Shown here one piece after another: positions 1-64,000 of a stretch of DNA of 64,000 nt (positions are counted from its first letter, which is position 1; each line of letters starts with the position of its first letter). Origin of the DNA: Pyrobaculum sp. 3827-6 (GTDB taxonomy: Archaea > Thermoproteota > Thermoprotei > Thermoproteales > Thermoproteaceae). The stretch covers positions 124,001-188,000 of the forward strand of contig NZ_JAOTQN010000004.1 in the NCBI RefSeq assembly GCF_025641885.1. Direction: 5' to 3'. The position numbers and the translations under genes are program-made. The notes under the pieces were generated by a model that was not told the origin of the DNA, ran no database searches, and worked only from the letters and a program-made list of their open reading frames with translations.

Positions 1-675
1 CTGCATACGGTAAACTGCCCACCGCTCTATCCAGGTTGAGGGGCCGAGCGCGGCGCATACAGCCCCCAGCCTTATCAAGGACTCCAGCGCTCCCTCCGCT
101 ACCCGAGGATACGTAGCGGCCGAGAGGAGTGGGTTTTAGGCAGGTCGTCGGGCGAGGACGTCGCGCCTCCAGCCACCTGCCCCACGTGTGGGGAGTTCTG
201 GCGTGGAGAGGCACACCACCGACACATCCTGCCTATCTCCAGGCCACACGTAGAAACCTTCACCACGGCAGAGCCGAACCCTCCCTCTATATCCCACCTA
301 CACACAACACTGAGAGCCGGGCCTCTCCCTCTGCCAAGTCGCCGTGTCACCCACATCCCGACGACATCCACAATATAAACGCTCTAAGGCACCTTAATCT
401 CACTCCCAGAGACGGATCTGGTAGAAGCCTTGCAACTCATCCACAAATCACCAATAGCTCAGCTCTGCGCCTGCACTCGCAGAGGAGGTGAATGGACCCC
501 CTCCTCAGCTGGTATACGACACATTCGTGGTTAGTGGGGGGGGGTGCCAAGATCGCTACCTTGAGGTAGCCTAACTCAGCCAAGGGGAAGAATATTCCTT
601 TCATAATAATGGAAACAACTTCCGTCAAAGCGGAGACACGTCTGCTTACTAGTTCTATCTAACGGAGCAGGTTAT
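1..675. other. No convincing gene; possible edge fragment on minus strand
   Basis: No complete gene is supported here. On the minus strand one frame is open from about position 135 to the window edge and reads like protein (it contains ALESLIRLGAVCAALGP), so a gene may begin here and continue to the left, but its start and family cannot be settled. The overlapping open frames at 99-371 (minus) and 129-491 (plus) have no recognisable motif and look like chance frames in GC-rich DNA. Confidence 0.3.
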
Positions 676-2334
676 CTACTCGTGGGGGTTTGCGCCGAGT
701 GCAATTTCTACCGCTTCTTCGGGATCCTTGGCCTCCACCGCCCCCTCGTCTATGAAGAACTTAAAGGCGCGCCAGACGTCTTCTGCGTCTGTGCTGGGCC
801 TCATTACTATTACGAGTTTGCCGGCTTTAATGCCGTATTTCACCTGGTACTTGGTGCCCCAGCCCCTTTCTCTGTACCTAGACTCCGGGATGATTACAGC
901 TCTCGACATACCCGAAATTATCCTATTTCTCGCGGCCAGCATCTGGTCGAAGCCTCGCCTAGCGTCGTCACTAAAGGCGTACTCAGCCACCGCAGTTGAG
1001 TCGTCTCTTTTGAGAAAATACGAAATCTCGCGGTACAGCACTATATGCGTTCGGCGCGGCTCGGTGGACTTCAGCACCCTCTTCCACAGCGCTGGCCACA
1101 CGCCTATGACCCAGCCGCCGGCTGAGCGCGCGCCCTTTACCGCCGCCCTGTCGACGCCCCTGGCTAAACCCGTCACCACCGGCACGCCCCTCTTAGCTAA
1201 GAGGCGGCCCACCTCCGCCGCCGCCTTGAGCCCGCTTTCAGTGGGATCTCTGGTCCCCACCACAGCCACAGGCCACTCGACGAAGTTGAGAGGCCTCCCC
1301 ATACGAAAAATTAACAATGGTGGGTCCACCACGCCGCGGCCGTATTCCATGAGGAGCTTTGGGTACTCGCTCCACCCCATGGGAAGCGGCACAGCCCCCA
1401 GCCTAATGGCCAACTCCAGCGAGCCCCTCAGCTCCGCGGCCTTTTGCTGAGCAAGGCTAAATGAAGGAAGCTGTCTAAGTAAGCCTACAAGCTCAGCTCC
1501 GTCCTTCAGTTTAGCGGCTAGACTCCTTATGGGATCCCACTCCCTCCGCCAGTGTATGGCCGCGCTGTATATCTCAGCCAGCTCGTCCAGAGTATAAGGA
1601 TAATTGTCGTCATAATAATCATGAACCTCATATATCTCTTTCACGATACACATACCTACGTCCTTTATTACAGCATCGCGTGAGATGACTGCGGCGTATA
1701 CCCTCCGGGCCCCCGCCTCTCTCAGCTTTTTAGCCAACGCCGCCACAGAGGCGCCCGTAGTCCTAACGTCGTCGATAATAATCGCCACAGGCCTATCCAG
1801 CTGTTTAAGCACCACCAAGTTCTCATCGTGGCGCCTCACAGCACAATCAAAATTTTCTCCACAAGCATTTCTAATTTCAGTAGAAGATATTGGCGACTTC
1901 TTCCCTACAACGTCTTTTTCAAGTTTTATGCGATATCCTCGTTGAGTTAAGCTATTTACGACAACTCTGGCAAGCTCAAGCGCCTGGTTATAACCCTTCT
2001 TTTCGTTTAGATGCTTGGGCATTGGTACAACAACTGCGCTTTTTAACTCGCTCGACCACCTACTCTCTACTACAAACGCCATAGCTACTCCCAGCTTTTT
2101 AGCAACTTGTGCAGATCTCTTAAGTTTCAGAATATCACGGGATGCTTGGTTCTCAAAACCAGCCTCCTTAGGGTAGTAGAAGCAGAGAGCAACAAAATCA
2201 TCAACGTAGGGAAGCCCAGCAGACGACACCTCACACGGCAGATAACGCGCCCCCCTTATCCAATCAGTAGAACGACACAAGATCTGATCCCCCAAGTGGA
2301 GAAAACCCCAGAAACACCTAGCTACCGCTGGCAT
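676..2334 (-). CDS. ComF-type phosphoribosyltransferase fused to DprA/Smf-like domain
   Basis: A 552-residue two-domain protein. Residues about 100-220 match the ComF phosphoribosyltransferase family: a VVPMP strand, the family's GYNQ motif near 114-117, and a PRPP-binding loop IIIDDVRTTGAS at 185-196. Residues about 305-550 match DprA/Smf, a Rossmann-fold protein that loads RecA on single-stranded DNA in bacteria: VAVVGTRDPTESG at 357-369, VTGLARGVDRAA at 387-398 and ARNRIISG at 468-475. In bacteria ComF and DprA are separate proteins, both needed for natural transformation. Here they are one chain, in a presumed archaeon. A linker of roughly 85 residues (220-305) joins them. The N-terminal 60 residues lack the CxxC zinc ribbon of bacterial ComF. 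The role could be handling of incoming DNA or nucleotide-derived signalling; this is inference. No neighbour on the same strand forms an obvious operon with it. Confidence 0.85.
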   Translation of the reverse strand: MPAVARCFWGFLHLGDQILCRSTDWIRGARYLPCEVSSAGLPYVDDFVALCFYYPKEAGFENQASRDILKLKRSAQVAKKLGVAMAFVVESRWSSELKSAVVVPMPKHLNEKKGYNQALELARVVVNSLTQRGYRIKLEKDVVGKKSPISSTEIRNACGENFDCAVRRHDENLVVLKQLDRPVAIIIDDVRTTGASVAALAKKLREAGARRVYAAVISRDAVIKDVGMCIVKEIYEVHDYYDDNYPYTLDELAEIYSAAIHWRREWDPIRSLAAKLKDGAELVGLLRQLPSFSLAQQKAAELRGSLELAIRLGAVPLPMGWSEYPKLLMEYGRGVVDPPLLIFRMGRPLNFVEWPVAVVGTRDPTESGLKAAAEVGRLLAKRGVPVVTGLARGVDRAAVKGARSAGGWVIGVWPALWKRVLKSTEPRRTHIVLYREISYFLKRDDSTAVAEYAFSDDARRGFDQMLAARNRIISGMSRAVIIPESRYRERGWGTKYQVKYGIKAGKLVIVMRPSTDAEDVWRAFKFFIDEGAVEAKDPEEAVEIALGANPHE

Positions 2335-2791
2335 ACACCCACTCCAGCAATCTAAAGCAGATTAAAAGACTCACCACGCCGCTCCACCTGGCGATCAGCC
2401 AAACCACAGACAGCAGTAGTAGGGACATTCATATCTTCTCCACGTATAAAAACTCTAGGAGAGAGAAAACCGAAAATAAGGTACATTCGACTTATAAAGG
2501 GCCAGGTCGCCTACTGAGACCGGGGAGGAATTGATGGAGACGCCGGATTTTGAGCCCAGGTTTACTCCCCATGGCAAAAGCCCTACAAACTGAGGATTAG
2601 ACCAACACTACGATATTTCTACCCCTACAGCACGGCACATAGCCAAAGAGACGAGACATTGAAATACATCCCAGCGGAATGCCTAAAGAGCATAGACAAG
2701 CCACAACAAAAATGCCACCCCTAATCATTTGAGAGCATCCACAACCAGTAAAATCCAAGCAAAACTACGCAAAATACACACAGAGGCAAGG
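2335..2791. other. Intergenic stretch with a promoter-like site and a short open frame
   Basis: About 450 bases without a confident gene. A TATA-like CTTATAAAG lies near 2490 on the plus strand, followed by GGGGAGGAA and an ATG at 2534, which leads the doubtful small frame described separately. Nothing else stands out, and no sign of a mobile element was seen. Confidence 0.4.
2534..2724 (+). pseudogene. Possible small frameshifted gene, unidentified
   Basis: After a TATA-like site near 2490 and a purine-rich GGGGAGGAA, an ATG at 2534 opens a frame of about 19 codons (METPDFEPRFTPHGKSPTN) that stops at 2591-2593. A different frame overlapping the end of the first (PYKLRIRPTLRYFYPY...) runs on to a stop at 2722-2724. 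The two together could be one gene of about 62 codons broken by a small indel. No family is recognised, and both parts could be chance frames. Confidence 0.2.
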
Positions 2792-2917
2792 TGGTGGGCC
2801 CGCCGGGATTTGAACCCTATCCCAAGCCCCCACGCGGGGGCTTGACGGGACCGCCCGGTTATGAGCCATACGCGGGGCGCTGCCCCAGGGCGCTCCACCT
2901 GGCTGAGCTACGGGCCC
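2792..2917 (-). tRNA. tRNA with CAU anticodon and two introns
   Basis: Read on the minus strand, the acceptor stem GGGCCCG (from 2917) pairs with CGGGCCC at 2796-2802, followed by discriminator A and an encoded CCA (2792-2794). The D arm is GCTC...GAGC. The anticodon arm becomes perfect (CCCGG-CTCATAA-CCGGG) only if about 20 nt, with a GGGGC-AGC-GCCCC hairpin, are removed between positions 29 and 30. The T arm (CCGGG-TTCAAAT-CCCGG) forms only if about 29 nt, with a 9-bp hairpin (CAAGCCCCC-GCGT-GGGGGCTTG), are removed within its 5' strand. The mature length is then 74 nt plus CCA. The CAU anticodon fits elongator tRNA-Met or tRNA-Ile2; the initiator is less likely from the acceptor sequence. 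Introns at such non-canonical sites are known in Thermoproteales. Confidence 0.9.
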
Positions 2918-3193
2918 CCTCGCTTCTATAACTGTGCTTGTTTTTTAAGTTTTTCTCTGGGGGTATGCCCAGGTCGGCGCATGTGGGCTCTAGGCGGATC
3001 GACGCCTCTGGTGCGCTTTTGGCGAGGCGCTTCCGCCTTTCTTCTCTGCTCTACCTCTCCATTCCCAAGTCCTTCAACGCGGCAACTGTCTTTTGGTAAT
3101 CCGCCTAGCGCTACCCCTTCTTCTCTTCAGAGGTGCCAGACGCCGCATATAGTCTTCGCCGTAGTTCCTCCGCATACTGGTGTACGTTGCTCC

Positions 3194-4414
3194 TCAAGTG
3201 GGGGGCCCGGTGGATCTCTTCCCGTAGCTGGCCAGCAGTGCGGCCGCGGCGGCGAGTCTGGCCGCCGCCACTAGGAGAATAGCCGGCGTGGGGCCTAGCG
3301 CGGCCCACAACGCGGCTACCAGGGGGGTCGCGACGCCGGGGAGGTTTGCCGTGAGGACCGCGTTGAGTGCCACTAGCAGGCCTCTGTGGGTTTTGAAGAC
3401 GTCTGAGACGTATATGTTTAACGCCGCTCTGTATATAGACGCCAGGGAGACGCTTCCCAGCATGGCGTAAGCGAAGATGGGCGCCGCCGGGCTGAGCAAC
3501 GCGAATAAGGCTATGAAGGGGAAGTCGGCGAGTAGCAGAGCCGCCATGAGCCGGGGGATCGACTCTCTGTACTTATCCACGAGGTGTCCCAGCGCCAGCG
3601 AGATGGGTATGGGCACGAGATTGTAGAGGGTAAAGAACATGGCGATCTCGCGCTCCGACATGCCCACAACCTCTTTTAGGAAGGGTGCTATAAAGGGCGA
3701 GATTGCGAAGGAGATGCCGAGGAGCGTCATCACGGCGAGTACTCTGCCGTATACACGAGAGGTGAATACAGTTTTCAACTCCCTGAGGTAGCTGAGGGAG
3801 GTGGATGCAGAGACCCTCCTCGCCGTCTCTATGAGGAGGAATCTGGCGGCGAGGCCCGCGGATGATATCGCCAATATGACGTAGATAGCCCACGTATGTC
3901 CGTGGGAGGCGGCGATTAGTCCCAGGGCAAAGGAGCCGGCGGCGTACGAGGCGTATGAGAGGGCGGGGCCTATTGAGATGATCTTCCCCCTCCAGTTCTC
4001 GGGGACGGACTCTATACGCATGACGAAGGAGGCCGACGTGGGGAGGCCGTCTGCGACGTAGAACAGCAACACCGCCAGCGGGATGAGCTCCGGCTTCAAG
4101 AGGCATAGGATTGAGGAGATGTACACCACGTCTGTAATTATCAACGTGGGCTTCCGCCCAATTCTATCGGCTAGGTAGCCCCCCGCCAGGTTGGCGATAG
4201 AGTCTAGCACCTGCGCCGCGAGCCTCACCACGGCGAAGACGGCGAGGCCCCAGTCGTACAGCTTGAGGGATAGGTACCACGTCAGAAACCCGTTTATAAA
4301 CCCCTTACTGTAGCCAACTCCGTAGAGGATAGCTACGTTCCGCTTAATCCACGCCATGAGGGGCCAGCGACGCCACTTTGGGCCTGCGGCGCGTCTCTGC
4401 CCACGTCCCCACAC
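3194..4414 (-). CDS. MFS transporter
   Basis: A 406-residue major facilitator superfamily protein of typical length for a 12-helix transporter. The loop 2-3 signature GGYLADRIGRKPT is at 78-90, after two hydrophobic helices; alternating hydrophobic segments fill the rest. The GTG at 4414 is used because a TATA-like element lies upstream near 4447-4455. However, the first 20 residues are basic and non-hydrophobic, and the ATG at 4357 (MAWIKRN) would give a more usual N-terminus. Substrate unknown. A second MFS protein is encoded at 38131-39354. The gene appears to be transcribed alone. Confidence 0.85.
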   Translation of the reverse strand: MWGRGQRRAAGPKWRRWPLMAWIKRNVAILYGVGYSKGFINGFLTWYLSLKLYDWGLAVFAVVRLAAQVLDSIANLAGGYLADRIGRKPTLIITDVVYISSILCLLKPELIPLAVLLFYVADGLPTSASFVMRIESVPENWRGKIISIGPALSYASYAAGSFALGLIAASHGHTWAIYVILAISSAGLAARFLLIETARRVSASTSLSYLRELKTVFTSRVYGRVLAVMTLLGISFAISPFIAPFLKEVVGMSEREIAMFFTLYNLVPIPISLALGHLVDKYRESIPRLMAALLLADFPFIALFALLSPAAPIFAYAMLGSVSLASIYRAALNIYVSDVFKTHRGLLVALNAVLTANLPGVATPLVAALWAALGPTPAILLVAAARLAAAAALLASYGKRSTGPPT

Positions 4415-4530
4415 GCGCCTACCGACGGTTTTGCCTCGGACCTTTCATATATCTCTCCTTTTACTTCGTTTACCATAATAGAAGTAGGAGGCAACTTTAA
4501 AAACTTTCTTTTTTTACATCTCTCAACTCA

Positions 4531-4884
4531 ATGGATATGTATGGCTCTTTTTATCGGCTTCGACGAGGCCTATGTACTCCACCACAACGCTTCCGTGGGT
4601 TTAGGGGTACTAGGGAGGGTAGGAGGGTTAGGCTTGCCGACTTCATTGCGGCGTTTATGCCTACGGGCTACATGCTGGCGGTGGCTAGTGTGCTTGAGAA
4701 GGCGGCGGGGGTTGCCCTGGTGGATTTGACTAACGTGGCTTTGAATCTGCAGGAGTTTCAATACAACGGGCTGGATAGGGCGGGGGTCTTCAGCAGATAT
4801 CCCTCTCTTGAGTTTGTGGAGGAGGACGTGAAGAGGCTCGCCGCCGCCGTGTTGGAGCTGGCGGCGAGGCTGGGGGTGGGTTAG
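4531..4884 (+). CDS. Hypothetical protein, possibly HEPN-like
   Basis: A 117-residue protein with no certain family. The C-terminal two thirds (from about residue 35) look helical, with a QYNGLDRAGVFSRYP stretch followed by EEDVKRLAAAVLELAARL, loosely like the end of HEPN-type proteins. The start at 4531 sits about 28 nt after a TTTAAAAA element at 4496-4503, so the mRNA would be leaderless. The first 30 residues are arginine-rich and unlike the rest, and another frame from ATG 4541 also reads well (MALFIGFDEAYVLHH), so an early frameshift is possible. The ATPase gene starts 46 nt downstream on the same strand. Confidence 0.45.
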   Translation: MDMYGSFYRLRRGLCTPPQRFRGFRGTREGRRVRLADFIAAFMPTGYMLAVASVLEKAAGVALVDLTNVALNLQEFQYNGLDRAGVFSRYPSLEFVEEDVKRLAAAVLELAARLGVG

Positions 4885-4930
4885 AAGATTTTGATCTTGA
4901 AGATTTTTATCTTGCATATCTCCGTCTTTT

Positions 4931-6235
4931 GTGTTTATTGATAGGGAGGGGGAGCTGGGGGTTTTGGAGGAGCTGTATAGAGGGGGTAGGCCGCAGTTTG
5001 TGGTGGTCTACGGCAGGCGTAGGGTTGGGAAGACTTGGCTGGTTAAGAAGTTTCTGGAGGGGAAGCGGGGCGTGTATATACACGCGCTCCGCCAGCCGAT
5101 GGGGGTGGAGCTGGAGAGGCTCGCCGAGGCCCTCTCCAGGGCATTGGGTACGTACGTGAGGGCTGACTGGGGATCCGTGGCGGAGGCGCTGGCGGGGGCT
5201 GGGAGGTTTGTGCTGGCGGTGGACGAGTTTACCTACTGGGTGGAGGAGGACCCCGGGGTGCTGTCTAGGCTTCAGCAACTGTGGGACGAGGTGTCTTCTA
5301 GAGCCCCCCTGTTTCTAATCCTCCTGTCGTCGACCGTGTCGCTTGTGGAGAAGTCTCTGTCCTACGGCGGGGGGCTCTTCGGGAGGCGGACCGCCCAGCT
5401 GAGGCTGGGCCCGTTCGCCCCGCATGTGGCTCGTCTAATGTTGCCCTTCTGCGCCGAGGAGCTGGCTGTGGCCTACGCGGTGACCAACGGCGTGCCGTAC
5501 TACATGTCGCTTTTCGAGGCAGGGCGAGGGCTCTGGGGAAATTTGGAGCGGCTCTTCTCCAAGTGGGGGCCTCTGTACGAGGAGGCGGAGAACCTGCTCC
5601 GCTTCGAGGTGAGGGAGCCCCACGTCTATCTAAACATCGTGAGGGCCATCGAGGAGGGGGCGACCACGTACTCCGAGATCGCGGACAGGTCCAGGATCCC
5701 CTCCCAGACCCTCGCCAAGTACCTGGCCGTGCTTGAAAGGCTGGAGGTCGTTAGGCGGGAGGTGCCTGTGTTGGGAAAAGCCAGGCCTATCTACGTCGTG
5801 TCGGATCTCTACGTCAAGTTCTGGATCCGCACCGTCTACAGGCACAGGGAGCTCGTGGAGCTGGGAGGCGCCGCCCCCGCGGATGTGGATAAGTACATGC
5901 AGTCGGCTTACGAGGAGGTGGTGCGGAGGGCCCTCCCCCGTCTGCGGGAGAGGGGGCTCGCGGCTGCTGGGGGCAGATGCGGGAGGTACTGGAGCGGAGA
6001 CGTGGAGATCGATCTGGTCTGCGTGGGGGAGGGGGGCTACGCGGCGTTTGAAGTCAAGTGGGCCGACTTAACCCGGGACGAGGCGGAGGAGGTGCTGAGG
6101 GAGCTCAAGGCTAAGAGCGGCGGCAGAGAGGGCCGCTACTACGTCGTGGCGAGGAGGGCCCTGGGGGAGAAGCCCCCGTGGCTCCTAGACGCCGGCGACG
6201 TATTCGAAGCCGCTCCATGCAACGCCTCACGGTAG
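4931..6235 (+). CDS. Archaeal AAA+ ATPase with C-terminal DUF234/nuclease-like domain
   Basis: 434 residues with the architecture of the archaeal Arch_ATPase/DUF234 family. Walker A GRRRVGKT is at 28-35, Walker B FVLAVDE at 93-99, and a winged-helix segment (TTYSEIADRSRIPSQTLAKY) at about 245-264. Near 359-376 an EIDLV...FEVK pattern resembles a PD-(D/E)XK nuclease core. The start is a GTG giving the family's typical opening FIDREGELG. These proteins form large paralogous families in archaea; no precise function is established. It may share a transcript with the small gene 46 nt upstream. Confidence 0.8.
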   Translation: MFIDREGELGVLEELYRGGRPQFVVVYGRRRVGKTWLVKKFLEGKRGVYIHALRQPMGVELERLAEALSRALGTYVRADWGSVAEALAGAGRFVLAVDEFTYWVEEDPGVLSRLQQLWDEVSSRAPLFLILLSSTVSLVEKSLSYGGGLFGRRTAQLRLGPFAPHVARLMLPFCAEELAVAYAVTNGVPYYMSLFEAGRGLWGNLERLFSKWGPLYEEAENLLRFEVREPHVYLNIVRAIEEGATTYSEIADRSRIPSQTLAKYLAVLERLEVVRREVPVLGKARPIYVVSDLYVKFWIRTVYRHRELVELGGAAPADVDKYMQSAYEEVVRRALPRLRERGLAAAGGRCGRYWSGDVEIDLVCVGEGGYAAFEVKWADLTRDEAEEVLRELKAKSGGREGRYYVVARRALGEKPPWLLDAGDVFEAAPCNASR

Positions 6236-6706
6236 GCGCCCCGCCAGCAACCACCTTTCGAGGCCCCTGGCGCCCCTCGCCGCCCTCTCAGCCGCAGATC
6301 TCAGCTTAGCCGCCACCTCTCTGGGATCCCCGCCGCAGGCCTCTGCCAGCTTATACGCAAGCGAGAGGAGGTGGCCAGGGTCGTGCTCCGCCTCGTATGC
6401 CCCCAGCGGAGTCACCAGCCTGAGCCTGCCCCTGTACACATACGCCTCCACCGGGCAGGGATCGGCCAGCATGTCCAGCAGAGCCGCCCCGCGCCTCCCC
6501 AGCACATACACCACCCTGGTCCTCCCGCCCCTCTCCGCCTTAGCCCACCTCAGCACCCCCAGCAACTGCGCCGCCTCAACCACGGCGAAGGCGTAGTCGC
6601 CCCACCGCCTGTAGAGGTGCCAGAAGGCCACCTCCCCGCCCAGCCCCCTAGCCATCTCAGCCGCCTTCAGCAAGTCGCCAGCCTTGACGAAGCCGTGTGT
6701 AGTCAT
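6227..6706 (-). CDS. Hypothetical protein coupled to compact DNA polymerase gene
   Basis: A 159-residue protein from the ATG at 6704-6706, which overlaps the TGA stop of the upstream polymerase gene (ATGA), so translation is probably coupled. An upstream in-frame start would extend further into the polymerase gene and is less likely. The middle (about 35-75: DYAFAVVEAAQLLGVLRW...TRVVYVLGRRGAALLDML) is compatible with a winged-helix fold. No family is recognised. The tight linkage suggests a DNA-binding or accessory partner of the polymerase (inference). Its 3' end overlaps the convergent ATPase gene by 9 nt. Confidence 0.6.
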   Translation of the reverse strand: MTTHGFVKAGDLLKAAEMARGLGGEVAFWHLYRRWGDYAFAVVEAAQLLGVLRWAKAERGGRTRVVYVLGRRGAALLDMLADPCPVEAYVYRGRLRLVTPLGAYEAEHDPGHLLSLAYKLAEACGGDPREVAAKLRSAAERAARGARGLERWLLAGRLP

Positions 6707-8394
6707 GAGGCCAGCCCGAGGGCGTGGAACTTCCACAGCCTCTCCACGTACTCAACGGCGGCTCTCCTCACCTCTTCAAGAGCCGCCGGCCTGGGCTCCC
6801 CGCCCAGCGCCAGCCAGGGGACGTAGACGACGCCGCGGCCCGGCAGGTAGAACACGTCCACCGGGTCGCATGTACACCTCTCGGCGAAGTGCCGCGCCGC
6901 GACGTGGAGGGGAGTCGCCTTCTTCACCTCGGCGAGCCTCCGCCTCCACACCGCCTTGTAGATAAACAACTGCTCGGGCGGGGCCTCCAGCAGAGCCCCG
7001 ACGGCGACGCCCAGCGGATCGCCGCCCTCCACCGCGGCCCGCACCACGTCGCGGTACCTAAGCCTCACCGCCAGGGGGAGGTCGTGCGGCCTCAGAAGCC
7101 CCCCCTTCACCTCCCAGACCCCGGCCCCCATCTTGACGTAGTTCTTCTCAGCGGCGCCGCCTCCCCTCGCCGGCGCCAGGAGGAGGACGTCCCAAACCCT
7201 CTTCAGCTCGAGCCTCAGCCCGCCGAGGGACTCGGCCCAGCGGAGCACGTCGCCCGCGCGCCTCTCCTCAACATATATAGAGTCGGTGTCGCCGTAGATA
7301 GGCGAGAAGAGGCGCCAAGCCTCGTCGAAGAGGCGGGCGGCTTCGGCCCGAACCGCGAGGAGACACGGCTCACATATCATCCCCCACCCCGCCTTGCCCC
7401 ACGCCCCTATGCCGGCGTTCATAAGCCACTTAAGTGCCTCGGACTCCCACCTATCCGCCGCGCCCAGCCTCCTCCTCAGCCACCTGCCGACGACGTCGGC
7501 CACGGGGCCGCCGTCGAAGCAGTATCTGCCCAGCACCCCGGCCTCCAGCCCGGAGGCGCAGGGCCTCGCCGTGGTTGGATCCACTCCGTACTTCACCACC
7601 AGCGATGGGAAGAGGGATTTGAAGTCGAGCTCAGCCACGCGTCTGTAGACCCCCGGCGACCTGGCCCTGGCCATGTCGAAATACGGCATGTCGAAACTCC
7701 GCCGCGAGTCCTCCACCACGTAGCCCCTCCTCTCCGCCTCGAAGTGGAAAACCGCCTCGGCCAGCGCCGCGGCTGAGTTGGTCTCCAAGACCTCCAAGAC
7801 GGCGTCCACCCCGACCCCAGTAACCGAGGAAAAGGCCTCCAGCAACCTCACCGCCTCGGCCGCGAGGAGGTAGAGAGCGTCCAGCACGTCGCCGGGGTCC
7901 CCCCTCCACGCCTTGAGAAGCCACACGTCGCCGAACCTCTCCGCGGCCTCTATCCAGAACCCCCTCCTGTAGACTAGGCGGAGGTCCACCAAGACGCCGC
8001 CGCAACGCGGCCGCCGCCCCCAGTACGCCACGTACCGCGCAGGTGGGCAACCAACCCCCCGCTCCTCCCCCATCCGCCACCTCCAGACGCCGCCCGCCAG
8101 ATGCACCGCGGCGACGCCGCCGCCGAGCTCCGGCCTCCTGCCCCCCTCTAGATAGGCCCGGACAGAGGGGGGTATGTAGGACTGCGCCACTCTGTAGCCC
8201 CTGGCGACCAGCTTCGCCCTGAGGGGCTCCCAGCGCCTCGCCGGCTCGGCGACCCGCCACACGGCGTCGCTAGACTCTGTGTATACAAACCCGCGCCTCA
8301 CCAGAGGCACCAAGTCGACTCTCTCGGCCTTTACAGGCGGTCTGGGGCCAATTACATACACAAAACAAGTATTTTCAATGATGTATATCAGCAC
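6703..8394 (-). CDS. Compact family-B DNA polymerase (PolB2-like), no exonuclease motifs
   Basis: All three polymerase motifs of family B are present. Counting from the GTG at 8394, motif A (LDFKSLFPSL) is at 256-265, motif B (LKWLMNAGIGAWG) at about 321-333 and motif C (YGDTDS) at 367-372. The catalytic aspartates of A and C are intact. The protein has only about 563 residues against roughly 780 or more for replicative archaeal PolB, and I see no DIE-type 3'-5' exonuclease motif in the N-terminal third. This resembles the short PolB2 group, many of whose members have damaged active sites; here the site looks complete. The open frame extends upstream to a TTG at 8439, adding a hydrophobic stretch that I judge untranslated. 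A coupled small gene follows. Confidence 0.8.
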   Translation of the reverse strand: MLIYIIENTCFVYVIGPRPPVKAERVDLVPLVRRGFVYTESSDAVWRVAEPARRWEPLRAKLVARGYRVAQSYIPPSVRAYLEGGRRPELGGGVAAVHLAGGVWRWRMGEERGVGCPPARYVAYWGRRPRCGGVLVDLRLVYRRGFWIEAAERFGDVWLLKAWRGDPGDVLDALYLLAAEAVRLLEAFSSVTGVGVDAVLEVLETNSAAALAEAVFHFEAERRGYVVEDSRRSFDMPYFDMARARSPGVYRRVAELDFKSLFPSLVVKYGVDPTTARPCASGLEAGVLGRYCFDGGPVADVVGRWLRRRLGAADRWESEALKWLMNAGIGAWGKAGWGMICEPCLLAVRAEAARLFDEAWRLFSPIYGDTDSIYVEERRAGDVLRWAESLGGLRLELKRVWDVLLLAPARGGGAAEKNYVKMGAGVWEVKGGLLRPHDLPLAVRLRYRDVVRAAVEGGDPLGVAVGALLEAPPEQLFIYKAVWRRRLAEVKKATPLHVAARHFAERCTCDPVDVFYLPGRGVVYVPWLALGGEPRPAALEEVRRAAVEYVERLWKFHALGLAS

Positions 8395-8542
8395 AGCTAA
8401 CAATAAGTACAGAAGAGAGAGTACATCGAAAGTAAACAACGCGGCGGACCTCTTAATCTACAAACTTCGAAGCGCCCAATCAAGTATCGAAGTGGTAAAG
8501 TTGAGAGGGTTGCTAGACGGCGTCGGGAGCGGCGGCGCGACG

Positions 8543-8551
8543 CGTTTTTAT
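8543..8551 (+). promoter_or_regulatory. TATA-like element of the candidate C/D box sRNA
   Basis: CGTTTTTATA lies about 24 nt upstream of the box C of the candidate sRNA, the spacing expected for an archaeal TATA box and a start just before box C. No coding start lies at that distance. Confidence 0.45.
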
Positions 8552-8571
8552 ACTAGGCGTCGTGTGTGCCG

Positions 8572-8619
8572 GTGATGAGCTAGCCCCAGCGCGAGTATGA
8601 GCGGATCGATTTGCACTGA
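8572..8619 (+). ncRNA. Candidate C/D box sRNA
   Basis: Between the divergent polymerase and macrodomain genes, GTGATGA (8572-8578, box C) is followed 37 nt later by CTGA (8616-8619, box D), a normal overall size for crenarchaeal C/D guide RNAs. An internal GCGA/AGTATGA at 8591-8600 could be degenerate D' and C' boxes, giving guides of about 12 and 15 nt. A TATA-like site lies 24 nt upstream. The internal boxes are weak, so this remains a candidate; target not identified. Confidence 0.45.
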
Positions 8620-8652
8620 TAAAAGTTTTTAAGGAGGCGGCCGCTTTCCTCT

Positions 8653-9186
8653 ATGGAGTTTAGGGTCGGGGCTGTGTCGGTGGTGGTGGCCAAGGGCGAC
8701 ATAACGGAGGTGGAGGCCGACGCCATCGTCAACGCGGCTAATTCCTATCTCGAGCACGGCGGGGGCGTGGCGGGGGCCATAGTGAGGAAGGGGGGCCAGG
8801 TGGTTCAGGAGGAGAGCCGGGAGTGGGTCAGGAGGCACGGCCCCGTGCCTGTGGGCGGCGTCGCCGTGACCTCCGCGGGGAGGCTCAGGGCGAGGTACGT
8901 GATCCACGCGGTTGGGCCTCGGTGCGGCGCCGAGCCTATCGAGAAGCTGGGGGAGGCGATCCGGAACGCCCTTGCCAAGGCTGAGGAGCTGGGCCTCTCT
9001 TCTATAGCCTTCCCGGCGATCAGCACGGGGGTCTTCGGATGCCCCTACGAGGCGGCGGCTGAGCAGATGGCGAGGGCGATAAAGGAGGCGGCCCCCGGCC
9101 TAAGGACTGTGCGGCGGGTACTTGTGGTGCTCTACGGCGACGAGGCGTATCAAAAATTCCTAGAGGTTTTTAAAAAGATCTTCTAG
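8653..9186 (+). CDS. Macrodomain (ADP-ribose-binding) protein
   Basis: A stand-alone macrodomain of 177 residues. The N-terminal [17 protein letters not shown] and GGGVAGAI motifs, and the later [13 protein letters not shown] loop, are the ADP-ribose-binding signatures of the family. Stand-alone macrodomains bind or hydrolyse ADP-ribose derivatives, such as O-acetyl-ADP-ribose or ADP-ribosyl groups on proteins. An A/T-rich TTTTTAAGG lies about 25-30 nt upstream. The 3' end overlaps the convergent gene by 4 nt. Confidence 0.92.
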
Positions 9187-9575
9187 GGCCTTGCGGCCGC
9201 TTGAAGCACCGCCTCCAGTAGGGCTACCAAGTCGCCCTCGTTTTTTATAGATTTTACAAAGCCCAGCACCTCCGGGTCGTCTCCCAGCTCTATCTTCTGC
9301 TGGGTTGTGTGAGTGTACTCCGCCGTGTAGCCCGTCTGGGTTGGGCACTTCCTGTAGCTCCCCGACGTCATTTCTAGATACGCCTTGCCGCCTCTCATAG
9401 TCACAGACGCGGCGGCGTAGGCGCCTCCCCTACACTCCTCGACGTGGCTCACCTCTTCAAGAGTGAGGGAGGCGTCAACGAAGTCCTCTCCCTTCTCGAT
9501 GTAGAAGCTGTGGTAGTTGCTCTCGTTTTTCGCAATTTGGTTAAAGACCTCTATCCACTGGATTATCTTTTCCAT
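9183..9575 (-). CDS. Hypothetical protein
   Basis: A 130-residue soluble protein, unrecognised. It has a helical N-terminus ([19 protein letters not shown]), a middle rich in Thr, Tyr and Gly that looks like beta strands ([18 protein letters not shown]), and a helical C-terminal end ([16 protein letters not shown]). A TATTTAAATA element near 9594-9603 is placed to serve a transcript starting close to the ATG. It is convergent with the macrodomain gene and divergent from reverse gyrase. Confidence 0.6.
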
Positions 9576-9660
9576 TTGCCCCCCACGGGCCTACTATTTA
9601 AATATTAGCTATCCGCGACGGGCGGCCCCCACGCCTCCGTGTCCCCGTTTTATCTAAAGG

Positions 9661-9670
9661 TTTTTAATAC
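9661..9670 (+). promoter_or_regulatory. TATA-like promoter element of reverse gyrase gene
   Basis: TTTTTAATAC is centred about 24 nt upstream of the GTG at 9688. At that spacing transcription would begin at or next to the start codon, so the mRNA is expected to be leaderless. Confidence 0.5.
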
Positions 9671-9687
9671 CCACATCTCAGCGTGAC

Positions 9688-12600
9688 GTGGATATCCCGC
9701 TGGTGGTGTATCTTCACTCGTGTCCCAACTGCGGGGGGCCCGTCACCTCTGACAGGCTCGCCCTTGGGTTGCCCTGCCGGGAGTGCCTCCCAGAAGGCTC
9801 CAAGGCTACGTCTATCCGCGAGGTGGTCGCGGCTCTGCGGAGGCGGCGGGCGCTTAGGGGCCTGGCGTGGGTAGACGCCTACCTCCGTAGCTACGAGGAG
9901 TTCTCAGCCTTTTTCAAAGAGGTCGTGGGGTTCGAGATGTGGGGGGCCCAGAGGCTGTGGGCCCGGCGCCTTGTGCGGGGCAAGAGCTTCGCCATAGTGG
10001 CGCCGACGGGCTCCGGCAAGACTACGTTTATACTTGTGGCCACCCTATACCTGGCGGGGGGCGGGAGGAGGGCCCTCTTGATATTCCCCACCTCGGCCCT
10101 CGCCCACCAGGCACATAAAAAGCTGACGGCCTTCGCCGAGAGGGCGGGGCGCAGGGTCAAGGCGCTTGCCTACCACTCCCTCCTCACCGAGCAGGAGAGG
10201 AGGGAGGTGCTGGAGGCTTTGGAGAGGGGGGATTTCGACGTGCTGGTCACCACCTCGGCCTTCCTCCCCAGGCGCTTCGACTTGTTGAGCCGGTACAAGT
10301 TCGACTTCGTCGCCGCGGACGACGTCGACAGCATACTGCGGGCCACCAGCAAAAACATTGACCGCATCCTAAGGTTGCTGGGGGTCTCCGACTCGGTGCT
10401 GAACGCCGCGCTGGAGGTTATCAACCTGGCGAAGCAGATGCGGAAGGCTGAGGTGGCCGGCGATCTTAAGGAGGTGGAGAGGCTGGATCAGCAGATCGCC
10501 TCGCTGAGGGCTAGGCTTAGGGAGGAGGTGGGGAAGCTTAAGCTCGGCGTCTTCGTCGCGTCGGGCGCCCTGGCTAAGGCGAGGAGGACCGTGAGGCTGT
10601 TGCTCTTCCGGGAGATCCTCGGCTTCGACGTCGGCGGCAGGGCGGAGGGCCTTAGGAACGTCGTCGACCTCTACGCGGAGGCCAGCGGCGACTTGGCGGG
10701 GCAGGTGGTGGAGCTTTTAAAGAGGCTGGGCCCCGGCGGCATTGTCTACGTCCAGGACAGGGAGCTGGGGGAGGCCATCGCCGGGCGGGCTAGGGAGGCG
10801 GGGATCGCCGTGGAGACCTTCTTCCGCCCGCGCCGCGGCGTCTTGGAGCGTTTCGAGAGGGGGGAGCTGGCGGCGCTGGTGGGCCTCGCCTCTTCCAGAT
10901 CTGCGCTCGTCAGGGGGATCGACCTGCCCCACGTCATCCGCTACGTGGTCTTTGCCGGGGTGCCGAAGTTCAGGTTTAGAGTTAAGCTGGAGGAGTTCTC
11001 CATACCCGCCTACCTAACCTTTCTCTATAACGTGAGGTCTGTCCTATCCGGCGACTTGAGGTACAAGGCTGACAGGCTCATCGGCCAGCTGAAGAGGCTG
11101 GCGCCCTACGCGCTGAGCGTGCAGGAGGCGTTGAGGAAAGCCGCCGAGGGCGGGGAGCTCTCCAGCTTCGACAGGCACGCCGTGGAGGTGGTGAAGTCCG
11201 CGGTGGAGTTCGTCGGCGACTTGCTGAGAAGAGAGGAGATCCGCAGAGCTGTTGAGACCTCTACCGAGGTGAAGCTGGCGTACATAAACGGCGAGATGTA
11301 CGTCTTGGTGCCCGACGTCACTACCTACATACAGGGCAGCGGCCGGACGTCGCGTCTATACGCCGGGGGGCTATCAAGGGGGCTTAGCGTTGTGTTGGTG
11401 GACGACGCCAAGGTCTTCCACGCGCTGAGGCGGGAGCTGAAGCTCAGATTCGACGAGGCGGAGTTCAGGAGGCTGGACGAGGTGGACCTCGGCAAAGTTC
11501 TAGAAGAGGTGGACAGGGATAGGAGGGCTATTAGGGATATCATAGAGGGGAGGGCGGCCCCCGCGGCGACCGGCGTCGAGCTTATGAAGACCATCCTCAT
11601 GATTGTCGAGTCCCCCACCAAGGCCAGGACAATTGCCAACTTCTTCGGGAGGCCCAGCTTGATAATCGCCGACGGGGTTCCCATCTACGAGGTCTCCACG
11701 GGGGACGCCGTCTTGATGGTCACCGCCTCCCTCGGCCACGTCTACGAGCTCCCCACCTCCCTAGCCAGGATTGAGCAGAGGCAGAGGGAGGTCCTGGCTA
11801 AGTGGTTCGGCGACTTTAGACACGACGGCTACAACGGGGAGGACTACGCCGTGATTGTCACAAAGAGCGGCTTCGTCCCGGTTTACAACAAGATCTGGAG
11901 GTGCCGGGGCGGCGTATACGTGGACGACGTGGATGTCCCACAGGACTGCAAGCCGCTGGACGTGCTGGAGTCTATTAGAAACATAGCGGTGGAGGTAGAC
12001 ACAGTCCTAATAGGCACGGACCCGGACTCCGAGGGCGAGAAAATAGCCTTCGACCTCTACATGGGCCTCCGGCCTTACGTCTCTGACATAAGGCGCGTGG
12101 AGTTTCACGAAGTCACTAGGAGGGCTATTCTCAACGCCCTAGCGAGCCCCCGGGGGGTGAGCTTCCCCCTGGTGAAGGGGCAGATTGTGAGGAGGGTGGA
12201 GGACCGCTGGATAGGCTTCGGCTTGAGCAAGGTGCTTCAGGAGAGGTTCGGCAACCCCAACCTCTCGGCCGGCAGAGTCCAGACGCCGGTGCTGGGCTGG
12301 GTGGTGAAGACCTACGAGGAGTCGCTGAGGAACCGCATGTATAACGTAGATCTCCAGCTAGACGACGTCGATCTCCGCCTGCAGATACCCAGAGACGTGC
12401 TGGATGTCCTGCGCAAGAAGAAGCGGCTGGCGGTTAAGCTTCTGGGGAGGGAGAGCCGCGTGGTCAACCCGCCGCCGCCCTACACCACAGACGAGTTGCT
12501 TAGAGACGCCGTGAACAAGCTGGGCCTCTCAGCCGACTACGCCATAAGGCTAGCCCAGGACCTCTTTGAAAGCGGCCTCATAACATACCACCGAACCGAC

Positions 12601-13377
12601 AGCACAAGGGTGTCCACTGCGGGGATCGCCATAGCAAGGGAGTACATCGTCAAGAAATTCGGCGAAGAGGCGTTTAAGCCAAGGACGTGGGGCGAGGAGG
12701 GGGAGGGGGCGCACGAGGCCATTAGGCCCACGAGGCCGATAGACGTCGAGGAGCTCCGCGGCCTTGTAAACGCCGGCGTCATCCAGCTCGCCATCCAGCC
12801 AACCCGGAGCCACTACCAGCTCTACGACTTGGTCTTCCGGCGCTTCGTGGCGAGCCAGATGGAGCCGAGCGTGGCCCGCGTCGCCAAGTACGAGCTTGAG
12901 GTAGACGGCCACGTCTTGACCCTCGAGCGGGTAGTCGACATCGAGAGGCAGGGCTTCCAGGTGGTGTACCAGGTGACTCCAGTGGAGCCGGAGCTCCCCA
13001 CGGGCACTATAGACGTCGTGGTCAAGCGGTACCGCGTCATCAGGAGGGTGCTGTCGCAAGCCGACGTGCTTGCGTTGATGAGGCAGAGGGGCATCGGGAG
13101 GCCCAGCACCTACGCCCGCATACTGCAGGTCCTGGCCAAGAGGTACTACGTCTACGTGACGGGCCGCAGTAAGATCATGGTGCCCACCAAACGCGGCATG
13201 GAGATATACCACTACCTTGAGAATACGTTTAGTAAACTTGTCGACGAGGAGCGTACAAGACTGATAGAACAGCTTATGGACGCAATCGAAGCCGGCAAGG
13301 CTGTATACGAAGAAGTGCTACAGGAGCTGTACAACGAATTTAAGATAAACGTACTGCCCAGCCTATCCAAGACGTAG
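9688..13377 (+). CDS. rgy: Reverse gyrase
   Basis: 1229 residues, full length for this enzyme, which introduces positive supercoils into DNA with ATP and is found essentially only in hyperthermophiles and some thermophiles. The N-terminal helicase-like half has a zinc finger (C12, C15, C30, C33), Walker A APTGSGKT at 105-112 and a DDVD box. The type IA topoisomerase half begins near residue 638 with MIVESPTKA, has the toprim TDPDSEGEKIA, and carries the catalytic tyrosine in LITYHRTDS at about residue 967. A second internal zinc finger is suggested by two cysteines in the toprim region (CRGG...DC). The GTG start is supported by the TATA element 24 nt upstream. Confidence 0.97.
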   Translation: MDIPLVVYLHSCPNCGGPVTSDRLALGLPCRECLPEGSKATSIREVVAALRRRRALRGLAWVDAYLRSYEEFSAFFKEVVGFEMWGAQRLWARRLVRGKSFAIVAPTGSGKTTFILVATLYLAGGGRRALLIFPTSALAHQAHKKLTAFAERAGRRVKALAYHSLLTEQERREVLEALERGDFDVLVTTSAFLPRRFDLLSRYKFDFVAADDVDSILRATSKNIDRILRLLGVSDSVLNAALEVINLAKQMRKAEVAGDLKEVERLDQQIASLRARLREEVGKLKLGVFVASGALAKARRTVRLLLFREILGFDVGGRAEGLRNVVDLYAEASGDLAGQVVELLKRLGPGGIVYVQDRELGEAIAGRAREAGIAVETFFRPRRGVLERFERGELAALVGLASSRSALVRGIDLPHVIRYVVFAGVPKFRFRVKLEEFSIPAYLTFLYNVRSVLSGDLRYKADRLIGQLKRLAPYALSVQEALRKAAEGGELSSFDRHAVEVVKSAVEFVGDLLRREEIRRAVETSTEVKLAYINGEMYVLVPDVTTYIQGSGRTSRLYAGGLSRGLSVVLVDDAKVFHALRRELKLRFDEAEFRRLDEVDLGKVLEEVDRDRRAIRDIIEGRAAPAATGVELMKTILMIVESPTKARTIANFFGRPSLIIADGVPIYEVSTGDAVLMVTASLGHVYELPTSLARIEQRQREVLAKWFGDFRHDGYNGEDYAVIVTKSGFVPVYNKIWRCRGGVYVDDVDVPQDCKPLDVLESIRNIAVEVDTVLIGTDPDSEGEKIAFDLYMGLRPYVSDIRRVEFHEVTRRAILNALASPRGVSFPLVKGQIVRRVEDRWIGFGLSKVLQERFGNPNLSAGRVQTPVLGWVVKTYEESLRNRMYNVDLQLDDVDLRLQIPRDVLDVLRKKKRLAVKLLGRESRVVNPPPPYTTDELLRDAVNKLGLSADYAIRLAQDLFESGLITYHRTDSTRVSTAGIAIAREYIVKKFGEEAFKPRTWGEEGEGAHEAIRPTRPIDVEELRGLVNAGVIQLAIQPTRSHYQLYDLVFRRFVASQMEPSVARVAKYELEVDGHVLTLERVVDIERQGFQVVYQVTPVEPELPTGTIDVVVKRYRVIRRVLSQADVLALMRQRGIGRPSTYARILQVLAKRYYVYVTGRSKIMVPTKRGMEIYHYLENTFSKLVDEERTRLIEQLMDAIEAGKAVYEEVLQELYNEFKINVLPSLSKT

Positions 13378-13681
13378 GTACAACTATGGAGAGGGTCTCA
13401 ACCTACGTGTTGAAAATCCTCTACCGCGTCGGGTATGGTAGAGGAAGCGTCTAAGGACAAAGGCACTGTCTGTCAGAGGCACATCAAACCCTAGACCAGG
13501 AGGCAGACCCTACGTAGCACAGCCGGATGCTGAGTCTAGGCCAGGTGTATTTGGCAATGCAGACCATGTCGCACATCAACGCATCTGTAAAGAGGATGGG
13601 AACTTAGATGGCGTCTGTACCCAATCGCAGTCCTATAGAGGCCCTGCCCTACTACGGCGCCGTGCGGATAGGCCCCGTGCG
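13378..13681. other. Intergenic region, no supported gene
   Basis: About 300 bases between the 3' ends of reverse gyrase and leuS. A 22-codon frame at 13386 (MERVSTYVLKILYRVGYGRG, then SV and a stop) has a start loosely like TnpB-type transposases, but nothing after it supports one. No terminator-like T tract or tRNA was seen. Confidence 0.4.
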
Positions 13682-16519
13682 CTACTTCTCTATGTATATA
13701 CCTGGCTTGAGAGGCAGTGCCGCCTTCTTCTTCCCGCCCAGATCGGGGGCCTCCGAGTCGTCGGCTAGGTACACCTCCACCGGGGCGCCCAGCGCCTTTT
13801 CGATATAGCTCCTGTACGACGACAGGGCCTCCACCTCGTTAAACCCCTCAGCCGACGCCGCCAGCGACCGCACCTCGTCCCCCAGCGTCTTCACCAGATC
13901 CACGACGCGTTTAGCCACCTGCGGCGGGGCCCCCGCGTTTATAACGGCCTTTACGTCGCCGCTGAGCGCCGCCTTGACCCAGGAGAAGTTGGGATTGACG
14001 TACACCACGACCCTCTTGACCCCCGGCCCGTATGCCGGTATCTTCTTCACGTCCTCGACCAGCATATCCACGTACCTCTTTGCCAAGAGGGCGGCGGGCT
14101 CCGCCTTCAGCCGCGGCCAGGGCGCCTTCGCCGCAAATCCCTCGCCGCCCAGCGCCGACCACACCTCCTCGGCTAGGTGCGGGACGATCGGCTCCATGGC
14201 CACCGCCCACGCTCTCGCCGCCTCCGCCGCCAGCTTGGATGGCTTCTCCACGGCGGCTAGGTACTGATCGAAGACGGCCTTGGCGTTGTAGAGAACCTCA
14301 ACCGCCGCCTGCCTCACCCTCACCTTTTCATACGCCTCCCTCGCCCTCTCCAGCAACAGCGCCACCTCAGACACAAGCCACATGTCTAGCCAATTCGGCC
14401 TCCGGTCCTCAGCCCCCTGGGCCAGCCTCTGCGCCAGGGTGTATATCGACATCAGCTGCTGCGCGTTTCTACGAGCCTCGGCGTCTCTGAAGTCGAGGTC
14501 CTGCTCCACCTCAGCCGATATCGCCAGCGTCGCCCTCAGCGGATCGGGGCCGTACATCTCAACCGCCCTGTCTAGAGGCAGGACGTTGCGCTTAGACTTA
14601 GACATCTTCTCGCCCTCCCTCAACACCCAGCCGTTGGCCACGATCTGCCTCGGCCACTTCTCCCTGGGGAATATGGCCACGTGGTTGAAGATGAAGAAGG
14701 TTAGGTGGTTGGGTATCAAGTCCTTGCCGGAGTTCCTCGAGTCCAGGGGGTACCAGTACTCAAACTCCTCTCTAATAGCCTTGAGAGCCTCTGGAGAGGC
14801 CCCGATCCTCCTAGCCACCTCCTCGGCGGTGCCCACGCCTAGGAAGACGTAGTCCCAGAACTCCTCGGTGAGCTGCTCCGGCCTCAGGCCGAAGTGCCTT
14901 ATCCTCTTGATCACGGTGTAGTACGCCATGTATATCGTCGAGTCGCTGAGGCTCTCTATAACCCAGCCGCCGCTCCACGGCAGAGGCGTCCCGAGGCCCC
15001 TCGTCCTCGCACACGCCCTCTTGTCCAGCCAGTCGATAGTGGCGTAGAAATGCGACTTCGCCTCCGGCGGGATTATAGACATGGCGCCGACCAGCTCCCT
15101 AGCCAGCTCCTTCCACCTAGACTCGCCGTAGTTTATAAACCACTGGTCCTCCAACACCTTCACCACAATCTCAGTGCCGCAACGGCAGTACACAGGCTTA
15201 TTCATAATGTCGTACATCACCCCGCCCAGGCCGGACTCTACAAGCCACTTCGAGATAAACTCCCGGGCCTCCCTCACTGGCCTCCCCGCGAAGTACATCT
15301 TGAAGACAGCCCTCACCATGGACCGGGCGGGCTCGGGGAGGTGCCCCCCCACCAGCTCCGCCACGTCCTCCCGCATGTAGCCCCTGGCGTACTCAGCGGA
15401 GTAGACCTCCCTAGTCGCCTCCTCCAGAGCCGGGTCTGTCTGGCTCTTTATGCCCATGCGCTCCACCACCTCCTTCGCGGGGTAGTCCCCGTAGCCCTCA
15501 ACCCTGATCAGAGGGATGAGCCTCACCGCGCCCATGTCGCGGAGGGCGGCGTAGTCGTAGGGAGCGTGCGCCGGCACAGACATAACCACCCCGGTGCCCA
15601 CCCCGGGGTCTACAAACCTCGCCTCGTACACAGGCACCCACTCCCCAGTCACCGGGTTCTGCACCGCCCTCCCCACGAACTCCCTCCCCTTGGCCTCCCT
15701 CAGCACCCTGACGCCGCCTTGGAATGAGAGGCGGCGGGCCGCGTCTCTGCTGAGCACCATTCTGCGGCCGTCGTACTCAGCCACGACGTAGTCAGCCTCC
15801 GGGTTAATCCACATGTTGGTCACGCCGGGCACAGTCTCCGGCCTCAGGGTGGCCGCCGGGAACACCAGCCCCTCGCCGTCTGCGAAGTATATCAGCGTCC
15901 ACCGGCCGATCTCCGGCTCCTTGTCGTCCTTGGTGTCGTGGGCCCCCACGGGCATGGAGTGCCTCGGGCACCAGCCCACGGGGTGCCTACCCCGCACGAT
16001 AAGCCCCTTCTTCCTCAGCTTCTCAAACTGCCACTGGATAAAACGCTGGTACTCCGGGTCGATGGTGGTGAACTCCCTGCTCCAGTCTATGCCGAGGCCG
16101 AACCTCTGCATCGCCCTCTTAGACTGCTCGTGGAAGTAACGAGCCAGGTACAGCGGGTCCCCCATCTTCTTAATCTCGGACTCCGGCACCCCGTATATGG
16201 CCATGTACTCCTCCGCTACCGCCGCGTCGCCCGAGGCTATGGCCTCGGCGATGGTCAAAATCGGCGTGCCGGTGTAGTGGAAACCCATGGGGAAGAGGGA
16301 GATCCGGCCCACGTGTCTATAGAAACGGGCCAGCACGTCGGCTATTAGGTACGTCCGCCCGTGGCCGATATGTATGGCGCCGTTGGGATAGGGATACGCC
16401 GCCGTGATGAAGTACTTCGGCCTCCCCACCTCCGGCTCCGGCTCGAAAACCCTGGCCTCGGCCCACCTCCTCTGCCACCTCTCCCCCAGCTCAAGGAAGA
16501 ACCTAGCCAACTCACTCAT
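13682..16519 (-). CDS. leuS: Leucyl-tRNA synthetase
   Basis: 945 residues, the length of archaeal/eukaryotic-type leucyl-tRNA synthetase. It charges tRNA-Leu with leucine. The class I signature HIGH is at residues 50-53 (IHIGHGRTY) and KMSKS at about 638-642 (EKMSKSKRNV). Between them is the large CP1 editing insertion, with a TLRPETVPG motif that is part of the editing/hydrolytic domain. The C-terminal part is the anticodon-binding and archaeal extension domain. The start MSELARFFLELGERWQ is typical. The methyltransferase gene lies 22 nt upstream on the same strand, so these may be co-transcribed. Confidence 0.97.
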   Translation of the reverse strand: MSELARFFLELGERWQRRWAEARVFEPEPEVGRPKYFITAAYPYPNGAIHIGHGRTYLIADVLARFYRHVGRISLFPMGFHYTGTPILTIAEAIASGDAAVAEEYMAIYGVPESEIKKMGDPLYLARYFHEQSKRAMQRFGLGIDWSREFTTIDPEYQRFIQWQFEKLRKKGLIVRGRHPVGWCPRHSMPVGAHDTKDDKEPEIGRWTLIYFADGEGLVFPAATLRPETVPGVTNMWINPEADYVVAEYDGRRMVLSRDAARRLSFQGGVRVLREAKGREFVGRAVQNPVTGEWVPVYEARFVDPGVGTGVVMSVPAHAPYDYAALRDMGAVRLIPLIRVEGYGDYPAKEVVERMGIKSQTDPALEEATREVYSAEYARGYMREDVAELVGGHLPEPARSMVRAVFKMYFAGRPVREAREFISKWLVESGLGGVMYDIMNKPVYCRCGTEIVVKVLEDQWFINYGESRWKELARELVGAMSIIPPEAKSHFYATIDWLDKRACARTRGLGTPLPWSGGWVIESLSDSTIYMAYYTVIKRIRHFGLRPEQLTEEFWDYVFLGVGTAEEVARRIGASPEALKAIREEFEYWYPLDSRNSGKDLIPNHLTFFIFNHVAIFPREKWPRQIVANGWVLREGEKMSKSKRNVLPLDRAVEMYGPDPLRATLAISAEVEQDLDFRDAEARRNAQQLMSIYTLAQRLAQGAEDRRPNWLDMWLVSEVALLLERAREAYEKVRVRQAAVEVLYNAKAVFDQYLAAVEKPSKLAAEAARAWAVAMEPIVPHLAEEVWSALGGEGFAAKAPWPRLKAEPAALLAKRYVDMLVEDVKKIPAYGPGVKRVVVYVNPNFSWVKAALSGDVKAVINAGAPPQVAKRVVDLVKTLGDEVRSLAASAEGFNEVEALSSYRSYIEKALGAPVEVYLADDSEAPDLGGKKKAALPLKPGIYIEK

Positions 16520-16541
16520 AGCCTCTAAATGCCCCGTGTAT

Positions 16542-17030
16542 TTAAACCTGGTATACGTACACCCTAAGAGCCGGGTTGTAAGCCACCAGCCTCAGCCCAG
16601 GGACCTCCCACATGTAGGAGACCACGTAGGCCCCCGGCCTCAGCTCCCTCCTAAACTTCTCGGCAAGCCTGGCATTTACAGAAGGCCACTGGAATATATA
16701 GACAACATCGGCGTCTCTAAGCGGCGTCTTGAACATGTCGCCAAGCACCACCCTGCACCTGCAACGGAGCGCGCAGACCAGCCACCTAACGGGGTCTATC
16801 TCCACGCCCACGGGGACGGCGCCCATCGCCTTCGCAAGGGCCAGCACCCCGCCGTATCCACACCCCAAGTCGTAGATCCTCCTGCCCGCCACGCCGATCT
16901 TTCTAAAGGCCCACTCCGCCGCCTTTCTACTCGACGTGCTGTAAGCCCCGCCCCTACCCACGAGGTAGGGCCACAGGAAGTGGAGAACGGCGAGGATGGC
17001 GGCGACGGCTACTGCGGCTACGTAGATCAT
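16542..17030 (-). CDS. Membrane-anchored SAM-dependent methyltransferase-like protein
   Basis: 162 residues. An N-terminal hydrophobic helix (about 2-24) is followed by a class I methyltransferase core with motif I DLGCGYGG at 54-61 and an acidic residue (VGVEIDP) at the end of strand 2, both used for S-adenosylmethionine binding. The substrate is unknown. Its ATG overlaps the TGA of the NfeD-like gene (ATGA), so the two are likely translated together at the membrane. Confidence 0.75.
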   Translation of the reverse strand: MIYVAAVAVAAILAVLHFLWPYLVGRGGAYSTSSRKAAEWAFRKIGVAGRRIYDLGCGYGGVLALAKAMGAVPVGVEIDPVRWLVCALRCRCRVVLGDMFKTPLRDADVVYIFQWPSVNARLAEKFRRELRPGAYVVSYMWEVPGLRLVAYNPALRVYVYQV

Positions 17031-17386
17031 TCCACCCTCCTCGCGACAACCCCCACGTCGCCGATTTCCACAACCTCCACCACGTCCCCAGGCGCGCAGG
17101 AGCCGCAGTACACCTTCCAGTAGGCCCCCTCCAGCTTCACCAAAGCCCAGCCGCCCTCCACCTCCACCACCACCCCCCTCCTCCCCACCACAGAGGCAGA
17201 GGGAGGCGGCCTCCTCTTGAACTCCCGGCTAGACTTGAGACCCACCACCACGATCAGCACGTAGATCGAGAGGAGCGCGCCGCCGAGGGGGTACCCCAGC
17301 CACGGCGGTATCCGCCCGAGAAGGGTGAAGAAGAGGACGAGTCCACCGACGAGGCCCAGAGCCGACGCAGAGATAACCACATCCAC
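17027..17386 (-). CDS. NfeD-like membrane protein
   Basis: A 119-residue protein from the GTG at 17386. It has two hydrophobic helices (about 5-20 and 28-48), then a C-terminal beta-rich segment (GRRGVVVEVEGGWALVKLEG...GDVVEVVEIGDVGVVA) typical of the OB-fold domain of NfeD. NfeD proteins are often partnered with a stomatin-type protein or a membrane protease; neither is adjacent here. The open frame extends to 17491, but the TATA-like CATTTAAAC at 17404-17413 lies inside that extension and points to the GTG at 17386 as a leaderless start. Confidence 0.7.
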   Translation of the reverse strand: MDVVISASALGLVGGLVLFFTLLGRIPPWLGYPLGGALLSIYVLIVVVGLKSSREFKRRPPPSASVVGRRGVVVEVEGGWALVKLEGAYWKVYCGSCAPGDVVEVVEIGDVGVVARRVE

Positions 17387-17549
17387 ATGGCCCACTCCAC
17401 ACGGGTTTAAATGTCCGCCCCTTGGAGGGGGCGTTTTCACAGCCGCCGAGACGGCGCCTCGACACCCCACGCCAGGGGCGCGTATAGACACGCCACCACC
17501 TTATAAACTAACCTCCGCAAATTATTAAAACCACTAAGAATTAGATGCA

Positions 17550-17819
17550 GTGCTGGACAACGTCAAGGTTGAGATTTTGAAAAAAATCGCGACCCAGGGC
17601 TACACCACGGTAACTGATGTAGTTAAAGACCTAGGCATAACGTGGGGCGCCGCCCAGTGGCACCTCTTCTGGCTTGAAAACAACGGCTATGTAAAATCCG
17701 TCAAGATAAACAACACAACTATATATATTATAAACTGTCCAAACCTCATTAGGAAGCTAGACGCAGTGGAGAAAGCACTAGCCAAGACTGAAACGAAAAG
17801 CTCTAGACACGCCACATAG
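17550..17819 (+). CDS. Winged-helix DNA-binding protein
   Basis: 89 residues with a clear helix-turn-helix: KIATQGYTTVTDVVKDLGIT, then WGAAQWHLFWLENNGYVKSVKI, the recognition helix and wing pattern of small archaeal regulators. The C-terminal helix (LIRKLDAVEKALAK) could be a dimerisation segment. The GTG start at 17550 is 20-25 nt after ATTATTAAAA (17521-17530), indicating a leaderless transcript. It is divergent from the NfeD/methyltransferase pair, so it might regulate them (inference only). Confidence 0.75.
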   Translation: MLDNVKVEILKKIATQGYTTVTDVVKDLGITWGAAQWHLFWLENNGYVKSVKINNTTIYIINCPNLIRKLDAVEKALAKTETKSSRHAT

Positions 17820-18328
17820 TCATACCTTAACATACTTATAACCCCTCCGCTCTCAACGTTGCGGGGGCACGGGCCGCGGGAACGCCCCCGGAAGACATCA
17901 CGCGGAAAGGGCCGCCCGGTGATCTCCGCGCCGCGCTCTGCAGAGTAACCACATCTCATCGTCGAAAGGCGGCAAGACCTCCACACACCGTATTCAAGCC
18001 CGCCGGCCCGAATCAGCCTCATCACACGCCTCAGAACCTGGCTAAGCACCTAGATTCACCCCCGCGCAGGCGTCTTGAATCCCCGAAAACCCACTCCCCC
18101 ACCCATCTGCTGAACTCCAACCTGCACCTCCAGAAACTCAGCCAATCAATGCCGTGGGATTTCCTCGCCGCCAAGGTTAAGCTGATCCACGCGGCGCGTC
18201 TCTACGGCGAAATTCTAGACATCTAAACCCCCCTGAAAGCCCCCTCCTTCCCCACAGTGTAAAACACCAGCTTGTACTAACACCAACCCCCCACAAAAAG
18301 TTTAAATTAATCACATTACACACCTTGT
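17820..18328. other. Intergenic region with a coding-like fragment
   Basis: About 500 bases. The first part is GC-rich without a supported gene. From about 18046 to the TAA at 18224-18226 one plus-strand frame reads like the end of a protein (MPWDFLAAKVKLIHAARLYG, then EILDI), with no start or upstream part, so it may be a gene remnant. A TTTAAATTAA element at 18300-18309 is the likely promoter of the surface-protein gene starting at 18329. Confidence 0.35.
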
Positions 18329-20245
18329 ATGAAGACGCCGCTGTTATTCGTCCTTCTCGCAGTAATAGCCAGCGCCCAGCTCATATATCTCGCCGAAGTC
18401 CGCGATTGGAACGATAGACCTCTGCCATGCGGCACCGTGTTTCTTTTTGACTCACAGGGCAAGGTTGTAGGTACTGTAAAAGTTGTAAATGGCAAAGTAG
18501 AGAAGCCGATAAACGCCACGGGGGTGGCCGTGATAAAAATTGCATGGGGGTGGGTCAGCGACCCAGCCACGGCAACATGGATATACGACTCGAGCAACCC
18601 CCACGACGTAATGGAACTAGGCGACGCCTTGTCGTATCATAAGGTTAGAACGTACGTTTATCCCATGTCGGTTTCTGTAAAAGACAGCAGTGGGAGACCA
18701 GCAAGCGGCTACACTGTTGTGGTCGCAGGTTTGGGCTTCTACTCTGTGTCGCGCAGTGGGGCATACGGCGACGCCCAGGTTGTAGACTCTGTGTGTGGAG
18801 GGGAGATATCACAGGTGCCACATGGCGACTACACATACTACGTGTACGACCCGTCTGGCGCATTGGTGGCGAGCGGGAGGTTTGCCGTAGCGCGGGGAGC
18901 CTCACTTCCAGTCGGTGGCTGGAATTTTGTAGTTACGGTTGGCGAGCCGCGGCGCGGCGTGGGGGGTGTCGTGGTGTCTGGTGTGAGGTTTCCGGGCGGC
19001 GGCGTGGGTGATCTGGCTGTGCCTGTGGAGGTGGTGGGGGGTAGGCTGGTGCCCCTCGGCGTGTTGCCGCCGAGGTTTGGGAGCGTGGCGGTTTATCTGA
19101 GGTCTATCCCCGTGGGTAATTTCTCTCTTCCGGCTAGGGGCGGGGGCGTCTTGGTGTACAACGGATCGCGTATGCCGGGTAGCCTCGCCGAGCTGGGCTT
19201 GTATGTAAATGTGACTGTGAGGGCTGTGGATAGGGGCGGGGAACTGCTTAGGGGCTCGGTGGTTCAGGTGAGGTACGGCGGCTATCTGCTGGCCAATGGG
19301 ACTGACGAGGTGAGGGTGGCTCTGCCTCGTTCAGATCTCATCGAGGGGCCCTACACCGCGGTGGTGGCCTCGCCTGCTGTGCTACCCAGTGGCAGGTTTT
19401 TTACTGCTGTGAGGGAGTTTTCTGTTGGGCGGGAGACGTCTGTGGTGAGTGTGCAGATCCCCGCCGTGCGCACCGTGGTGAGAGTTGTGGATGGATTTGG
19501 CAAGCCGCGTCGTGAGTGGCGTGTTGAGATTGTCAACGTCACCTCTGGCTTGGGGGAGGTCAGGGCGTTGCTCGTCGAAGGTGAGAGGTACGTCGCCAGG
19601 GCGGCCGGCCTCGGCTTCACCAACACGACTGTATTTACCCCTGGGTCTGAGGTGTCTGTGGTGATCCCCACGGCCCTAGTCGAGGCGTATGTAGTGGACG
19701 GCTTTGGGAGGGTGAGGGAGGACTGGCCCGTAGAGATCGTAGGCGTGGCCTCGGGGCGGGGGAGGGCGGGGCCTGTAGAGGTCATTGCTGGGGAGTACAC
19801 GGCCAGATCCGAGGCGCTTGGCAGGTCGTTTCTAAACAAGTCGGTGGTAGAGAGGGGGCAGAGGGCTACGTTGGCCGTGCGCATCCCCACCGCCAAGATA
19901 AAGGTCGCCGTGTTGGAGGAGGACGGCAAACCGCCAGCGAAGGTTTATCTAGAGGTGCTCGGGCCTGTCGCTATAAACACCACTCAGCCGGCTCTGGAGG
20001 CTGAGGTGCTGGCCGGCGAATACGTGGTGAAGGCGGCGGCCGATGGTAGAAACGCCACGGAGATAGTTGTTTTAAAGCCGGGCGAGGTTAGGGAGGTGGT
20101 GCTGAGGCCGCCGCCTCCGCCGAAGCCGCGGTTCCCCTGGGAGGTGGTGGTAGCGCTTGCGGTAGCCGCCGTGGGGATCGCCGCCGCTGTGGTTTACACA
20201 AGGCGCCGCCCGCGGGTTAATACGTCCAGTACCAGTAGTAGGTAG
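18329..20245 (+). CDS. Secreted, membrane-anchored surface protein with beta-sandwich repeats
   Basis: 638 residues. A signal peptide (about 1-18, ending SAQ) and a C-terminal anchor (WEVVVALAVAAVGIAAAVVY followed by basic residues) place it on the outside of the membrane. The C-terminal half contains three related modules of about 70 residues, each opening with a V-VVDGFGK/R-like strand and ending with a V-IPTA-like strand. They resemble carboxypeptidase-regulatory or Ig-like modules of archaeal surface proteins. A proline stretch (RPPPPPKPRFP) precedes the anchor. Several N-x-S/T sites suggest glycosylation. Function unknown; a cell-envelope or adhesion role is likely. Its 3' end overlaps the convergent rhomboid gene by 29 nt. 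Confidence 0.75.
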   Translation: MKTPLLFVLLAVIASAQLIYLAEVRDWNDRPLPCGTVFLFDSQGKVVGTVKVVNGKVEKPINATGVAVIKIAWGWVSDPATATWIYDSSNPHDVMELGDALSYHKVRTYVYPMSVSVKDSSGRPASGYTVVVAGLGFYSVSRSGAYGDAQVVDSVCGGEISQVPHGDYTYYVYDPSGALVASGRFAVARGASLPVGGWNFVVTVGEPRRGVGGVVVSGVRFPGGGVGDLAVPVEVVGGRLVPLGVLPPRFGSVAVYLRSIPVGNFSLPARGGGVLVYNGSRMPGSLAELGLYVNVTVRAVDRGGELLRGSVVQVRYGGYLLANGTDEVRVALPRSDLIEGPYTAVVASPAVLPSGRFFTAVREFSVGRETSVVSVQIPAVRTVVRVVDGFGKPRREWRVEIVNVTSGLGEVRALLVEGERYVARAAGLGFTNTTVFTPGSEVSVVIPTALVEAYVVDGFGRVREDWPVEIVGVASGRGRAGPVEVIAGEYTARSEALGRSFLNKSVVERGQRATLAVRIPTAKIKVAVLEEDGKPPAKVYLEVLGPVAINTTQPALEAEVLAGEYVVKAAADGRNATEIVVLKPGEVREVVLRPPPPPKPRFPWEVVVALAVAAVGIAAAVVYTRRRPRVNTSSTSSR

Positions 20246-20912
20246 CCCTCCTTTTTCTGTATACCAATGCTGTTAGGGCGCCCGCGATGAAGCCGCCTAT
20301 GTGGGCGAAGTAGGCGACGCCGCTCTGCGACAGGGTTATGAACTCCAAGGCGCCGTAGAAGAGCTGGTAGAGGAACCAGAACCCGATATAGGCCCACGCC
20401 GGCACCTCGACCATCGTTATGACGAAGAAGAGCAACAGCGTTAGGATGCGGGCTCTTGGGTACAAGACCATGTAGGCGCCGAGCACGCCGCTTATGGCCC
20501 CGGAGGCCCCGAGCGCCGGCATGTACACTGGGCTTAGGCCGGGGTAGCCCGTAGCCGCCATTAACGAGGCTTGGGTCTCCACCGCCATGTAGTGTGTGAA
20601 CGCCGCGGCGAGGCCCCAGAAGAGGTAGAGGAGGAGGAAGGTGCCGTGGCCGTAGTAATCCTCCACGTTGTCGCCGAATACCCAGAGGTAGAGCATGTTC
20701 CCCACTATGTGGAGCACGCCCCCGTGGAGAAACATGTGGGTGATCCACCTGTAGGGCTCCTCCCACGCCAGCGCCGGGACGAAGGCGTACTGCTGAACAA
20801 ACCGGGGGTTGAGGAGCTCGTATATAAACACGGCGATGTTTATAAAGACAAGGGCCTTGGTGACGTAGGGAAACGTCCTCGTTGGGTTGATGTCGCGTAG
20901 CGGGATGGCCAC
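20217..20912 (-). CDS. Rhomboid family intramembrane serine protease
   Basis: 231 residues with the rhomboid fold pattern. The catalytic serine is S137 in GASGAISG and the catalytic histidine H204 in YFAHIGGFIAG. The conserved THMFLHGGVLHIVGNM segment (about 58-73) and six or so hydrophobic helices are present. Rhomboids cut transmembrane segments of membrane proteins; the substrate here is unknown. The convergent neighbour with a single C-terminal anchor is a conceivable substrate (speculation). The short N-terminal part MAIPLRDINPTR is typical of prokaryotic rhomboids. Confidence 0.93.
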   Translation of the reverse strand: MAIPLRDINPTRTFPYVTKALVFINIAVFIYELLNPRFVQQYAFVPALAWEEPYRWITHMFLHGGVLHIVGNMLYLWVFGDNVEDYYGHGTFLLLYLFWGLAAAFTHYMAVETQASLMAATGYPGLSPVYMPALGASGAISGVLGAYMVLYPRARILTLLLFFVITMVEVPAWAYIGFWFLYQLFYGALEFITLSQSGVAYFAHIGGFIAGALTALVYRKRRATYYWYWTY

Positions 20913-20928
20913 TTGTTAAATAGCTCCA

Positions 20929-21837
20929 CTATTTAAAACCAGAGAGGAGGTGGCTACCGTCGCAGTGGGCTCCGGGGGTGTTGAGCTCGAGGAACTCCTC
21001 GCGGCATATGGAGAACTGTAGGCCGTGTCTCCGGGCGGCCTCCGCGGCTAGTTCCAGCACCTTCCTCCGGTAGTTCTTGGGGGCGTACCACTGGCCGTGG
21101 AAGTACTGCCCCTCTTCGAAGTACATCCTCCGCCAGGTGGGCGCCTTGTCTGGGAAGGCCTTGGCGAGGCGGGCGAAGTTGTCTCTCTTGGCTTTGTAGG
21201 TGCTGGCAACGAGATGCACCGCACCGGCCGCCGCGGCTCGGGACGCCACCTCCTCTATGTTGCCTGCGTCGTCGTTGAGGAGTGGGACGAGGGGGTCTAG
21301 CCTCACGGAGACTGGTATGCCCGCCGCCGATAGGCGCCTCACGGCCTCCAGCCTGCCGGCTGGGCGGGGGGCCCTGGGCTCCAGAGCCGCGGCCAGGTCC
21401 TCCCTCAGCGTGGTGATGGTGATCTGCACGGCGGCCCTCCCCCGGTGCCTCTGGAGTATGTCAAGGTCGCGGAGCACCAGGGGCGACTTCGTGACTATCA
21501 ACACCCTGTACCCCCTCTCGAGGAGGGCCTCTAGGACTCTCCTCGTGAGGCCGAGCCGCGCCTCAGGCGGCGTGTAGGGGTCGGAGGAGTTGGATAGCGC
21601 CACCACGGCCCCCCGGGGGATCTTCTCCAAATCCCGCCTAACCTTTTCCAGCAACCCCTCCTTGGGCCTGGGGCTGAAGGCGTCTGGGATGTATGACGTT
21701 ATGTAGCAGTAAAGACAGCCGTGGCCGCAACCGGTGTAGGGATTCAGCCCGTATTTGAAGGGGCACGGGCAGAGGGGGTTCCTCCACGGGTCGAAGGGCC
21801 TCACGGCGCTGAGCGACACCCGCACTGCGCGGCTCAT
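20929..21837 (-). CDS. Radical SAM protein, SPL-like family
   Basis: 302 residues. The [4Fe-4S]-binding CxxxCxxC is C37-C41-C44 within NPYTGCGHGCLYCYITSY, the pattern of the spore-photoproduct-lyase-like group of radical SAM proteins. Further family features follow: VVALSNSSDPYTPPE and VLIVTKSPLVLRDLDIL. The substrate is not known for most members; DNA photoproduct repair is not implied. It lies 19 nt downstream of the KaiC-like gene on the same strand and may be co-transcribed with it. Confidence 0.85.
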   Translation of the reverse strand: MSRAVRVSLSAVRPFDPWRNPLCPCPFKYGLNPYTGCGHGCLYCYITSYIPDAFSPRPKEGLLEKVRRDLEKIPRGAVVALSNSSDPYTPPEARLGLTRRVLEALLERGYRVLIVTKSPLVLRDLDILQRHRGRAAVQITITTLREDLAAALEPRAPRPAGRLEAVRRLSAAGIPVSVRLDPLVPLLNDDAGNIEEVASRAAAAGAVHLVASTYKAKRDNFARLAKAFPDKAPTWRRMYFEEGQYFHGQWYAPKNYRRKVLELAAEAARRHGLQFSICREEFLELNTPGAHCDGSHLLSGFK

Positions 21838-21856
21838 ACAGCTCCTGCGGGGGCGG

Positions 21857-22630
21857 CTACTTGCGTCCTGTCTGCCTAATCTCTATCCCCATTTCCCTCA
21901 GCTGTCTGCTCAGCGTCTTGAGCATTGTCTTGACGTCTATCTCCGCCACGCGTCCGTCCACCACCTCGAAGTGTATCCAGTCGTGGGACACCCTCAGCCT
22001 CTTGGCCCTGGCAATTCTCATACGCCTCACGTAGAGCCCCATCTCCTCTAGGTTGGGGTCCACCTCCAGCTGTATTATCACGTCGGCGAGGTGCAGGGCG
22101 GCTGTGAGGACTCCGTACACCTCCTCCACGTCTGTATGCGCCGTGGCCACCACCAGCGACTCTGTGTACTTGGCGAAGATCTTGAAGGCGCGGAAGATGT
22201 CCAGAGCCGAGCCGGGGCTTCTGAGCAACACCTCGTTCAGCGAGTCCACCACCACAACCCCCGACCTGAACTCCGGGGCGAACTCCGTCAGCTTATTAAT
22301 CAGAGCATAGGCATCCGGCGCCTCCAGCCTGTGCCTCGCCGCGGGCTTCAGCTTAGCCAGCCGCTCGTTGGAAGGGACAAAGCCGTCCACAACCACCACC
22401 CGGTCCACCGGCGCCCCCCGGCTTCTCAAATCCTCCAAAACCTCGTCCCCCAGGGCGTCGATTGCGAAGAAGAGCACCGGGGCCCCCGACCTCGCCGCCG
22501 TGGCCGCTATCGCCGAGGCGAAGAAAGTCTTGCCGACGCCGAGGAACCCCTCTATAAGAACGACGTAACCTGGGGGGAGGCCGTCGGGAATCTGCTCATC
22601 AATTGGGTCTATACCAGTCTTAAAACCCAT
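21857..22630 (-). CDS. KaiC/RadA-like RecA-superfamily ATPase
   Basis: A single RecA-fold domain of 257 residues. It has the KaiC-family opening (TGIDPIDEQIPDGLPPGYVV), Walker A GFLGVGKT at 28-35 and Walker B VVVVDS at 125-130. The C-terminal helix (MLKTLSRQLREMGIEIRQTGRK) is an extension. Archaeal single-domain KaiC-like ATPases have been linked to signalling and motility, but none of those genes are next to it. A TTTTATAG element at about 22648-22658 suggests a leaderless start at 22630. Confidence 0.85.
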   Translation of the reverse strand: MGFKTGIDPIDEQIPDGLPPGYVVLIEGFLGVGKTFFASAIAATAARSGAPVLFFAIDALGDEVLEDLRSRGAPVDRVVVVDGFVPSNERLAKLKPAARHRLEAPDAYALINKLTEFAPEFRSGVVVVDSLNEVLLRSPGSALDIFRAFKIFAKYTESLVVATAHTDVEEVYGVLTAALHLADVIIQLEVDPNLEEMGLYVRRMRIARAKRLRVSHDWIHFEVVDGRVAEIDVKTMLKTLSRQLREMGIEIRQTGRK

Positions 22631-22755
22631 AAAGCCACGTGCACACAGCTATAAAACAGTAACACCCAGCACGCCCCTCTGCCCCCCGCCGACTCGGCAA
22701 CGGCGAGGTGCAAACCCAGCGCCGCGTGGGCGTAGGCGGCTGTGGAAGTCGGCGT

Positions 22756-23388
22756 CTATACCGTCAGCCTCCTCAGCCTCACCACGGCCTTGGCCCCGTC
22801 TAGCTCGGCCTCTGCGTAGTAGCCGTCCTTCAGAGGACCGGGGTTTACCAAGACCGTGTCGCCTATTATGTCGATTCCCCTATCCTCGTGTATGTGGCCG
22901 TGGACCGAGAGAATCGGCTGCTTCTCCTCTATGTACCTCTTCACTGAGAGGCTCCCCACGGGCCTCACGCCGCCCACCTTGTCCAGGTGGCCCCTGGGGG
23001 GGTTGTGCACCACCAAGATGTGGGGCGTCGGGGAGAGGGAGTAGAGAAGAGCCCCCAGATCCTCCTCAGAGACTCTAAACAAGTCGTCGAAGGGTGTGGG
23101 CAGGCTACCGCCGGCGCCCCCCACCGTATACGGCCCCAGAGGCAGGGCCCTCCCGTGTACAGACCGGACGGCGCCTTTCTCAAACCCGGCGAGCTCTGGA
23201 GGGTCCGTGTTGCCCGGGACGAAGTACACCGGCGCGATCTCCGCCAGAGCCTCCAGCACCTCCACGGCGGCCTCCACCCTCCGCCGGTAGGTAAAGTCGC
23301 CCGCCGCGATAACGGCGTCGTAGCTCCCCCTTATCGACCTAGCCTGCCTAACGCCGTCGTGCACATCTGCGACAAGAAGCAGGCGCAT
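22756..23388 (-). CDS. Calcineurin-like metallophosphoesterase
   Basis: 210 residues with the metallophosphoesterase motifs in order: ADVHDG (metal-binding D8 and H10), AAGDFTY, PGNTDPPE, VVHNPPRGH and VHGHIHEDRG. These bind two metal ions and hydrolyse phosphodiesters or phosphomonoesters. The physiological substrate is unknown. Full length for the small archaeal family. It stands alone, separated by about 125 nt from the KaiC-like gene. Confidence 0.9.
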   Translation of the reverse strand: MRLLLVADVHDGVRQARSIRGSYDAVIAAGDFTYRRRVEAAVEVLEALAEIAPVYFVPGNTDPPELAGFEKGAVRSVHGRALPLGPYTVGGAGGSLPTPFDDLFRVSEEDLGALLYSLSPTPHILVVHNPPRGHLDKVGGVRPVGSLSVKRYIEEKQPILSVHGHIHEDRGIDIIGDTVLVNPGPLKDGYYAEAELDGAKAVVRLRRLTV

Positions 23389-23520
23389 AGAGGGGGAAAT
23401 TCACCGGATTTAAAGTATGAGACACGCCTATGCGAGCCCAAGCCAGCCGACATAGCCTCCACAAAGGGTGCCGGGCGACCCCACTAGCTGTATCCTGCAA
23501 ATACACTAGATCTGGAAATA

Positions 23521-24162
23521 CTATTCCCTCCTCACATCTTCTAGAGCGTCTGAGAGCCCTCCGAGCACGTCGAGTTTGTACTCCTCGACGAGCTTCGCCA
23601 AGCCGCATATCACCTTCACCTCCGTCTCTAGATCTGTCTGGAGACAGCGCCTCCCAATCTCCGCCACGTACCTCCACTCGCCGCGCTCCGCCGCGGCTGA
23701 GGCGAGCAGTGCGCAGAGAGACTCGCGGACTGCCCCGCCGTAGGCGTGCCCCAGGGCAATTCCCAGTATCACAACGTCGGGTCTCCCAAGTCTGCACCCA
23801 ATTCTCTTGAGGAGAGTTGGTAAATTTAGAAAAAGGGAGGTAGCGCTGTCGTCCCAGTTGACGTTTATCTTCTCCGCAATTGTGACTAGCTCCCTATTCT
23901 TCTCTTTTAGAATCTCCTCTAATAGCATTATATCTATCTGGATGTCCTTTTCTAGTTCGTAAATATCTTTAATATATGAATCAATGTCTAATACATCTCT
24001 TTCTAAATCCATTATAAAATCTTCATATATATTTATTAGTTGACTAACATAGTGTTGTGACAAGTTAAGTATTAGGTTGAGGATCTCTTTAGCGGTTGCT
24101 ATAATCCTATTAGACTCATTAGTAGCTCTGTCTAGAATCTCGTCGGTGTTAACCACACCCAT
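23521..24162 (-). CDS. Orphan coiled-coil protein
   Basis: 213 residues with no family recognised. The first 95 residues are helical, rich in Ile, Asp and Glu (YVSQLINIYEDFIMDLERDV, IDIMLLEEILKEKNRELVTI) and likely form a coiled coil; this part of the gene is AT-rich. The second half is GC-rich with Ala/Gly helices (VVILGIALGHAYGGAVRESL...ALLASAAAERGEW). The contrast suggests either a fusion of sequences of different origin or a constraint from the coiled coil. A TTTAAAG element lies near 24187-24193 upstream. Confidence 0.55.
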   Translation of the reverse strand: MGVVNTDEILDRATNESNRIIATAKEILNLILNLSQHYVSQLINIYEDFIMDLERDVLDIDSYIKDIYELEKDIQIDIMLLEEILKEKNRELVTIAEKINVNWDDSATSLFLNLPTLLKRIGCRLGRPDVVILGIALGHAYGGAVRESLCALLASAAAERGEWRYVAEIGRRCLQTDLETEVKVICGLAKLVEEYKLDVLGGLSDALEDVRRE

Positions 24163-24266
24163 CTAGATAACTCTAGCTTCGTACTTTAAAGTATATCCCT
24201 TAATACACGCCGCGGCGGCGCTGTATGCGTATAGCTATGCACCGCCGGCGGGTCTTTCAATAGCCG

Positions 24267-24998
24267 TTACACGTTTGGGTAGTAGAGGCGGAAGATTTCC
24301 CGGAGCTCTGCCAGCTGTTGTTCTCTGCCTAGCCTCCTGACGATATTGCGCGCCAGGGCCCACACCGCGTTGACGTCTCTACTCAGCTGGATTTTGCAAC
24401 TGGGGCACCTCACCAGCCTCCCCCTCTTCTCCATCTTCCCCCCGCATATGGGGCAGACGTCTGAGATCATGGTGGTGTGTAGCTCGACGTAGTGCTCCCG
24501 CGCCAGGTCAAACACCTCCTGGAGGAGGTGCTGGAACTTGGGGGTGATGGGCAGGTCGACTATGAGTAGGTTGACCCCCTTCTTGGGGTGGAAAGCCTCT
24601 TTTATCCCCCCGGCGACGCCCTTGGCGACGAGCTCCACGTAGCCCCCGATTCTAAAGACGCGGAACATCACGCCGCCCTCGTTTACATCCATTGCGTGGA
24701 TTACGAAGGGCGTCCCCTCCACCAGCTCCGGCAGGCCAAGCCTCTCGTCCCCCCGCACCAGCCTGAGCACAACGCCGTCTTTCCTAACCAGGGCCTCGGC
24801 TCTAGAGAGCCCGAACTGGGCCGCGTCTGTATACGTCATTCTCCAGCTTTTGTAGACGCAGAGAGGCATGTCGCCGGAGTAAAGCGCCACGAAGCTCTCC
24901 ACCAGCCTCACCACGCCGCCCAAGTCGACGACTCTGTAGTCGCCGCCAAGCGCCTCCCTCGCCTTCTCAACATCGCATCTTAGATGATAGGTAAACAC
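24267..24998 (-). CDS. TnpB-derived protein with C-terminal zinc ribbon
   Basis: 243 residues. The C-terminal 80 residues match the end of TnpB/OrfB nucleases: a long helix, the zinc ribbon CPICGGKMEKRGRLVRCPSC (C182, C185, C198, C201) and SRDVNAVWALARNI, where D208 aligns with the last RuvC catalytic aspartate. The first RuvC motif (D-x-G) is not visible, and the protein is far shorter than TnpB (about 400). The N-terminal 150 residues look like a conserved, well-kept sequence of unknown fold. It may be a degenerate or co-opted TnpB without nuclease activity. I see no flanking element ends or TnpA gene. The frame is intact. Confidence 0.6.
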   Translation of the reverse strand: MFTYHLRCDVEKAREALGGDYRVVDLGGVVRLVESFVALYSGDMPLCVYKSWRMTYTDAAQFGLSRAEALVRKDGVVLRLVRGDERLGLPELVEGTPFVIHAMDVNEGGVMFRVFRIGGYVELVAKGVAGGIKEAFHPKKGVNLLIVDLPITPKFQHLLQEVFDLAREHYVELHTTMISDVCPICGGKMEKRGRLVRCPSCKIQLSRDVNAVWALARNIVRRLGREQQLAELREIFRLYYPNV

Positions 24999-25358
24999 AA
25001 CAAGGCAGGCATTGATATTTTAAATACTCTACGCCGCCCCGATGCGCCACGCCCCACAACTGTTTACTGTAGACCTCTTAAGCGTCTGAGGACGCCAGGT
25101 TGATAGGGACTAAATAAAGGTTAAACCCTATTTCACAACGTCTATAAACGTTGCTACCACTTCTTGAAAAAATCTAAGATGTCTGTGGTGGGACAACGCC
25201 TTTATATCCGCATTTCACCCCCTCTCCCCAATCTCTGTCAAGTGATTAGTGGCGATTTGTATGTACTACCAGGCTTAACCACGGCGCACAACCTAGCCAT
25301 CTACACGATGATATTCTTCACCGCCAGTTGCCTAATACCTAGCGGTGAAACTTCGTGG
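24999..25358. other. Intergenic region with nested inverted repeats
   Basis: About 360 bases without a gene, between the 5' end of the TnpB-like gene and the 3' end of wtpA. The right part holds nested inverted repeats, described separately. A/T-rich TATA-like stretches (for example near 25107 and 25200) occur, but no start codon with a protein-like frame follows. Confidence 0.4.
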
Positions 25359-25363
25359 TTAGC
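25273..25363. repeat. Nested inverted repeats downstream of wtpA
   Basis: Inner arms TTCACCGC (25317-25324) and GCGGTGAA (25342-25349) are perfect complements with a 17-nt loop. Outer arms GCTTAACCACG (25273-25283) and CGTGGTTAGC (25354-25363) are nearly complementary. The structure begins at the wtpA stop codon and runs into the gap, so in wtpA mRNA it would fold as a 3' stem-loop. It could be a processing or transcript-end signal. Confidence 0.4.
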
Positions 25364-26414
25364 TAGACGTAGTCCTCACGAAGCCGTAGTCGGCTAGGTT
25401 CATAGTTTTGAGGGCGTTTACCACACAGTCGCCGCGTTCTGTGTATGAGGCTACGAAGGCCTCGAAGTGGCCCACCTTGAGCGTCTTCGCAGGCCTGCCA
25501 GAGGGGTCGAGGAGCACCAGCACCACGGGGATCGGCGGGTCGTTTAGGAAGTCGTACGGCGGCTTGAATACGTAGACGTTGTAGGTAGCGCCGCCCTTCC
25601 TCCCTTCGTACAGCTCCCAGTACTCCGTCGATTTGCCCAGCGGCTTGAGCTCCACGTACTTATTTATGAGGAAAGGCACGTAGGCGTAGACGCAGTCCAC
25701 GGCCCCGGTCTCCAGCCTCGACCACGTGGCGTCGAGATTCGGCGCCACGTCCGTTAGGTCTGTGTTGGGGAGAGAGCTGGGGACGTATATATACAGCGTG
25801 CCGTTGTAGACGTACCGCACCCCCAGCGCCGCGTATCTGCTGGTCAGGTCGACGCCGTACTTCTGTTGCAACATCCAGCTCGCCGCCAGCTCTCTGTAGC
25901 CAATCGGGCCCTTGTTTGGATCAACCAGCGACAGCTTTATCTTCGGGATGTCGCCGAGCTCCACAGCCCTTCTGCAGACCAGAGCCAGCTTGAAGCGGCC
26001 TAGTGAATATATCTCCCTCGCCCCCGTCCTCTCGGCGTCCGGCTTCAGCTCGATGTCGACGGAGGCGAATACGTCGGGCTTGGCGCCTCCCTGTATCCTC
26101 CTGATGCCCTCCACGGAGCCCACCGACTGGATGCCGTCGACCCCAAGGCCCGCCTTCGTAGCCGCGTCTTTTATTAATCTAATCAAGGCGGGGGGCACAA
26201 AACCCACGACTCCGCCGGAGCAAGCCGAGGTTTGCGCCGCCGTCTGGGCTTGGGTAGACGTAACAGTGGACGTGGCCGACGTCTGGGTGGAGGGGGGCAA
26301 CTGCGGCGCTGTTGCCGGTAGCGGGGGCTGCGGCTTTGACGAAGTAAATACAACAGCCAGCACCGCCACGAGTATCACGGCCCCTATAGCTATGTATATC
26401 CATTTCTGGGGCAT
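25359..26414 (-). CDS. wtpA: Tungstate/molybdate ABC transporter substrate-binding protein
   Basis: 351 residues. An N-terminal membrane anchor (about 5-27) is followed by a Ser/Thr/Pro/Gln-rich linker (28-63), as usual for crenarchaeal binding proteins held at the membrane. The rest fits the oxyanion-binding type II fold of WtpA/ModA: GSVEGIRRIQGGAKPDVFAS, then RFKLALVCRR and a C-terminal domain with YVPFLINKYVE. The divergently encoded permease and ATPase complete the importer. Tungstate is the likely main ligand, since a tungsten enzyme is encoded nearby and Pyrobaculum-type archaea use it; specificity cannot be read from the sequence. Name chosen by context. Confidence 0.75.
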   Translation of the reverse strand: MPQKWIYIAIGAVILVAVLAVVFTSSKPQPPLPATAPQLPPSTQTSATSTVTSTQAQTAAQTSACSGGVVGFVPPALIRLIKDAATKAGLGVDGIQSVGSVEGIRRIQGGAKPDVFASVDIELKPDAERTGAREIYSLGRFKLALVCRRAVELGDIPKIKLSLVDPNKGPIGYRELAASWMLQQKYGVDLTSRYAALGVRYVYNGTLYIYVPSSLPNTDLTDVAPNLDATWSRLETGAVDCVYAYVPFLINKYVELKPLGKSTEYWELYEGRKGGATYNVYVFKPPYDFLNDPPIPVVLVLLDPSGRPAKTLKVGHFEAFVASYTERGDCVVNALKTMNLADYGFVRTTSS

Positions 26415-26651
26415 AATGAGGGAGAACGGGGAGTTTTTTAACCATTTTCTTTAAATAAAACCATACAATAATTTCATTATTTACATGGAAAAATTTTATT
26501 TACACATGCAGGAACCTCTTGATAAAATTCTACATATACAGAATATTTAGAAATCACACATAAAACATATACAGCTACTTATAATTTAATTTTTTGTAGT
26601 TTTATTTATTTAATACAAGTAAGTCTTTTATGGGGGGTCCATGGTCTCTAC
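26415..26651. promoter_or_regulatory. AT-rich divergent promoter region of tungstate importer
   Basis: This stretch of about 237 nt separates wtpA (minus) from the permease gene (plus) and is strikingly AT-rich. CTTTTATG at 26624-26631 lies about 24 nt before the permease ATG at 26652. Two similar words, TTATTTACATG and TTATTTACACATG, occur about 20 nt apart near 26475-26509 and might be regulator sites (inference). Confidence 0.4.
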
Positions 26652-27374
26652 ATGCTGGCGTTGCTTGTCATCCTCTTTATGATCCTCTTGTTAATAGTCC
26701 TGCCTCTAGCCCACGCGGGGGAGCTGGCGCCGGGGCTGGGGGAGAGCCTTGTTCTCACGGCGCTGTTCAGCGTAGCGGCCTCGGCGCTGGCATTGTTGCC
26801 GGGCCTCGCGGTGGCTATGTGGGGGAGGGCCCCCGGGAGGGGGCTGGCGGCTCAGATTCTCTACGTCCCGGCGGTGGTGCCCCCCACGGCCGTGGGAGTG
26901 CTTCTCCTTGGCTCAGTAACCGCCCCTGGGAAGATCTGCGGCTGGCTGGGGGTGGACTGTAGATACGTGTCGGAGGCGCTGTACGGGCTGTTCGTCAACA
27001 AGCCGGCTGGCATAGTACTGGCTATGTTTGTAATGGCTCTTCCTGTTGTCTACGCTGTCTTCGACGGAGCTTTGAGGGAGGTGAGGGCGGAGGCGTACTT
27101 CAGGTCGCTGGGCTTCGGCGGGTTGAAGCTTCTGTGGCTTGTCCTCCTCTCCCTGAGGAGAGCCGCCGCCTCCGCCTTTATCTTCTCCTTCCTCAGGGGG
27201 TTCGGCGAGCTGGGCGTCCTCCTGATATTCGCCGCCTACCCCCCGACCCTGCCCATCTACATATACAACTCGTGGCTCATCTACGGCGTCGGCCCGGCGG
27301 TGACCGCCTCTCTGCTGACCATGGCCATCGGAGTGGTGTCTGCATACGTGATTAGGCTATGGCTCTCTCGGTGA
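26652..27374 (+). CDS. wtpB: Tungstate/molybdate ABC transporter permease
   Basis: 240 residues, nearly all hydrophobic helices, with the binding-protein-dependent permease pattern. The EAA-type cytoplasmic loop is AEAYFRSLGFGGLKLLWLV near residues 140-158, which docks with the ATPase, and the following RGFGELGVLLIF is characteristic of ModB/WtpB permeases. The ATPase gene overlaps its 3' end by 16 nt, so the two are co-translated. The ATG at 26652 is placed about 24 nt after a TATA-like sequence. Confidence 0.8.
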   Translation: MLALLVILFMILLLIVLPLAHAGELAPGLGESLVLTALFSVAASALALLPGLAVAMWGRAPGRGLAAQILYVPAVVPPTAVGVLLLGSVTAPGKICGWLGVDCRYVSEALYGLFVNKPAGIVLAMFVMALPVVYAVFDGALREVRAEAYFRSLGFGGLKLLWLVLLSLRRAAASAFIFSFLRGFGELGVLLIFAAYPPTLPIYIYNSWLIYGVGPAVTASLLTMAIGVVSAYVIRLWLSR

Positions 27375-28018
27375 GGGGGCTGAGGGCCAGGAGGGGGCGC
27401 TTCGAGCTGTTTGTCGAGTCCCTCGCCGTAAATTCGGTGGTGGTTCTACTTGGGAGGAATGGGAGCGGCAAGACCACCCTGCTCGACGCGGTCGCCGGCG
27501 TAATCCCGGCGGAGGGGGTAGTGGAGGCGTGCGGCCGCGACGTCTCGGCGCTACCGCCGGAGGAGAGAAGGCTGGTGTATATCCAGGCGACGCCGGTGGA
27601 CCCCCCGGCTAAGGCGAGGAAGTTCCTCAAGGCGGTGGCGGCGCGGTGGGGGAGGGACGGCCGCGCCGTGTTGGAGGTGGCGGAGAGGCTTGGGATTGCA
27701 CATCTGCTGGAGGCCTCTAGCATGTCTACGGGGCAGAAGCAGCTGGTCAACATCGCGGCGGGGCTTCTGGCGGATCCATGCGCCTTCTTGATGGACGAGC
27801 CGGCGTCCCACCTAGACTGGTTTAACAAAAGGCTTGTAAACAATGTCGTGAGGAAGCTGGACAAGCCTGTGCTATACGTAACCCACGACCCGATCGAGGC
27901 GGCGTATGTGGGAGACCGCATCTGCGTGCTGGATCAAGGCAGGTTGACGAAGTGCGTAGACAACCCCGGCGTGAAGACCGACGACGTGGACCGCTTCATA
28001 GAGAGGCTGTTTTCGTAG
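27359..28018 (+). CDS. wtpC: Tungstate/molybdate ABC transporter ATP-binding protein
   Basis: 219 residues. Walker A LGRNGSGKTT is at 31-40, the signature motif is STGQKQ in place of the usual SGGQ-type sequence, and Walker B is AFLMDEPASHLDW. The switch histidine is in VLYVTHDP. It is shorter than typical WtpC/ModC (about 340), lacking the C-terminal TOBE ligand-sensing domain, so regulation by bound oxyanion in the ATPase is absent. Pairing with WtpB by a 16-nt gene overlap gives confidence in the assignment. Confidence 0.8.
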   Translation: MALSVRGLRARRGRFELFVESLAVNSVVVLLGRNGSGKTTLLDAVAGVIPAEGVVEACGRDVSALPPEERRLVYIQATPVDPPAKARKFLKAVAARWGRDGRAVLEVAERLGIAHLLEASSMSTGQKQLVNIAAGLLADPCAFLMDEPASHLDWFNKRLVNNVVRKLDKPVLYVTHDPIEAAYVGDRICVLDQGRLTKCVDNPGVKTDDVDRFIERLFS

Positions 28019-28060
28019 GCGGCTGGCGTTTAAGCCGCGGGAGTTTACATGTAGAGTACA

Positions 28061-28070
28061 CTTAAATATG
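28061..28070 (+). promoter_or_regulatory. TATA-like promoter element of vapBC-like pair
   Basis: CTTAAATATG is centred about 24 nt before the GTG at 28088 of the antitoxin-like gene, the spacing seen before many starts in this window. Confidence 0.4.
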
Positions 28071-28087
28071 TATACTAGAGGATTTAC

Positions 28088-28312
28088 GTGAGTGTGGTCA
28101 TTTCGGTGAGGATCCCCAGGGAGTTGAGAGATAAGCTGAGAGAGCTGGGTATAGACTACTACCGCGAAATTGTGGAGTTTCTCAAGGAGAGGGTCCAGGA
28201 GGAGTACTACAGACAGATGAGCGAGAGGTATAAGAGGCTTTTGGAGAGGGGGCCGCGCCTAGGTGGGGACTTCGCCACGGAGTTTATACGTAAAGACCGT
28301 AAGGCTGGGTAG
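28088..28312 (+). CDS. VapB-like antitoxin
   Basis: A 74-residue protein with the ribbon-helix-helix-like start of crenarchaeal VapB antitoxins: VVISVRIPRELRDKLRELGI, then a long charged helix (YREIVEFLKERVQEEYYRQM). The C-terminal tail (RKDRKAG) is the part that would bind the toxin. The PIN-domain toxin gene begins one base after its stop codon. Since that toxin gene is interrupted, the antitoxin may now have no partner from this locus. The GTG start fits the TATA element upstream. Confidence 0.75.
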   Translation: MSVVISVRIPRELRDKLRELGIDYYREIVEFLKERVQEEYYRQMSERYKRLLERGPRLGGDFATEFIRKDRKAG

Positions 28313-28313
28313 G

Positions 28314-28733
28314 GTGGTCATCGACGCCAGCGTCTGCGTGAAGTGGGTGGTAAACGAGGAGTATAGTGAATACGCGTAGAGGATTAGAGATGACCACCTC
28401 CGAGACGTGGTGCGGGTGGTGATGCCGTCTATAGGAGTTGTGGAGGTGCTGAACGCGTTGCGTAAATACGTGGCTAGGGGGCTTCTGGAGGCGGGCTACG
28501 TGGCGGAGGCTGTGGAGCTACTGTCGGGCTCCGGTATCGAGCTTTATCACGTCGACTGGGGGCTGGCGGGCGAGGCGCTGAGGCTCGCCCTGGAGAGGGG
28601 GCTTTCAGTCTACGACGGGGTGTACGTGGCGCTGGCGAGGAGGCTGGGCGCCGAGCTCTACACTGCGGATCAAGAGGTGGTGAAGAGGGCCGGTGTGGAT
28701 TTTGTGAAGCATGTGAGGGAGTACGGCTCGTAG
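28314..28733 (+). pseudogene. PIN-domain VapC toxin gene interrupted by an in-frame TAG
   Basis: From the GTG at 28314 the frame reads VVIDASVCVKWVVNEEYSEY and then hits TAG at 28377-28379 (codon 22). The same frame continues afterwards as a full PIN domain: MPSIGVVEVLNALRKY, then LSVYDGVYVALARRLGAELY and a TADQEV end. The first acidic active-site residue (D in VVIDAS) lies before the stop; the glutamate (VVEVLNAL) and later aspartates lie after it. A restart at GTG 28407 would give 108 residues lacking the first aspartate and the first strand, probably inactive. The remainder shows no other damage, so the stop is likely recent. A sequencing error cannot be excluded. Confidence 0.8.
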
Positions 28734-28743
28734 ATCTGCGGAA

Positions 28744-28754
28744 TTTTTTTAAAT
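28744..28754 (+). promoter_or_regulatory. TATA-like promoter element of aIF1A gene
   Basis: TTTTTTTAAAT is centred about 25 nt before the ATG at 28774, consistent with a leaderless transcript. Confidence 0.45.
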
Positions 28755-28773
28755 GTGGGCTCAGTAGAGCTCT

Positions 28774-29067
28774 ATGTCTGAATTTCGTGTACCTGGAGAG
28801 GGGGAGGTCTTGGGCAAGGTGGTCGAGATGCTGGGCGACGGGAGGTTTAAAGTTATCTGCGCCGACGGCCAGATCCGTGTGGCGAGGCTCCCCGGGAGGC
28901 TTAGGCGTAAGCTGTGGCTCAAAGCCGGCGACTACGTCATCGTCGCCTTGTGGGATTTCGACAAAGAGAAGGGAGATATTGTGCATAAGTACGAGAAGAG
29001 AGACGTAGAGGAGCTGAGGAGGAGGGGTTTCGCAGATGCTATTGATAGTCTCGACAGCTACGCGTGA
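28774..29067 (+). CDS. Translation initiation factor aIF1A
   Basis: 97 residues, the usual size of archaeal initiation factor 1A. It has the S1/OB-fold signature: GEVLGKVVEMLGDGRFKVIC, then ADGQIRVARLPGRLRRKLWL and KAGDYVIVALWDFD. aIF1A binds the A site of the small ribosomal subunit and helps select the start codon. The C-terminal extension (KRDVEELRRRGF) is short. The next gene's longest frame would overlap this one, but its likely start is downstream. Confidence 0.95.
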   Translation: MSEFRVPGEGEVLGKVVEMLGDGRFKVICADGQIRVARLPGRLRRKLWLKAGDYVIVALWDFDKEKGDIVHKYEKRDVEELRRRGFADAIDSLDSYA

Positions 29068-29115
29068 CGAGGAGCTCGGAGTGCCGAGCGGTGACGAGCA
29101 GCGGCGTGCTGAAAG

Positions 29116-29123
29116 TTTAAAAA
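29116..29123 (+). promoter_or_regulatory. TATA-like element deciding the start at 29144
   Basis: TTTAAAAA lies about 25 nt upstream of the GTG at 29144 and inside the longer open frame that begins at 29036. It supports the shorter, leaderless start. Confidence 0.45.
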
Positions 29124-29143
29124 ACCCTAACGAGGCGTATATT

Positions 29144-29590
29144 GTGAAGTTCCCCCCGGTGGGGGTTGACCAAGTCCTAGGCCTCCTCAAGGTGGTTCAC
29201 AACCTCGGCGGGAGGGCAGACGCTATGTATATCAACGACGCGGTAGACGCCGACATGGGCGAGCTGTCCCACGTCATAGACGCCGCCGAGATGCTGGGCC
29301 TCTTGAAAGCCCACGGGGGGGACTTGGAGCTCACGCCGGAGGGGCGCCTAGCCGTGGAGAAGCCCGTGAGGGAGTTCCAGAAACACCTCAAGAAAAAGCT
29401 GGCGCACCTCGAGCCATTTGCAAGCCTCCTAGACATGGTTAAGAAAGGCGGAAGGGCAGAGGTGGAGGAGGTTATAAACTTCATCAAGGGACATGGCTAC
29501 GACGACGTGGGAGCCAGGAGGATAATAAACTGGGGCGTCTTCGCCCAGCTCATAGAGATAGACGACGGCGAGTGGGTAATCCCGGCGTAG
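29144..29590 (+). CDS. AAA-associated C-terminal domain protein (stand-alone)
   Basis: 148 residues from the GTG at 29144. It resembles the AAA-associated C-terminal domain found fused to ATPases of NitT/TauT-type ABC importers: LLKVVHNLGGRADAMYINDA, then VIDAAEMLGLLKAHGGDLEL and TPEGRLAVE. Here it is a separate gene. About 3 kb away is a NitT/TauT-type ATPase (32345-33079) that lacks this domain, so the two may act together (inference). A winged-helix-like region (EVEEVINFIKGHGYDDVGARRIINW) ends the protein. The frame extends upstream to 29036, but that would overlap aIF1A. Confidence 0.65.
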   Translation: MKFPPVGVDQVLGLLKVVHNLGGRADAMYINDAVDADMGELSHVIDAAEMLGLLKAHGGDLELTPEGRLAVEKPVREFQKHLKKKLAHLEPFASLLDMVKKGGRAEVEEVINFIKGHGYDDVGARRIINWGVFAQLIEIDDGEWVIPA

Positions 29591-30143
29591 CGTCGCCAGA
29601 TCCTAACCTCCACCTCGGACACTCAACAGATCCACCCCACCTCTTCGCAACACAGTGAATATGCCAGAGGATGAGGTAACCTAGTAGATACATCGGGATG
29701 TCGAACGGCGACGGCAACGCCGTAGGGAGAATATCATAGGCATAAGGAACCACGAGGCGATATATCCGCCCCAAGGCGTTTATTACAACACCGCCTGCGA
29801 AAGCGCCAGCCCAGAAAAACACTAGAGAGGCCAGTCTTCCGAGGCCCTTGCCGTAAAGAAGCGGGCCAAGTAACATAATGACCATCACGACGTATACTGC
29901 TGACTTTGCAAATCCGTAGAAAACGCCTAGATGCGCCACTAAATACATCACGAAGTACAGAACCATCCAGAGGGGCCTCCCCACCAATGAGTCAAAATAA
30001 GTCGCGTAGAACGAGAAAAATCCCACAGAGTACAAAGCAAGTCGCCACGACCCACCGACAAAGTGGTAGACGAGATAATTAAATAAAGAATAAATCAGAG
30101 AAAAAATAGCAAAATTTCTTAACTTATCTATAATTATTAACAT
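29550..30143 (-). CDS. Polytopic membrane protein
   Basis: 197 residues from the ATG at 30143, with about five hydrophobic helices (for example FAIFSLIYSLFNYLVYHFV and LVFFWAGAFAGGVVINALG) and a polar C-terminal tail of about 30 residues. No family recognised. Its start overlaps the end of the secreted-protein gene by 20 nt, so it is likely translated with it and may be its membrane partner. The 3' end overlaps the convergent gene at 29144-29590 by 41 nt. Confidence 0.6.
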   Translation of the reverse strand: MLIIIDKLRNFAIFSLIYSLFNYLVYHFVGGSWRLALYSVGFFSFYATYFDSLVGRPLWMVLYFVMYLVAHLGVFYGFAKSAVYVVMVIMLLGPLLYGKGLGRLASLVFFWAGAFAGGVVINALGRIYRLVVPYAYDILPTALPSPFDIPMYLLGYLILWHIHCVAKRWGGSVECPRWRLGSGDATPGLPTRRRLSL

Positions 30144-32253
30144 TACACTGTAAACTAGCAGGTACATTACTCAAATCTTCTTGTTTGCCACAGGTAAATG
30201 TTCTATAGACATCTACATACTGGGTGGCGTACATGTTTATGAAGCTAACCGGCTTGTAGTACTGAGCAACTGGTATAGATGAGGAATCGCTGTATATTAG
30301 CCTACCACACATATAGACCTCCTTAGTGCTAATGGAGTAGTCTCCCCCACTACCCGGGAATGACAATTCAAAGGGCATGGTTAACACTATGGGTTTCCCC
30401 GTGTCGTACACATTTACATTAACTGAAACAACGAGATAATTATAATCATTACTGACCTGGGCATATGTGTTTCCAGTTATAGCGTTCACAGTCGGATCAG
30501 CCTGTAGTAACCAGCTGAGATAGTTACCAATCTTTTCCAAAATCTTCCCCATCGTAGCGAAAAGCTGAGCCACCCAGCCTAGGATTTGCGAAACAATATC
30601 ATATGTACTACCGCCTTGTACGTATAGCGATGGGCTGCCACCTCGTAGTTGAGTCCCGCCGCCGTTTAAAGCCAGCTTTATCTTAAAAGCCTCTCCGGGA
30701 CATAGAGCGCCATTTTGATATGGCGATAGATACGCCGCAAGCCTCATACTGTCAGTGTTTGGGTTTTGACCTCTGTCATAGATTTTGATCTCGACTCTTT
30801 GGGCGTAAAAGGGTGTTGTGTACACCGCGTATAGCCATGGCAACACGCCGTCTCTCCATAGATACGAAGTGTATCTATTAGGCTCTGGCCTGTAGAGGCC
30901 GTATATCGCTAGCTTTGCGTTAGATACCGTGACAGTATAACCGTCGATAGGTCCTACCAATATCGGGTCGGTGGATCCGCCCGTCTTAGCGTTTTCATAT
31001 GGAGGTATCCACGTGTTTATTGTATATCTCCAACAGCCTCTTGAGACCGACTGCCCATATACCCTCGTCACATAGGTAGTACCCCAGTATATATCTATAT
31101 AGTTTCTACTAGTACCACATAGTGTTAATGAGCCTATTAGATATGTGGTTGAATACGCCACGCCAGGTGGAACCGTATAGCCTGGAAACACCAAGTAATA
31201 CCCATCAGATCTCTGGACCCTCGGCGGCACGTTTAGAGTGCCAGTCGCTATGTCAGATGAAACTACGTGAAACCTCTGCCAGTAGCCTGATGCGCTCCCG
31301 TAGATTACCACAAAGGCGTCGAAAGTACACTCATAGTTTGGTGGTGTGCCGGCAATCACTAAGCTAATCTCTACCGTCTTGGCATCTCCTCTTTTAAAAA
31401 CATGGTAAATTGTGGCATACGGCGCCGATGGGGAGAGGTATACAGAGTAGCCCATCGTGTAGGAAGACCCGTCTTGATATGTTTCTCTTATCCACACGTT
31501 ATGCGTAGCTCCAAACAAAGTTGTAGATGGAATAGTGGAGGCCGCCGTTATCACCACCTCAGCCGCGTAGGTATCTGGAGGAAGCTGAATCGTCCCTCCG
31601 ACAGACGATGACGCAAAGCACGGATATTTGTAGTACTTGTCGGTTTGTTTTAGTTTAAAAGCGCCCATATAATCGAAGGTTGCCGTAGTCGCGTAGTAGC
31701 TATTGTATAGAGGCTCTATCTCTCCGACTGTCGGCGACTGCGGCTGATTGGTTATCCGCCTGCCTGCAGGTTTATGTACTTGTCTTTGTAATATCTTAGC
31801 ATTTAGCCTAGCGCTAGTTAAGTTATCGGGCGAAGCCGCCGGAATTGTCGTTGCTATGAAGATGTGGTAGGTGTCACGGTCATCGCTTTGCACCAAGGCG
31901 TACATCCCCTCCAAATCTGGCATTATTCCTGGCGGTCGTGTGGCGTTTCTACGGGGTAGGTACATGCACAGCTTGGTGCCCGGCTCAAGAGCTGGTGGGA
32001 GCACCACAGCGCGGCCAACTGAGGGATTTGTCTTATTCAGCTCGTTTATGTATATAATGGAGACTGCCTTTGCCTCCACGTATAGAGGCGTTGACAGCCA
32101 TTCTGTGCCGTTCCACCACATGGCACCTAACATATGCGAAGGGTGCCCAGCGAGCCCAAGCGCCGCTACTGAAAGACACACTTCAGATAACTGCTGGGCT
32201 TGAAGTAACGTAGCCAACAGTAGCGCCACAACTGGAATGAGTCTTTTCAGCAC
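30124..32253 (-). CDS. Large secreted protein, unrecognised
   Basis: 709 residues with a clear signal peptide (LKRLIPVVALLLATLLQA, cleavage near residue 20). The rest is rich in Tyr, Thr, Ser, Gly and Pro with scattered cysteines, as in beta-rich extracellular proteins stabilised by disulfides. A single hydrophobic segment near two thirds of the length (ILGWVAQLFATMGKILEKIG) could be an amphipathic helix or membrane-associated region. No C-terminal anchor is present, and the membrane protein gene overlapping its end may hold it at the cell surface. Family unknown. The DNA here is less GC-rich than its neighbours. Confidence 0.65.
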   Translation of the reverse strand: MLKRLIPVVALLLATLLQAQQLSEVCLSVAALGLAGHPSHMLGAMWWNGTEWLSTPLYVEAKAVSIIYINELNKTNPSVGRAVVLPPALEPGTKLCMYLPRRNATRPPGIMPDLEGMYALVQSDDRDTYHIFIATTIPAASPDNLTSARLNAKILQRQVHKPAGRRITNQPQSPTVGEIEPLYNSYYATTATFDYMGAFKLKQTDKYYKYPCFASSSVGGTIQLPPDTYAAEVVITAASTIPSTTLFGATHNVWIRETYQDGSSYTMGYSVYLSPSAPYATIYHVFKRGDAKTVEISLVIAGTPPNYECTFDAFVVIYGSASGYWQRFHVVSSDIATGTLNVPPRVQRSDGYYLVFPGYTVPPGVAYSTTYLIGSLTLCGTSRNYIDIYWGTTYVTRVYGQSVSRGCWRYTINTWIPPYENAKTGGSTDPILVGPIDGYTVTVSNAKLAIYGLYRPEPNRYTSYLWRDGVLPWLYAVYTTPFYAQRVEIKIYDRGQNPNTDSMRLAAYLSPYQNGALCPGEAFKIKLALNGGGTQLRGGSPSLYVQGGSTYDIVSQILGWVAQLFATMGKILEKIGNYLSWLLQADPTVNAITGNTYAQVSNDYNYLVVSVNVNVYDTGKPIVLTMPFELSFPGSGGDYSISTKEVYMCGRLIYSDSSSIPVAQYYKPVSFINMYATQYVDVYRTFTCGKQEDLSNVPASLQCNVNNYR

Positions 32254-32344
32254 AAATGAATGTAATGAGATATTTTTAAATTTCCTATTTTAAATTTTCT
32301 ATATGATACAGCCCATTTCCTATCCTTGGTACCGTATTACAAAT

Positions 32345-33079
32345 TTATATATATGAGTATACCTGGTCTAGGTATTTCTGGAATTCCTGGCTCTTCCTGT
32401 TGCGGGGGTATGGGAGGTCGATACGCAGGTCGGCAACCACCTTGGCGGGTCTGGCGCTCAGCACAACAATTCTATTAGCTATGTAGACAGCCTCGTCCAC
32501 CGCGTGGGTCACCATCACTACCGTGTGGACCGTGGAGAGGTTCTCGTGCCAGATCTTTACCAGCTCAGACCTGAGGCTCTCCGCCGTCAGCGGGTCCAGG
32601 GCGGAGAAGGGCTCGTCCAGCAGGAGGACCTCGGGCTCCACCGCCAACGCCCTCGCCAGGGCAACTCTCTGCTGCATCCCGCCGGATAGTTGCTTCGGAT
32701 ACGCCTCCTCGAAGCCGGACAGCCCCACGAAGGAGAGAAACCGCGCCGCGGCCTCCCTAGCCTCCCCCCACCCCATCCCCCTCGCCACGAGGGGGAGAGC
32801 CACGTTGTCAAGCGCCGACTTCCACGGAAGTAGGGTGGGAGATTGAAACATGAGCGCTATCTCTCTCCTCGGCCCCCTAACGGGCTCCCCCCTGAACCTG
32901 ATCTCCCCGGCGTCTGGCCGCTCTAGGCCGGCTATCATCCTCAAGAGGGTAGATTTACCACAGCCAGAGGGCCCCAGCAACGCCACGAATTCGCCCGTCT
33001 CGACGTTTAGACTTATTCCGTTGAATACCTCGACCCTCCCGTAGAACTTCTTCACCCTGTCCACCTCTATCAGCGCCAT
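32345..33079 (-). CDS. NitT/TauT-type ABC transporter ATP-binding protein
   Basis: 244 residues from the ATG at 33079 (MALIEVDRVKKFYG). Walker A LLGPSGCGKSTL, the Q-loop in ALMFQSPTLLPWK, signature LSGGMQQRVALARAL, Walker B VLLLDEPFSALDP and switch VMVTHAVDEAVYIANRIVV are the hallmarks of the SsuB/TauB/NrtD group. The gene overlaps the fused permease by about 10 nt. An upstream start at 33109 would add 10 charged residues and overlap further. Import substrate unknown: nitrate, sulfonate, thiamine precursors or others are possible. Confidence 0.85.
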   Translation of the reverse strand: MALIEVDRVKKFYGRVEVFNGISLNVETGEFVALLGPSGCGKSTLLRMIAGLERPDAGEIRFRGEPVRGPRREIALMFQSPTLLPWKSALDNVALPLVARGMGWGEAREAAARFLSFVGLSGFEEAYPKQLSGGMQQRVALARALAVEPEVLLLDEPFSALDPLTAESLRSELVKIWHENLSTVHTVVMVTHAVDEAVYIANRIVVLSARPAKVVADLRIDLPYPRNRKSQEFQKYLDQVYSYI

Positions 33080-34500
33080 CTCGCCGCCCTCTCGTAAAGC
33101 CTTTTCCACAGGTATTTGTTCACCGCCACCACGACGCCGGTCATGACGGCGACGGACGCTAGGAGGATGGGCATATCGCCTCGATCAGCCGCCTTAGCCA
33201 TGAGGCTTCCCAAGCCGTGCACCCCCGCCAGCGGCTCGGCTACGATGGAGGCGTTCCACGCCCCTCCCCAGGTCGTCAAGAGCCCGGTGATTAGGTACGG
33301 CAACGACGCCGGTATGAGGATGTTTAGCAGGTAGGCACGGCCCCCTATTCCGTAGGCCCTCGCAAGATCCTGCGGCACATCTCGCCACGCCGCCACGGTG
33401 TTGAGCACAGCGTACACCACAGCCCCCGGCAGGAGTAGCAGAACGGCGAGGGCCTCCCCCCTCACTAAGGCGCCTAGGAGGGGGTATAAAAATACAGCCG
33501 GTACGGAGGAAAGCAGAGAGACGCCCAGCAGGACCGCGGTCTCCCAGCCCGGGTTCCTCACCACTATGTAAAGCGCAGCGAGCCCCGCCGCCCCGCTGAG
33601 GGCCATCACAGCGAGGACCCTCAGCAGAGTCAGAGGCGCCTCAGCCGCCGACACGGCGACGCCGCGCAGAAACTCGGCGAGCTGGGGGAGAGAGGGCGAC
33701 GTGCCCACCCCGTAGTACACGGCGGCGAGGAGGAGCGCCGCGGCGAGCGCCACCACCACGTGCCAGCCGTATTTGAGCCAGGCGCCCAGCGCCTCGGCGA
33801 CGGCGCCCGGAGGCTGGGGCACCTCCCTGGTGAGCCTCCGCCAGAGGGTTAGGTACAGCGCCACGTTGCCCAGCACCCCCAGAGCTATGCCTACATACGC
33901 CGTCTGGTAGTCCCCCCTGTCAAAAGACTCAACCACGAGGCTACCAATGCCAAACAGCTTAACCTCGGTGCCCAGGGTGATGACCTCGGAGGCCGTTATG
34001 AAGAAGAAGGCGTTTGCCCACGAGACGGGTATGTTGTAGTAAATCCCCCTCAGAGCCGCGGGCACCAGGACGTGGCCCAGCTCCAGCCTCTCGTTTAGAT
34101 ATAGGCGCGCCATCTCTAGATACTCCCCGGGGAGCGTCTTAAAAGACTGGTACACGCTGAAAATTATGTTCCACGCCATGGACGTGAAGATCAGAAAGAC
34201 AGCCGCCACCTCAGCCCCCGCCAAGGGGAAGACGTAGATAAAGACGTAGAGAGCCACCGGGAAGAATCCGAGAATCGGCACCGACTGCAACACGTCAAGC
34301 ACAGGCAACATAAACGACTCCACACACCTAGACCTATACATGGCGTAGGCAACGGCGTACGCCACAGCCACAGTCACCAACAGCGCCGCCGCCATCCTTC
34401 CAAAAGTCGCCAAAAGAGCTAGAAACGCCAGGGCCACTGACCACGCCACCCCATAGGGACACCGGCAGAACAAGTATAAAAACAGTACAGACGTCAGCAC
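33070..34500 (-). CDS. Fused double ABC permease, NitT/TauT type
   Basis: 476 residues made of two permease units in tandem. Each has five to six helices and an EAA loop: GEYLEMARLYLNERLELGHV near residue 138-157 and PQDLARAYGIGGRAYLLNIL near 385-404. Most permeases of this type are about 250 residues and act as homodimers; here both halves are in one chain. No substrate-binding protein gene is adjacent, which is unusual for an importer. A TATA-like TTTTTTATA at about 34562-34570 (minus) precedes it by about 65 nt. The ATPase gene follows with an overlap. Confidence 0.85.
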   Translation of the reverse strand: MLTSVLFLYLFCRCPYGVAWSVALAFLALLATFGRMAAALLVTVAVAYAVAYAMYRSRCVESFMLPVLDVLQSVPILGFFPVALYVFIYVFPLAGAEVAAVFLIFTSMAWNIIFSVYQSFKTLPGEYLEMARLYLNERLELGHVLVPAALRGIYYNIPVSWANAFFFITASEVITLGTEVKLFGIGSLVVESFDRGDYQTAYVGIALGVLGNVALYLTLWRRLTREVPQPPGAVAEALGAWLKYGWHVVVALAAALLLAAVYYGVGTSPSLPQLAEFLRGVAVSAAEAPLTLLRVLAVMALSGAAGLAALYIVVRNPGWETAVLLGVSLLSSVPAVFLYPLLGALVRGEALAVLLLLPGAVVYAVLNTVAAWRDVPQDLARAYGIGGRAYLLNILIPASLPYLITGLLTTWGGAWNASIVAEPLAGVHGLGSLMAKAADRGDMPILLASVAVMTGVVVAVNKYLWKRLYERAARWR

Positions 34501-34647
34501 TCGGCAAACTCCTCACAACTCAGGCGAGGTCTCCCACACATCACGAGTAAGAGTCGGAGGGGTATAAAAAATACTACACATCTACACCCCTCAGCCGACG
34601 TTATTATCAAGAGTTCGTCAAACGGCGTTCAGGCGGGCCGGCGGCTG

Positions 34648-35334
34648 TCAGCGCGGCTTTGCTTCTCTTATCTTCTCCACGTCGTCTGTGGCGACTCCGT
34701 CTACCCCCCTCCGCCAGAGCTCCGCCGCGGTTGTGGGGTCGTTTACTGTCCAAGCAACGACGTATAGACCCAGCTTGTGGGCGAGGGCTATCGCCTTCTC
34801 CGTGGCCAGGGGGAAGCGGGGAAGGGCTATGTGGCACCCCAGCCTCTTCGCGTCTACCACGCGGCCCGGCGGCTTGGCGTATACCAGCCCCTTGTAGCCC
34901 TCCACGGCTTTTAGAGCGTCGTCGTGGAAGCTGATGACGGCCGCCCACCTCCCGGCGCCGGCCTCCCTAATTACTCTCTGCACGGCGGCGGCGTCTTCGG
35001 GATGCTTCACCTCGACGAAGAGCCCGGCGCGCTCCGCCACGGCCTCAAGTGCCTCTCTCAGCGTGGGCACCCGGTAGCGGCCCTTCTCCACCCTCCTCAC
35101 CTCATCCCACGTGGATGTCCTCACGTTGAGGGGCACGCCGAAGGTGCGCTCCAGCGTGTCGTCGTGGCTGAGCACCACCACGCCGTCCGCCGTGGTCTGG
35201 ACGTCTACCTCCACCACATCGGCGCCGTGTCTAACCGCCGCCTCTATCGAGGGGATGGTGTTCTCCAACTCCCTCGCGGGGAACCCCCTGTGGCCAACCA
35301 CCACCCGCCCCCTCAACAGCTCCAGGATATCCAT
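34648..35334 (-). CDS. Glycerophosphodiester phosphodiesterase
   Basis: 228 residues from the ATG at 35334 (MDILELLRGR). GDPD motifs are plain: VVGHRGFPARELENTIPSIE (catalytic H and metal-binding E), ADVVEVDVQTTADG and LSHDDTLERTFG (second catalytic H), then GLFVEVKHPE. The enzyme splits glycerophosphodiesters to glycerol phosphate and an alcohol, probably in ether-lipid turnover. A purine-rich GGAGGGGG precedes the ATG, so a ribosome-binding site is likely. It is divergent from the small membrane protein at 35387. Confidence 0.9.
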   Translation of the reverse strand: MDILELLRGRVVVGHRGFPARELENTIPSIEAAVRHGADVVEVDVQTTADGVVVLSHDDTLERTFGVPLNVRTSTWDEVRRVEKGRYRVPTLREALEAVAERAGLFVEVKHPEDAAAVQRVIREAGAGRWAAVISFHDDALKAVEGYKGLVYAKPPGRVVDAKRLGCHIALPRFPLATEKAIALAHKLGLYVVAWTVNDPTTAAELWRRGVDGVATDDVEKIREAKPR

Positions 35335-35386
35335 AATACCCCCTCCCAAACCACAAATTATATATCTTTATGATGTCTCAATATCT

Positions 35387-35548
35387 ATGGGCTTCTTCTC
35401 TGCCCTCAGGCTAGCCCTCCTGGGGTTGCTGGTGGTGGCGGTGCTGTCCCCCGCGGCCGGCGCCTCCTTCTTCAAAAAAGCGGTGATGGCGCTGGTCGGC
35501 CTCGGGCTATTGGCAACCGCCTATTTTAAGGGGGATGGGGCTTCTTGA
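35387..35548 (+). CDS. Small two-helix membrane protein
   Basis: A 53-residue protein with two hydrophobic helices (LRLALLGLLVVAVLSPAAG and VMALVGLGLLATAYF). The ATG at 35387 is about 25 nt after AATTATATATC (35357-35367), a leaderless arrangement. The longer frame starting at 35111 runs antisense through the GDPD gene and is not believed. Its 3' end overlaps the ThiF-like gene by 14 nt, so translation is probably coupled. No family recognised. Confidence 0.6.
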   Translation: MGFFSALRLALLGLLVVAVLSPAAGASFFKKAVMALVGLGLLATAYFKGDGAS

Positions 35549-36272
35549 TAGGTACAGCAGGCAGATCCCGGTAATAGGCGAGGAGGGGCAGGAGAGGCTT
35601 AGAAAGACCTCCGTGGCTGTGTTCGGCGTGGGGGGCCTGGGCACTTTGGTTGCCCGCTACGTGGTCGGCGGGGGGTTTAAGAGGCTGGTCCTCGTGGATT
35701 TCGACACTGTGGCGCTTTCGGATATACACCGGCAGATTCTCTACACCACCGACGACGTGGGAAGGCCCAAGGCCGAGGTGGCGGCGAGGGTTTTGTCGGC
35801 GGTGAATCCCGAGGTCGAGGTGGTGCCTATTGCAGAGGCCATATCTCCAGACCTCGCGGAGCGGGTCGTGGGGGAGGTTGACGTTGTGGTAGACGCCTTG
35901 GATAACTGGGCGTCGAGGCATTTGGTGAACGCCGCCGCCGTGAGGCGCAGAAGGCCTTTGATACACGGGGCGGTTCAGGAGTGGTACGGCCACGTCACCA
36001 CGGTAATTCCAGGCGAGACGCCCTGCCTAGAGGATTTGTTTGGGCGGTTTAAAACACTGCCTGCGTGCGCCGCGGGGTTCTGCCCCGTCCTGGGGCCAGC
36101 TGTCGGCGTAGTTTCTTCAATAATGGCTCTGGAGGTTTTCAGAACGGCGCTGGGTTCCCCCGCGCTGGCTGGGAAGCTACTGGTAATAGACCTCAGACAC
36201 ATGGCATTCGACACGATAGAAATCCGGCGCAACCCCAGTTGCCCCGTCTGCGGGGCGGTAGCCGATAAGTAG
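35535..36272 (+). CDS. ThiF/MoeB-type adenylyltransferase (E1-like)
   Basis: 245 residues of the HesA/MoeB/ThiF family. The nucleotide-binding GVGGLGT is at 31-37, with an LVDFDTVALSDIHRQIL segment and VDALDNWASRHLVN as in MoeB/ThiF. The family adenylates the C-terminal glycine of a small ubiquitin-like protein (MoaD, ThiS or SAMP-type) for sulfur transfer. Cysteine pairs (PACAAGFC and CPVCG) fit the structural zinc site. It may serve molybdopterin/tungstopterin or thiamine synthesis, or protein tagging; no partner gene is adjacent. Length matches the short MoeB form without a rhodanese domain. Confidence 0.9.
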   Translation: MGLLDRYSRQIPVIGEEGQERLRKTSVAVFGVGGLGTLVARYVVGGGFKRLVLVDFDTVALSDIHRQILYTTDDVGRPKAEVAARVLSAVNPEVEVVPIAEAISPDLAERVVGEVDVVVDALDNWASRHLVNAAAVRRRRPLIHGAVQEWYGHVTTVIPGETPCLEDLFGRFKTLPACAAGFCPVLGPAVGVVSSIMALEVFRTALGSPALAGKLLVIDLRHMAFDTIEIRRNPSCPVCGAVADK

Positions 36273-36375
36273 CAGAGCTTGGGGGGTAGGGCGACGGGGG
36301 AATGGAATTTGCCCCCTTTGGGCGGCGGAGGCCGCGGCTCCTGTGTAAAAGAGATTAAAGTTATAAATCGGATGC

Positions 36376-37089
36376 ATGGTGGAGTCTATGAGGCTTACGC
36401 CGGCGCAGAGGCTTGTGCTTTACTACATGGCTTTTGAGATGGTGTACCACGGCAAGAGCTGGTTTACTTTTGAGGACTTGGCTAGAGGCACGGGGCTGGC
36501 TACGAGAACTCTGAGGGCGGCTCTGGTGGCGCTTAGGAGACGCGGCTTCGTTGAGAGCTACATGGTGCCCGGCGGGGGGAGGCGCCTCCTCCACAGGTTA
36601 AAATTCGAAATGCTTGTCCCCGAGCCAGATCTCCAGGGGGTGTACCTAATAGATGCCGCAGGCGACGTGCTAACTCCAGACGCCTTGGCTGTTTTAAGCA
36701 GAGCAGATGTTGTTCTATACACGGATAACGTTAATTTGAAGAGGTTAGAGGGCGTGGCCAAGAGGCTTGAGCCTTTTAGGGGCGAGGTGCCACAGGTGGG
36801 TGCTGTTGCTGTGGTGTTTAACTCTCTGCTTGACTGGGATAAGGTTGCCTACCTGGCGCCAAACGCGAGGTATATCTGCGCCTCCAATGCGCTAGATAAG
36901 GCTATTGGGGTCTGCCTCACGTGCGGCGACGTGGATATAGACCTTCGCACGATACGGATCAGGTCCCCCAGTCCCGACATGGACAAACTGTTGCTAAAGT
37001 ACGAAGTGGCGGGAACCATCACCGTGGAGGGGTGCGGCGGCAGGAAGGCGGAGCTGATAGTATTGAAGCTCAAGGATTCTAAAAGCTGA
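36376..37089 (+). CDS. Winged-helix protein with tetrapyrrole-methylase-like domain
   Basis: 237 residues in two parts. Residues about 8-60 form a winged helix (TPAQRLVLYYMAFEMV, then FEDLARGTGLATRTLRAALV and ALRRRGFVES). From about 85 the sequence GVYLIDAAGDVLTPDALAVL, then SRADVVLYTDNV, resembles the N-terminal beta-alpha unit of tetrapyrrole (uroporphyrinogen/cobalt-precorrin) methylases, but the glycine-rich GxGPGD is replaced by DAAGD. So it may bind, not methylate, a tetrapyrrole or SAM-like ligand and act as a sensor/regulator (inference). The 3' end overlaps the convergent gene by 11 nt. Other winged-helix roles are possible. Confidence 0.55.
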   Translation: MVESMRLTPAQRLVLYYMAFEMVYHGKSWFTFEDLARGTGLATRTLRAALVALRRRGFVESYMVPGGGRRLLHRLKFEMLVPEPDLQGVYLIDAAGDVLTPDALAVLSRADVVLYTDNVNLKRLEGVAKRLEPFRGEVPQVGAVAVVFNSLLDWDKVAYLAPNARYICASNALDKAIGVCLTCGDVDIDLRTIRIRSPSPDMDKLLLKYEVAGTITVEGCGGRKAELIVLKLKDSKS

Positions 37090-38104
37090 GTTGCTCCAGT
37101 AGAGGCGTGTATTTAAACAAGCTGTCGGGAAACACCAACACCGAGATCCCCCTGTAGGAGTTTTTTAGATAAGCGCTGTAGACGGCCCCCGCGCTTGGCC
37201 CAATTAAGAGGCCGTGTCTCTTGGCGAACTCCCTAACCCCCCTAAGGGCCTCCTCTAGAGAGATATCCACAATCTCGGCCTCGACTAATTTAATCCACTT
37301 CATGCCTGTCTCCACCCTCCTAATCCCCGGAATCCAGTCCCTCGGCTGCACGGCCACCAGCTTGGTGCCGTACCTCACGCCGAAGTAGAATCCGAGGGCC
37401 GAGGCGTGGCCTGAGGTGCCGATCCCCGCAATTATGTAGTCGGGCCTCCTCCCCAGCGCGGCGAGTTGCCAGTCTATCTCAGCCGCCGTCCTGAGGTGGG
37501 CAACGAAGTTGAGGTCGTTGCCGAACTGGTTTGGGTGCACCGCCCCCTCCCTAATGTCCTTCTCCAGGTGCTCCAGCGCCTCCACCGTCATCGAGACGTC
37601 AAGTACCTGCCACTCGGCGCCTAGGTAGTTGAGGAGGGGGGCGACGTACCTCCCCGCCGTCGGGATGTAGATCTTCACCCTCTTCCCCAGCACGTTGCCA
37701 AGCGCCGCGAGGGCGACGGCGACGTTTCCGCTGGAGACCTCCACAACTCTGTCACCCTCCACAGACTTCAGAAGGTAGTACACAGTCCTGTCCTTGACGC
37801 TGGCGCTGAAGGGGTTGAACCACTCAAGCTTCGCATACGCCTCGCCGGGGCCCTCCGAGATTTTGAGAAGAGGCGTGGGCCAGCCCCCCCTTAGCAACTC
37901 GAGCGAGTTGTTAAACACGCGGTGCGGGCTGGGCCTTGGGTAGAGCTCCGCGAGAGACACCTCATCCCCCACGGCGACACTCCTCTCGAAAAGCGGAGAC
38001 AGGCAACGCGCCGCCTCTCCGTCGACCACCCTCAACCGGCCCTCCCTAATCAGCTCTCTGTAGTATTCGAGACACACCCCAGCATCGTGGGGTAGATTCC
38101 CCAA
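37079..38104 (-). CDS. PLP-dependent cysteine synthase / O-phosphoserine sulfhydrylase-like enzyme
   Basis: 341 residues of the fold-type II PLP family. The PLP lysine is K104 in SASVKDRTVYYLL, a SSGNVAVALA substrate loop follows, and a glycine-rich GIGTSGHASALG phosphate loop binds PLP. An extra N-terminal segment of about 75 residues (LYPRPSPHRVFNNSLELLRG) resembles that of Aeropyrum O-phosphoserine sulfhydrylase, which makes cysteine from O-phosphoserine and sulfide. Other options are O-acetylserine sulfhydrylase or threonine synthase-like activity. The SSGN loop fits a sulfhydrylase. Confidence 0.75.
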   Translation of the reverse strand: MGNLPHDAGVCLEYYRELIREGRLRVVDGEAARCLSPLFERSVAVGDEVSLAELYPRPSPHRVFNNSLELLRGGWPTPLLKISEGPGEAYAKLEWFNPFSASVKDRTVYYLLKSVEGDRVVEVSSGNVAVALAALGNVLGKRVKIYIPTAGRYVAPLLNYLGAEWQVLDVSMTVEALEHLEKDIREGAVHPNQFGNDLNFVAHLRTAAEIDWQLAALGRRPDYIIAGIGTSGHASALGFYFGVRYGTKLVAVQPRDWIPGIRRVETGMKWIKLVEAEIVDISLEEALRGVREFAKRHGLLIGPSAGAVYSAYLKNSYRGISVLVFPDSLFKYTPLLEQLSF

Positions 38105-38130
38105 CTATATAAATCTAAGCGGCGGACCTC

Positions 38131-39354
38131 TCAGCCGGCCCTAATGGCGGCGGTCTCCCTAATCGCCAACTGATATGTCCTACTCAGCGCTATATGCACC
38201 GCCGTCATTGAGGCGTAGACAGCCAAGGCCGCGGCTGCGATGCCGTTTATCTCCGAGGAGCGGAACACGGTGGCAACCATGCCGCTGAGCAGGCTACCGA
38301 AGCCGATCCCGAGGCCGAGCACCACGCTGTATATACCCATCACGGTGCCTCTATACCTAATGTCGGCCTCGTCTCCTATCAGCGCGAGTATGCTGGGACC
38401 AATCGCCGACGTTAGGAATAAGAGGGGCGCCGTGACGGCTATGGCCTCAACTGGGCCGAGGCCCGTGTGGAGGGCCACGTTGAGCACGGCCAGCGCGGCG
38501 AGGCCCCCCACCAGGCCCAGCCTAAACGTCTTCACCCGGCCCCACCTGTCCGCCAGCCTGCCGAAGATAATTGCGCCAGCCCCGAGGAGCGCCAAGGCGC
38601 CTATGAACAGCAGGCCAACCACCAGGTTCTCCCCAAGCCTCCCCACTATGTGCTGCACGGCGCCGTGGCCGGCGTCGCCCACGCGCAGGACGCGGGGCGC
38701 GTACATCGCCATGCCGATTATCGACGTCAAGGCAAACCACACGGGGAGGAGCGCCAAGGCGGATGGCGGTAGCACGGAGAAAAGAAGCCTCCCCTCCTCC
38801 GGCGCCGCCGGCCTAGTCTCCGACAGAAACCTGGCGAAGAGAGGCGTCGCTACGGCTGTGAAGAGGGCAACGGCGAGGTACGCCGAGGGGCCGCGGAGGG
38901 CGGAGTAGAGGGCGGACCCCAGCAGGTAGCCCACCCCATAACTCCCAAGATTGATAAACTCGAAGCCGCCCATCCCAAGCCCCCTATTCCTCACCTCGGT
39001 GAGGTCGGTGGCCATGGCCAGGGAGGAGGTGAGTATAAAAGCCGTGGTTAAGCCAATCACGCCGTTCAGCAACGCCTCCAGCCACGGAGTCCCGCGGGTG
39101 TAGAAAGCCCAGGCCAGGAGCAACATCGCGACAGACCTAACCACGTAGCCAATTACCAGAGTCTTCTTCCGGCCGAGGGTATCCGACCACCTCCCCGCGA
39201 TAAAAGCCCCAATCGCCTCTAGGAATGGGTACGACGCGAGGACCACGCCGGCCTCCAGATTCCCGCCGCTGGCCAGCTTCACCACCAGGAAGGCGCTGGC
39301 TCCGGAGCCTATACGCGCCACAAATATCGGAATGTAAGACGTGGTTAACCTCAT
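38131..39354 (-). CDS. MFS transporter
   Basis: 407 residues with twelve predicted helices. The loop 2-3 signature is GRWSDTLGRKKTLVIGYVVR near residue 54-73, and its repeat in the second half is FGRLADRWGRVKTFRLG. Substrate unknown; family membership is general drug/sugar/metabolite porters. The start ATG opens directly into helix 1 (TTSYIPIFVARIGSGASAFL). The GH57 gene ends 22 nt upstream on the same strand, so this may be a transporter associated with carbohydrate metabolism (inference). Confidence 0.87.
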   Translation of the reverse strand: MRLTTSYIPIFVARIGSGASAFLVVKLASGGNLEAGVVLASYPFLEAIGAFIAGRWSDTLGRKKTLVIGYVVRSVAMLLLAWAFYTRGTPWLEALLNGVIGLTTAFILTSSLAMATDLTEVRNRGLGMGGFEFINLGSYGVGYLLGSALYSALRGPSAYLAVALFTAVATPLFARFLSETRPAAPEEGRLLFSVLPPSALALLPVWFALTSIIGMAMYAPRVLRVGDAGHGAVQHIVGRLGENLVVGLLFIGALALLGAGAIIFGRLADRWGRVKTFRLGLVGGLAALAVLNVALHTGLGPVEAIAVTAPLLFLTSAIGPSILALIGDEADIRYRGTVMGIYSVVLGLGIGFGSLLSGMVATVFRSSEINGIAAAALAVYASMTAVHIALSRTYQLAIRETAAIRAG

Positions 39355-39375
39355 ACCGCCAGCCGGGCTTCCTAT

Positions 39376-40791
39376 TTATATACTTTCCACAACCCCCCAC
39401 AGAAGGTCATGGCGGAATCTGAAGGCTTCGCGCGTCCTCGTGTCGAAGACTTCAAACTCGTCGTTCACAGGCCTGATTAGGTACGGCCCCACCCGCTCTG
39501 GGGAGTGGCCCGAGGTGGACAGCGCGAGGTACATGGCGGCCGCCATGGCGGGGCCCCTGAGTCTGGGGCAGAAAAACGCCGCGGTCTTGCCGTTCGCAAC
39601 AAGCTCCTCCAGCCTCTTGTAAAACTCCTCCATTGCCCTGTCGTCCCCTACAAGCTCCACGGCTCTGAGGGCCCACTTAACCGCGATGCCGAATTCAATC
39701 CCGACGCGGGCGAAGAACCACGCGTCGCTTGTGTTAGCCGCCAGCTTAGCCCGCTGCGCCTCTAGGAGCCGCAACTGCTCCGTGGTGTAGCCGGAGTTGT
39801 CGCCTCCCAGCAACACGTTGATGTACTCCCTGAGGAGGCCCCAGCCGCCCGGTCCCATCCTCTCCTCAAAAGCCCTGTCCACCACCTCCCCCACCCAGTC
39901 TATAAGCCTCCGGAGGCCCTCCCTCCACGGCGCCGGGCCGTCGCACCCGCAGTCCCGGCTCCACCTGCCCAGCCCGTGGGGACAGCTCCACGACGTCCTC
40001 TCGACGACCTCCACCTCCCCCCTGTACCCCCTCTCGTAGAGGGCGCCGAGGTTGCCCAGCTCGCCCCGCCTCGCCTCTATGAAGTGGGCCAGCAACCTGT
40101 CGCCCCCCTTTATGTGGTGGCCGAAGGTCTCGCCGTCGAGCGCAACTACGACGTCGCCAGAGGCGCCTTTCAGCAACTCCCCAAACTTCTCAAATCCGGA
40201 GAAGGCCAGGGCGTTGGAAAGCTCCTCGTCCCTCACGAATACGGCGATGCTCCTACCACTCGGCAGGACGACTTTATACGGCCCGCCAGCGCGGCGCCCC
40301 TTCACCTGGCTCTGGGTGAGCACCGTGTAGGAGATACCGCTGTCCACCAGCGCCTCCAGAGTCTCCAGATCCACCGCCATCTCAGGTAGCCACATCCCCT
40401 CGGGGCTCCTCTTGAAAACCCTCTTGAAGTACTCCACCCCCCAGTAAACCAAGACGTCCCTATCCCTCCTGGGGACTAGGGGCAGAATTACGTGGTAGTA
40501 GGGATGCGCCAGGGCGTTGCCGTGCCCCCACCTCTCCAGCCCCGCCCTATCCCCCTCCAGCAACGCCTTGTAGACAAGGGGCCTGTGCGCCCTGAGCCAG
40601 TTCATCAGAGGAGGTCCCACGTCGAAGCTAACCCAGCCGTAGTTCCCCAGCTCGGCGTTGGGCTCGTAGCACTCCCTCGAAACCCTCTCGTTCCAGTGCC
40701 TGTAGGGCGAGGCGGAGGGCTCCGGCAGTATAAGCTCAAGCCACGGGTCAGCCCTCTCCGGCTGGTAGAGATGGAGATGAAAAACAATCAC
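39376..40791 (-). CDS. Glycoside hydrolase family 57 protein
   Basis: 471 residues. GH57 regions are present in order: the N-terminal FHLHLYQPE, the PSASPYRHWNERVSRECYEPNA stretch typical of the subgroup that also contains a DUF3536 region, GHGNALAHPYYH, WLPEMAVD with the likely nucleophile glutamate, and VVALDGETFGHH with a conserved aspartate. GH57 enzymes act on alpha-glucans (amylase, branching enzyme, 4-alpha-glucanotransferase). Substrate not determined here. It is followed by an MFS transporter gene. The ATG at 40791 is at the expected place relative to the HQP-like motif. Confidence 0.85.
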   Translation of the reverse strand: MIVFHLHLYQPERADPWLELILPEPSASPYRHWNERVSRECYEPNAELGNYGWVSFDVGPPLMNWLRAHRPLVYKALLEGDRAGLERWGHGNALAHPYYHVILPLVPRRDRDVLVYWGVEYFKRVFKRSPEGMWLPEMAVDLETLEALVDSGISYTVLTQSQVKGRRAGGPYKVVLPSGRSIAVFVRDEELSNALAFSGFEKFGELLKGASGDVVVALDGETFGHHIKGGDRLLAHFIEARRGELGNLGALYERGYRGEVEVVERTSWSCPHGLGRWSRDCGCDGPAPWREGLRRLIDWVGEVVDRAFEERMGPGGWGLLREYINVLLGGDNSGYTTEQLRLLEAQRAKLAANTSDAWFFARVGIEFGIAVKWALRAVELVGDDRAMEEFYKRLEELVANGKTAAFFCPRLRGPAMAAAMYLALSTSGHSPERVGPYLIRPVNDEFEVFDTRTREAFRFRHDLLWGVVESI

Positions 40792-40833
40792 GTGTAGAAG
40801 CCGCTGTGGATATATAAACTAACAGCCAAATAG

Positions 40834-41058
40834 ATGCAATATTTAAACACCAGCACTAAACACGTCGTGGATCGCCTAGCCGCGGTCGCGCTAGCCACCT
40901 CGGTGTTCGCCTTAATGCTAATGGCGACATACTACATAATGGTGGTCAGGTCACCCACGGAGTTTAGGAATATCACTAAAAAAGAGCTGTTAGTAATCGC
41001 CGCCATTTTACTTATCTTCTTTACCGCGACCTGCCTCCTCGTCCACTGCCTTAAGTAG
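40834..41058 (+). CDS. Small two-helix membrane protein
   Basis: 74 residues with two hydrophobic helices (about 15-37, VALATSVFALMLMATYYIMV; and about 50-72, KELLVIAAILLIFFTATCLL) joined by a polar loop. No family recognised. It is divergent from the GH57 gene; an ATATATAAA sequence at 40810-40818 is close upstream. Its 3' end overlaps the convergent hypothetical gene by 51 nt, which is longer than usual and leaves some doubt about one of the two reading frames. Confidence 0.5.
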   Translation: MQYLNTSTKHVVDRLAAVALATSVFALMLMATYYIMVVRSPTEFRNITKKELLVIAAILLIFFTATCLLVHCLK

Positions 41059-41343
41059 GGCCGGTATGACCACCTCGGCGTCGTCGGGCCCCACGTACTT
41101 GACGTTAATCAACTGGACGCCACCCCGGAACTGGAAGTATACAAATTCGCAGAAGCCGCCGAGGAGGGGGCGCCTTCTGGCCAGCACTCTGTAGCGCTCG
41201 GTGATCTCCACGGCCTCGGCCCCCTCGGGGACCTGCGCCACTTCTCTAAACACGTCCATAGAAATGACGCGGGTTCCGTCTTCCTCCACGATCCGCGCCA
41301 CGGGCTCCCCCCTCTCGTCGACGTAGGTCTTGACAATAGGCAC
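41008..41343 (-). CDS. Hypothetical protein
   Basis: 111 residues. Mixed alpha/beta sequence with PIVKTYVDERGEPVARIVEE at the start, AEAVEITERYRVLARRRPLL in the middle and a charged C-terminal tail (KAVDEEAGRGKEDK). No membrane segment and no recognised family. The codon use resembles its neighbours, and the frame shows normal third-position GC, so I take it as real. An A/T-rich TTTTTAAAC sequence lies about 20 nt upstream on the minus strand. Confidence 0.6.
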   Translation of the reverse strand: MPIVKTYVDERGEPVARIVEEDGTRVISMDVFREVAQVPEGAEAVEITERYRVLARRRPLLGGFCEFVYFQFRGGVQLINVKYVGPDDAEVVIPALLKAVDEEAGRGKEDK

Positions 41344-41387
41344 GGGGGTGGGAGAAAAACCAGTTTAAAAAGAGAGTTGTAAAAAGC

Positions 41388-43268
41388 TTAGATTTGTTCT
41401 ACTTCGGCAACTGGCTCCTTCCTCCTCGACAGGGCGAAGTACAGCCCGGCGGCGGAGAGTCCGCCGACGGTGGCCACGGCGTCTAGCGTGGTGATGGGCA
41501 CCCCACCCACAACGGCCACGATGGGTGTCTTCACCACCTTCTCCACGTCGCCGTTTACCTCTATGTCCTGGCTCACCTTGACCCTACCGCCGACGTCCAC
41601 GTTCACCTTATAGGTGCCTGCCAGCACGTCTTTGAACACTATGGCGCCGGCGCCGTCTGTCTTGCCCGACGCCGGGAAGCCCTCAAGCGAGACCGAGGCC
41701 TCGCTGATTGGCTGGTTCAAGGCGCCGACCACCACCACCTTCACGTTGTATATGCCGAGGGTCACCGGCTGGGGCTTGGCCACCAGCGAGTTGACCACCA
41801 CCTGCGCCGCCTTTACGCCCTTGTAGCTGATGTCCATTGTGAAGGGCTCGGGCTTGTAGACCTTAACCTCTACGTAGCCGGCGGAGGCCGAGGCCTCGAA
41901 TTTGTCGGCTGTGGCTGATAGGTAGGACACCGACCTGCCCTTGGTGTCCACCACGGGTATCCTCATGGGGGACCAGTTAATCATGAAGGTGTAGACGCCT
42001 GGCTCCTTGGTGTCGCCTATCTGCACCACGAGGTAGGCCTGCCTCCCGTCTGGCGAGATGGAGGCCGCCCTCAGCCCGCTACCCCACACGAGCTTGACGT
42101 CGGTGGCGTTGCTAATCATGGCGTTGCCGGGCGTCCTCACGGCCACTATCCTCGCCAGCTCGGGTAGCTGCATCACGATGGCTGTCCACTGGCCGTCGGC
42201 CAGCTCTGCCTCGGTGACGTTGACGAGGGCGCGGTCGGGCAACCACTTCACCTGGGCCTCCTTGTAGACGATGGGTATGTAGATCACGTTGACGGCGCTG
42301 GGTAGGTTTGTCGACACCTTGAACTGCTCGCCGTACACCAGTGCTATCTTGTACCTAATGTTGAAGTTCCACACCGGGGGCACCAGGTAGGAGACGCTTC
42401 TCACTATGATGTTCTGGTTCACGTCGGTTATTGTGTCCACTAAGCCGCCCTCAATAGATATGTCGCCGGCGGCCTCCTTGCCTATTATGTTGGCGTCAGC
42501 TGTGTATGCAAACACGGCGTAGCCGAGCAACCTCCATCCCTGGGGCACCCCCACCTCTGCCCCGGTCACCGCCAGCTGGCCGCTGGCTTGGACAGTCGCC
42601 GTCTGTTTAGAGAGGGACTTCACAAGTATTGCGGCTGGCATGGGGGCGCCCTGGGCGATGGATATCTTGTACTTGCCCGGGGTGTTTATCTCGACGACCT
42701 TGGGCTCGACGCGGTATACGGTGGCGGGTGTGCCGTCGGGCTTCTCCACCGCCTTCACCACGTAGGGGGCGTAGGGCTCAATGGTGAGCCGGGCCATGGC
42801 GTTGAAGCCCTGGGCCAGCTTGCCGTCTGGCACGTTGACCTCAATAACCGAGTCGCCGCTTAGCGGTATGTAAGAGGCCTTTACATAGGTGTATGTCACC
42901 CTCACCTTGACCTCCACCTGGTCCTTCGCGGTGTTGACGAGCGTCACCTTGGAGGCGTCGGGGCCTACGTACACCGCCGAGACGAAGCCGTTTTGGTCAA
43001 AGGTTTTCGACAGCTGGCCGTCTGCGCCTATCTGAATTGAGGGGTAGGCGCCGAGGAACTCAATCTTCATGCCGGCGTAGACGTACCCCTCGCCGGGGGT
43101 TACATACGGCTTGGCCAGGGTGGCGAATCCGGCGCCCTGTATTTTTATAGTGGTCTCCTCGACCTTATATGCGATTTGTTCTAGTTTTGCCGTAGGGGGT
43201 ATGACCACGGTAGTGGCCGCTAAGATCAACGCCGCTAATCCCAGCGTGATTAGGAATGTTTTGGTCAT
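41388..43268 (-). CDS. Large S-layer-like secreted surface protein
   Basis: 626 residues from the ATG at 43268 (MTKTFLITLGLAALILAATT), a good signal peptide. The longer frame to 43319 is rejected because a TATA element (43286-43296) lies inside it, 24 nt before the ATG. The protein is beta-rich and low in cysteine. Near the C-terminus is a carboxypeptidase-regulatory-like module (VVVVGALNQPISEASVSLEG, then TYKVNVDVGG), then a hydrophobic anchor (LDAVATVGGLSAAGLYFALS) and a short charged tail. This is the architecture of an abundant envelope or S-layer protein, but identity is not certain. It shares the module type with the 18329-20245 protein. Confidence 0.7.
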   Translation of the reverse strand: MTKTFLITLGLAALILAATTVVIPPTAKLEQIAYKVEETTIKIQGAGFATLAKPYVTPGEGYVYAGMKIEFLGAYPSIQIGADGQLSKTFDQNGFVSAVYVGPDASKVTLVNTAKDQVEVKVRVTYTYVKASYIPLSGDSVIEVNVPDGKLAQGFNAMARLTIEPYAPYVVKAVEKPDGTPATVYRVEPKVVEINTPGKYKISIAQGAPMPAAILVKSLSKQTATVQASGQLAVTGAEVGVPQGWRLLGYAVFAYTADANIIGKEAAGDISIEGGLVDTITDVNQNIIVRSVSYLVPPVWNFNIRYKIALVYGEQFKVSTNLPSAVNVIYIPIVYKEAQVKWLPDRALVNVTEAELADGQWTAIVMQLPELARIVAVRTPGNAMISNATDVKLVWGSGLRAASISPDGRQAYLVVQIGDTKEPGVYTFMINWSPMRIPVVDTKGRSVSYLSATADKFEASASAGYVEVKVYKPEPFTMDISYKGVKAAQVVVNSLVAKPQPVTLGIYNVKVVVVGALNQPISEASVSLEGFPASGKTDGAGAIVFKDVLAGTYKVNVDVGGRVKVSQDIEVNGDVEKVVKTPIVAVVGGVPITTLDAVATVGGLSAAGLYFALSRRKEPVAEVEQI

Positions 43269-43285
43269 GTAGGGTAGACGCACCC

Positions 43286-43296
43286 CCTTTTTAATG
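43286..43296 (-). promoter_or_regulatory. TATA-like element of the S-layer-like gene
   Basis: On the minus strand CATTAAAAAGG is centred about 24 nt upstream of the ATG at 43268. It lies within the longer open frame (to 43319), so it decides the shorter start. Confidence 0.5.
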
Positions 43297-43412
43297 CCAG
43301 TACGCAGAAACAGACTCAAATTAGTGAGATATGACGGTAATATACAACAGATTTATAACCCCCAAGCATCGCCGGGCTTACAACCGTTATAAACAACTAC
43401 TTAGGCACACCC

Positions 43413-43787
43413 GTGGCTGAGCGGTGGCTTAGGCGGGGTGAGAGGTATAAAGCCCTTGCGTATGAGTTCTATCAGCGGGGGCTTTACCCAGAGGCGTGTT
43501 TCTTCGCTCAGCAAGCCGCCGAATTTCTCCTAAAGGGGAGGCTTATAGAAGCCACTGGATCGAGGCCGTATACGCATTCCATCTACCACCTCGTTAAAAT
43601 GCTGTTTGAGGCCCTGGGGGCGGAGCTTGAGGAGGGGGTTGCGAGGTGCGCCAAGTATCTCACGGAGCAGTACATCGGTAGCCGCTACCCAGATGCGAGA
43701 ATGCTTGACTACGACAGAGGGGATGCTGAGCAATGTATAAAATGTCTTGAAGAGGTTTGGAGAAGTGTTGAGAAGACTCTTTCTTAA
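43413..43787 (+). CDS. HEPN-domain protein
   Basis: 124 residues with the HEPN pattern: helices GERYKALAYEFYQRGLYPEA and FFAQQAAEFLLKGRLIEATG, a THSIYHLVKMLF helix, and GSRYPDARMLDYDRGDAEQC at the end. The next gene encodes a minimal nucleotidyltransferase, so this is a HEPN-MNT pair, known as toxin-antitoxin modules in many archaea. The R-x4-6-H RNase motif of toxic HEPN proteins is not obvious. The GTG at 43413 is about 20-25 nt after CGTTATAAACA (43387-43397). Confidence 0.85.
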   Translation: MAERWLRRGERYKALAYEFYQRGLYPEACFFAQQAAEFLLKGRLIEATGSRPYTHSIYHLVKMLFEALGAELEEGVARCAKYLTEQYIGSRYPDARMLDYDRGDAEQCIKCLEEVWRSVEKTLS

Positions 43788-44151
43788 GTCGCATGCCGAG
43801 GTAGAGGAGTGGATTAAGTCGCTGTGCGCAGGGGGGTACACCGTGGTGCTCTTCGGATCCAGGGCGAGGGGAGAGGCGAGGATTGACAGCGACTGGGATC
43901 TCGTAGTGATTGGCAGATCCCCGCCTGGGGAGCCTCCTAACGACTTGGCGCAGGTTCACTTCGCCACGCCGGAGGACGCGGCCGCCGAGGTGGAGAGGTT
44001 CAACACAGTGTTTGTAGACGCCTTCTACGAGGGGCGTCTCGTATGTGGAGACTCCGAGCTGTTTCAAAAACTTAGAGAACTTGTTCTGAAGAAGACCCAG
44101 GGGCTAGTCAAGACCCGTGACGGCTGGGTGCCCGCGCAACTCCGCCGCTAA
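43765..44151 (+). CDS. Minimal nucleotidyltransferase (MNT) of HEPN pair
   Basis: 128 residues from the GTG at 43765. It carries the nucleotidyltransferase signature VVLFGSRARGEARIDSDWDL with the two metal-binding aspartates, and is of the small MNT type. In HEPN-MNT modules the MNT partner can AMPylate the HEPN toxin and silence it; whether this one does is inference. An alternative TTG start at 43747 would add six residues. Its start overlaps the HEPN gene by 23 nt. Confidence 0.85.
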   Translation: MLRRLFLKSHAEVEEWIKSLCAGGYTVVLFGSRARGEARIDSDWDLVVIGRSPPGEPPNDLAQVHFATPEDAAAEVERFNTVFVDAFYEGRLVCGDSELFQKLRELVLKKTQGLVKTRDGWVPAQLRR

Positions 44152-44199
44152 GCCCCGAACTAGATTCCACATCTTCAGCTTGGCCGTATAGGCGCCAGC

Positions 44200-44775
44200 T
44201 TAGTACCTATACACCAGCACACCTCTTCCCTTTGCGTATTTCTCTATGTCGTCTCCTATTCTGACGCCGGCGAGGATGGCGACGGAGGGCTTGCCGTAGG
44301 CGCCTCGGGCCGCCTCCGCCTTTCTAGCCACGGCGTCGACGTCCCTCCTCCTCGGCTTTGTCTTGACCTCCACCACGTACACCGCCTTGTCCGTCTCCAC
44401 AAGGAGATCGATATCCAAGCCGTCCACGCGGGCGTTGCGGCGTCTGGCGAGCACCACCTCCCCCCTAGCCTTAACCTCCTCTCTAAGATCCTCCCAGACG
44501 TACCGGGAGAGGGTAGCCTCTGTGAGAGAGCCTAAACTGTCTTCGATGTTGGATACACGTTTTTCTAGACTAGCTGTACGTGTCTCTAATGCAGATACTC
44601 TTGTTTTTAGTTCTTTGATTTCTGTAGCGACTTGTGTAAATCCGGCTTTGGTGTAGTCTGCCAGCGCCTTCAAAGCCTCGGCCACTGCCTTCATCTCCTC
44701 GCTACGGGCCTCCTCCAGCGCCCTCTTTACAGCCCTCTCCACCACCTCCTCAAGCATCTTGAGGTCGATGGACAT
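44200..44775 (-). CDS. Coiled-coil protein with PD-(D/E)XK nuclease-like domain
   Basis: 191 residues. Residues about 35-80 form a heptad coiled coil (VATEIKELKTRVSALETRTA, SLEKRVSNIEDSLGSL). The C-terminal part has a PD-(D/E)XK pattern: DGLDIDLLVETDKAVYVVEV, then KTKPRR, with D, E and K in the expected order. This resembles the DUF3782-type archaeal proteins, which are common and multi-copy in Pyrobaculum-like genomes. Activity is untested, and the catalytic residues look complete. The gene stands alone. Confidence 0.7.
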   Translation of the reverse strand: MSIDLKMLEEVVERAVKRALEEARSEEMKAVAEALKALADYTKAGFTQVATEIKELKTRVSALETRTASLEKRVSNIEDSLGSLTEATLSRYVWEDLREEVKARGEVVLARRRNARVDGLDIDLLVETDKAVYVVEVKTKPRRRDVDAVARKAEAARGAYGKPSVAILAGVRIGDDIEKYAKGRGVLVYRY

Positions 44776-44817
44776 GTGTGGATTGTGGCGTCTGTTTATA
44801 AACCTGTGGCTGTGGGT

Positions 44818-45762
44818 TTAGAGTGTTTGTAGTTTGGCTAGGTACTGCCAGTAGGCGTCTAGTTCTTTTTCGAGCTCGGCGATTTCCTCTTCTGTGAGGT
44901 GGGCGAATCTGCCTTGTAGTTTGAGGAACTCTTTGAGCGGCTTTCTCTTTGTCTTGTCTATGTGGCTGTTACTTGGGGGGTTTAGCCTCAGCTTGCCGTG
45001 GTCCCACTCGTAGAGGGGGAAGTAGCCCGTCTCTACGGCCAGTCTCGCCACCTCCACTGTCTTGTTTTCGGGGTACCTCCAGCCGGGGACGCAGGGGGCG
45101 AAGATGTGGAGAAATGTGGGGCCCTCCGTTGTGTACTCCAGCGCGGTCTTGATCTTGTTTGCCATATCTAAGATGTGGGATATGCTGGCCGTGGCGGCGT
45201 ATGGGACTCTGTGGGCCATTACGATGCCAACGATGTCTTTTTTCCACTGGATTTTGCCTCTCACGGCGGCGCCTACGGGGGTGGTGGTGGTCCAGGCGTA
45301 TTTGGGCGTGGAGCCGCTACGCTGTATGCCCGTGTTCATATAGGCCTCGTTGTCGTAGAGTATGTAGAGGACGCCGTGTCTCCTCTCCAGCATCCCGCTG
45401 AGGGACTGGAGTCCGATGTCGTAGGTGCCGCCGTCTCCCGCGATGACCACCACCTTGGTGTCGCCGGCGTCCCACAGCCCCTTCCTCCTCAGCGTCTTTA
45501 TGGCGGCCTCCACGCCCGACGCCACGGCGGCGGAGTTTTCAAACGCCACGTGGATGTAGGGGTGCATCCATGCCGTCTCGGGATACGGCGTGGTGGTCAC
45601 CTCCACACACCCAGTCGCGTTTGCAATCACCGCGTTGGGTCCGACGACCTTGGTTATCCACCTCATGGCGATGGCGGCGCCGCACCCGGCGCACATCCTG
45701 TGGCCAGGCGCGAAGAGCTCCTCCCGCGGCAGATCCTTCAAGGTCTTGTAGTACACCTTCAT
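44818..45762 (-). CDS. porB: 2-oxoacid:ferredoxin oxidoreductase, beta subunit
   Basis: 314 residues, the thiamine-diphosphate subunit of a pyruvate (or 2-ketoisovalerate)-type ferredoxin oxidoreductase. The N-terminal CAGCGAAIAMRWI binds a [4Fe-4S] cluster and the TPP-binding motif is VIAGDGGTYDIGLQSLSGML. It oxidises a 2-oxoacid and CoA to acyl-CoA and CO2, reducing ferredoxin. It is the last gene of a gamma-delta-alpha-beta operon with overlapping starts and stops. The actual 2-oxoacid cannot be fixed from motifs. Confidence 0.9.
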   Translation of the reverse strand: MKVYYKTLKDLPREELFAPGHRMCAGCGAAIAMRWITKVVGPNAVIANATGCVEVTTTPYPETAWMHPYIHVAFENSAAVASGVEAAIKTLRRKGLWDAGDTKVVVIAGDGGTYDIGLQSLSGMLERRHGVLYILYDNEAYMNTGIQRSGSTPKYAWTTTTPVGAAVRGKIQWKKDIVGIVMAHRVPYAATASISHILDMANKIKTALEYTTEGPTFLHIFAPCVPGWRYPENKTVEVARLAVETGYFPLYEWDHGKLRLNPPSNSHIDKTKRKPLKEFLKLQGRFAHLTEEEIAELEKELDAYWQYLAKLQTL

Positions 45763-46940
45763 ATCCTCACACCCATGAAGACCGCCTCTTTCCTAGGCCC
45801 CTCTCTCAGCATTGTATATATCTTGTACAGATCCTCTACGTACATTGTGCGTTGCCCGATGCCGTGGATTACATTCACCGCGGGCTTATCCAGCCCGCTC
45901 ATATACATGGCTGTTGCCAGATCTCTGTAGAGGGGGCCCTCGGCGGGGCCTCCGAACATTATCGCCCTGTCTAGAACAGCCAAGGCCTTGACGCCGCTTA
46001 TCGCCTTCAAGACGTCTGCCGTGGGGAATGGGCGGTAGAGCCTAATTCTCACCACGCCCGCGGCTATTCCCCTCTCCCTGGCCAAGTCGGCGGCCGCCTT
46101 GGCGTTTCCGTAGGCCGTGCCGCCGTAGGTCACTATTGCGTAGTCGGCGTCTTCCATTCTGTAGGCCTCTACGACGCCGTAGCCTCTGCCGAAGGCGCGG
46201 CTGTACTCCGCGTCTACATCCTTGGCGATTTTGTACGCCTCCTGGAGGGCGAGTACCTGCTGGTACTTAAATTCGTAGTACCAGTCGGGGGACGTCAGAG
46301 GCCCCATGGTCACCGGACGCCTGGGGTTTAGCGTGTAGGGCCTGGGGGTGCGTGGGAGGAATTTCCTCACCTCTTCCTCGTCGTTTAGCTCCACGGGCTC
46401 CACCGTGTGGGACATGAGGAAGCCGTCGTAGGCCACAATGACTGGGAGCAGGGCCCTCTCGGCTAGGCGGTATGCCTGTATCACCGTGTCGTACACCTCC
46501 TGGGCGGATGCGGCTATGTATATCACCCAGCCGACGTCGCGGGCGTTCATCACGTCGCCGTAGTCGTTGTGTATGCTAATCGGCGCGGAGACCGCCCTCG
46601 TGGGGACGGCCATGACGATGGGTAGCCTCATGCCGCTGGCTATGTGCAACACCTCGTGGGCCAGCTCCAGCCCCTGGCTGGAGGTGGCTGTGAAGACCCT
46701 GGCCCCGGCGGCGGAGGCGCCCACAACGGCTGATAGGGCGGAGTGCTCCGACTCCACGTGTATAAGCTCGGCGTTTAGCTCGCCGTTGGCTACGAATTCG
46801 GAGAGCTTCTCCACAATCGTGGTCTGGGGGGTTATGGGGTAGACCGCTATTACGTCCACGTCGGCGGCCTTCACGGCGTAGGCCACGGCGTAGTTGCTTG
46901 TCAGCGCCTCGATTTTTCTAGTCTTCTGTATCTGCATCAT
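45759..46940 (-). CDS. porA: 2-oxoacid:ferredoxin oxidoreductase, alpha subunit
   Basis: 393 residues. It contains the subunit's characteristic YPITPQTTIVEKLSEF and ESEHSALSAVVGASAAGARV, then FTATSSQGLELAHEVLH, and a C-terminal transketolase-like domain (VAVLDRAIMFGGPAEGPLYR-like region). The start (MMQIQKTRKIEALTSNYAVA) overlaps the delta gene, and the end overlaps porB by 4 nt. Works with the other three subunits in the cytoplasm. Confidence 0.92.
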   Translation of the reverse strand: MMQIQKTRKIEALTSNYAVAYAVKAADVDVIAVYPITPQTTIVEKLSEFVANGELNAELIHVESEHSALSAVVGASAAGARVFTATSSQGLELAHEVLHIASGMRLPIVMAVPTRAVSAPISIHNDYGDVMNARDVGWVIYIAASAQEVYDTVIQAYRLAERALLPVIVAYDGFLMSHTVEPVELNDEEEVRKFLPRTPRPYTLNPRRPVTMGPLTSPDWYYEFKYQQVLALQEAYKIAKDVDAEYSRAFGRGYGVVEAYRMEDADYAIVTYGGTAYGNAKAAADLARERGIAAGVVRIRLYRPFPTADVLKAISGVKALAVLDRAIMFGGPAEGPLYRDLATAMYMSGLDKPAVNVIHGIGQRTMYVEDLYKIYTMLREGPRKEAVFMGVRI

Positions 46941-47248
46941 GGCGCCTCGGGGACCATTTCAATCGCCTTGGTGGGGCACTCGTTTGCACATATGCCACAG
47001 CCCTTGCAGTGGTCGTATATTATTTCGTACTTCACGTCGTATGACCTGCCCCCCACCTTGAAGACGCCTCTGACCTCGGCGATGGTGCCCTCCGGGCAGT
47101 AGAGCCAGCATAGCTGACACCTGACGCATTTGTCGTCGTGTATCACGGGCTTCAAAGTCCTCCAGCCCGCGGTTGAGTAGCGCCTTGTTGAGCCGGGCTC
47201 CGTCACTACGGCGCCTATGGGAAGCTCGGTGGCTCTTGGCAGGGTCAT
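46937..47248 (-). CDS. porD: 2-oxoacid:ferredoxin oxidoreductase, delta (ferredoxin-like) subunit
   Basis: 103 residues with two 4Fe-4S motifs: CVRCQLCWLYCP and CKGCGICANECP. It passes electrons from the catalytic subunits to soluble ferredoxin. The start overlaps porG by 4 nt and the end overlaps porA, so all four are one coupled operon. N-terminal 40 residues are non-ferredoxin as in other PorD subunits. Confidence 0.93.
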   Translation of the reverse strand: MTLPRATELPIGAVVTEPGSTRRYSTAGWRTLKPVIHDDKCVRCQLCWLYCPEGTIAEVRGVFKVGGRSYDVKYEIIYDHCKGCGICANECPTKAIEMVPEAP

Positions 47249-47778
47249 AGCCCCACAGTTTCCTGGTAGGCCATTTCTACAAGTTTTACATTGAGGTCGT
47301 ACAGCCTCCCGGTGAAGTACTTCTTCAAGGCCTCGGCTACGGCTTCAAGCGACACGACTCCCGTGGCCTTCACCACGGCCCCGATTAGGGCGGTGTTCAC
47401 TATTGGCCTGCCCAACACCTTGATGGCTAGGGTGGTTGCGTCTACGTAGTAGGTCTTTATTGGGGCTTTGTAGACGCCGTTTACCACCAGTATGGAGGTG
47501 TCCTTGGCGCCTTCTAGGGGGTTCTCTGCGCTGAATAGCGACTGGTCGGCCACCACTATTACGTCTGGGTGGAGCACAGGCTCTCTGATGTATATAGGCC
47601 TGTCAGAGATCCGTAGGTAGGACTTGACGGGGGCGCCTCTGCGCTCGGGGCCGAACTCCGGGAAGGCTTGCGCATACTTGCCTTCTAGAATCGCCGCGGT
47701 GGCGAGGACTTGCGCCGCAGTGACCATACCCTGGCCGCCCCGTCCGTGAAACCTAACTTCCACCATCCCCATAGTCAT
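47245..47778 (-). CDS. porG: 2-oxoacid:ferredoxin oxidoreductase, gamma subunit
   Basis: 177 residues, the first gene of the Por operon. The GRGGQGMVTAAQVLATAAIL and FGPERRGAPVKSYLRISD motifs are those of the gamma subunit that binds CoA. Upstream, the AT-rich intergenic 47779-47860 (with GGTTAAATAATGG on the minus strand) should hold the operon promoter, shared with the divergent dehydrogenase gene. Confidence 0.92.
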   Translation of the reverse strand: MTMGMVEVRFHGRGGQGMVTAAQVLATAAILEGKYAQAFPEFGPERRGAPVKSYLRISDRPIYIREPVLHPDVIVVADQSLFSAENPLEGAKDTSILVVNGVYKAPIKTYYVDATTLAIKVLGRPIVNTALIGAVVKATGVVSLEAVAEALKKYFTGRLYDLNVKLVEMAYQETVGL

Positions 47779-47860
47779 ATTTTATTTTCCATTATTTAAC
47801 CTTATCTTTTTCGGCTTATGTAGAAATACTAAATTTTTAATAGCAGACAGAGCCGCCGTC
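47779..47860. promoter_or_regulatory. Divergent promoter region, Por operon and dehydrogenase
   Basis: This 82-nt AT-rich gap separates two divergent start codons. On the plus side ATTTTTAATAG (47832-47842) is about 25 nt before the ATG at 47861. On the minus side TTAAATAAT is about 22-30 nt before the Por start at 47778. No clear operator palindrome was found. Confidence 0.4.
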
Positions 47861-48832
47861 ATGAGGTGTATATTCGTATCGCGGGAGGGGTTCCCCGAGT
47901 CTATGTATAAAAAGCTTGAAGAGGCCGGCCGCGTCGAGGTGTATCGCCACGGCGGCTCCCCCTGGTCCACAAGGGGGGTGCCCAAGTCGGTGTTGATAGA
48001 GGCGGCGAGGAGGTGCGAGGCGTTGGTTATATTCATCGGGGATGTGGTGGATAGGGAGGTTCTGGACGCGGGGGCCGCCCTGAAGATCGTCTCCACGGCG
48101 TCGGTGGGCGTAGATCACATAGACGTGGAGTACGCCAGGAAGAGGGGTGTCGTGGTGGCACACACTCCTTACGTCTTGGTGGACGCCGTCGCCGATCTAG
48201 CCGTCGGCCTCCTGCTGGCTGTTGCGAGGAGGATAGCGCTGGGCGACCGCCTCATTAGGAGCGGCGCCGCGGAGGCCGTCTGGGGCAGCCTCATGGGAGT
48301 CGACCTCAGGTGGAAACGCGCCGGCATCGTGGGCCTCGGGAGCATTGGCTCTGCCATTGCCCGGAGGCTGACGGCGTTTGGCGTGGAGGTGGTGTACTGG
48401 AGTAGGAGGAGGAAGCCGGAGGCCGAGTTCTCCCTCGGCATCTCATATGTAGAGCTAGACGAGCTCCTGGCCACCAGCGACTTTGTCATTGTGACCATGG
48501 CGCTGACTCCGGAGACCAGGAGATTTTTCAACCGGGAGAGGTTTCAAAGGATGAAGAGGGGGGCGTATTTCGTCAACGTGGCGCGGGGCGGCCTAGTGGA
48601 TACAGAGGCCTTGGTGGAGGCCCTCGAGACGGGGGTCTTGGCGGGGGCTGCTCTTGACGTGTTTGACGTGGAGCCTCTTCCTGCTGGGCACAGGCTAGCG
48701 TCTATGGATAACGTGGTGTTGACTCCTCACATCGGCTCGGCGGCTGTGGAGACTCGGCGGAGGATGGCGGAGCTGGCGGCTGAGAACGTGGTGTCGTTTT
48801 TCAAAACCGGCAGGGCCATATACTCGGTGTAA
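47861..48832 (+). CDS. D-isomer 2-hydroxyacid dehydrogenase (glyoxylate reductase/PGDH-like)
   Basis: 323 residues of the D-2-hydroxyacid dehydrogenase family. The NAD(P)-binding motif is GIVGLGSIGSAIARRL, with catalytic Arg in NVARGGLVD, Glu in ALDVFDVEP and His in LTPHIGSA. Substrate could be glyoxylate/hydroxypyruvate, or 3-phosphoglycerate; there is no ACT domain as in SerA. The gene is divergent from the Por operon and has its own TATA element. Confidence 0.9.
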   Translation: MRCIFVSREGFPESMYKKLEEAGRVEVYRHGGSPWSTRGVPKSVLIEAARRCEALVIFIGDVVDREVLDAGAALKIVSTASVGVDHIDVEYARKRGVVVAHTPYVLVDAVADLAVGLLLAVARRIALGDRLIRSGAAEAVWGSLMGVDLRWKRAGIVGLGSIGSAIARRLTAFGVEVVYWSRRRKPEAEFSLGISYVELDELLATSDFVIVTMALTPETRRFFNRERFQRMKRGAYFVNVARGGLVDTEALVEALETGVLAGAALDVFDVEPLPAGHRLASMDNVVLTPHIGSAAVETRRRMAELAAENVVSFFKTGRAIYSV

Positions 48833-48855
48833 TTTTTAAAAAGGGGAGACGACTT

Positions 48856-49212
48856 GTGGACATGCGTATACTGGTGCCGGTTGAGGAAAACAGGGGCTGG
48901 GATTCCCCAGTCTCCGACGAGTTTGGGCACGCGCCTTACTTCGCGGTTGTTGAGGGGGGACAGGTGAAGATTTTCAGCAACGGGGAGGTTATAAGGGGGA
49001 GGGGGCACAGGTGGGAGGAGATACTCAGCCTGGGCCCCGACGTCGTCATTACTAGAGAGATTGGGAGGCCGGCGTACCACGTCTTTAGGAACAGGGGCGT
49101 ACGCATATACCTAGCGGAGGGGGCCACTCTACGTGAGGTTCTGGAAAAATTCCAAAGAGGATTGCTGAAGGATTTTCCAGCCGAGCTGGCACACGAGCCG
49201 AGGCACCACTAG
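48856..49212 (+). CDS. NifX/NifB-like dinitrogenase cofactor-binding domain protein
   Basis: 118 residues of the dinitrogenase iron-molybdenum cofactor biosynthesis family: MRILVPVEENRGWDSPVSDE, then FGHAPYFAVVEGG and LGPDVVITREIGRPAY. Such stand-alone proteins in archaea that do not fix nitrogen bind metal clusters or cofactors. Start GTG at 48856 or ATG at 48862; TTTTTAAAAAGG (48834-48845) lies upstream. A role in handling of Fe/Mo/W centres is inference. Confidence 0.82.
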   Translation: MDMRILVPVEENRGWDSPVSDEFGHAPYFAVVEGGQVKIFSNGEVIRGRGHRWEEILSLGPDVVITREIGRPAYHVFRNRGVRIYLAEGATLREVLEKFQRGLLKDFPAELAHEPRHH

Positions 49213-49275
49213 GCGTTACCTGCCGAATACATTGACGTAAGATCTCTCCTCTTCTGGTTGTGAACGGCGATGCTC

Positions 49276-51129
49276 CTAGCTGAATATCAGCTTGTCTAGG
49301 GCCTCTTTGTACCTAACCCACCACTCGTAGTAGTCGTCGTAGTCTTCGAATTCCCACTCTTTTGCGCCGAGTTCGCGGGCGAGGGTGGCGACTAGGTCTC
49401 TGGCTCTTTTGCTCTCCCAAGGCATCGGCTCAGCGCCGGCTAGCTTGGCGTAGTAGGCTATGTCGCGGTAGAGCTGGGGGGTGGGGGGTTTTAAGCCGGC
49501 TAGTGCGTAGAGCTCCTTGAGCACGGGCTCGGCCCAGCCTCTGTGGAACCTGCAGATGCCTGCGTTGTCTATGTAGGCCTCTGCGACGGCGCGTTCGTAG
49601 GATGACTTGGCGAAGTCTTCGGGGGGCATGAATGTGGGGTTGTAGTTTGTCCAGTAGCGCCCCTGTATGTACATGGGTCCTATCAAGCCGGGGGCCCAGT
49701 AGAAGTTCGGCGTCATGTACCCCTCTGTGCCGTATGCGGCGTATACGGCGAGGTCTCTAAATCTGTAGCCGGCGGCCCTCACTCTGTCGGGGTAGCGCCT
49801 CTCCAGCTCCCGCGCGGCTTTTCTAATGCCGTGTCTAGCCACTAGGGCGAGGACCTCGGTGGAGTTGTTTACAAAGCCTTCTATCAGCTCGCCTGCGAGC
49901 CTTGCGTTTTTTCTAGAGTCCTCCACCGGCTTGAAGGCGGCGGGGTCGAAGGCCGGCACGTCGCTCAGCCCCACCTCTTCCGGCTTCAGCAGGCCGGCGT
50001 GCACCGCGTCGAAGAGCCACGCCACTAGGTGGCCGGTCTCTATGGCGTCTAGGCCTAGGCGGTCGATTTTGTCCACCAGCGGCACCGCCTCCTGGAATAT
50101 GTAGTTGCCTATGAAAGGCCCCACGGCGTGGAAGGACTCGTAGTCCACCTTCTTGCCGCGCCACACCTTCTTACAAACGACGGGGCAGGGCTCTCCGCAG
50201 TTGTACCAGCTCCTCGCCTTTTCAAACACCTCAACCTGGAAGGGCTTCCAGAAGAGCTCCATCACCAGGTCTGCGTGTTTTACCCTCTCCTCCTTGGTCA
50301 TGTAGATGGATTTGTAGCCGAAAAGGGGGAGGAGGTCGCGGTAGTGGGGGTAGTTTACCCCGAAGGTGCCCCCCGTCCCCATCTTGGGGTCGTATCTGTA
50401 TTTCACGGTCTTTTCGTTGAGTACGTCTATGTATGGCTTTCCCATCTTTGTCTTGAATATCTGGTTTATTGCTTCGGCGTCTGCGACTTTTTGGTAGAGT
50501 GGCTTTTTCAGACCCCCCACGGCGATGGCAACGACGTTGTGTCCCTGGGCCAGTGCTGTGCCCGGGCCTCCTCTGGCGGCGAAGTCCTCGGCGCCTAGCC
50601 TAAACTCTCCTCTTTTTGCGTCTATGTCTATGGAGACCACGGCGCCGTTGTACGTGGTGAAAGCCGCGGGGCCCACCGCCAGCACCCTCGCGTCGTTTTC
50701 TACGAAAAATTCTCTATGGGCGGCGTAGAGCCTTCGGGCTACTTCATATGCGTCCCCTGGCTCCGCCTCGACGAACTTCACCTCGCCACCTGCGATTAAG
50801 AGGGCTGTGGGCCTCGGGGCCTTCCCCACTATGGCAACGGCGTGGGCCCCCATGCCCAAGGCTTTATAAGCCGCCCCTCCGAGGGCGGATACGTGTAGCG
50901 TCTTGGTCTGGGGGCTTTTGAAGACGAATACCAGTCTGTGCACTCCGTGTAGCCTCCCGCCGACGAAGGGCCCCATGCCGAAGACCACCGGAGCCTCCGG
51001 CGCCAGGGGATCTAGGCGCCACGTCTCGCGTTCTTTATGTATGGCGAGCGCCAGGTCCAGCGGGCCTGTGGACTCCAACTCCCGCCTCCTCACATCACCG
51101 CTTTCTACGTTTATCTCAAGTACAATCAC
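49276..51129 (-). CDS. Tungsten aldehyde:ferredoxin oxidoreductase family, GAPOR-like
   Basis: 617 residues of the tungstopterin aldehyde oxidoreductase family. The [4Fe-4S]-binding cysteines are in YNCGEPCPVVCKK, and the N-terminal region GPFVGGRLHGVHRLVFVFKS, then ALGGAAYKALGMGAHAVAIV, resembles glyceraldehyde-3-phosphate:ferredoxin oxidoreductase (as I recall from Pyrococcus) more than AOR or FOR. GAPOR oxidises glyceraldehyde-3-phosphate directly to 3-phosphoglycerate in glycolysis, without ATP. The tungstate importer at 25-28 kb could supply tungsten. Cofactor and substrate are family inference. Confidence 0.78.
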   Translation of the reverse strand: MIVLEINVESGDVRRRELESTGPLDLALAIHKERETWRLDPLAPEAPVVFGMGPFVGGRLHGVHRLVFVFKSPQTKTLHVSALGGAAYKALGMGAHAVAIVGKAPRPTALLIAGGEVKFVEAEPGDAYEVARRLYAAHREFFVENDARVLAVGPAAFTTYNGAVVSIDIDAKRGEFRLGAEDFAARGGPGTALAQGHNVVAIAVGGLKKPLYQKVADAEAINQIFKTKMGKPYIDVLNEKTVKYRYDPKMGTGGTFGVNYPHYRDLLPLFGYKSIYMTKEERVKHADLVMELFWKPFQVEVFEKARSWYNCGEPCPVVCKKVWRGKKVDYESFHAVGPFIGNYIFQEAVPLVDKIDRLGLDAIETGHLVAWLFDAVHAGLLKPEEVGLSDVPAFDPAAFKPVEDSRKNARLAGELIEGFVNNSTEVLALVARHGIRKAARELERRYPDRVRAAGYRFRDLAVYAAYGTEGYMTPNFYWAPGLIGPMYIQGRYWTNYNPTFMPPEDFAKSSYERAVAEAYIDNAGICRFHRGWAEPVLKELYALAGLKPPTPQLYRDIAYYAKLAGAEPMPWESKRARDLVATLARELGAKEWEFEDYDDYYEWWVRYKEALDKLIFS

Positions 51130-51226
51130 GAAGAAAGGTGGGTGTTACCTAATAATTTTTTTGTTATTGCTGAGTGTACTCATTTCACTAGGTAATACTT
51201 ATATATCCGGCGAATAGGCTGTATTC
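51130..51226. promoter_or_regulatory. Divergent promoter with inverted repeat
   Basis: The 97-nt gap between the GAPOR-like gene (minus) and the CBS gene (plus) is AT-rich. CTTATATATCC (51198-51208) is 24 nt before the GTG at 51227. Complementary words TTACCTA (51145-51151) and TAGGTAA (51189-51195) flank the centre and might bind a dimeric regulator. Confidence 0.4.
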
Positions 51227-51610
51227 GTGAAAGTACGCGACTTGGTTCATGACAAGGTTGTTTATTGCTTCGGGGACGAGCCTATTGAATGCGCCGTTGC
51301 TAAGATGTACGCCGCTAATGTGGGTAGTGTAGTTGTTTTAGATAGGTCGGGGCGCCCCGTCGGCATCGTCACAGAGCGCGACGTGGTGAGGTTCCTGGCT
51401 CAGGAGGTGGATCTCAAGACTCCGCTGGAGAACGTAGCGCGTAAGAACCTAATCACGGCATCACCAGAGGACTCCGTGGTATCTGCCGCTGTTAAGATGA
51501 TTGAAAACAACATTCGGCATATGCCCGTGGTGGAGGGCGGGCGGCTCATCGGCGTAATTAGTATAAGAGACGTCCTGAGGGCGCTTGTGGCAGCTGAGGC
51601 GTTTCCCTAA
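51227..51610 (+). CDS. CBS-domain protein
   Basis: 127 residues made of two CBS motifs: CAVAKMYAANVGSVVVLDRS, then GRPVGIVTERDVVRFLAQ, and the second VVSAAVKMIENNIRHMPVVE, then GGRLIGVISIRDVLRAL. A stand-alone CBS pair binds adenine nucleotides, S-adenosylmethionine or related ligands and acts as a sensor. The partner is unknown; the divergent GAPOR-like gene is the nearest. The GTG start follows a TATA element. Confidence 0.88.
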   Translation: MKVRDLVHDKVVYCFGDEPIECAVAKMYAANVGSVVVLDRSGRPVGIVTERDVVRFLAQEVDLKTPLENVARKNLITASPEDSVVSAAVKMIENNIRHMPVVEGGRLIGVISIRDVLRALVAAEAFP

Positions 51611-51643
51611 AAACCTATTTTTTACCCGGAGTTTCCCCCGGCC

Positions 51644-52315
51644 ATGTCGAAGACTCTGCTTGCTAGAGAGGCTGTAAGGTATGTAAAGAGCGGAATGGTG
51701 GTGGGGCTGGGCTCCGGCACCACAGCGCGTGAATTTATCAAGGCGCTGGCCGAGGCTGATGTGGACGGCGTGTTGCTAGTCCCCACCTCCGCAGACAGTG
51801 AGGTGCTCGCCCACGAGGTGGGCCTGGGCGATAGGTTGCGCCCCATGTGGGCTGTGGATAGGGTAGATTTGGCTGTGGACGGGGCGGACGAGGTGGCTAG
51901 AGACAAGACGTTGCTCAAGGGGAGGGGGGGCGCTTTGCTGAGGGAGAAGATTGTGGACTACGCGGCGGAGAGGTTCGTGGTGCTTGTGGATGAGCATAAG
52001 CTGGTCGAGAGGATACCGGCTAGAAACCCCGTGCCGGTGGAGGTCCTCCCCTGGGCGTGGAGGTTCGTGGCTAGGCAGATTGAGAGGAGGTACGGCGGCG
52101 CCGCGAGGCTTAGAACCGACGGGGGCAAGCTGGGGCCTGTGGTTACAGACAACGGGAATTACATAGTTGACTGGGTGCCCCCCGGCCCGGTTGGCCCCTC
52201 AATTGAGGAAGAGTTGAAGGAGATACCGGGGGTTTTGGAGAGCGGCGTGTTTGCTAAGAGGCGCGACGCCGTTGTGCTCGTGGCTAGGCCCGACGGATCG
52301 ATAACTCAGCTCTAA
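51644..52315 (+). CDS. rpiA: Ribose-5-phosphate isomerase A
   Basis: 223 residues of the RpiA family, which interconverts ribose-5-phosphate and ribulose-5-phosphate. Motifs: VVGLGSGTTAREFIKAL, then VDLAVDGADEV, and LKGRGGALLREKI with the catalytic residues; the C-terminal VTDNGNYIVDW is also typical. It gives pentose phosphates for nucleotide synthesis. It follows the CBS gene by 33 nt and may share its transcript. Converges with the next gene with 4 nt overlap. Confidence 0.95.
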   Translation: MSKTLLAREAVRYVKSGMVVGLGSGTTAREFIKALAEADVDGVLLVPTSADSEVLAHEVGLGDRLRPMWAVDRVDLAVDGADEVARDKTLLKGRGGALLREKIVDYAAERFVVLVDEHKLVERIPARNPVPVEVLPWAWRFVARQIERRYGGAARLRTDGGKLGPVVTDNGNYIVDWVPPGPVGPSIEEELKEIPGVLESGVFAKRRDAVVLVARPDGSITQL

Positions 52316-53016
52316 TTCTCGATGTCTACCTCGTAGTAGATGTAGACCGAGGAGGCAGTGCTGTTAGTCGTTAGTGTGGCGTAGTGCGTCGCGGTGAAGG
52401 ACACAGACAGCGAGCCTTTTAGACAGCGCAGTGGGGTTTTGTCGGTGAGGTTGTACTCCCCCGTGAGATAGCCGCTGTACGTCCCGTTGCCGTATAGATA
52501 TCCGTAAACGACCCCTCTCAAGGTGGCGTTTTTCGGCAGATACTGCCTCAGGGTGTCCTCCACCGTTGACTGGGTGAGGTCGAAGCTAGCTGATTTTATG
52601 TTCTTCACGCTGTTTATCAGAAGAGTGGGCCTCAGCCAGTCCACCACCCCTCTGGCTCCGCGCCTGAGAAAGGTGACGTTCCACTGAAACACGTCGCCGC
52701 TGAACCCCCAGCTGTAGTTAAGCCTCTTTAGGAGCGACTTGTTTCTAACCTCCTCCATGGCTCTGCTAAACACGGGCCCTAGGCTTCTGTACACCTCTGC
52801 GTCCAGCTCAGCCACCGCCCTTTTCGCAAGAGTCTCCGCCGCTAGGCACACCGTAGAGTTGAGCTGGGAGGCCAGGGAGCTCCACTGATCCAGAGCAAAT
52901 TTCGCTAGGCGATACGCCTCCAGCGCCTCTCTATATGCGCCGTCGAGGACGGCGAAGATGCCGGCCACCGCTAGGAGAAGCACCGCGGCTACTGTGAAGA
53001 AGAGGCTCCACCACAC
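52312..53016 (-). CDS. Membrane-anchored extracellular protein, unrecognised
   Basis: 234 residues. An N-terminal hydrophobic segment (WSLFFTVAAVLLLAVAGIFAV) is followed by a helical stretch of about 60 residues and a beta-rich, Thr/Ser/Tyr-rich C-terminal half with several N-x-S/T sites. This could be a pilin-like or other envelope protein; no class III signal-peptide cleavage site is clear. Start GTG at 53016 with CATAAATCC upstream near 53030. Confidence 0.55.
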   Translation of the reverse strand: MWWSLFFTVAAVLLLAVAGIFAVLDGAYREALEAYRLAKFALDQWSSLASQLNSTVCLAAETLAKRAVAELDAEVYRSLGPVFSRAMEEVRNKSLLKRLNYSWGFSGDVFQWNVTFLRRGARGVVDWLRPTLLINSVKNIKSASFDLTQSTVEDTLRQYLPKNATLRGVVYGYLYGNGTYSGYLTGEYNLTDKTPLRCLKGSLSVSFTATHYATLTTNSTASSVYIYYEVDIEN

Positions 53017-53130
53017 AAATCTGGGGGATTTATGTGCTTCTGAAGTACGCCCAGCCCCGCCACCTCAGCAACTCTCTTCTCCACCAGACGCGGCTGGCCC
53101 CGCTCGGCGTCTCTCGGCCGCTTCTTGGCG

Positions 53131-53520
53131 CTACACATCTTTATATGGGGGGTTAGCTCTCCTCTCCCCTCTCCTCTTCTTGGCTCCCAGCTTCCCCTCT
53201 CCCTCTACTACGGCTTTGTACATCAGGACTGCGGCTTTTAGAGAGGGGATTTGGCTGGTTGGCACCAGCCAGCCGCTGGCCAGCTTCACCACACCCACCA
53301 CAAGGCCCCTTTCCACAGCCCATTTCACAGCGCCGTGTATCGCCTCTATACACGAACTAACACCTCCGCAGATTTCATAGGTGACTTTAAACGCAGAACC
53401 CCTGGGCGCAATAGAGGAGAGCCATTCCAGAAAGGCCTCTAGGTAGAGGCCGTAGCGCTGAGGCCTTGGAAGACCCCGCGCCCTGTTTATTTTAGCCACC
53501 GCCTTTATAAACCCGGCCAT
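53131..53520 (-). CDS. Hypothetical protein
   Basis: 129 residues, no family recognised. Helical first half with AEVAKINRARGLPRPQ-like basic region (residues 5-22) and EAFLEWLSSIAP, then YEICGGVSSCIEAIHGAVKW with two cysteines. The C-terminal tail is strongly basic (KLGAKKRRGERRANPPYKDV), so nucleic-acid binding is possible (inference). GTTTATAAATC at 53539-53549 is 24 nt before the ATG, so the transcript is leaderless. Confidence 0.55.
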   Translation of the reverse strand: MAGFIKAVAKINRARGLPRPQRYGLYLEAFLEWLSSIAPRGSAFKVTYEICGGVSSCIEAIHGAVKWAVERGLVVGVVKLASGWLVPTSQIPSLKAAVLMYKAVVEGEGKLGAKKRRGERRANPPYKDV

Positions 53521-53788
53521 GACCTGAAGAAACCCTAAGATTTATAAACTTTTTCTTGAAAGCGCTAAAAATATCAGTTGATATTATGAACAGTTTGACA
53601 AATATCCAAGGATTTGAAAAACTCAGCTACAAAAAACACCTGAACCTGTAATTCCGCGCCAGGTAACCCGGCCACTTGTCGCACCCCTTCCACCTCAGGT
53701 CACGGCGGCTCGCCATGCCGCCGTGATGCGCCTCTTGCAACGCTGGCCGCCTCCAACAACCCGCCGCGCTTTTCAAACGACGCATTTC

Positions 53789-54052
53789 TCAGCTCTCCTC
53801 CACAGAGCCCCACCCCAGCGCGTCCCTTACGGCTACGCCGCCGGCCCTCTCCTCCACAGTCAGCACAATGTAGCATCTCTCTGAGATTAGGTGGACGTCC
53901 CTCCCATTTACGTAGGCCTCTCCCCCCAGCGCCTTTTTCAACGCAAGGGCCAGCTCAGCCGCGCCCCCCACGTCGGCGAAGACCGCGGCGCCGCAGACCC
54001 ACCTACACCCCTCCACACACCTCTTCAACTCAGAGACAGACAACACCTTCAT
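53789..54052 (-). CDS. Small cysteine-containing hypothetical protein
   Basis: 87 residues from the ATG at 54052 (MKVLSVSELKRCVEGCRWVC). It has a C-x3-C-x3-C group near the N-terminus, a helical segment (AAELALALKKALGG) and a strand-rich end (RDVHLISERCYIVLTVEERA). The longer frame to 54088 adds 12 residues that look non-native. Not recognised. It shows a weak general likeness in size and cysteine content to the 54591-54818 gene. Confidence 0.5.
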   Translation of the reverse strand: MKVLSVSELKRCVEGCRWVCGAAVFADVGGAAELALALKKALGGEAYVNGRDVHLISERCYIVLTVEERAGGVAVRDALGWGSVEES

Positions 54053-54088
54053 ACCCCACCCCCACGCCACACCCACAGCGCACCCCAA

Positions 54089-54590
54089 GTCTCCATACGC
54101 GCCGCAGAGGCCCCGCCTTGCGGGGCACCCGTCTTGGAAAAAACACTGGTTTTACCCACCCCCCTGTTTTTTGCCCAGCTCATGCCCCCCTATGCAGGGG
54201 GCTTTAAAAACCTGTTGCAAAACCTACAAATATATACGGCGTACATATGTACAAATTCTACAGATAACCGTGATTTATTGAAAAACAGAAAGGCGCGGGA
54301 GAGTTGGCAGAGGCCCCTCGCCCCCTCTACTAATCCTCCGGCACAGCGGCGATGGGTATACCAGCACCACGCCGACTGCTAAAACAGCTCGGGAAATCCC
54401 AACAGAACGCAAGTCGCCGTGCGCATGTCAAACACCTCCTTCACCGGCCGAAGAGTTGGAGCTGACTAGGTATGTTAAGGTATGTGGTGGAGTCATGGCC
54501 CCACCCCTCAGTCTTCTAGCTACGGATCCTCCTCTCGGCGCCGGGGCGGCTTTACGTGTTTGTCTCTTCAGCTCCCGGGGGCGCCGGCTG
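54089..54590. other. Intergenic region with two GC stem-loops
   Basis: About 500 bases without a supported gene. On the plus strand two compact hairpins are visible: GCCCCGC-CTT-GCGGGGC at 54110-54126 and GCCCCC-CTATGCA-GGGGGC near 54184-54202, about 60 nt apart, the second followed by CTTTAAAAA. They could belong to an untranslated RNA or be transcript-end signals. The rest shows no TATA/start combination with a protein-like frame. Confidence 0.35.
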
Positions 54591-54818
54591 TTAGTTTAGT
54601 CCTTCTAGGCAGTTTGCCTCGGTTTGGTGTTGGTAGTATTGGTAAAGCGCGTGGGGGGTTGGCAACAGCTTGGCTGCGCCTCCCCCGGCGCAGAAGATCT
54701 CAACTACGCCGTCCCAGAGACACGCCCTTGAGGCGCGGCACCCCGCCTCCCCAGCCTTAGCCAAGGCGCATTCCAGTAGAGAAAGGCCGCCGCAGTCCAC
54801 CTCTACAAACTCGTCCAT
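54591..54818 (-). CDS. Small cysteine-containing hypothetical protein
   Basis: 75 residues from the ATG at 54818 (MDEFVEVDCGGLSLLECALA), with five or six cysteines, and a C-terminal tail (HALYQYYQHQTEANCLEGLN). Not recognised. The open frame begins at 54845 with MFGGVWLYY, but the A/T-rich ATTTAATACTTAAAG just upstream fits the shorter or the longer start about equally. Reality is moderately supported by third-position GC bias. Confidence 0.4.
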   Translation of the reverse strand: MDEFVEVDCGGLSLLECALAKAGEAGCRASRACLWDGVVEIFCAGGGAAKLLPTPHALYQYYQHQTEANCLEGLN

Positions 54819-54871
54819 GTAGTAAAGCCACACACCCCCAAACATCTTTAAGTATTAAATATTGACGGGGC

Positions 54872-55099
54872 GTGGTGGAGAGAATAGGCCCATCCGCCTA
54901 CCGCGTCAAAATAGGCGACAAAACCGCGGAGGTACACCTCTTCGAGGTAGGCGCCTTCATAGTGCTGGAGGACAAGACGGTGATAGAGTACGACGGGGAG
55001 AGGATATACGTCGACGGAAAGCCGACAGAGGACCAGCAGATAAAAGCCCTGGTGGAGGCGGCGCTGGCGGCGGTTAGGCAGTACCCCCACGGCAATTGA
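54872..55099 (+). CDS. Small hypothetical protein
   Basis: 75 residues with a beta-strand-rich body (YRVKIGDKTAEVHLFEVGAF, IVLEDKTVIEYDGERIYVDG) and a C-terminal helix (QQIKALVEAALAAVRQY). No family recognised. Two GTG codons (54872, 54875) are possible starts, following the AT-rich ATTAAATATT at 54853-54862. It is divergent from the small gene at 54591-54818 and converges on the helicase remnant. Confidence 0.55.
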   Translation: MVERIGPSAYRVKIGDKTAEVHLFEVGAFIVLEDKTVIEYDGERIYVDGKPTEDQQIKALVEAALAAVRQYPHGN

Positions 55100-55105
55100 C
55101 ACCCC

Positions 55106-55584
55106 TCAGCCAGAAGCCTCTTGCAACGCCGAGGCGGCCCTCTCCACGACGTCTCTAGCCCAGCCCGGCGCCTCGATGGCAGCTTTTCTAGCCCTCCTCC
55201 TAAGCAGATCGATCCAGGGGAGGACTTCAAGGCCGTGTTTTAAGGACGATATGACCAGAGCCTTCCTCCTGGCTCTGCTGATGGCTACGTTTAGCCGCGC
55301 GTAGTTAATCAAAGCGTCGTGTATCTCGTCGGCCACCATGGAGTATATCACCACTCCCTCCCCTGGAAGCTGTCCACGGTGGAAGCTCTGAGGTCCATGA
55401 GCTCCTCTAGATGCTCTAGATGCTCCACCTCCACCGACGCCATAGGCGATCCAATGCCGAAGTCCCTAAGCTTCTGTGATACGTCGCCTATCCTCAGGAT
55501 CCCGCGGGCCGCAAGCCACACCTCAACAATCCACGGGTACTTAACCCTCCCCTCCCTCTCCTCGCCATCCTCGATCACCTCCAC
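55106..55584 (-). pseudogene. Frameshifted remnant of an SF1 (Upf1-like) helicase
   Basis: Two overlapping frames together rebuild the end of an SF1 helicase. The first (55584 to about 55348) ends LRASTVDSFQGREW, matching motif V (VSTVDSFQGRE); the second (from about 55354) continues VVIYSMVADEIHDALINYAR, then LNVAISRARRKALVIS, matching motif VI. One missing G at about 55354, restoring ...GRE-VVIYS, would join them. The N-terminal RecA domain with Walker motifs is absent, so the gene is truncated and frameshifted. It lies on the same strand as, and 107 nt downstream of, the defence-like cluster; it was perhaps its last gene. Confidence 0.8.
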
Positions 55585-55690
55585 TCCTCAGCCACCTCCC
55601 AAACCGCCACAAAATACTGACAAAGCTCGGAATAATCCTCTTCAAGTATACCAAAACTTTGAACAACGTTAAGACCGGCTGAGTCAAGTC

Positions 55691-56017
55691 CTACCTAAGT
55701 GAGTATAGCTTTTTAAAAGCCGAAACAGCGATTAACCCCTTTCGTCTTATCATAAGCTTCCAATACACAGCTTCAAAGTCGTCAATCTCCTCTCTTAAAA
55801 CTTTAACAAGGCGATACTTGTCCTCCACGTAGGGGTATAATTTTGCGAAGACGTACGCCTTGGCCACCTGTGGAAGATTACTCCAGTCGTCCCTCAACTC
55901 AAGAGTTCCGCCAAAGAGCTCATACCACCACTTCACACCCTCTGCGCTAAACGATGCAAGCTTTGCACCCCTCTGCATCAACACAGCCCTGCGACCTACA
56001 ACTCTCAGCACTATCAT
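55691..56017 (-). CDS. Small protein of the methylase/ATPase cluster
   Basis: 108 residues from the ATG at 56017, whose ATGA overlaps the stop of the DUF499-type gene, so translation is coupled. The sequence has Trp/Tyr-rich central helices (VKWWYELFGGTLELRDDWSN, VAKAYVFAKLYPYVEDKYRL) and a basic end. Family not recognised. Because it is coupled to the ATPase gene, it is likely a subunit or accessory factor of the same system. Confidence 0.65.
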   Translation of the reverse strand: MIVLRVVGRRAVLMQRGAKLASFSAEGVKWWYELFGGTLELRDDWSNLPQVAKAYVFAKLYPYVEDKYRLVKVLREEIDDFEAVYWKLMIRRKGLIAVSAFKKLYSLR

Positions 56018-58752
56018 AAGCAACTCCTTACGTGTGCCAGTATCTTCACATCGTTGTAAATCTTAGCAAGATTCGCCACCGATTGTGTTATCTCTTTCTC
56101 CTTCACATCAACCTCTAGCGAAACGCTAGCCCTACCCCCCTCACTCCCTAAGGTGATTAGATACGACAGAAGCTTCTTCACTGCGGTGAGATCCTTGGCG
56201 CTCCATGTAGAAGTGATCCCCTCGTCGCTAAACTCCGCAGAGGCGCTGGCGTCTACCACCTCCACCCCCACGGTGGATAGTTGCTCTATCAACAACTTCA
56301 CCCTATAGACGTCGTCGCCACTTATGCTCAGGTGGAGCAGAGAGGAGCCTACAGCCTCGCCCAGCGGGACGATTTTCTCTACACACAAAGGTTGCGGCTT
56401 TGCTACCTCAACAACCTCAACGGGCTTGGCGGCCTTTTTTGCCATCTCGACAAGATCAACCACTTCTTTCGGAGGAGTCAGTAGGATGGACTGCGCATCT
56501 CTAGGATCACACTCAAGCATCTTTCTCACCTTCCTAACGATTTCCGAGTCTGGCAGACTCCTCAGCTCTTTCTCAGCTTGCGGCCAGTAATACGTGGTAC
56601 CGCAACTCAGCACAACTCTACCCTCCTCTGCGAGCCTCTTCAAAACACTATCTATCTCGTCTGGGCTGGTGATGGGGAGGTCGGGATCTCGGTATAAGTC
56701 TTCCTTTGCCTCAGATATAAGGACTCTACCAGCGTTTCTCAACCTAGGCTCTAGATAGGTCTGGAAGTAAAACTTGTCATTAAGCGACTCGACGAATTTT
56801 GCTATATCCTCCAGCGTCCTCTTTATCTGAGCTGATAAAAGCTCCCTAAGCTTAACAGCCGCCTTCTCCCCCCTCTCCAACGGCCCCCCTAGCTCCAGCT
56901 CAATCTTCTGGAACAAGACATCCCTCCCATATGGAATAGCAAGACAGTTAAACGATCTATAGAACGTGATGTAGAAGTCAAGAGCCTTCTTCTCACAGAG
57001 CGCCTCCAACCTCCTCAACTGGTCACCCTGGAACCTCTTCTTAAGCGACTCACATGCCACTAGGTACTTAGCCTGGTCAAGCGGGACCCCGCCGTGTAGA
57101 AGCACAACGAAACTGTTCCTATACTTCAGGCGGTCAGCCATACTCACAAGCTCCTCCAAACCTCGATTGCAGTCAACACCGGGGGACCTAGGCGACCATA
57201 TATAAAGCCGGAACGCCTTCTCGTCCTTAACCTCAGAAGGCGCCGTTAAGACGTCGATGTGGAATCTCCACCACTTGAGAGATCTCTTGAGGCGGTCCAC
57301 CTCCTCTGCCAGCACCTCAAAAGCCTCGTCGTCCGGCACAGCGTTCTTGCTCTCTTCAAGAACCTTGTTAATATTAGGCTCGGCTTGGAACCAGTACCTA
57401 TTCCCCTCAGTCTCCATGTACCACAGCCTCTCCAGCAACTCCTCCACCGCCTTGTCAACCGCTTTTGGATCTGTTAATTTCGGCTTGGCGGCTAGCGCCC
57501 TGATGTCGGCAAGAGTCGCACCTGCCTTCTTCACGTCGCCGCCAATGAGGGAATACACGTATAGCCCAGCCGCGGCGTAGTAATGCAACTCCCCAAGCCG
57601 CCGGGCCTCCGCCAAGTCGTGATCTATTATACCCGCATACGAAGGCCTCCCTACACCTACCGTAAAGAAGTCCTTAAACTCCCTATCCAGCAGATCCAGA
57701 TCTCCGGGCAAAATAAGGTCGCGGAACTCCTTGACGCCAGACAGCTTTCTATAAGCGGCAAGCGACAAGATGTATATCAAGTCACGAGTCCTCTGAAACT
57801 CCGGTATCGTCGACGTCCTCTCCCACAAAGTCCTAATAAAAGCTGGGTGAAACGGATAAGCCAGCCTCAGCTCATTAATGCCCACCCACCCGCTATTAAA
57901 CAACTCACCCCACTTCTTGTAGTAATTAGCGTATTCAGCAGCCGTGGCCTCGGCATCGGCCTCATCAACCCGTTTAAACAGCCGCCTCTTGATAATCTTA
58001 TAGACCTCCTCAACACTGGCAATAGGCACATGATCGGTTCCACCCCTTCTAAGCACCTCATACAAATCCGACAGCTTCTTCTTAACCCAATCAGAATAAG
58101 GCGCGGAATCATCAGGCATCGACACGACGAGAATATCGCGGTTTCCAAGAGCGTCAGTAAGCCTACGGAAGAAAAGCAGAGTAGCCGACGCCTCTTGATC
58201 CCTTTGCTGGGGTCTCCGCGTCTCTAAAAACCTGAAAAACTCACCCAGCTCGTCAACGATAATAACAACAGGCCCCTTGCCCTCAAGAGCCGACTTCAAC
58301 ACATCGGTCTCAGGCACCTCGCGGCCAAGACTCCGGTTGAGACAACGCTCTAGAAACAACCACGGCGGCCACAGATTCTCAGCAGACATATCCACCGCGC
58401 ACACCGAGGCCTCGGGGACACCATATCGGCTAATAAATCTCCCCACCTCTGTGTTTTCAATACGCCCTAGATCCACCCTGAACAGGTAATACACAGCGGC
58501 CAAGATATGCGTCTTACCCCCACCAAAGCCAGACTTCAAAATCAAAACCTTATCACCACCCCTCCCAGAAACCCTACCCAACACATTTGATAAAACCTTT
58601 TGTAAAGTCTCAGTCAAGTGGGTATATTCAAAGAACTTGACAGCGTCGTCGTACGGCGGCGGGGCGTTACCCCTCAAGATCCTCCACAGAGAAACAGCGA
58701 CGTCCTCCTTAGTAAAGCGCCCAGCTGCGATCTCCTCCCTCAACTCAATCAT
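56014..58752 (-). CDS. DUF499-type AAA+ ATPase
   Basis: 912 residues. Walker A SGFGGGKTH is at 74-82 and Walker B VVIIVDELGEF at about 162-172; the opening (KEDVAVSLWRILRGNAPPPY) and layout match the large archaeal/bacterial DUF499 ATPases (COG1483). Members of this family are found beside DUF1156 methylases and helicases in clusters thought to defend against foreign DNA. The role is probably to power recognition or translocation of DNA (inference). It overlaps the upstream methylase gene by 4 nt and the downstream small gene by 4 nt. Confidence 0.85.
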   Translation of the reverse strand: MIELREEIAAGRFTKEDVAVSLWRILRGNAPPPYDDAVKFFEYTHLTETLQKVLSNVLGRVSGRGGDKVLILKSGFGGGKTHILAAVYYLFRVDLGRIENTEVGRFISRYGVPEASVCAVDMSAENLWPPWLFLERCLNRSLGREVPETDVLKSALEGKGPVVIIVDELGEFFRFLETRRPQQRDQEASATLLFFRRLTDALGNRDILVVSMPDDSAPYSDWVKKKLSDLYEVLRRGGTDHVPIASVEEVYKIIKRRLFKRVDEADAEATAAEYANYYKKWGELFNSGWVGINELRLAYPFHPAFIRTLWERTSTIPEFQRTRDLIYILSLAAYRKLSGVKEFRDLILPGDLDLLDREFKDFFTVGVGRPSYAGIIDHDLAEARRLGELHYYAAAGLYVYSLIGGDVKKAGATLADIRALAAKPKLTDPKAVDKAVEELLERLWYMETEGNRYWFQAEPNINKVLEESKNAVPDDEAFEVLAEEVDRLKRSLKWWRFHIDVLTAPSEVKDEKAFRLYIWSPRSPGVDCNRGLEELVSMADRLKYRNSFVVLLHGGVPLDQAKYLVACESLKKRFQGDQLRRLEALCEKKALDFYITFYRSFNCLAIPYGRDVLFQKIELELGGPLERGEKAAVKLRELLSAQIKRTLEDIAKFVESLNDKFYFQTYLEPRLRNAGRVLISEAKEDLYRDPDLPITSPDEIDSVLKRLAEEGRVVLSCGTTYYWPQAEKELRSLPDSEIVRKVRKMLECDPRDAQSILLTPPKEVVDLVEMAKKAAKPVEVVEVAKPQPLCVEKIVPLGEAVGSSLLHLSISGDDVYRVKLLIEQLSTVGVEVVDASASAEFSDEGITSTWSAKDLTAVKKLLSYLITLGSEGGRASVSLEVDVKEKEITQSVANLAKIYNDVKILAHVRSCL

Positions 58753-61274
58753 ACAAACTCTAGAACACCCCTATCTTTAAAGACCGATCTACAAAACATA
58801 GCGGCGAAGTTATTGACAGTATTCTTGTCAACACCCCAGTTCTTGTACACAGCCTCAATAAACCTACACACATCCTGCATGGTAAACGGAAATCTCGCAT
58901 TCTGCAAGTAGCTGTTCACGGCTTGACTCCCACCACTCTTGAACTTGCACAGCATGGCGTGAACCACGTCGACGAGGGCATTGGGGAACTTACCAGCGAC
59001 ATTACACCTATCGGCAAAATCTACTAGTTCAAATACCTTCTTTTTGCCCTTTTTCCTTTCTCTTATTAGCCCTATTCTCTGCAACTCGGATCCTGAGACA
59101 AAGGTCTTGGAAAAGAGGTGGAGAGTGTCACTATCAAAACCTCCAGGGTAATTATTAACGGCGTATACGTAAAACGCCGTATACTTATCCGGCGTAGACC
59201 CGCCATATAAAAACTCCACAAGGGCTTTCGTCGCTATCTCGTCGGCAAAGGAGATTACGCTCTCCACCGGGTTCCCCCTAAGAGACTCCAGCTTACCCGC
59301 TTGGGTGGCGATTTTAAGCGCCACGCCGTAGGCCGCAATCGTAAGATCCACCCCCCTGTAGCCCTCCTCCCACAGCTCCCTTACCGTCTTTCTAATTTCG
59401 CTCTCCATCAATGGCTTCAGCTTCTCCACATAAGCCACAGACTCCTCCAAACGTGGCCTAGCCACGATGATAAGCGACGAAATAAACGAAGCCTTGCCCA
59501 CTGCTTGCACATCCGTCTCTGAATAAGACTTGATAGGGAAAACATTCACAACCCTGAAACCAGAATCTATCAAGGCCTCGAGTACAAAAACCCAAGCTTC
59601 TCTTTTAGAGTGGGCGTAATATAACACAAGTAGCCCGTCATCAGCTAATACTCTTCTAATCTCCTTGAATGCTAACTTTATAAGATACTTAAAATGCTCC
59701 TCAGATCTTCCGCCACCAACACTGATATCTTCAGCCGACCGATCACGCCAAAGAGTCCAGTAGGAAAATGCCTCGGGGTATATATCACCGACTACTCTTT
59801 TTAGTAATACATATATAAAATCATATGATTCAGGATATGGTATATTATCAAAGTAAGGAGGATCTGTAATAATGTATTTGATACTTTTATCACTGAATGG
59901 AAGATTTAAAGCGGAGCCTAAAATCGCTCTGAATTTTCCGGTATTGTTCGTTGCTTTGACCAAAAATGCTACACCTTCGATTATGTCATATAATGAGCTC
60001 CATATAGTACCTGCTCCTAAGGCAAAAGGATTAGTCTCAACATAGTCCCAAGCCATCCTCAAGACCTTATGAGACAGTGTATTACGTAAACCGACTTTGG
60101 AACTATCCCATGTGGTTAGTAGTGAATTTCGATCCGCTTGTTTAGCCACTAACCACGACATAATAGTTCTTATATCTTTATCATTAATATTTTTTATTTT
60201 TCTAATAAGTTGATTTATATAATAAAGCTGTCTTTTATTAAATAATTCACCAAAGGTTTTATAACCATAGATAGGTGGCACTACACTTCTAGGATCGTTT
60301 GGAGCTATTTGTTCATTAATCTTGTCCTCTACGTCTGGTACTGAGTTTACGATTTCCGAATCTATTGGTTTTGCTGGATAAAAAGATTTATCTTCAGTTA
60401 TTAATAGAACCAATTTATCATTATTTTTAATATTTTCTCTAATATATGAATTGCTTATTGATGCTTTACAACTTTCACGTGGACATTTTCCATCTCCCCC
60501 GCCAATAGTTGGTTCAACAAATTCCTCAGTAATCTCAGCTATATAATCACTATTCGTATATCTGGGTCTCCAGTAAATTTTTTTCTTAGAATCAAGACAA
60601 AAATCTAAAACCAAAGGTACCCAAGATCCGCATTTCGGGCATTTAACTTGTTTCGCCCATAAATAGTGGACAACTCTTTTTCCATTATATAATGGATAAT
60701 ATTTTTCTAATTCATTCTTTAATTCTTTAGCAATATTACATGCTTCTTTGACCAATAGCCCTGCCTTTTCTGCTAGAGGGTCGTTACATATCGCTTCCAT
60801 ATTCGCTCCAAAGCCTCTTCTATATCTCTTCGTTAGCTCTTCCCATATTTTTAGGTTGATGAGGTCATGTCTCTGCTGAATTATCTCGATGGTTTTTAGC
60901 GCTAGCCACTGTACGGGATTATAATCTAAAGCCACTGCATCTGCCCCCAGCCTTATGGCTTCGAGGGGGATGGAGCCCCCTCCGGCGAATGGGTCGAGGA
61001 TTTTGACACCTCTGAGTTTTTCTTTGATATCGTCTGGGGGATTTTTCTCAAAGCCTTCCTCTGGTAGGCCTAACGCCTTCTTTGCTAACTGGGGGTCTAG
61101 ATCCTCGAAGAATGCTGTGAGTAGTACGAACCTGGAGACTATTAGGGGGGCTCGTGCGAGGGAGATAGTCATTTCGAAGTAGGGGGATCTGGCGTTTTTC
61201 TCTTTAACTGCGAGTGCGTCTACTTGTCTCTTTATTTCTTTCCAGGGACCTGAGAAAGGCCTCTCAATTATCAT
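58749..61274 (-). CDS. DUF1156-type DNA methylase with Zn-ribbon (COG1743-like)
   Basis: 841 residues. SAM-binding motif I is ILDPFAGGGS at 92-101, and the catalytic DPPY is at 471-474 (ITDPPYFDNIPYPESYDFIY), as in adenine-N6 or cytosine-N4 methylases. Between them a 370-residue insertion carries CPKCGSW and CPRESC zinc-ribbon-type cysteines. This order fits the DUF1156 group, although the usual N-terminal LHLWWARRPLA-like segment is replaced by SPYFEMTISLARAPLIVSRF. The central gene segment (about 59.8-60.8 kb) is very AT-rich compared with neighbours, suggesting transfer. It overlaps the helicase gene by 11 nt. Modified base and target unknown. Confidence 0.85.
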   Translation of the reverse strand: MIIERPFSGPWKEIKRQVDALAVKEKNARSPYFEMTISLARAPLIVSRFVLLTAFFEDLDPQLAKKALGLPEEGFEKNPPDDIKEKLRGVKILDPFAGGGSIPLEAIRLGADAVALDYNPVQWLALKTIEIIQQRHDLINLKIWEELTKRYRRGFGANMEAICNDPLAEKAGLLVKEACNIAKELKNELEKYYPLYNGKRVVHYLWAKQVKCPKCGSWVPLVLDFCLDSKKKIYWRPRYTNSDYIAEITEEFVEPTIGGGDGKCPRESCKASISNSYIRENIKNNDKLVLLITEDKSFYPAKPIDSEIVNSVPDVEDKINEQIAPNDPRSVVPPIYGYKTFGELFNKRQLYYINQLIRKIKNINDKDIRTIMSWLVAKQADRNSLLTTWDSSKVGLRNTLSHKVLRMAWDYVETNPFALGAGTIWSSLYDIIEGVAFLVKATNNTGKFRAILGSALNLPFSDKSIKYIITDPPYFDNIPYPESYDFIYVLLKRVVGDIYPEAFSYWTLWRDRSAEDISVGGGRSEEHFKYLIKLAFKEIRRVLADDGLLVLYYAHSKREAWVFVLEALIDSGFRVVNVFPIKSYSETDVQAVGKASFISSLIIVARPRLEESVAYVEKLKPLMESEIRKTVRELWEEGYRGVDLTIAAYGVALKIATQAGKLESLRGNPVESVISFADEIATKALVEFLYGGSTPDKYTAFYVYAVNNYPGGFDSDTLHLFSKTFVSGSELQRIGLIRERKKGKKKVFELVDFADRCNVAGKFPNALVDVVHAMLCKFKSGGSQAVNSYLQNARFPFTMQDVCRFIEAVYKNWGVDKNTVNNFAAMFCRSVFKDRGVLEFV

Positions 61275-64000
61275 ATGGTAGCTCTACTGTTGGTGTTATT
61301 AGTTTGGTGAATTCGTCGTAGGGTATTACGTATTTCTCTTGTGTTACTTTGTATTTATGTACGTGGTTTGCCAAGTGGGTACAGGGATCGCGGTATTTTT
61401 TCACTGTGTTGTTGCTTAGGTCTACCACGTATAGGTACATGTGGTTTTTAAGCGCCTTTGTGTACTGTAGATCTACGAGTAGGGCGGCGCGGCGGGCGCG
61501 GTTTGTCTTGCTGGCGCACAGTGCGGCCCACTCTCCTGGCTGAATGTGGATTTTGCTGTCTGGGCCTTTTACCGTCTTTACCTCCACCAGTCTGACTCCG
61601 TCGGGGCATACAGCTATGTAGTCGACACCTGTCATTGGTATGTGTCTCAGATCAACTATGTGGCACCCCTCTTTTCTATCTAGTTCCATGGCTATTTCTT
61701 CGCCTTTGGCGCCTTGTTCCATCAAGTCGCTTCCCCACTCGACTCCTAGCGTGAGGTAGCCTAGTGGCTTGTACATGGCTGTGAATAAGGTTGCCGTCTC
61801 TATCTTGGCATTGCCGCACGCTTCTCTCAGCATGTTAATTGTTGCTTCTAGTCTCTGTAGGAGCTCTTCTTTTTGTCTGGCTTTTTGGGCTTCTGTTAGG
61901 CCCTTTTTCTTGTCTATTGCTTTTAGCATGGAGGTGTATTCGGCGAGTATGGCGTTTTCCTTGTTTTGACAGAGTTTTTTGACTTGCTCCTGTAGTTTGG
62001 CCTTTACCTCGCTTAGTGCCTCTTCGGGTGGCTGTGGGCTTTGTTTTGACTCCTGTATGTATATGGGGAGGGTAATCGCAGAGAGTGGGACTTGGCCTTT
62101 TTGGCACTGGGTGGTGTTGGGCTGGTAGTAGGCGGCTAGGTGGCTTAGTGTGTACTTTTCTAAGCGGTGTCCTTCGGGAATAGCAACCTCCGCTGTGCCT
62201 TTTATGACCCAGAGGTTGCCGTCTGCGTAGCACGGCTTGTCTACCTCTGCCAATATGGAGTTGGGAAGTTTTTCTAGGTGGTACTGAATTACTGCCTTGG
62301 CGAGGGGGTGTTCTACAGTTATCCTCTCGGGGCAGTTTGACGAGAGGCCGAAGCCGACTAGGCCTGTGCACGCCCCGCGGCAGAGACTGGCTAGTTCTTT
62401 TGGTAGGTATTTTATTCTGTAGCAACCACCTGCCTCGTCATATGATCTGGAGTCGAGGGTGTTTAGCGTGCCGAGTACCAGGGTTTGGAGTTCCTCATCC
62501 GTGACGTAGTCTATACATCTAGGATCTTTTTGGAGTCTGACTCGGTCTTTTACCAGCAGGTCCTCTAGATCTTTAAGGGTGGCTTTTGACTGCGCGAGGC
62601 GTTCTACTTCTTCTGAGGGGTCTCGGCCTTTTAGCGCTGCGTCGATTAGCTTGGCGAAGTCTCTCTCGTCGGCGAGGTTTCCTAGGTATTCAAACACTCT
62701 GCCAAGCGCTTTTCTTATCTCCTCTAACTTCTTGAGGAGGAGTTCGTAGACGCGTCCGTCTATGGTGCCGTCGAGTAGGAAGTTGTAGACTAAGACGGGC
62801 CTCCTCTGGCCGTATCTGTGCACTCTGCCGATTCTCTGGTCTATGCGTGTGGGGTTCCACGGGAGGTCGTAGTTGATTAGGAGGTTTGCGACTTGGAGGT
62901 TGAGGCCTTCTGAGGCTGCGTCTGTTGCCACTAGGATCTGGCCTTTGTCTCTGAACTCGGCCTCGGCGGCTTTGCGCTCCTCGTCGGACATGCCTCCGTG
63001 GAGGAGAACTACGTGGTAGCCGTCTTTCCTTAGCCTCTCCGCGAGATAGTGCATTGTGTCTCTGTACTGGGTGAAGACGATTATCTTTTCTGAGACCTTT
63101 CCCAAGACCTCTCCTAGAACCTTTTTCAATGTGTTATACTTGGTGTCAGTGGCGAGGGCTTGGCCAAGCTGGTGTAATCTCCTTAGCATTTCAATCTCCT
63201 TGTCCAGCTGGGTCTCGTCGACTACGCGTTGTATAGCCTCAAGCTCGCTTCTCGGGGTCGTTTTAGTTGGCTTGAGCAGGCCCCTCTTTATGGCTTCTAA
63301 GGCTTTTAGTCTTCTCTCGATGGTCCTCACAGCGGCGTATGTGCTTGAAGACGCTCTCTTTAGGAATACCGTAGCCACGAGGCCTATGGCCGCCCTTCGC
63401 TTTCCCTTGTACTTCTGGGCTATTCCGTAGTAGTACCGGGCGTACTTCTCGACCTCTTCGTAGAACTGCGCCTCGTCAGGTGAGGGGGCTATTTTCAACG
63501 TTGTGGAGTGTCTCTCTGGTATGCCGGTTTCGTCGCGGACGTCCTCTCTTAGTCTCCTAACTACGTACCTCTTTACGGCAAGTCTAAGAGAGTCGTCGTC
63601 TGTAACTGAGCGGTCTATGAGCCTTATCCGTGCCATGAAGTCTAGCCTATCTCCGTGGTGTGGAGTGGCCGAGAGGAGCAGGACGTTTTTCGTAGCAGAG
63701 GCCAGCCTCTCGGCGGCTTGGTACCTCTTGGTGGGTTCGCGGCCCCTAGCGGTTAGGTTATGTGCCTCGTCAAATACCACGAAGTCCCACCCTTGTTGAA
63801 GAAAGTCATCTACCCTCCTCTTCAGGAAATCTATGGAGACGATGCCGCAGTTGGTATCGCAACGCTCTCTGCAGACTTGGCACTCTATGTCGAATTTCTC
63901 TGCCAGTTCTCTCATCCACTGGAAAACCAGCATCTTCGGCACGACGAGTAGCACCTTCTTTACGTGGCCTCTCATCATTAGCTCTTTTATCAAGAGGCCG
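61264..64000 (-). CDS. SNF2-family helicase with C-terminal nuclease-like domain, 5' end outside window
   Basis: At least 911 residues, with no stop before the window edge; the frame at the edge reads GLLIKELMMRGHVKK, the motif Ia region, so Walker A lies to the right. Present are DEAH (FVVFDEAHNL), LLSATPHHGD, VTDAASEGLNLQ-type motif V (ILVATDAASEGLNLQVANLL) and motif VI DQRIGRVHRYGQ: RapA/HepA-like SNF2 ATPase. The C-terminal region contains GVDYIAVCPDGVRLVEVKTV, a D-x-E-x-K pattern like DUF3883 nuclease domains, within about 100 residues of the end. A helical region with paired cysteines lies between. Probably a DNA translocase/nuclease working with the methylase and DUF499 ATPase. Confidence 0.87.
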   Translation of the reverse strand, partial: GLLIKELMMRGHVKKVLLVVPKMLVFQWMRELAEKFDIECQVCRERCDTNCGIVSIDFLKRRVDDFLQQGWDFVVFDEAHNLTARGREPTKRYQAAERLASATKNVLLLSATPHHGDRLDFMARIRLIDRSVTDDDSLRLAVKRYVVRRLREDVRDETGIPERHSTTLKIAPSPDEAQFYEEVEKYARYYYGIAQKYKGKRRAAIGLVATVFLKRASSSTYAAVRTIERRLKALEAIKRGLLKPTKTTPRSELEAIQRVVDETQLDKEIEMLRRLHQLGQALATDTKYNTLKKVLGEVLGKVSEKIIVFTQYRDTMHYLAERLRKDGYHVVLLHGGMSDEERKAAEAEFRDKGQILVATDAASEGLNLQVANLLINYDLPWNPTRIDQRIGRVHRYGQRRPVLVYNFLLDGTIDGRVYELLLKKLEEIRKALGRVFEYLGNLADERDFAKLIDAALKGRDPSEEVERLAQSKATLKDLEDLLVKDRVRLQKDPRCIDYVTDEELQTLVLGTLNTLDSRSYDEAGGCYRIKYLPKELASLCRGACTGLVGFGLSSNCPERITVEHPLAKAVIQYHLEKLPNSILAEVDKPCYADGNLWVIKGTAEVAIPEGHRLEKYTLSHLAAYYQPNTTQCQKGQVPLSAITLPIYIQESKQSPQPPEEALSEVKAKLQEQVKKLCQNKENAILAEYTSMLKAIDKKKGLTEAQKARQKEELLQRLEATINMLREACGNAKIETATLFTAMYKPLGYLTLGVEWGSDLMEQGAKGEEIAMELDRKEGCHIVDLRHIPMTGVDYIAVCPDGVRLVEVKTVKGPDSKIHIQPGEWAALCASKTNRARRAALLVDLQYTKALKNHMYLYVVDLSNNTVKKYRDPCTHLANHVHKYKVTQEKYVIPYDEFTKLITPTVELPYDN

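Follow-up and report, generated by a model that had tools for sequence, protein, structure and literature searches.

DprA and ComF are usually read as competence proteins. Studies of C. jejuni and S. pneumoniae report that the bacterial ComFC protein, which combines a zinc finger with a PRPP site, binds single-stranded DNA and interacts with DprA (PMC9005727). Related pairs have been described from conflict systems. The phosphoribosyltransferase (PRT) domain of RqlH is reported to be genotoxic unless the DprA-like protein RqlI is present, and RqlH and RqlI interact (PMC4670107). According to a further report, a pair of DprA and a PRTase shields E. coli from phages (PMC9122126), and a review states that ShosT perturbs purine metabolism and that ShosA counteracts this effect (PMC12593503). 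For archaea, the genome paper of Thermoproteus tenax (2011) predicts that DprA (TTX_0242) and ComF (TTX_0243) form an operon (PMC3189178). Ted pili, which probably move single-stranded DNA, are reported from all five genera of the Thermoproteales (PMC9905601).

The window analysed here is the whole stretch of 64,000 nucleotides from Pyrobaculum sp. 3827-6. On its minus strand a single open reading frame encodes an N-terminal PRPP-type PRT and a C-terminal DprA domain, while the plus strand of 676-2334 contains stops and is not open throughout. The relevant features are as follows.

676..2334, minus strand: fusion of a ComF-like PRT and DprA, ATG start, 552 residues
1666..2334, minus strand: N-terminal PRT half, residues 1-223, ComF-like without the four-Cys zinc finger
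1969..2028, minus strand: ComF-like motif VPMPKHLNEKKGYNQALELA, residues 103-122
1747..1785, minus strand: PRPP-binding loop around DDVRTTG, residues 184-196
1375..1665, minus strand: residues 224-320, counterpart of the N-terminal extension of stand-alone DprA (genomes G077, G009 and G187)
679..1374, minus strand: C-terminal DprA core, residues 321-552, without a C-terminal winged-helix extension
1249..1266, minus strand: DprA motif AVVGTR, residues 357-362
1150..1173, minus strand: DprA motif TGLARGVD, residues 388-395
910..930, minus strand: DprA motif RNRIISG, residues 469-475
2792..2917, minus strand: intron-containing tRNA gene (ARAGORN intron mode), the next gene on the strand of the fusion, which lies downstream of the tRNA 3' end

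Many bacterial DprA proteins carry a winged helix at the C-terminus. Bacterial ComFC and DprA have folds and core motifs in common with the fusion and are known to interact, but they are encoded by separate genes, occur together with ComEC and include the zinc finger of ComFC, whereas the fusion misses the NCBIfam cut-offs. Both domains of the T. tenax pair fall in the clades of the fusion; however, T. tenax has two genes with DprA first, in contrast to one gene in the window with the PRT first and no zinc finger. ShosTA likewise consists of a DprA-like protein and a PRT from adjacent genes. These follow the order DprA-like then PRT, whereas the window has one chain with the PRT first; in our trees ShosA is placed in another clade, and ShosT probably is too. 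In the solved structure of ShosT the PRT is found at residues ~163-420 of 424, and the long N-terminal part is missing from the fusion. RqlHI/PsyrTA also combines a PRT with a DprA-like protein, and there the partner restrains PRT activity. In that system, however, the PRT shares its chain with a RecQ helicase and the DprA-like partner is a protein of its own, whereas no helicase domain was found by Pfam in the window chain.

A first-pass annotation had proposed that a ComF-type PRT and DprA are joined in one 552-residue chain with all visible motifs intact. The minus-strand frame, the matches to PF02481 and comF and the motifs bear this out. The archaeal origin presumed there is supported by a Pyrobaculum sRNA encoded in the window and by the membership of T. 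tenax in the same family. In the domain search only the DprA half behaved as expected: PF02481 matches residues 322-516 with E 2.7e-25 and 89.3 bits (Pfam cut-off 29.6), and neither PF00156 nor any other PRT model of Pfam matches at E<=0.001. Instead, the NCBIfam comF model (TIGR00201) matches residues 68-214 with E 2.4e-7 and 30.9 bits, far below its cut-off of 233.55; the control, YhgH of E. coli K-12, scores 275.7 bits. Several PRPP-synthetase/PRT models of NCBIfam match more weakly around residues 170-250. The competence equivalog of DprA, TIGR00732, reaches 79.9 bits, below the cut-off of 191 (control Smf of E. coli K-12, 295.6 bits). In PADLOC the fusion matches ShosA (7e-26) and ShosT (9.6e-8), and PsyrA and PsyrT match the same two halves.

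The PRT half contains the PRPP loop IIIDDVRTTGAS and the ComF-like motif VPMPKH..GYNQALELA, and the DprA half contains GTR, TGLARGVD and ARNRIISG. Key residues are kept in homologues, since the PRPP loop is present in all seven PRTs of the clade of the fusion and the arginine of GTR in 15/15 rows of the DprA alignment A3. The NQ[AS] motif, present in the window fusion, is found in 7/7 clade PRTs and 4/5 ComF proteins and in none of 19 ShosT-type PRTs. For the four-Cys zinc finger the corresponding counts are 4/7, 5/5 and 0/19; the window protein has lost it, and in total three of the four fusions lack it. Between the window genome (G000) and G065, dN/dS, estimated from few changes, is 0.50 both for the whole chain and for the PRT half, and 0.43 for the DprA core. 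Both halves are thus under mild constraint.

Both folds were recovered by structure prediction, because structural matches to DprA/ShosA and to ComF were obtained from the models. The whole-chain model, built from only three full-length fusion rows, is weak (mean pLDDT 49.3), and its top nine PDB matches in Foldseek are all DprA or ShosA. Within this weak model the PRT half (residues 39-221) is best matched by H. pylori ComF (7p0h; Z 10.7, 154 aligned residues, rmsd 3.4), followed by PurF and ShosT with Z about 9.3. The C-terminal part modelled alone from 16 rows folds well (pTM 0.80). Its best solved matches are DprA from R. palustris (3maj, Z 22.6) and S. pneumoniae (3uqz, Z 19.5), and comparison with E. 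coli ShosA gives Z 17.7. The DprA half also resembles the nucleotide-cleaving LOG and the signal-binding ThsA SLOG folds, with Z 12 to 15.

Trees were calculated from 41 DprA rows and 35 PRT rows; broken, contig-end and some redundant loci, including the intact G334 and G207, were left out. In the DprA tree the fusions form one clade (100/97) with G187, G009, G077, G039, G068 and G053, apart from ShosA and canonical DprA. In the PRT tree a branch with 95/97 support divides ComF from ShosT and the ShosTA-like archaeal PRTs; the fusions and the PRTs of G077, G009, G187 and G174 are found on the side of ComF. Long branches were flagged, monophyly of the seven clade PRTs is supported by only 84/42, and an AU test did not reject holding the clade with ShosT (p 0.32). 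By motifs and tree the PRT half therefore looks ComF-like rather than ShosT-like, with the tree not decisive. Membership in ShosTA, first suggested by the PADLOC matches, was dropped as a label, since canonical DprA from E. coli scores 195 bits on the ShosA profile and the PRT tree and motifs indicate ComF. Within the fusion clade the DprA and PRT trees are nearly congruent, as expected for genes inherited together.

Near-full-length fusions occur in 4/81 genomes of the class, and every fusion found belongs to the order Thermoproteales. Besides the window genome these are G065 (91% identity to the window protein, a complete genome), Thermoproteus sp. CP80 (G074, 45%, clipped by the contig end) and a Caldivirga MAG (G042, 37%). 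Since the fusion recurs in four genomes, it is no assembly accident. In G053 its parts are spread over three overlapping frames; this is probably a formerly fused gene that has since been broken or was mis-sequenced. The presence is directly seen to be sporadic: within Pyrobaculum only the window genome and G065, two of 11, carry the fusion. Separate neighbouring genes for PRT and DprA of the same clade were found in G077, G009 and G187. In G077, which is T. tenax and belongs to the same family as the window organism, DprA precedes the PRT with a 17-nt overlap and the PRT retains its zinc finger. The genes are divergent in G009, and in G187 the PRT precedes DprA, as in the fusion. Because of these separate neighbouring genes, functional coupling of the two domains is supported, in agreement with the first-pass proposal that both halves act on one process or substrate. 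In the literature covered, from which subscription journals were mostly absent, no report of the fused form was found, and the T. tenax pair was the only archaeal DprA+PRT module. Since that pair was already known, the novelty lies in the fused form.

Across the phylum, PF02481 was found at E<=1e-10 in 36/398 sampled genomes. The fusion is the sole DprA of its own genome; second DprA copies occur in G273 (C62) and G358 (C76). The PRT search matched 62/398 genomes at E<=1e-6, mostly by short matches to other PRT enzymes, and only the 11 genomes whose matches reached an E-value of about 1e-13 or lower were counted for the family. PRTs of the clade occur without DprA in G174, G218 and G390, and DprA of the clade without a PRT in G068, G039 and G061. 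Consequently, since one is as frequent as the other, a loss asymmetry that would favour a toxin-antitoxin pair is absent from the fusion clade. A scan of genome contigs with the window protein alone, and one of viral contigs with alignment A1, E. coli Smf and Enterococcus DprA, yielded no relatives; both used few short patterns and the absence is weak. None of 27 matching phage records and none of 180 matching plasmid records covered 80% of the fusion chain.

The survey of neighbours points to an insertion beside a tRNA gene. Default ARAGORN and Rfam missed this tRNA at 2792-2917; ARAGORN in intron mode assigns it to Ala in G000 and G065 and to Met in G063. In G063 the gene directly after the tRNA-Met is rhomboid-like and the next one encodes an aldo-keto reductase, with no fusion there. 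In G065 the fusion lies between the tRNA and the rhomboid gene, and in G000 the rhomboid gene is replaced by a different stretch carrying a PaREP1 gene. The aldo-keto reductase genes and the rhomboid gene of G063 were named by eye and position. Because G063 keeps the same gene order without the fusion, we regard the fusion as inserted downstream of the tRNA. The insertion site in the window has no integrase of its own, no direct repeats flanking the fusion stood out as attachment sites in window 1-3000, and neither Pfam nor PADLOC recognised a complete defence system in the part of the window examined. On its 6.2-kb contig, the Caldivirga fusion lies beside an integrase of archaeal-virus type (PF00589/PF16795). 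A CRISPR array with at least 24 repeats (L037:5260-6927) precedes the T. tenax pair at a distance of ~2.2 kb, and Csa2 and a Cas3-like helicase are encoded beyond the array. In G174 a PRT of the same family (E 1.4e-30) follows DrmA (4e-182) and DrmB (2.6e-65), the DISARM core, in one operon (L090:3892-10000), and may be an extra part of that core. The same operon also encodes a small zinc-ribbon-like protein.

Related DprA+PRT pairs recur among defence genes in the same phylum. Outside the class there are 28 DprA loci, four of them at contig ends. A PRT gene is directly adjacent on the same strand in 20/24 interior loci, that is, 19/23 ShosTA-like loci and G187. In the ShosTA-like archaeal pairs DprA is usually first, and phage Mana has the same DprA-PRT order; the viral alignment A6 contains 13/15 loci, without L141 and L147. 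The PRT is fragmented and DprA whole in four of the 20 pairs (G381, G378, G176 and G384; loci L078, L079, L082 and L091), and DprA is fragmented in G316. Two Rhizobiaceae plasmids (L116:2094-5866 and L117:2121-5907) carry two convergent DprA+PRT modules, with PRT proteins of ~220 and ~414 residues.

We tentatively prefer, with confidence just short of even, the reading that the fusion is a PRPP-using effector checked by its own DprA sensor or antitoxin half, by analogy with RqlHI and ShosTA. In this view an accessory module of two parts would be encoded by one gene. The DprA half would bind single-stranded DNA and restrain the PRT half; infection or DNA damage would change the DNA or the DprA contact and release the PRT half, which would then use PRPP to disrupt nucleotide pools or act at DNA, resulting in growth arrest. 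DNA binding, PRPP use, inhibition between the halves, toxicity and a defence role are what we infer for the fusion. The reading is suggested by the sporadic presence and the insertion downstream of a tRNA, by the Caldivirga integrase, the CRISPR/Cas neighbourhood in T. tenax and the PRT beside the DISARM core, and by the published RqlHI, DprA+PRTase and ShosTA precedents together with the ShosTA-like archaeal loci with an adjacent PRT. Against it stand the placement of the PRT half nearer to ComF than to ShosT in the tree, though the AU test leaves this less than firm, the surroundings without a complete defence system and the missing loss asymmetry. In addition, a covalent antitoxin is not degradable apart from its toxin, and release would therefore have to be conformational. 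More specifically, though this is less likely than not, the fusion may be an abortive-infection protein of hyperthermophilic archaea that restrains itself within a single polypeptide, with a ComF-type PRPP-using toxin and its own DprA-type DNA sensor/antitoxin. It would then add a third type to the DprA+PRT modules ShosTA and RqlHI/PsyrTA and be spread by integrating elements.

It is also possible, if somewhat less likely, that the protein is a DNA-handling adaptor, in which the ComF-like half takes incoming single strands and passes them to the DprA half, which loads RadA, perhaps after import by Ted pili. The reported properties of ComFC (PMC9005727), the H. pylori ComF match and the distribution of NQ[AS] agree with this, as does the report of Ted from the very order that contains all fusions (PMC9905601). 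However, Ted is order-wide by that report whereas the fusion is rare, its contexts are insertion-like and mobile, and most fusions lack the zinc finger on which H. pylori ComFC depends. The own genome also lacks ComEC: PF03772 gave 0 matches there, with 10/14 control genomes positive. Competence-type DNA uptake, raised as a possibility in the first-pass annotation, is not supported in that form, given this result, both missed competence cut-offs, the lost zinc finger and the sporadic insertion; the annotation's hint at conflict systems is the better supported half of that idea. The fusion may still handle DNA imported by another apparatus such as Ted. The effector and adaptor readings share the single-stranded DNA step and differ in the harmfulness of the PRT half. 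An unlikely alternative is a metabolic or signalling enzyme, whose PRT half would make a nucleotide from PRPP and whose DprA-type Rossmann half would bind or cleave that nucleotide. The intact PRPP loop and the LOG and ThsA SLOG matches would fit, but DprA matches score well above these (Z 22.6 vs 12 to 15) and the DprA half retains the DprA motifs. The three frames of G053 and the only moderately low dN/dS might even indicate a chance or decaying fusion without joint function; this is very improbable, as the fusion is retained in at least four genomes at identities down to 37% with intact motifs.

If the DprA half does restrain the PRT half, the protein would be a thermostable single-chain system that opens the link between DNA sensing and PRPP chemistry to direct study. 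Should its role instead be to handle imported DNA, the protein could supply the missing cytoplasmic step of Ted transfer. What stands out is that two proteins read as competence factors share one chain in a genome that lacks ComEC.

Further genes of the window include an archaeal ATPase_2/DUF234 protein at 4931-6235 (plus strand), which matches the PADLOC candidate PDC-S27 (2.6e-35), and a stand-alone macro-domain protein at 8653-9186 (plus strand; 1.9e-40). A 578-residue protein at 6703-8439 (minus strand) has no Pfam or PADLOC match and by eye contains the motifs YGDTDS and FKSLFPS, which resemble those of family-B DNA polymerases. Rfam places the Pyrobaculum sRNA PyrR201 at 17412-17479 (minus strand).

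Follow-up and report, generated by a model that had tools for sequence, protein, structure and literature searches.

An archaeal COG1743-DUF499-SWI2/SNF2 nuclease(-EVE) operon, whose trio of genes is the same as that of the operon analysed here, was described in 2020 (PMC7641849), followed by the Hma system in 2021 (Payne et al., PMC8565338) and by a DUF499-centred "Type-1 BREX-related" (BR) system in 2026 (PMC12839542). DUF499-centred systems have been reported in 3,592 taxa, the combination of an SNF2 helicase with a nuclease is standard in Type-1 BR/Hma helicases, and for HmaA an experimental study of the anti-phage activity of this helicase, carried out in a different host, is cited (PMC12839542). 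The modification made by HmaB-type methylases is given as m5C in one account (PMC8565338) and as N6A in another (PMC12839542). Two proteins found in or near such operons, EVE and DUF3780, have been linked to the reading of modified bases (PMC12839542, PMC7641849). In some proteins DUF3780 is joined to a reader domain of the RAMA or ASCH type, and its published layout consists of four strands and five helices (PMC12839542).

The cluster studied here lies at the right end of the window, by which we mean the whole stretch of 64,000 nucleotides that was analysed (contig C4:124001-188000 of a 2.3 Mb host genome in 13 contigs). Most probably it is an RM-like defence operon of the Hma type, known also as Type-1 BR (DUF499-centred, BREX-related), in which a further conserved subunit, the small protein D, is encoded. 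The system is already known, and D is a conserved component that is new to the published accounts searched. The first-pass annotation had described four overlapping minus-strand genes in the order helicase, methylase, ATPase and small protein, and this arrangement was found to be present and intact. The features of the locus are as follows.

61264-64269 (61264..64000 inside the window), minus strand: hmaA, SNF2 helicase with a C-terminal PD-(D/E)xK (NERD-like) nuclease (PADLOC, Pfam)
61516..61713, minus strand: NERD-like nuclease segment of HmaA, motif DYIAVCPDGVRLVEVK (Pfam NERD, residues 763-828 of the window frame)
58749-61274, minus strand: hmaB, DUF1156/COG1743-type DNA methylase, 841 aa (PADLOC, NCBIfam, invariant motif columns)
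59835..60794, minus strand: the part of hmaB that varies (residues 161-480), presumably a target-recognition insert (amino acid identity to the sister genome G003)
56014-58752, minus strand: hmaC, DUF499 AAA+ (ORC/Cdc6-like) ATPase, 912 aa (PADLOC, Pfam, invariant residues)
56015..56029, minus strand: AAGGAG at 56024-56029 and the ATG of D at 56015-56017 (direct sequence reading)
55691-56017, minus strand: small fourth gene D, 108 aa from the ATG (profile retrieval, profile-profile comparison, AlphaFold2 model)
55106-55354, minus strand: possible SF1 (AAA_12/MkoA-like) helicase remnant (weak Pfam and PADLOC matches)

The overlaps are 11 bases between hmaA and hmaB, 4 between hmaB and hmaC and, measured with the ATG start of D, 4 between hmaC and D; a start at an upstream TTG would give a D protein of 110 aa. 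The ATG of D overlaps the hmaC stop (ATGA) and is preceded, at a distance of 6 bases, by AAGGAG. There are no internal stops in any of the four reading frames. Inspection of the sequence to the right, proposed in the first-pass annotation, showed that hmaA extends 269 bp beyond the window end, the complete ORF encoding 1001 aa (L007:7265-10270), and that no HsdS, DrmA/B/C or PglZ gene is seen in the ~9 kb that follow the window end. Neither among the proteins scanned nor in these 9 kb was there an HsdS+HsdR, DrmABC or PglZ+BrxC+PglX set, in line with the earlier opinion that the cluster belongs neither to type I RM nor to DISARM or canonical BREX. At the other end of the operon the first annotation had placed a decayed SF1 helicase. 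All that was found there is a weak 40-residue match (Pfam AAA_12, E 0.004; PADLOC MkoA, E 5e-4), a possible helicase remnant beside the operon that may or may not belong to the system.

When the four proteins were searched against Pfam and PADLOC as had been suggested, Hma models were obtained for the three large ones and none for D. HmaA (full 1001-aa ORF) was best matched, of 62 families, by PADLOC PDLC00659 (E 1.6e-94). Its Pfam matches, Helicase_C (9e-30), SNF2-rel_dom (5.6e-13) and, in the tail, NERD (1.9e-4; 22.3 bits, barely above the Pfam cut-off of 22.1), bear out the call of an SNF2 helicase with a nuclease-like C-terminus; no HKD domain was among them. The tail carries a D..EVK motif, and a C-terminal PD-(D/E)xK nuclease of the Type-1 BR kind is present and may be active. 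The alignment of HmaA begins at residue ~19-26, compared with ~50-84 in most relatives (a difference of ~30-60 residues), and no TUDOR domain was matched by Pfam in the ORF as cut at the window end; the N-terminal TUDOR domain seems to be shortened or missing.

HmaB was matched by PADLOC PDLC00661 (E 3.4e-54) and by Pfam N6_N4_Mtase. The assignment as a DUF1156-type methylase held in so far as NCBIfam DUF1156_antiphage matched with E 1.6e-39, yet the score was far under the cut-off of that model. Motif I (DPFAGGGS, ~60972-60995) and motif IV (DPPY, ~59853-59864) flank CPKCG zinc motifs; in the alignment both motifs and the cysteine pairs are conserved in nine proteins. HmaC, proposed before to be a DUF499-type ATPase, is confirmed as such by Pfam DUF499 (1.4e-29) and PADLOC PDLC00662 (E 4e-58). 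It has a Walker A (GFGGGKTH) and a Walker B (VDELGEF) motif, and G77, G78, G79, K80, D167 and E168 are invariant in 14 homologues. A scan of the genome contigs with HmaC as a single protein gave no match. No part of the HmaC alignment was conserved enough for scanning; with the HmaB alignment the scan worked.

D is a different case. No useful family match was found for it in Pfam, NCBIfam or PADLOC; there was no Pfam match at E<=1, hence neither to an EVE domain nor to DUF3780, and PADLOC 2.0.0 had no model matching either D or its haloarchaeal relative. Searched as a single sequence against 398 genomes of the phylum, D gave a clear match in one sister genome only, and three further matches (E 0.008), all in one distant genus. 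However, when the loci of distant hmaC genes were inspected, a small ORF was found to recur directly 3' of hmaC, in most cases overlapping it. Their products share a C-terminal pattern made up of one acidic residue, a pair formed by an aromatic residue and W, and a tail that is basic/aromatic. In a leave-one-out procedure a profile trained on the proteins of the other groups was run against the ORFs of 101 loci, 6,330 in all. The window D ranked directly after the trained members with E 0.008; all better-scoring ORFs adjoin hmaC, and the first ORF that does not had E 3.9. The D of the sister genome scored 4e-5 with the Sulfolobales-like group left out of the training, and the other core groups, each left out in turn, were recovered at E 8e-4 to 6e-20. 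Since the window D has no family match of its own and is only 9-23% identical to members other than the sister copy, it is by profiles and by position that it is assigned to the family.

A six-frame search of the 398 whole genomes with the D profile yielded matches in 27 genomes belonging to 22 genera, about half of them outside the training set, and the new matches were mostly located just 3' of hmaC, as judged from an independent hmaC search. The 3' end could be read in 54 hmaC loci of Thermoproteota. Of these, 36 had D directly 3' of hmaC, 8 had an unassigned small ORF in this slot and 10 had none. Only one match away from hmaC (L216) was obtained among 8,498 ORFs. A match of one D relative to the small subunit Cmr5 (E 0.022) was taken as chance.

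The family extends beyond Thermoproteota. Between the DUF499 and DUF1156 genes of haloarchaea, cyanobacteria, actinobacteria and proteobacteria a D protein is encoded, annotated as 'hypothetical protein' in haloarchaea, cyanobacteria, Aminobacter and Rhodococcus plasmids. D had played a part in the selection of the plasmid examples, which therefore indicate breadth, not frequency. The better-conserved members (haloarchaeal, rhizobial) match Pfam DUF7680 (PF24728) far above the cut-off, the best with 1e-47, and DUF7680 matches 14 of the 28 D-slot proteins at all. The window D misses the Pfam gathering score and is linked to DUF7680 through intermediate members and profile-profile comparison: the DUF7680-like set matched two Thermoproteota D groups with E 2e-8 and 5e-7, and these two groups matched each other with E 7e-12; in 60 shuffles of either kind none of these scores was reached. 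A blind DUF7680 search in 249 Pseudomonadota genomes gave two matches, both in C-D-B operons. Judged from these comparisons, the window D is a distant relative of Pfam DUF7680, and D is a conserved partner encoded directly behind the DUF499 ATPase gene in archaea and bacteria.

D is associated with particular gene orders. It was present in 19 of 27 loci with the order B-C-D-A and in all 7 with the order C-D-B-A, and in only 2 of 30 loci with the order A-B-C, namely those of the window and its sister. These counts show that D is widespread yet not universal and that the A-B-C-D order of the window is unusual; as most A-B-C loci do not have D, it must be dispensable in part of the family. The slot can also be occupied by other proteins: by DUF3780 in Type-2 BR, and in one Geoglobus locus by an EVE protein (E 4e-26). 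DUF3780 was not found in 20 bacterial genomes holding HmaB relatives; the DUF3780 loci were reached via plasmids.

AlphaFold2 models from four sequences were obtained for the window D (pLDDT 80, pTM 0.74) and for a relative from a WOR-3 bacterium (pLDDT 90, pTM 0.85). In both, three strands and a helix are predicted to be followed by four helices. A fold search of the two models against the PDB, and of one against viral structures, found nothing at E < 0.04, and for this reason no function is drawn from the fold. The suggestion that D might be a split-off RRM tail of HmaC was set aside on reading the sequences, HmaC keeping a similar-looking C-terminal region. Another reading is that D is a compact DUF3780, so that the small subunits of Type-1 and Type-2 BR would form one divergent family and a four-part core would be common to those DUF499 systems in which a small gene lies 3' of the ATPase gene. 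The common slot directly 3' of DUF499 speaks for it, as do the resemblance of the predicted layout of D to the published one (a sheet, then five helices; PMC12839542) and a weak but collinear profile alignment over 99 columns, whose score of 23.3 was not reached by any of 200 shuffles. On the other hand, hhalign gave a probability of just 4.7%, the score was reached by 2 of 97 and by 3 of 99 block shuffles when larger D profiles were used, and no definitive homologues of DUF3780 have been reported (PMC12839542). The sequence evidence for a common origin is suggestive and is not accepted here; we lean slightly against this reading.

One could take D for an ORF present by chance, or for a passenger gene outside the system, given its lack of a family match of its own, its absence from most loci of A-B-C order and its presence in only 2 of the 19 searched genomes of the host's family. 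This is very unlikely in view of the ATGA overlap and the AAGGAG site, the 97% conservation of D in the sister genome, the blind retrieval of D beside hmaC by profiles, the profile links that span domains of life at scores that no shuffle reaches, and the predicted fold common to D and its WOR-3 relative. According to the first-pass annotation the whole cluster resembled a restriction or defence system not yet described. The general idea of a restriction-like defence cluster was right. That D stands at the 3' end in an unusual order of genes, and that it is absent from the published descriptions found, would fit a system of a new kind, which is nevertheless very unlikely: HmaA, HmaB and HmaC are each best matched by Hma models, and the trio is described in all three papers (PMC7641849, PMC8565338, PMC12839542), which refutes the claim for the trio and leaves D alone as new. 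The pairing of an SNF2 helicase with a nuclease, which had seemed to match no known system, is the usual one, whereas the same remark made about the small protein was justified, D being absent from those Hma/BR descriptions. It is hardly conceivable that the cluster is Type-3 BR or BREX with D as an iSTAND/BrxF component. The Type-3 BR core likewise includes a small protein, and one D relative in another archaeon is located behind BrxL and a PglZ-like tail, but the ORFs examined beyond the right end of the window included no PglZ, the helicase of the window keeps the nuclease that is missing from Type-3, and the predicted topology of D, three strands and five helices, is not the P-loop alpha/beta/alpha fold, which rules out iSTAND as far as the model can be relied upon. 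The reading of the cluster as an Hma operon with a conserved fourth subunit is the one followed below.

The sister genome G003 shares the operon in matching surroundings. The DNA of hmaA, hmaC and D is 92-99% identical between the two genomes over most of its length, and in the middle of hmaB identity drops to 57-70%. At the protein level, residues 161-480 of HmaB are 50-72% identical, compared with 75-100% elsewhere in HmaB and ~97% for the products of the neighbouring genes. In G003 hmaB is interrupted, consisting of frames of 304 and 485 aa, which is either real or an assembly error. The drop in identity within hmaB suggests that the target-recognition part of the methylase has been exchanged or has changed rapidly, as happens in other RM-like systems. 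Because divergence from the sister genome is concentrated in the methylase, target specificity probably resides there, and the same comparison argues against the site being set by HmaA, HmaC or D; D is probably not the sequence-specificity subunit.

For the biochemistry of the operon, the role of D included, we infer the following scheme. HmaB would methylate adenines of the host DNA, its inserted target-recognition region selecting the sites, and the ORC-like ATPase HmaC would load or scaffold the complex on DNA. Where the modification is lacking or wrong, the SNF2 motor of HmaA would translocate on the DNA and its C-terminal PD-(D/E)xK nuclease would cut. D, translated right behind HmaC from one and the same message, would attach to HmaC or take a place between it and HmaB. 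Less firmly than for the other steps, we suppose that D is most likely a stable subunit there, and that it may serve as an adaptor of the ATPase, relaying the modification state, or may read this state. A reader role is suggested by the occupation of the slot by EVE or DUF3780 elsewhere and by the occasional fusion of the latter to RAMA/ASCH (PMC12839542); the lack of a fold match between D and any reader counts against it. A wider proposal, which we put forward tentatively and consider rather doubtful, is that, in archaea as in bacteria, the C-D-B-A and B-C-D-A DUF499 systems are built on a core of four parts, in which a DUF7680-like protein, DUF3780 and occasionally EVE would be interchangeable, partly homologous small readers telling the DUF499 ATPase whether DNA bears the mark of the methylase, whichever site the methylase recognises.

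Annotation pipelines label D 'hypothetical', and, given a conserved subunit in the same message, three-gene reconstitutions from D-bearing hosts may miss a part. With a protein of 108 residues the reader step becomes testable, and the divergence of the methylases of two sister genomes offers a ready test of specificity determined by HmaB only.

D is absent from the published accounts searched, which were open main texts: no small protein or hypothetical component was found in the main text of PMC12839542, and no paper on DUF7680 was found in the literature searched. With the COG1743-DUF499-SWI2/SNF2-nuclease-EVE operon (PMC7641849) the window shares the trio, whereas no EVE gene was recognised beside its operon. 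Type-3 BR differs in having PglZ in the locus and a helicase without nuclease fusion, a fusion that is present in the window. Type-2 BR resembles the window in that a small alpha+beta protein is encoded directly 3' of the DUF499 ATPase, but its helicase, unlike that of the window, has an N-terminal HKD nuclease. The Hma system (PMC8565338) has the same helicase, methylase and DUF499 ATPase in a single operon, and the helicase-first order (A-B-C) of the window is the classic Hma arrangement; the published system consists of three genes, whereas in the window a fourth overlapping gene follows hmaC. Type-1 BR (PMC12839542) likewise combines a DUF499 ATPase, a DUF1156-like MTase with an inserted cysteine-containing region and an SNF2 helicase with a C-terminal PD-(D/E)xK nuclease, the N-terminal TUDOR domain of its helicase being the part that seems shortened in the window. 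The published core comprises ATPase, MTase and helicase alone, to which the window adds the conserved D; the fourth gene extends the published description of Type-1 BR and leaves the membership of the window operon unaffected.

In about 17 Thermoproteota loci with the gene order hmaB-hmaC-hmaA, the gene following that of the SNF2 helicase-nuclease (hmaA), and frequently overlapping it, encodes a protein of about 425 amino acids. The loci are the following:

Gene for the ~425-aa protein after hmaA: L186, L187, L190-L193, L196-L199, L202, L203, L205, L210, L214, L217, L060

A metallo-beta-lactamase fold and an RMMBL domain were detected in all five of the proteins that were scanned. The gene is missing from the window, and no mention of the protein was found in the main text of the paper on DUF499-centred BREX-related systems (PMC12839542).

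In the sister genome G003 the frame of the methylase gene hmaB is broken (L047:9819-12343), whereas those of hmaA, hmaC and D are open; either restriction needs HmaB, the only condition under which the break would be tolerable, or the break is an assembly error. At L191, L192 and L199 additional hmaB-type copies, partly broken, adjoin an intact operon, and possibly represent a reservoir of specificities.

Next to the window operon, to the right of the window (L007:11878-16017), lies a gene for a 1379-aa STAND/NB-ARC-like P-loop NTPase with TPR-like repeats (AAA_22, 4e-6; NB-ARC, 2e-4), which is possibly another defence gene and is adjoined by a gene for a 373-aa protein. In G016, a genome of the same family, a 1363-aa gene with 68% identity to it was found in the region of an hmaC fossil of ~90 bp (L048:9791-9881; 70% over 46 aa).

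The D slot, directly 3' of the ATPase gene hmaC, is taken in one Geoglobus locus by an EVE-domain protein (L144:14386-14871) whose gene overlaps hmaC by 28 bases. Small ORFs occupying this place at L065:6633-7007, L066:12826-13242, L208, L209 and L213-L215 were matched by none of the D profiles, and may be further divergent D members or replacements. At L216:976-3812 (genome G062, contig C75), where DUF499 is absent, a D/DUF7680 relative (E 1e-13) directly follows a short tail resembling that of PglZ together with a gene for BrxL (E 1.6e-109), so that D may also be at work in a BREX locus.
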